Notes under the pieces: model-generated
Databases searched by the model: none
What the model was told of the DNA's origin: nothing
The model's input: only the letters and a program-made list of their open reading frames with translations
Source of the DNA: Arcobacter sp. UBA7394
Lineage (GTDB): Bacteria > Campylobacterota > Campylobacteria > Campylobacterales > Arcobacteraceae
Length of the DNA stretch: 10,891 bases
Direction: 5' to 3'
Assembly: GCA_002470185.1 (NCBI GenBank)
Contig: DKNG01000034.1
Span: forward strand, 1 to 10,891
Made by a program: the position numbers and the translations under genes
Shown: positions 1 through 10,891 of the stretch, piece after piece
Position numbering within the stretch: position 1 is the stretch's first letter
Layout: each line of letters starts with the position of its first letter

Positions 1-825
1 TGCCATTTTAGTTGCATTTTGAGTATTATTTCTTGTAATTGTTGTGATTTGCTCAACAGTTGCAGAAGTTTCCTCAAGAGAGGCTGCTTGCTCATTTGCT
101 TTTGTTGATAAATTTTCCATAGAATTTTTCATAACTGAAGCATTACTTTCTAGAGTCTGTCCATTATTTAAATTTAATTTTGCATTACTACCTAAAGAAT
201 CACCTAACATATTAATAGATTCCATAAGATCTAGCATATCTTTTTTCATATTATCAGGAATATCAATCTTTTGAGTAAAATCATTATTAGTATATGAGTT
301 AGAAACTGTTCTAATAGAAGTCATGTTTTCTTCAAGAACATCAAGCATACCATTTAAAGCATTTTTTAAAGCACGAATCATAAAATTTGACGAATCAGAA
401 TTAACTCTACAAGAAAATATACCTTGTTCAATTTTATTTAATGAAAGAATTATTTCACCTAAAACTTTCATATCTTCTTTTCTCATACTATCGAATGTGT
501 CATAATAAATATTCATTTCATTTAGTATTAAACCAATCTCATCATTTTTTATATATTTTGCTTTTTCTACACTATTACTTCTCATAAAAGTGAAATTAAC
601 TAAGTCATCTAAATATTTCTTAAATCTGTTAATTCCACCTACTATTCTCTTTGCCGCAGCATTTGTTGTAATAAAAATCAAAACAGCAAAAACTGCATTT
701 ATTGCTATAATTGCAATAATATCCGAAGTAGTCATAATAGCTATTATACTAATACATGCAAACCCAAGTTGTGTCAATAACATGTTAAGTAATAACTTTT
801 TATTGGTAGTGATATTTGTGAACAT
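1..825 (-). CDS. Methyl-accepting chemotaxis protein, N-terminal part (cut by left edge)
   Basis: This is an inner-membrane chemoreceptor that would relay a signal to the CheA/CheW array. The frame is open from the ATG at 825 to the left edge (275 codons, no stop). An AGGAG ribosome site (830-834) lies 4 nt upstream of the ATG. Residues 11-31 and 35-56 form two hydrophobic segments joined by only a few residues, so there is essentially no periplasmic sensor domain. HAMP-like helical linker follows (about 57-110, 120-175 and 178-212, the last with the typical NDFTQKI pattern). The start of the signalling coiled coil comes next, with NEQAASLEETSATVEQI at 244-260, a signature of the MCP methylation-helix region. 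The C-terminal hairpin tip lies outside the window. The absence of a ligand domain suggests it senses through the membrane, the HAMP region or a partner. The family is near certain and the ligand is unknown. Confidence 0.93.
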   Translation of the reverse strand, partial: MFTNITTNKKLLLNMLLTQLGFACISIIAIMTTSDIIAIIAINAVFAVLIFITTNAAAKRIVGGINRFKKYLDDLVNFTFMRSNSVEKAKYIKNDEIGLILNEMNIYYDTFDSMRKEDMKVLGEIILSLNKIEQGIFSCRVNSDSSNFMIRALKNALNGMLDVLEENMTSIRTVSNSYTNNDFTQKIDIPDNMKKDMLDLMESINMLGDSLGSNAKLNLNNGQTLESNASVMKNSMENLSTKANEQAASLEETSATVEQITTITRNNTQNATKMA

Positions 826-834
826 AATTCTCCT

Positions 835-855
835 AAATCAATTTATAATTGATTT
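835..855 (-). repeat. Inverted repeat in the MCP 5' leader
   Basis: AAATCAAT and ATTGATTT form a perfect 8-bp inverted repeat around a 5-nt loop. It ends directly beside the AGGAG ribosome site of the MCP gene and lies downstream of its candidate promoter, so it would be a hairpin in the mRNA leader or an operator. The arms are AT-rich, so the hairpin is weak. A role in translation or repressor binding is inference only. Confidence 0.4.
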
Positions 856-874
856 CATATTTTTTTTAAATGAC

Positions 875-880
875 ATTATA
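875..880 (-). promoter_or_regulatory. Candidate -10 box for the MCP gene
   Basis: A perfect TATAAT on the minus strand would start transcription near 868 and give a leader of about 43 nt that includes the inverted repeat. No convincing -35 is seen, which is usual for sigma-70 promoters in Campylobacterota. Confidence 0.5.
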
Positions 881-892
881 GTTACTTTTAGA

Positions 893-898
893 TAAAAT
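893..898 (+). promoter_or_regulatory. Candidate -10 box giving a leaderless mRNA for the 57-aa gene
   Basis: TAAAAT, preceded by TTAGA, ends exactly 6 nt before the ATG at 905, so the predicted +1 is the A of the start codon. There is no purine-rich ribosome site between the box and the ATG. This -10 and that of the MCP gene lie about 12 nt apart on opposite strands, so the two promoters would compete. Confidence 0.5.
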
Positions 899-904
899 AC
901 GATT

Positions 905-1078
905 ATGGAAAAAAGAATAATTTGTCAGAAATGTATACACTATTATGTTACATGGGAGCCATCAAATCCCCATGGTTGCAATGCATATGCTTTTAAATCT
1001 AAAACAATACCATCAGTTGTTGTAAAAAGATCAAGTGGTGCAGATTGTAACTTTTATCAACAAAAATCTCAAAATTAA
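905..1078 (+). CDS. Small four-cysteine protein (57 aa), function unknown
   Basis: The product begins MEKRIICQKC and has cysteines at positions 7, 10, 25 and 48. The CxxC pair, the PHGC motif (22-25) and the last Cys could bind one zinc ion or an iron-sulphur centre. There is no membrane segment or signal peptide, so it is presumably cytoplasmic. The middle (YYVTWEPSNPHGC) is rich in aromatics. I recall similar short proteins in Campylobacterota, sometimes labelled uracil-DNA glycosylase. At 57 residues the protein has none of that enzyme's fold or motifs, so such a label should not be carried over. It starts at the ATG just downstream of a -10 box, apparently without a leader. The gene is probably real given its conserved-looking composition, which is unlike the AT-driven frames around it. 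Its function is unknown. Confidence 0.72.
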   Translation: MEKRIICQKCIHYYVTWEPSNPHGCNAYAFKSKTIPSVVVKRSSGADCNFYQQKSQN

Positions 1079-1332
1079 ATAAATTTTTCAAAAAATAATT
1101 TCTATCTTTAATAGAAATAATAATTAAATATTTTAAATATCCAAAATAAAAATAATAAAAAAATGCGATATTCAAAAATAAAAAAGCAAAAAAGCAAAAA
1201 TTTATAATAAAAATCAAAGGGTTATTCATACAAATTTGGATAATATACGAGATTAAACAGTATGATAAAACATCATATAAACACTAAACCATAATGGTTT
1301 ATTTACAATTAAGCATGAAATAGGAGATAACT
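1079..1332. other. AT-rich gene-free region
   Basis: No credible gene is seen on either strand. It holds a weak 8-bp hairpin at 1098-1118 (ATTTCTAT / ATAGAAAT, 5-nt loop) that may end transcription of the 57-aa gene, though no clean T-tract follows. A purine-rich low-complexity run (about 1140-1205) includes a short AAAAAAGC tandem repeat. Possible -10 boxes for the dUTPase gene are TATGAT (1261-1266) and TATAAA (1276-1281). A palindrome lies at 1285-1301. I cannot decide between the two promoters from sequence alone. Confidence 0.5.
1285..1301. promoter_or_regulatory. 17-bp palindrome, candidate operator of the HTH-dUTPase gene
   Basis: TAAACCAT and ATGGTTTA form a perfect 8-bp inverted repeat around a single central A, ending 31 bp before the TTG start. 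It lies at or just downstream of the transcription start predicted from either nearby -10 candidate, a typical repressor position. It is too tight around its centre to form an RNA hairpin, so a dimeric DNA-binding protein is the more natural reader. The HTH-like domain of the downstream product makes autoregulation a testable idea. Confidence 0.4.
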
Positions 1333-1335
1333 TTG
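1322..1335 (+). promoter_or_regulatory. Ribosome binding site fixing the TTG start of the dUTPase
   Basis: AGGAG at 1322-1326 stands 6 nt before TTG at 1333. The only nearby in-frame ATG (1315) runs into TAG two codons later. The first internal methionine (residue 67) would remove the whole N-terminal domain and has no such site. Confidence 0.75.
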
Positions 1336-2256
1336 TTATATAAAGATTTAAAAGAGAGCATTAAATCACTTGGATTTGTATCTATTGAGGATTTTGTTCA
1401 ATATATTGGAGTAACATCATCAGATGTATTAGAATGGGAAGAAAAAGACGATGTACCTTATACTATCTCACTAATCATTCACTTATTAAAAGGTGAAAAA
1501 GAACTACCAAATACTTTATCATTAGACAGTATGGTTGAAGAGTGTTTACCTTTAGCTGAACTATTAGAAGAAGCATCTTCTTTCCCTCATAAATTAGAAG
1601 AAATGTTTTTATTACAAAAAGAGTTAAATGACTCAACAAATGGTAAAAACTGGGAATTAGGTGTAAACAAATTCGGAAAAGAAATTAACTGGATTAGATG
1701 TATTCATATGGAAGTTGCAGAATTAATTGATTCAACACCTTGGAAACACTGGAAAAATATTAATGCACAGCCAGATATGAATAATATTCATGTTGAACTT
1801 GTTGATATTTGGCATTTCTTAATGTCTTACATCTTGCAAGAAACAAATGTACCAAAAGCAGTTTCATTAGTAAATACTCACTGTATTTATGAAGCAGTTG
1901 AAGATGTAGATGTAAAACCAATGATTAAAGAATCAGAAAAATTATCATATATTGCTTTAGCAATTGAAACTGGTAACATGCCTTCATTTAGTGGTATTGA
2001 AAGATTTATTGATCAATTCTTCAGATGTTGTAAAATTTCTGGATTATCGTTTACTTGGTTACAAAAACTATATATTGGTAAAAATTGTTTAAATAAATTT
2101 AGACAAGACAATGGATACAAAGAAGGAACTTATATTAAAATTTGGAATGGTGACGAAGATAACGTAGTTATGGTTGCAATTTTAGAACAAATGGAAAGTG
2201 TAAGTTTTGATATTTTATATAATAAATTAGAAGAAGCTTATAAAACTTGTAAATAA
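1333..2256 (+). CDS. dut: Dimeric dUTPase with N-terminal helix-turn-helix-like domain
   Basis: It hydrolyses dUTP to dUMP and pyrophosphate, keeping uracil out of DNA and supplying dUMP for dTMP synthesis in the cytoplasm. Residues 88-307 match the all-alpha dimeric dUTPase/dUDPase family (MazG-like NTP pyrophosphatases, unrelated to trimeric dUTPases). The metal-binding ExxE is E127/E130 (HMEVAELID) and ExxD is E155/D158 (VELVDIW). The WKHWKN segment (137-142) and the C-terminal block IGKNCLNKFRQDNGY (248-262) are as I remember them from Campylobacter jejuni Dut. That enzyme is about 230 residues. Here about 87 extra N-terminal residues precede it. Residues 2-52 read as short helices ending in SIEDFVQYIGVTSSDVLEWE, the pattern of XRE/CI-type HTH domains, followed by a linker with acidic helices. 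The gene is monocistronic, with a terminator at 2262-2293. The enzyme call is secure. DNA binding by the N-terminus is inference. Confidence 0.93.
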   Translation: MLYKDLKESIKSLGFVSIEDFVQYIGVTSSDVLEWEEKDDVPYTISLIIHLLKGEKELPNTLSLDSMVEECLPLAELLEEASSFPHKLEEMFLLQKELNDSTNGKNWELGVNKFGKEINWIRCIHMEVAELIDSTPWKHWKNINAQPDMNNIHVELVDIWHFLMSYILQETNVPKAVSLVNTHCIYEAVEDVDVKPMIKESEKLSYIALAIETGNMPSFSGIERFIDQFFRCCKISGLSFTWLQKLYIGKNCLNKFRQDNGYKEGTYIKIWNGDEDNVVMVAILEQMESVSFDILYNKLEEAYKTCK

Positions 2257-2261
2257 ACACT

Positions 2262-2293
2262 CTATAGCTAAAAAGGTCTCTTTTTAGCTATAG
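2262..2293. terminator. Bidirectional hairpin between converging genes
   Basis: CTATAGCTAAAAA (2262-2274) and TTTTTAGCTATAG (2281-2293) form a perfect 13-bp stem with a 6-nt loop. Each arm brings A or T runs, so T-rich sequence follows on both strands. It would end dut transcription on the plus strand and the carbonic anhydrase-like gene on the minus strand. The stop codon of the latter (2284-2286) lies inside the stem. Confidence 0.75.
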
Positions 2294-2784
2294 TCATTTT
2301 TATAATCTACATAATGAGCTGCATGTTTAATTAATCCAGCTTCATCCTCTTCTGTAAGTTGTTTTACAACTTTAGCAGGACTTCCCATAATTAATGATCT
2401 TGGTGGAAATTTCTTTCCTGATGTAACTAATGAATTAGCTCCAACAATACTACCTTTACCAATAACAGCATCATCTAAAACTGTAGCACTCATACCAATA
2501 AGACAATTATCTTCAATTTTACAACCATGTAACATAACCTTATGTCCAATAGTAACATTATCTCCAATAATAGTAGAAGTGTGTGCGTCGGTATGAATCA
2601 TTGATAAATCTTGAACATTAGTATTTTTACCAATTCTAACTTTATTTACATCTGATCTAATAACACATTGAAACCATACAGATGAATTTTCGCCTATTTC
2701 AACATCACCTATAACATCTGCACTTGGTGCAATCCAAGCTTTAGGATCAATCTTTGGGTAGAATTCTTTGAATTTTAATATCAT
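2284..2784 (-). CDS. Gamma-class carbonic anhydrase-like hexapeptide-repeat protein
   Basis: This is a 166-residue left-handed beta-helix protein of the YrdA/PaaY/CamH group, the usual length for the group. Many hexapeptide turns are visible (VIGDVEIGENSSVW, IIGDNVTIG, VIGKGSIVGANSLV). The three metal-binding histidines of the gamma-carbonic anhydrase site are present: H64 (MIHT), H81 (IGH) and H86 (LHG). R43, D45 and Q58 sit where the Methanosarcina Cam enzyme has its conserved Arg, Asp and Gln. The acidic loop of Cam that carries the proton-shuttle glutamate is absent, as in CamH-type members, so carbonic anhydrase activity is plausible but not certain. The C-terminal helix (about 141-162) is typical. 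There is no signal peptide. AGGAAG (2790-2795) lies 5 nt before the ATG. It has its own promoter and stands apart from the upstream operon. Confidence 0.9.
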   Translation of the reverse strand: MILKFKEFYPKIDPKAWIAPSADVIGDVEIGENSSVWFQCVIRSDVNKVRIGKNTNVQDLSMIHTDAHTSTIIGDNVTIGHKVMLHGCKIEDNCLIGMSATVLDDAVIGKGSIVGANSLVTSGKKFPPRSLIMGSPAKVVKQLTEEDEAGLIKHAAHYVDYKNDYS

Positions 2785-2812
2785 ATTTGCTTCCTATAAA
2801 ATTTTGAGAATT

Positions 2813-2818
2813 ATTATA
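2813..2818 (-). promoter_or_regulatory. Candidate -10 box for the carbonic anhydrase-like gene
   Basis: TATAAT on the minus strand predicts a start near 2806 and a leader of about 22 nt carrying the AGGAAG ribosome site. It lies downstream of the operon terminator, so this gene should be transcribed independently. Confidence 0.5.
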
Positions 2819-2840
2819 TCTAGTAGTATTTAAAAAGGCA

Positions 2841-2875
2841 AGATAAAACAAACAAAGAGCATTACTCTTTATTTG
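2841..2875 (-). terminator. Intrinsic terminator of the ligase/peptidase operon
   Basis: On the minus strand CAAATAAAGAG (2865-2875) pairs with CTCTTTGTTTG (2849-2859) over 11 bp with one U-G wobble, around a 5-nt loop, followed by TTTTATCT. The TAA stop of the M14 gene (2862-2864) lies in the loop, so terminator and coding end overlap. Confidence 0.75.
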
Positions 2876-5459
2876 CTTTGTATTCAACAATAATAGGTTC
2901 AGAATAATTTGGTACATCATCATAAGTAAATATTGCGTAATATTTATCTATATCTTTTGCTCCAAAATCATCATAAGTGTAATTATCACTTCCTGCATAA
3001 AGTTTTTGTCCATCATGAGAAGAAAGAGGTTTTCTATATGCATTTTTAATAACCTTAACACCCTTAAAATCAGGATGATCAGGATTATCCCAAGTAAGCT
3101 TAATACGTCCACTATCATTAATTACTTTTCCATTTGAAGGTTTTTCTAAAGGAAATCTTCTCTTTGGAATATATTCAACAATTAATTTTGGAGATAAAGA
3201 AAGATTTTTAATCTCCCATGAAACTTTTTTATCTTTAAGAGCTCTCTTAGAAGATGTTGGTTTTAAAACAAAAGCAACAGTTGCTTTTTCTTTTAATTTT
3301 TCATTTAATGTTATTTCAGAAAAAGAATCAAACATAAAATATTGAGTTTGATTGTTCTTAAGCTCAGTAGCACTAACATCATAGCCAACATTTTGAATAA
3401 TATCTCTATTAGTAATATTTTGATAATCTTGGTCAATACTTGTATCTACAAATTCAAGATGGAATCTAATATCATCTTTAATATAAATACGAGTAGAGTT
3501 TAATTCAAAATATGCTTTTGTAATCATAGTTTCATCATATGGAGGTAATGCAGATAAATCAAATTCAAAACTAGAATAAATTGGAGCTCCAGCCTCATCA
3601 AATCCTGCTGTAATTTCATCTGTAATTACATTTTCTTTACTTACTGTATAAACAGCTTTTGGATAAAGAGCAGAAATATTTGGTTTTTCAGTATATGTTA
3701 ACTCAAGTCTTGGTCTATAAGGTAAACCCATACCAAACTTACCATATCCAATATCCCATTGCATCATTTGTCTACTACGACCAATTCTTAACTCTTTTGG
3801 CCCTTCAATTCTTAATACAACTTTATCATCAACAATTGATTTTTTTAGGTATTCACATTCAATTCCTGAGAAATGCCATGTTCTCCAAATACCTTGTGTC
3901 AATTGATGTGAAGCTGTAGGTCTTCCAACATATTTTAATAGTTCCATATTTTCAACATCATCAAAAGAAGTAATATCACCCATTTTTCTTTGATCAACAA
4001 TTGCTACATTCCATTCACCGTATTTTTCAATAGTTGTGGATACTCTATTAATTGGATATAAATTAAAATCAGCAGATTTAATAAGAGCATTGCTAGGTAA
4101 TGATTTTAAATTAATAGTTACAACTGCATAAGAAACACCTTTGTTTTCATCAACTCCAACAAACAAAGAATTAATTCCAAAATGTTTAGCATTGTTATTT
4201 ATATTTTCAGAAACATAACCTGTTTCTTTAGCACTTGCATAATATGTTCTACTAAACTCATCATATTCAACAGTTGTTCGAACTTTTATTTGAGGATAAA
4301 AAGGTGATTTTTGAAAATTGTCTTTATTAACTACTCTAATATTATAAAAATAGTCTTTATTTGATGATAAATTAATATCGCTAAATTCTAAACTTTTTGT
4401 TCTAGCAATAAGATTACTATCATTACAAAAAGATTTATCTTTTAAACTTCTATATATTTCAAAAAATACATCATTATTTGAAATATCATAATCCCATTTA
4501 AGATTTACATGGTTTGATCCAAACTCTGTAACTTCAAAAGAATTAACTCTTTTAACAATATTATTCTTGCAGTAATAAGGTGCTTCTTTAACCGCAGCTA
4601 ATAAAGCAGGGATATGTTCTCTTAAGTTTTCATTCATATCATCTAAATAATCAGAAATATTTCTTGTTCCAACTTCAACTACACTTGAGATTATTCCTTT
4701 TGAATAATAGAACTCTCTACCACTTCCTGAAATAAGTTTCGATGGCGGTTTACCTTGATGAATTCCATACTCTCTACCTGATATTTTTTTAATCTCTTCT
4801 GCCATATTTGCACAAAGTGTATTCATATCAGTTGTATCAATTGTATCTTCATGTCTAAAATCATGAGCAGGGAAAAACACATTTCCTTGTGAGTGATAAT
4901 CTAAAGCAATAGTAATGTGATCTGCATTTTTTTCAACAAACTCTTTAAGTGCTCTTGTTTCTGGTTCTGAAAAAGGTTCAGGTCCACCATAAACATTAGA
5001 AGTAGTTGAACTTGATTTAATAAAACCAATAGGGAAGTTTCTATTTAAATCAACACCATACGTTCCATCAGCATTTACACGTCTATTTTTTCTCCAAAAA
5101 GAGAAATGATTTCTTGAGTATTCATAACCATCTGGATTTGCACATGGCACCATATATATAGTTGTTGTATCTAAATAAGCTTTTAATGTTCTATCATTTT
5201 CATAATTCTCTAAAACATATTTAGCAAATTCAATAGCTAATTCATGACCAACCCATTCTCTAGCATGAATTGTTCCTGTAAAGAATAGGGCAGGTCTTTT
5301 ATTAGCAGTTTTGATATCTTTAGAGATAGTAATTAAATTAATATCTCTTTTTTCCCACGTTTGTCCAATTGATTCTAAAGAAAAGTAAGCAGGAAATCTT
5401 TCCTGCAAATCTTTAAATATCTGTGTTGATTCATCGTATGATCTATAAAGTTGTTTCAA
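2862..5459 (-). CDS. M14 zinc carboxypeptidase with FnIII and DNRLRE-like domains (865 aa)
   Basis: It is predicted to remove C-terminal amino acids. Residues 1-295 form an M14 catalytic domain. Compared with bovine carboxypeptidase A it has the zinc ligands H65, E68 and H189, R126 (Arg127), N139/R140 (substrate carboxylate) and the catalytic E262 (Glu270). The position of Ile255 in the specificity pocket is R248, as in carboxypeptidase O, which suggests acidic C-terminal residues. Tyr248 appears to be Lys241. An FnIII-like domain (304-397), two DNRLRE-like beta-sandwiches (about 403-590 and 597-765, with FDLSALPP and RPRLELTY patterns) and a final FnIII-like domain (768-862) follow. There is no propeptide and no signal peptide, although these accessory domains are usual in secreted proteins. 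The TTG start at 5459 lies 3 nt after the stop of the upstream gene, in the same frame. The first internal ATG (residue 103) would destroy the active site. It is the last gene of the operon. Family certain, substrate inferred. Confidence 0.9.
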   Translation of the reverse strand: MKQLYRSYDESTQIFKDLQERFPAYFSLESIGQTWEKRDINLITISKDIKTANKRPALFFTGTIHAREWVGHELAIEFAKYVLENYENDRTLKAYLDTTTIYMVPCANPDGYEYSRNHFSFWRKNRRVNADGTYGVDLNRNFPIGFIKSSSTTSNVYGGPEPFSEPETRALKEFVEKNADHITIALDYHSQGNVFFPAHDFRHEDTIDTTDMNTLCANMAEEIKKISGREYGIHQGKPPSKLISGSGREFYYSKGIISSVVEVGTRNISDYLDDMNENLREHIPALLAAVKEAPYYCKNNIVKRVNSFEVTEFGSNHVNLKWDYDISNNDVFFEIYRSLKDKSFCNDSNLIARTKSLEFSDINLSSNKDYFYNIRVVNKDNFQKSPFYPQIKVRTTVEYDEFSRTYYASAKETGYVSENINNNAKHFGINSLFVGVDENKGVSYAVVTINLKSLPSNALIKSADFNLYPINRVSTTIEKYGEWNVAIVDQRKMGDITSFDDVENMELLKYVGRPTASHQLTQGIWRTWHFSGIECEYLKKSIVDDKVVLRIEGPKELRIGRSRQMMQWDIGYGKFGMGLPYRPRLELTYTEKPNISALYPKAVYTVSKENVITDEITAGFDEAGAPIYSSFEFDLSALPPYDETMITKAYFELNSTRIYIKDDIRFHLEFVDTSIDQDYQNITNRDIIQNVGYDVSATELKNNQTQYFMFDSFSEITLNEKLKEKATVAFVLKPTSSKRALKDKKVSWEIKNLSLSPKLIVEYIPKRRFPLEKPSNGKVINDSGRIKLTWDNPDHPDFKGVKVIKNAYRKPLSSHDGQKLYAGSDNYTYDDFGAKDIDKYYAIFTYDDVPNYSEPIIVEYKANKE

Positions 5460-5472
5460 GGATTACTCTCCT
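5457..5472 (-). promoter_or_regulatory. Ribosome binding site fixing the TTG start of the M14 gene
   Basis: AGGAG (5468-5472) lies in the last codons of the ATP-grasp/HhH gene, 8 nt before TTG (5457-5459). The upstream stop TAA (5463-5465) sits between them, so translation is probably coupled to the upstream gene. The start cannot lie further upstream because of this in-frame stop. Confidence 0.65.
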
Positions 5473-6965
5473 ATTTTTAATCTCGATTTCAATTGAGCTA
5501 ATTTATTTTTTCCAATCCCATCAAGTTCTTTTAATTGATCTAAATCGCTAAACTTTTTAACTTCTTCTTTGAAGTTTAAAATAATTTTAGCTAACTTTGA
5601 ACCAATACCTTTTATCTTTTTTAAAGTATCTTCATCTGCATCATTAATATTAACTCTCATATCATCAATATTATCGTCCCAAACTTTTAGTAATTGCTCA
5701 TCTACTGATTCTAATTCTAATAAATCACTTGAATCTGTAACAACATTATCTACTAAATACTCTTGAATTTCTAATGCTAATTCTTCTTCCATCCCATGTA
5801 AAGTCATTATCTGAGTTAAAGAAGCAGTATTAAAGTTAATTTTATTTACTTCAATTTTACTCTTTTTTGAATCTTTTAATAAATCTTTCTTTATTGGTAA
5901 TTTCTCAGGTGCAATAGAATCTGGTACATCATTTGGATTACTTAATAATGCTTCTTCCATATCAAACTTATCCTCTGGATCATTAATATACCAAGTACCA
6001 TCACAAGAAGGTTTATATTTACTAAATCCAATATGTCTCATAGTTCTTAATAAAGAAGAATCAACTTTTCCTAATTCTTCCCATGAGAATAAGGGAACAT
6101 GAGGCATTGGGAATCTTCCATTTGAGAAGTCCCACATTAAATACTGTCCAATCCAATCTCTAATATAAGGGAATGCAGCAAATGCAGTGGCACACTCTAA
6201 AATGTAAGCTTTATCTGTTTTTGCACAAATAGCAATATCACAAGCCCAATATTCTGCTTTTGCTGCTTTAGAAGCTTCAACTGCTAATTCTAAAGCATTC
6301 ATTGGTACATTTTCATAAGACATTGAACCACCTTGAGAAGTGTTTGTAATCCACTCACCATCACCTGAGAATCTCCAGAACGCACAAATTGGTTTATGTC
6401 CAATTAGCATAACTCGTAAATCACCAGAGAATTTTAAATCAATAGCATCTTGAGTATAAATAGGAGAGTACTTTTTATCTTCTAATAATTCATATGCTTC
6501 TTCAAAATTATCAGCTTTATGTACATAATAGCCACCATAATTTGATGGTCCATAAGATCTTTTAATAATTTGAGGATATTTTGCTTTATTTTTTAAATAC
6601 TTGTATCCTTTTTCATTATCATAATAGATTTTTGTTTTAGGTGCAGATAAATTATACTTATCACAAAATAAAGTAACATTCTCTTTTGACTTATTAGGAA
6701 ACTGAGTTTCTAAAGATGGTACAAATCTAACATGAGGTAGTTCTTTTGAGATTTCAACAAAAGTATCATATGCAGTTGCAGGAATATTACCAATAAGAAC
6801 ATCAATATTCTTTGCTTTTACTTCTTTAATAAATCTCTTTTTATCATTTTTCCAATGGTATACAACTTCTTCAATTTTATCTGGCCATCCCTTAAAATTC
6901 GAGTGATCAAAAAATCTTAATACATAATCAAGATATAAGAATCCCAATTTCGGTAATTTTGTCAT
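5463..6965 (-). CDS. ATP-grasp ligase-like protein fused to two ComEA-type helix-hairpin-helix domains (500 aa)
   Basis: Residues 1-300 resemble an ATP-grasp carboxylate-amine ligase related to the next gene upstream. Visible parts are K135 with a glycine-rich loop (RSYGPSNYGG, 136-145), the DxR pair D182/R184, the TNTSQGGS element (207-214), D243 and E257. The usual E-x-N metal motif reads ECA, so the Asn is replaced by A259, whereas the sister protein keeps EVN. A linker (about 300-372) follows. Two HHH_3-type repeats complete the protein: a degenerate one (376-436, INFNTASLTQIMTLHG) and a canonical one (437-497, VNINDADEDTLKKIKGIG ... LDGIG). Such repeats in ComEA bind DNA without sequence specificity. 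There is no signal peptide, so it should be cytoplasmic. The ATG at 6965 shares one base with the stop of the upstream gene (TAATG). It may attach an amino acid or peptide to a carboxylate, or be a pseudo-ligase; the acceptor is unknown. Confidence 0.85.
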   Translation of the reverse strand: MTKLPKLGFLYLDYVLRFFDHSNFKGWPDKIEEVVYHWKNDKKRFIKEVKAKNIDVLIGNIPATAYDTFVEISKELPHVRFVPSLETQFPNKSKENVTLFCDKYNLSAPKTKIYYDNEKGYKYLKNKAKYPQIIKRSYGPSNYGGYYVHKADNFEEAYELLEDKKYSPIYTQDAIDLKFSGDLRVMLIGHKPICAFWRFSGDGEWITNTSQGGSMSYENVPMNALELAVEASKAAKAEYWACDIAICAKTDKAYILECATAFAAFPYIRDWIGQYLMWDFSNGRFPMPHVPLFSWEELGKVDSSLLRTMRHIGFSKYKPSCDGTWYINDPEDKFDMEEALLSNPNDVPDSIAPEKLPIKKDLLKDSKKSKIEVNKINFNTASLTQIMTLHGMEEELALEIQEYLVDNVVTDSSDLLELESVDEQLLKVWDDNIDDMRVNINDADEDTLKKIKGIGSKLAKIILNFKEEVKKFSDLDQLKELDGIGKNKLAQLKSRLKIGE

Positions 6966-7882
6966 TATGCTTCCTTTGTAGTTTTTTTAGTTTTTCTATC
7001 GATTAAATCAACAATAGCATCAATTTTTTTACTATTAAAATCTAATCCCATTTTTTCTTGTTCTGGTGTTGCAAAAGCTGGTATTCCATTAACTTCCAAT
7101 ACAACATATTCTTCTTTTTTTCTATCATAAATAATATCTACACCTGCTATATCTAAGCCTGTAACTTTAACAGCCTTAAGTGCCAAATCGATTACAGCCT
7201 CATCTGGATCCCGTAAAAACACACTTCCACCACTAGTAACATTAGTTCTCCAGTCAGTACCATTAGCTTTTCTACCATAACAACCAATGTATTTACCATC
7301 TACAATATCAACTCTATAATCAGTATTATCATAATCAATAAATTTTTCTACATAAAAATATCTTAAATCCATTTGATTTAAAAAAGGCATTAACATATCT
7401 AAAGTTTCTTGATTCTCTATTTTTGTAAGTCCAACACCACCCCAACCATCAGTTGGTTTATAAACCATTTTGTCCCATTTTTTCATAATTGCTTTTAAAT
7501 GAAAAGTATCATCTCTATGACAAAGTTTATAATCAGCTGTATTTATTTTATTTCGTCTTAATAAAAAAGATGTTTGAAATTTATCTTCAGTTAACTCAAA
7601 TGCATCATAATTATTAATCATAGGTAAAACATGATTTAGAGCTTTATATAAATACATTTGATATTGAGTCTGTTCCCCTGCATTGTAAGAGAAAAATAAA
7701 TCTAATTTGTCTAACTTAATATCGTTATATAAAATATGACCATTTTTAGCAATTGCATCTCTTAAATTAATATTTGGAATAACTTTGATATCTCTTTCTT
7801 CCAATTTTTCAATAATTTTCTTTTGAATTAAATCACCACCACCATTTTGATACATCCACATTCCAATTTTTCTACTAGCCAT
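6965..7882 (-). CDS. RimK-like ATP-grasp amino-acid ligase (305 aa)
   Basis: It is predicted to use ATP to form an acyl-phosphate on a carboxylate and couple it to an amine, as RimK does when adding glutamates to ribosomal protein S6. The length is close to RimK. Residues 1-95 form the pre-ATP-grasp domain. K142 and the GWGGVG loop (146-151) bind nucleotide. VEKF (178-181) follows at the adenine-binding linker. The DxR pair (D188/R190), WRTN (211-214) with TSGGS (216-220), and the magnesium residues D249, E263 and N265 (LEVNG) are all in place, so the enzyme looks active. No signal peptide is seen. GAGGG overlaps the stop of the M20 gene and lies 4 nt before the ATG; the spacing between genes is 8 nt. 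Next to two exopeptidases and a sister ligase, it is more likely part of a dedicated peptide-tailing system than the S6-modifying RimK. The amino acid and acceptor are unknown. Confidence 0.9.
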   Translation of the reverse strand: MASRKIGMWMYQNGGGDLIQKKIIEKLEERDIKVIPNINLRDAIAKNGHILYNDIKLDKLDLFFSYNAGEQTQYQMYLYKALNHVLPMINNYDAFELTEDKFQTSFLLRRNKINTADYKLCHRDDTFHLKAIMKKWDKMVYKPTDGWGGVGLTKIENQETLDMLMPFLNQMDLRYFYVEKFIDYDNTDYRVDIVDGKYIGCYGRKANGTDWRTNVTSGGSVFLRDPDEAVIDLALKAVKVTGLDIAGVDIIYDRKKEEYVVLEVNGIPAFATPEQEKMGLDFNSKKIDAIVDLIDRKTKKTTKEA

Positions 7883-7890
7883 AATTCCCT

Positions 7891-8994
7891 CTAATTCTTA
7901 AAAAATACTTCTTGATAATGACTCAAAATCTTTGTCATCATCTCAATTCTTTGCTCAAATGAGCTTTTTAAAGCTCTTTCTTTTTTTGTATGATCCCCAT
8001 CGCCATAAGGACCAAAACCATCAAGTGTTGTTACACCGAAACTAGCAACAATATTTGCATCACTTACTCCACCTCTAGATTCTAAAGGTATTTTACTTTG
8101 AGTTAATGTTTCAAAAAACTTAACTAATTGAAGTTGTTTTTCATTCTCTTCCATTACACCTCTTTGAATTACTCCATCTGCTGTAGATTTTGTACCTTTT
8201 ACAAAGGATGTGTTAGTAATTTTTTCAACTTCATTCATAATTCTTTTTTGTTCAGATTTTTTATCAAACCTAAACTCCATCATCATTTCACAATGAGGAG
8301 AAACAGTATTTATTCCAATTCCACCTTCAAATTTTCCTACATTGACAATGGAGCCTTCTTTCAAGTTAATAAGTTCAGAATATTTTTGTAGTTTAATAGC
8401 ACCCTCTAAATTGGCATTAATACCTTTTTCATAAGATGTACCAGCATGGGATGCTTTACCTTCTATTTTTATGATATATCTTCCAACACCTTTTCTTGCT
8501 GTAACTAATTCTAAGTCTTTTCCAGCAGCTTCAAATACAAAACAATAATCGTAATTTTTAGCAAGTGAGGAAGTCACTTCTTTTGAATCATCACTTCCAG
8601 TTTCTTCATCAGAAACAAGTAAGAAATCAATATTAAATATTTTTTTATTCTTTTTAAAAATATTTCTTAAAGCTTCTAAAGCAACAATATTACCACCTTT
8701 CATATCACAAACTCCAGGACCATAAACCCAGTTTTCATCTTGAGTAAAACCTTCAAAATAGCCTTCAGGAAATACTGTATCATTATGACCTAATAACAAT
8801 ATTTTGGGACCTTCTTTTTGAGTAGTTTTAAATAACAAATGATCACCAATAAGTTCTCTTTTGTAAGTTTCTTTTTCAAAACCTAATTCTAATAGCCATG
8901 AGGACATAACATTGCCTACTGCATCAACACCATGCTTATTTTGTGTGTGAGAGTTAATAATAACTATTTTTTCTAAATCTTCTAAATAGCTCAT
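7891..8994 (-). CDS. M20 metallopeptidase, glutamate carboxypeptidase (CPG2)-like (367 aa)
   Basis: This is a two-zinc exopeptidase of the M20A group, closest by eye to Pseudomonas carboxypeptidase G2, which releases C-terminal glutamate. Catalytic and metal residues are all visible: H70 and D72 (GHNDTV), bridging D97 (GPGVCDMKGGN), catalytic E130 with E131 (DEETGS), E155 (FEAA) and H335 (DGDHT). The dimerisation domain (about 168-280) has SHAG at 182-185, whose His completes the partner's active site in the family. N229 and R308 sit where CPG2 binds the substrate carboxylate. Unlike CPG2 it has no signal peptide and should act in the cytoplasm. The ATG at 8994 has only a weak GGA upstream. 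It is the first gene of the operon, transcribed from a -10 at 9021-9026. The family is certain; glutamate specificity is likely but not proved. ArgE- or DapE-type alternatives fit less well. Confidence 0.9.
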   Translation of the reverse strand: MSYLEDLEKIVIINSHTQNKHGVDAVGNVMSSWLLELGFEKETYKRELIGDHLLFKTTQKEGPKILLLGHNDTVFPEGYFEGFTQDENWVYGPGVCDMKGGNIVALEALRNIFKKNKKIFNIDFLLVSDEETGSDDSKEVTSSLAKNYDYCFVFEAAGKDLELVTARKGVGRYIIKIEGKASHAGTSYEKGINANLEGAIKLQKYSELINLKEGSIVNVGKFEGGIGINTVSPHCEMMMEFRFDKKSEQKRIMNEVEKITNTSFVKGTKSTADGVIQRGVMEENEKQLQLVKFFETLTQSKIPLESRGGVSDANIVASFGVTTLDGFGPYGDGDHTKKERALKSSFEQRIEMMTKILSHYQEVFFKN

Positions 8995-9020
8995 TTAATA
9001 TCCAATAAGTAAAATATTTC

Positions 9021-9026
9021 AGTATA
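9021..9026 (-). promoter_or_regulatory. Candidate -10 box of the ligase/peptidase operon
   Basis: TATACT on the minus strand predicts a transcript start near 9014, giving a leader of about 20 nt before the M20 start codon. The junctions of the four genes (8 nt, 1-nt overlap, 3 nt) leave no room for another obvious promoter. Confidence 0.45.
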
Positions 9027-9037
9027 ACACTATGAAA

Positions 9038-9077
9038 AATTTGCATTATATTTTTATAAATAATATTATTGCAAATT
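9038..9077. repeat. Inverted repeat upstream of the operon promoter
   Basis: AATTTGCA (9038-9045) and TGCAAATT (9070-9077) are perfect 8-bp arms separated by 24 bp of almost pure A/T. They lie just upstream of the -10 candidate, over the -35 region. This could be an operator with two half-sites on about three helical turns, or chance in AT-rich DNA. Confidence 0.3.
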
Positions 9078-9169
9078 ACATTCTTTGATTATAACATAAA
9101 ATCAACTTATAAAATAACATAGGATAGTAACAATTCAGTAGCATTTTTGGATAAAAAATAGTTTTTTAG

Positions 9170-9208
9170 AAAAAAAAAGGGAAAATAGCAAGAATGCTAT
9201 TTTCCCTT
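9170..9208 (-). terminator. Intrinsic terminator of argG
   Basis: AAGGGAAAATAGCA (9177-9190) and TGCTATTTTCCCTT (9195-9208) form a perfect 14-bp stem with a 4-nt loop. On the minus strand it is followed by a run of T (complement of 9170-9178). It lies 46 bp downstream of the argG stop and insulates the operon to its left. Confidence 0.88.
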
Positions 9209-9253
9209 CTGTAAAAGTGAGATAATTTAACTGTTTTAGTTAATTAATAGTTT

Positions 9254-10501
9254 TTATAAATGATAGTATTTTTTATTTTCACCAGAAATAATAAATCTTA
9301 ATGCATTAAGTCTAATAAACCCTTCTGCATCTTTTTGATTATATACTTCATCTTCTTCAAAAGTAGAGTGAGCTTCAGAGAATAATGATTTTTCAGATTC
9401 TCTTCCAACTACTGTAACGTTACCTTTGTAAAGTTTTAATTTAACTGTACCTTCAACATTTTGTTGAGTAGTATCAATAGCAGCTTGCATCATTTCTCTC
9501 TCTGGAGAGAACCAGTAACCTTGGTAGATTAACTTAGCATATTTAGGCATTAACTCATCTTTTAAGTGAGCAGCTTCTCTATCAAGAGTGATTGATTCAA
9601 TAGCTCTATGAGCTTTTAACATGATAGTTCCACCTGGAGTTTCATAACAACCTCTAGCTTTCATACCAACATATCTATTTTCAACAATATCAATTCTTCC
9701 GATACCATGTTTGTTACCGTAAGTGTTTAATGTTTCTAAGATAGTTGCTGGTGACATATCTTCACCGTTAATAGAAATAGGGTCACCATTCTTATATCCA
9801 ATTGATATATATTCAGCTTCATCAGGTGCATTCTCAGGAGAATTTGTCCATAACCACATTGACTCTTCAGGCTCTGCATTAGGATCTTCTAAAGATAATC
9901 CTTCGTAAGAAATATGTAAAAGGTTAGCATCCATTGAATAAGGACTAACCGCTGGATTACCATCTTCATCAATATGCTTTTGGTCAATTTCAATACCATT
10001 TTTAGCAGCATATGCAAGTAGTTTTTCTCTTGAGTTTAAGTCCCATTCTCTCCATGGAGCAATAACAGTAATATCAGGGTTTAATCCTAAGTAACCAAGT
10101 TCAAATCTAACTTGATCATTACCTTTTCCAGTTGCACCATGAGAAACAGCATCTGCACCCATTTTATTAGCAATTTCAATTTGCTTTTTAGCAATTAAAG
10201 GTCTTGCAATAGAAGTTCCTAATAGATATTCACCTTCATAAATAGCATTTGCTCTAAACATCGGGAATACATATTCTTTTACGAATTCTTCTTTAATATC
10301 TAAAATAAAAATATTTTCTGGTTTAATTCCACAAGCTAATGCTTTTTCTCTTGCAGGTTCAACTTCTTCACCTTGACCTAAGTCAGCAGTAAAAGTAATA
10401 ACTTCAGCATTATACTCATCTTGAAGCCATTTTAAAATTGTAGAAGTATCAAGCCCACCACTGTAAGCTAGTACTACTTTTTTAACATCTTTTTTACTCA
10501 T
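9254..10501 (-). CDS. argG: Argininosuccinate synthase
   Basis: It joins citrulline and aspartate with ATP to make argininosuccinate, the penultimate step of arginine synthesis, in the cytoplasm. The 415 residues are slightly above the usual 400-405. The N-type ATP pyrophosphatase P-loop AYSGGLDTS is at 12-20. Further family blocks are TSIARPLIA (96-104) and [13 protein letters not shown] (122-134), which contact nucleotide, citrulline and aspartate. The C-terminal oligomerisation helix region follows, ending in YYHL. The ATG at 10501 has AGGAT about 9 nt upstream. Transcription probably starts from a -10 at 10541-10546 and ends at the strong hairpin at 9170-9208. No other arginine gene is adjacent, so it appears to be a single-gene unit. 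Identity is secure. Confidence 0.97.
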
Positions 10502-10540
10502 TTAACTTATCCTATACATCTAATAAATTTTAAGGTAATT

Positions 10541-10546
10541 ATTTTA
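10541..10546 (-). promoter_or_regulatory. Candidate -10 box for argG
   Basis: TAAAAT, preceded by TTAGA, has the same extended form as the box before the 57-aa gene. It predicts a start near 10534 and a leader of about 33 nt. It lies 12 bp from the opposing -10 of the S4 gene, so the divergent promoters overlap. Confidence 0.45.
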
Positions 10547-10558
10547 TCTAATATTAGC

Positions 10559-10564
10559 TATAAT
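10559..10564 (+). promoter_or_regulatory. Candidate -10 box giving a leaderless mRNA for the S4 gene
   Basis: A perfect TATAAT, preceded by TTAGC, ends 7 nt before the ATG at 10572, so the predicted +1 is at or one base before the start codon. No ribosome binding site is present between them. Confidence 0.55.
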
Positions 10565-10571
10565 CTTAATT

Positions 10572-10823
10572 ATGAGAATAGATAAATTTTTAAATGCAGT
10601 AAATATTACAAAAAGAAGAGCAGTTGCTGAAGACATGCTAGAACACAAAGTTGTTCATATAAATGGTCTAGCAGTAAAAAAAGCTAAAGAAGTTAAAGTT
10701 GGAGATATAATTGAGATTAAATACCTTGAGAAAACCGACAAATTTCAAGTTTTACAGATCCCAACAAATAAATCAACTCCTAAATCTAAAATGGATGAAT
10801 ATGTTAAGAAAATTGAAGGATAA
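10572..10823 (+). CDS. S4-domain RNA-binding protein, RqcP/Hsp15 family (83 aa)
   Basis: It is a single-domain S4 protein. MRIDKFLNAVNITKRRAVAE (1-20) is the typical first helix pair with the basic RNA-contacting KRR, and VHINGLAVKKAKEVKVGDII (28-47) is the S4 beta-turn. A short charged tail follows. Length and pattern match Bacillus RqcP (YabO), Helicobacter pylori HP1423 and the core of E. coli Hsp15. These bind 50S subunits blocked by peptidyl-tRNA and, with RqcH, help add C-terminal alanine tails in ribosome quality control. An RqcH partner is not in the window, so the RqcP role is inferred from size and family. The ATG has no ribosome site and sits directly after a TATAAT box. The next gene starts 3 nt after the stop, so they form an operon. 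Confidence 0.85.
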   Translation: MRIDKFLNAVNITKRRAVAEDMLEHKVVHINGLAVKKAKEVKVGDIIEIKYLEKTDKFQVLQIPTNKSTPKSKMDEYVKKIEG

Positions 10824-10826
10824 ATA

Positions 10827-10891
10827 ATGTTTAATTCAGCAAAGTTAAAATTTGATGATATCTTTGAAAATAGACTTCCAGAACAAGAAGT
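10827..10891 (+). CDS. N-terminus of a further gene, possibly anthranilate phosphoribosyltransferase
   Basis: An ATG at 10827 with AAGGAT 8 nt upstream opens a frame that reaches the right edge (21 codons), 3 nt after the S4 stop. The visible residues begin MFNSAKLKFDDIFENRLPEQ, an amphipathic start resembling the N-terminal helix of TrpD-family phosphoribosyltransferases, which often carry an FxxLFENxLS-like pattern. This is recall from too few residues to be firm, so I give no symbol. The gene start itself is well supported. Confidence 0.6.
   Translation, partial: MFNSAKLKFDDIFENRLPEQE

Follow-up and report, generated by a model that had tools for sequence, protein, structure and literature searches.

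A co-inherited set of two RimK-fold proteins and two metallopeptidases in Arcobacteraceae and beyond: a candidate system for building and trimming an acidic peptide

Comparative analysis supports the view that two RimK-fold proteins and two metallopeptidases, encoded by adjoining genes in Arcobacter sp. UBA7394, form a conserved and functionally linked set. We read this set, tentatively and with somewhat less than even confidence, as a self-contained cytosolic cassette that would build an acidic peptide by ATP-grasp ligation and trim it with two carboxypeptidases. A more specific version, which we put forward with greater reserve, is a mobile four-gene system for a reversible acidic peptide or tail, with one canonical and one metal-site-altered ATP-grasp writer, two unrelated metallo-carboxypeptidase erasers and an undescribed product. 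If true, this would be a second, independently assembled bacterial route to reversible acidic-peptide modification or storage, present in the Campylobacterota and beyond. No description of the four-gene set was found in the titles, abstract openings and passages covered by our literature search; an earlier mention in the 2009 amidoligase review by Iyer et al. is possible.

The cassette and its boundaries

The window, i.e. the whole stretch of DNA analysed, comprises 10,891 nucleotides of contig DKNG01000034.1. On its minus strand the genes for an M20 peptidase, for two proteins here called GRA and GRB, and for a leaderless M14 carboxypeptidase abut. The features are, in the direction of transcription of the cassette:

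9175..9210, minus strand: intrinsic terminator behind argG, the upstream boundary (16 pairs, T-run)
9045..9074, minus strand: promoter-like site, 50-80 bases before the M20 start, of a class not above chance
7891..8994, minus strand: M20 family metallopeptidase (CPG2/ArgE-DapE type), 367 aa, no signal peptide seen
6965..7882, minus strand: GRA, RimK-like ATP-grasp ligase, 305 aa, with E263/N265
5463..6965, minus strand: GRB, divergent RimK/LysX-fold ATP-grasp protein with a C-terminal ComEA-like helix-hairpin-helix (HhH) domain, 500 aa
2862..5459, minus strand: leaderless M14 zinc carboxypeptidase with a C-terminal beta-rich part, 865 aa, TTG start
2284..2784, minus strand: hexapeptide, gamma-carbonic-anhydrase-like gene, NCBIfam match below cut-off
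2262..2293, both strands: terminator-like hairpin, the downstream boundary (14 pairs)

By ORF coordinates 8 bases separate M20 from GRA and 3 separate GRB from M14, while GRA and GRB share 1 base; GGAGAG precedes the TTG start of M14. An earlier, sequence-only reading of the window had placed four abutting ORFs here on this strand, as the coordinates bear out, and its family names (M20, RimK-like, ATP-grasp/HhH and M14) are all matched by family models. Its statement that none of the four products carries a signal peptide agrees with a simple hydropathy test (15-residue means over the first 40 residues), in which the highest mean is 1.07 for M20 and -0.08, 0.82 and -0.02 for the other three; the top N-terminal value among 33 M14 relatives is at most 0.64. 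The large C-terminal part of the M14 protein was absent from that reading.

The same reading had assigned the four genes one promoter and one terminator, and this is not borne out. Promoter-like sites in the window are at chance level (46 observed against 44.9 expected). Going downstream from M14, the first strong terminator-like hairpin (2262-2293) comes where the gamma-carbonic-anhydrase-like gene ends, which makes this gene the probable fifth member of a local five-gene transcription unit. No terminator-like site was found between it and M14. Upstream, argG ends in its own terminator at 9210-9175; weaker hairpins lie inside cassette genes (5406-5389 and 6548-6532), with one more at 8731-8714. 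The gamma-carbonic-anhydrase-like gene is near the cassette in 16 of the best 80 of 335 loci, within 134 bases in 14 of them, and in L148, L151 and L154 its frame overlaps that of M14; it was not seen beside the cassette in the other lineages read. Neighbouring ORFs of at least 60 aa in the same 80 loci include no constant fifth gene, and a scan of the window against Rfam at gathering scores gave no match.

Distribution, co-inheritance and transfer

The four-gene block is common to many marine bacteria. Among 104 Arcobacteraceae genomes, all four genes are present in 44 and none in 51 (G001 is scored M20-positive although its gene is split, and the M20 of G074 is an 86-residue match at a contig end). 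Adjacency confined to this one genome, which would have counted against the sequence-only reading, is thereby refuted. GRA and M20 occur in an identical set of 46 genomes, and every one of the 49 genomes with M20, GRA or GRB also has M14. In 40 of the 44 four-gene genomes a single contig carries the genes in order, gaps being measured between matched stretches rather than ORFs; Fisher values ignore kinship. In a wider sample of 298 genomes from the phylum, where GRA, GRB and M14 were counted at cut-offs of 1e-50, 1e-30 and 1e-60, respectively, and M20 was read only in retrieved regions, the three occur together in 30 and are all missing from 264; G205, with GRA only, and G138, with a GRB fragment only, fall outside the pattern.

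All four genes are found together in 63 of the best 80 of 335 loci, a set biased towards near relatives and including some loci of genomes also in the genome sample (e.g. L081/G077 and L080/G087). The evenly drawn phylum sample agrees, with all four together in 22 of 26 GRB carriers outside the Arcobacteraceae. The gene order is not rigid: 13 of 26 loci have M20 in the opposite orientation but still adjacent to the cassette, GRB lies behind efp in G111 and G226 with GRA and M14 as neighbours elsewhere, and M14 is separate from the other three genes in G073 and G339. The linkage of the genes thus survives their physical separation.

It might be argued that the genes are unrelated neighbours held together by chance or shared transcription, and M14 does sometimes occur without the others: it is the only one of the four in 4 of the 104 Arcobacteraceae genomes (of which two have a completeness of 84% and 61%), and in 3 more GRB is its sole companion. 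M14 therefore either does something on its own or persists when the others are lost. A grouping of unrelated neighbours is nevertheless scarcely credible: co-occurrence is near-perfect, rearranged genes stay adjacent, and other phyla carry the complete set. Natural partial losses take the forms M14 only, GRB with M14, and M20 with GRA and M14.

Beyond the Campylobacterota the cassette occurs in Desulfuromonadales, Thiomicrorhabdus and Photobacterium, and Photobacterium sp. DA100 carries it whole. In a midpoint-rooted M14 tree a Desulfuromonadales row and Thiomicrorhabdus fall among Campylobacterota rows (fork 99/97). Tree and DA100 cassette together fit transfer as a unit.

The two ATP-grasp proteins

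Residue conservation was counted over one full-length frame per locus plus the window, giving 64 of 73 frames for GRA, 79 of 81 for GRB, 61 of 75 for M14 and 63 of 66 for M20. GRA matches RimK (E 3.7e-19), and K142, D188, R190, R204, N214, D249, E263 and N265 are invariant in 64/64, so that the ATP-grasp catalytic residues are present. Its best NCBIfam match is MptN, at 137.8 bits far below the cut-off of 350.

GRB matches both RimK (E 3.9e-13) and HHH_3 (E 1.6e-21). The Asn of the ATP-grasp Glu-x-Asn motif binds metal, and in GRB this motif is replaced by E257-C258-A259 in 79/79 relatives, Photobacterium also showing the replacement. With one metal ligand lost, GRB may not be a standard ligase. 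Its predicted model (mean pLDDT 73.7) has the RimK/LysX fold, with Foldseek matches to 5zk6, 3vpb and 3vpd at TM-scores by target of 0.68-0.71; the top match is the RimK-RpsF complex, and the nearest solved folds also include ArgX with LysW. In genome G077 a GRA copy has for neighbour a free-standing HhH protein that shares 47% identity with the C-terminal part of GRB, an arrangement in line with docking of the HhH part on GRA.

The fold matches also include, from rank 29, PsnB graspetide ligases. The cassette could on this basis mature a ribosomal peptide, by graspetide-like side-chain ligation with the peptidases cutting the precursor. RimK, ArgX and LysX, however, rank above PsnB, no precursor-like ORF of at least 60 aa and no transporter or export gene recurs, and M14 and M20 are families best known as exopeptidases. 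Even though some graspetide loci hold peptidases without a recognisable precursor, according to passages of PMC8939145, such a role is very unlikely.

The two peptidases

The M14 protein matches Peptidase_M14 (E 5.3e-61) over a catalytic domain of approximately residues 1-298, and H65, E68, R123, N139, R140, H189 and E262 occur in 61/61 relatives. These we take to be the HxxE...H zinc ligands and the Arg127-, Asn144/Arg145- and Glu270-type residues of carboxypeptidase A (CPA) numbering, and the zinc-ligand and catalytic set is complete. The arginine that the sequence-only reading saw in the pocket is real: in a HMMER alignment R248 stands opposite the Ile of the CPA4 sequence SGSSIDW, presumably CPA position 255, and this specificity position is Arg in 60/61 relatives and Lys in 1. 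Opposite CPA Tyr248 most relatives have not Tyr but K (33 of 61) or H (18 of 61). The predicted model is poor around the pocket (pLDDT <50 at 237-245, 266-271 and 119-159), and the suggested preference for acidic residues rests on one residue, R248. About 565 further residues form the beta-rich C-terminal part, with a DNRLRE match; Fn3 is present in 18/35 relatives. DNRLRE and Fn3 modules are usually extracellular, which counts against a cytosolic cassette.

The M20 protein matches Peptidase_M20 (E 2e-18) and M20_dimer (E 9.1e-14), with H70, D72, D97, E130, E131, E155, H183, N229, R242, R278 and H335 invariant in 63/63 relatives. CPG2 is its best solved relative, and the sequence-only reading had drawn on the removal of C-terminal glutamate by that enzyme. 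This activity is not transferable to M20 because the side-chain contacts are absent: CPG2 K208 and R324, which we take to bind the glutamate side chain, pair with E162 and V280 in an alignment counted by hand. R167, K168 and R278 lie near the CPG2 glutamate-contact positions and are conserved. A weak match to the [LysW]-lysine hydrolase model (E 2.2e-9) was also obtained.

Proposed function

In the proposed scheme GRA would join an amino acid onto the acceptor's C-terminal carboxylate, glutamate being the likeliest, and GRB would perform a second, different ligation or serve as a partner, its HhH part being a docking module. M14 would take acidic residues off the C-terminus, and M20 would undo or release the product of GRA. 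The cassette crosses phyla and no accompanying acceptor gene was found, which speaks against a dedicated carrier protein. Probably the acceptor is instead a widespread metabolite or a free peptide, for example glutamate or oligoglutamate serving as a store, an osmolyte or a coenzyme tail. The writer/eraser system of the sequence-only reading is thus retained in part: the conserved linked set, the leaderless products and the M14 arginine speak for it, and the absence of the CPG2 glutamate contacts from M20 and the lost metal ligand of GRB speak against it.

The acceptor could instead be a protein. GRA and GRB would then add an acidic C-terminal tail to a conserved ribosomal protein or translation factor and M14 and M20 would remove it, as in RimK/RimB, described in passages of PMC11957791. 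The RimK-RpsF complex at the head of the GRB fold matches points the same way, as do two genomic contexts: cassettes start 96-209 bases behind a same-strand rplS-like gene in 16 of the best 80 of 335 loci (L19 identity being confirmed by Pfam for L084 only), and a solo GRB lies directly behind efp in L138, L140, L165, L178 and, degraded, L181. Both contexts are, however, limited to some lineages and may be chance sites. Ribosomal S6 ends in Lys, Asn or Ala, never in Glu, in 10 cassette-bearing Arcobacteraceae (the genome of the window among them), much as in 13 without the cassette, and as a general acceptor it is unlikely in this family. This rejection is confined to Arcobacteraceae because carriers outside the family do have Ala/Glu-rich S6 tails (all four read, that of G112 ending in Glu; the tail of the non-carrier G104 is likewise Ala/Glu-rich). 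Overall, a protein tail appears unlikely.

A LysW-like, carrier-tethered biosynthesis, in which a ligase loads a carrier, M20 releases the product as LysK does and M14 trims the carrier, is improbable. The joint presence of GRA and M20 in 46/46 genomes of the 104-genome sample is what a load-release pair would give, and both the weak [LysW]-lysine hydrolase match of M20 and the ArgX/LysX-like fold of GRB agree with it. Against this, LysW was matched in 0/15 carrier genomes and 5/14 controls, and no small carrier gene recurs nearby among ORFs of at least 60 aa. A C-terminal Glu of GRB, as a general self-acceptor, is found in only 17/79 frames; since nearly all of these (16, the other being L103) are of the Arcobacter-Sulfurospirillum type, it is no general attachment point.

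Other roles were considered and set aside. BCCT transporters, a proxy for a marine osmolyte role, occur in 31/44 four-gene genomes and 22/51 genomes without any of the genes (p = 0.0125, kinship ignored, 9 partial genomes omitted), an association too weak to use. The four proteins gave 0 matches at E 0.001 to the PADLOC-DB models of known anti-phage defence systems. Phage origin was likewise rejected: among 25 phage records with a match to GRA, no match covers >80% of its length and identity is always <60%, the best of the 8 matches listed having 31.5%. No match to the cassette was established for the Nitratiruptor ATP-grasp gene NIS_RS04835, which is raised under Cd and Cu according to passages of PMC10092412.

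Returning to the acidic peptide cassette, the genes are few and co-inherited, no signal peptide was seen and natural partial losses exist, so it is well suited to a clear genetic test.

Comparison with known systems

The LysX/ArgX-LysW-LysK pathway joins a RimK-fold ligase with an M20 hydrolase, as does the cassette, and ArgX/LysX are among the top GRB folds; the cassette differs in that LysW is unmatched in the 15 carriers and in that an M14 enzyme and a further ligase-like protein are added. Carboxypeptidase O and the A/B-type M14 enzymes are related to the cassette M14, which shares with the acid-specific, carboxypeptidase O-like members a basic residue at the CPA-255 position (R248). The cassette enzyme is, however, bacterial and leaderless, has ~565 extra residues and is changed at the CPA Tyr248 counterpart.

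In coenzyme glutamylation (MptN, CofF, MyfA/MyfB) the nearest link is MptN, the best NCBIfam match of GRA at a score under the cut-off. According to PMC8141765, MyfA and MyfB, both ATP-grasp enzymes, likely modify a single side chain one after the other; the words peptidase and carboxypeptidase are absent from that paper, whereas the cassette has two such enzymes. In RloABC of Pseudomonas aeruginosa, as here, an ATP-grasp protein and a protease are encoded in one operon, but RloA is secreted, RloB is a membrane protein and no M14 or M20 enzyme is described in the sections of PMC12239564 consulted.

A close parallel is RimK/RimB (RimABK) of Pseudomonas, in which a RimK-fold ligase is also genetically linked to a peptidase (passages of PMC11957791 and PMC12239564). 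It is a known bacterial poly-glutamate writer and eraser (PMC11957791, in part); its peptidase removes glutamates, and the system also makes free poly-alpha-glutamate (both sources, in part). RimB is a retropepsin-like endopeptidase, and the cassette instead combines two RimK-fold proteins with M14 and M20. A search for the RimB family (PF05618) gave no match in the genome that holds the window (86% complete) and some match in only 6/15 carriers, so RimB was rejected as a required partner. By analogy, RimK/RimB would show the same principle as the cassette, carried out with an unrelated protease.

Organization of the cassette

The window is contig C106 of the Campylobacterota genome G000 (86% complete). 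Its minus strand carries, in order, argG, the M20 peptidase gene, GRA (the RimK-like ligase), GRB (the divergent ATP-grasp protein), M14 and a hexapeptide gene. The genes listed were placed by ORF and family searches and the hairpins by a hairpin scan:

9210-9175, minus, argG's own terminator
7891-8994, minus, M20
6965-7882, minus, GRA
5463-6965, minus, GRB
2862-5459, minus, M14
2284-2784, minus, hexapeptide gene, gamma-carbonic-anhydrase type
2262-2293, next strong terminator-like hairpin, where the hexapeptide gene ends

The sequence-only reading had one terminator serving four genes. The four do lie in a row on the minus strand, but as argG has its own terminator and the next strong hairpin ends the hexapeptide gene, the local transcription unit probably has five genes, four of them the conserved cassette. 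TTG serves as the M14 start codon in 17 of 33 relatives examined, and the start is frequently no more than a few bases from the stop codon of the gene upstream, a closeness that may reflect translational coupling. A dUTPase_2-family protein is encoded at 1333-2256, with ~86 residues preceding its domain. A protein of genome G092 shares 99% identity with GRB, and GRA is 95% identical to that of Poseidonibacter lekithochrous, a species to which the window's genome is close.

Co-occurrence and gene loss

The association of the four genes is beyond chance. Searches of 104 Arcobacteraceae genomes (GRB matches at E 5.7e-57 or better) found M20 in 46, GRA in 46, GRB in 47 and M14 in 53, with all four in 44 and none in 51. 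The genes are in order on one strand within 12 kb in 40 of the 44, at median distances of 22, 16 and 6 bases between matched stretches. They lie on separate contigs in the fragmented assemblies G053, G066 and G074, and G073 has M14 in another region. M20 and GRA occupy an identical set of 46 genomes, and M14 is present in 49/49 genomes having M20, GRA or GRB. Genome G001 was counted as M20-positive although its gene is split (L147:6403-8767) by a pair of ORFs, of which one carries a DDE_Tnp_1-associated domain; this is a natural interruption of M20 with full-length GRA, GRB and M14 frames.

The Arcobacteraceae loss pattern is the strongest constraint on function: GRA goes with M20, and either ligase is found only where M14 is present. 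M14 is the only one of the four in G037, G072, G075 and G083 (G072 and G075 being incomplete genomes); in G083 (L150:5720-10236) argG, M14 and the hexapeptide gene stand in a row, with M20, GRA and GRB missing between argG and M14. GRB and M14 occur without M20 and GRA in G039, G040 and G051. M20, GRA and M14 are together in G038 (L153:2771-7670), where an ORF6N-domain gene separates M20 from GRA and GRB is gone from the GRA-M14 interval. Read from this pattern, GRA would be a writer tied to M20 as its own hydrolase, GRB a second writer or helper, and M14 a general trimmer.

In an evenly drawn sample of 298 genomes from the phylum, GRB and M14 were each found in 32 and GRA in 31; 30 genomes had the three together and 34 had one or more of them. 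Loci of the 26 GRB carriers outside Arcobacteraceae were read directly, and the adjacency that the sequence-only reading saw in the window recurs here as well: the four genes are together in 22, in order on one strand in nine and with M20 inverted but still adjacent in 13. M14 is elsewhere in one (G339). GRB stands alone beside elongation factor P in three; two of these (G111, G226) have GRA and M14 as neighbours elsewhere, and G138 has a GRB fragment only.

Among the best 80 of 335 relatives in genome_contigs, 58 loci have the four genes in order on one strand, four have M20 divergent, one has the four and an additional GRA, and six have GRB alone. The other 11 are partial, each with a contig end no more than 5 kb away; one of these loci, L141, has space enough for an absent M20. 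Solo GRB lies directly behind the elongation factor P gene on the same strand, ~30-50 bases away, at L138:8351-10401, L140:7806-9843, L165:4336-6418 and L178:4020-6040, and in degraded form at L181; elongation factor P was identified by Pfam at L178 and by similarity to L178 at the other loci.

Spread of the cassette

Most Arcobacteraceae loci read share with the window the flanking argG and hexapeptide genes. An rplS-like gene lies 96-209 bases upstream in 16 of the best 80 of 335 loci (by record title Sulfurimonas 7, Helicobacteraceae 6, Arcobacter 2, Campylobacterales 1); others are in different chromosomal contexts. In the midpoint-rooted M14 tree (35 rows), Thiomicrorhabdus and a Desulfuromonadales row fall among Campylobacterota rows (fork 99/97), and two Sulfurospirillum rows group with two from Arcobacter (97/97); Desulfuromusa (89/70) and Geopsychrobacter (95/81) have long branches and a less sure placement. 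A tblastn search of plasmid records found GRB in one, a 2.1-Mb replicon of Photobacterium sp. DA100, with a complete cassette in which M20 is divergent and GRA/GRB and GRB/M14 each overlap by four bases. We infer that the cassette was transferred as a unit. GRA identity to the window falls into two grades, 74-80% (L101, L104, L106, L109, L112, L114, L115) versus 55-60% (L096, L100, L102, L103, L105, L107, L116), in cassettes otherwise similarly distant, as though GRA alone had been replaced.

Protein features

All 11 active-site and pocket residues checked in M20 are invariant in 63/63 sequences. CPG2 is its best solved relative, which agrees with the CPG2-like label of the sequence-only reading; glutamate removal fared less well, since E162 and V280 stand opposite the two CPG2 residues that bind the side chain of glutamate, so a glutamate preference cannot be assumed. 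GRA keeps the RimK-type site in 64/64, and its best NCBIfam match, MptN, is below cut-off. The predicted fold of GRB resembles RimK and ArgX/LysX; it retains K135, D182, R184, R198, N208, D243 and E257, and has E-C-A where the metal-ligand Asn is lost (79/79). Its C-terminal HhH part is ComEA-like. Genome G077 encodes, after a GRA copy, a stand-alone HhH protein with 47% identity to this part, which suggests that the HhH part docks GRA. Another GRA-like ligase, 61% identical, is encoded elsewhere in the window's genome (G000:C174:28859-29797, L142:6857-7810) and adjoins a gene that by eye resembles a cold-shock protein; the 15 kb read there holds none of the remaining cassette genes.

Candidate product and acceptor

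That no acceptor gene recurs with the cassette in the different phyla points to an acceptor common to all cells. A tail on a conserved protein is our second choice and an unlikely one, as S6 lacks an acidic tail in the Arcobacteraceae carriers (10 carriers and 13 non-carriers compared). Carrier-tethered synthesis, slightly less probable again, ranks third, LysW not being found in the carrier genomes searched. Together, these points lead us to prefer, tentatively, a free or small-molecule-linked acidic peptide as the product.

Comparison with known systems

An ATP-grasp protein gene of Nitratiruptor sp. SB155-2 (NIS_RS04835), not matched to GRA or GRB, is raised under both cadmium and copper, according to PMC10092412. 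PMC11957791 describes poly-glutamate written and erased in bacteria by RimK/RimB, and its authors allow that RimK may serve other functions where S6 has no terminal Glu. For methylofuran, a pair of glutamate ligases of the ATP-grasp type probably work one after the other (PMC8141765). No description of an ATP-grasp pair combined with M14 and M20 was found in the open-access library searched. Bacterial writing and erasing of poly-glutamate is already known; unlike RimK/RimB, the cassette pairs ATP-grasp proteins with M14 and M20 metallopeptidases.
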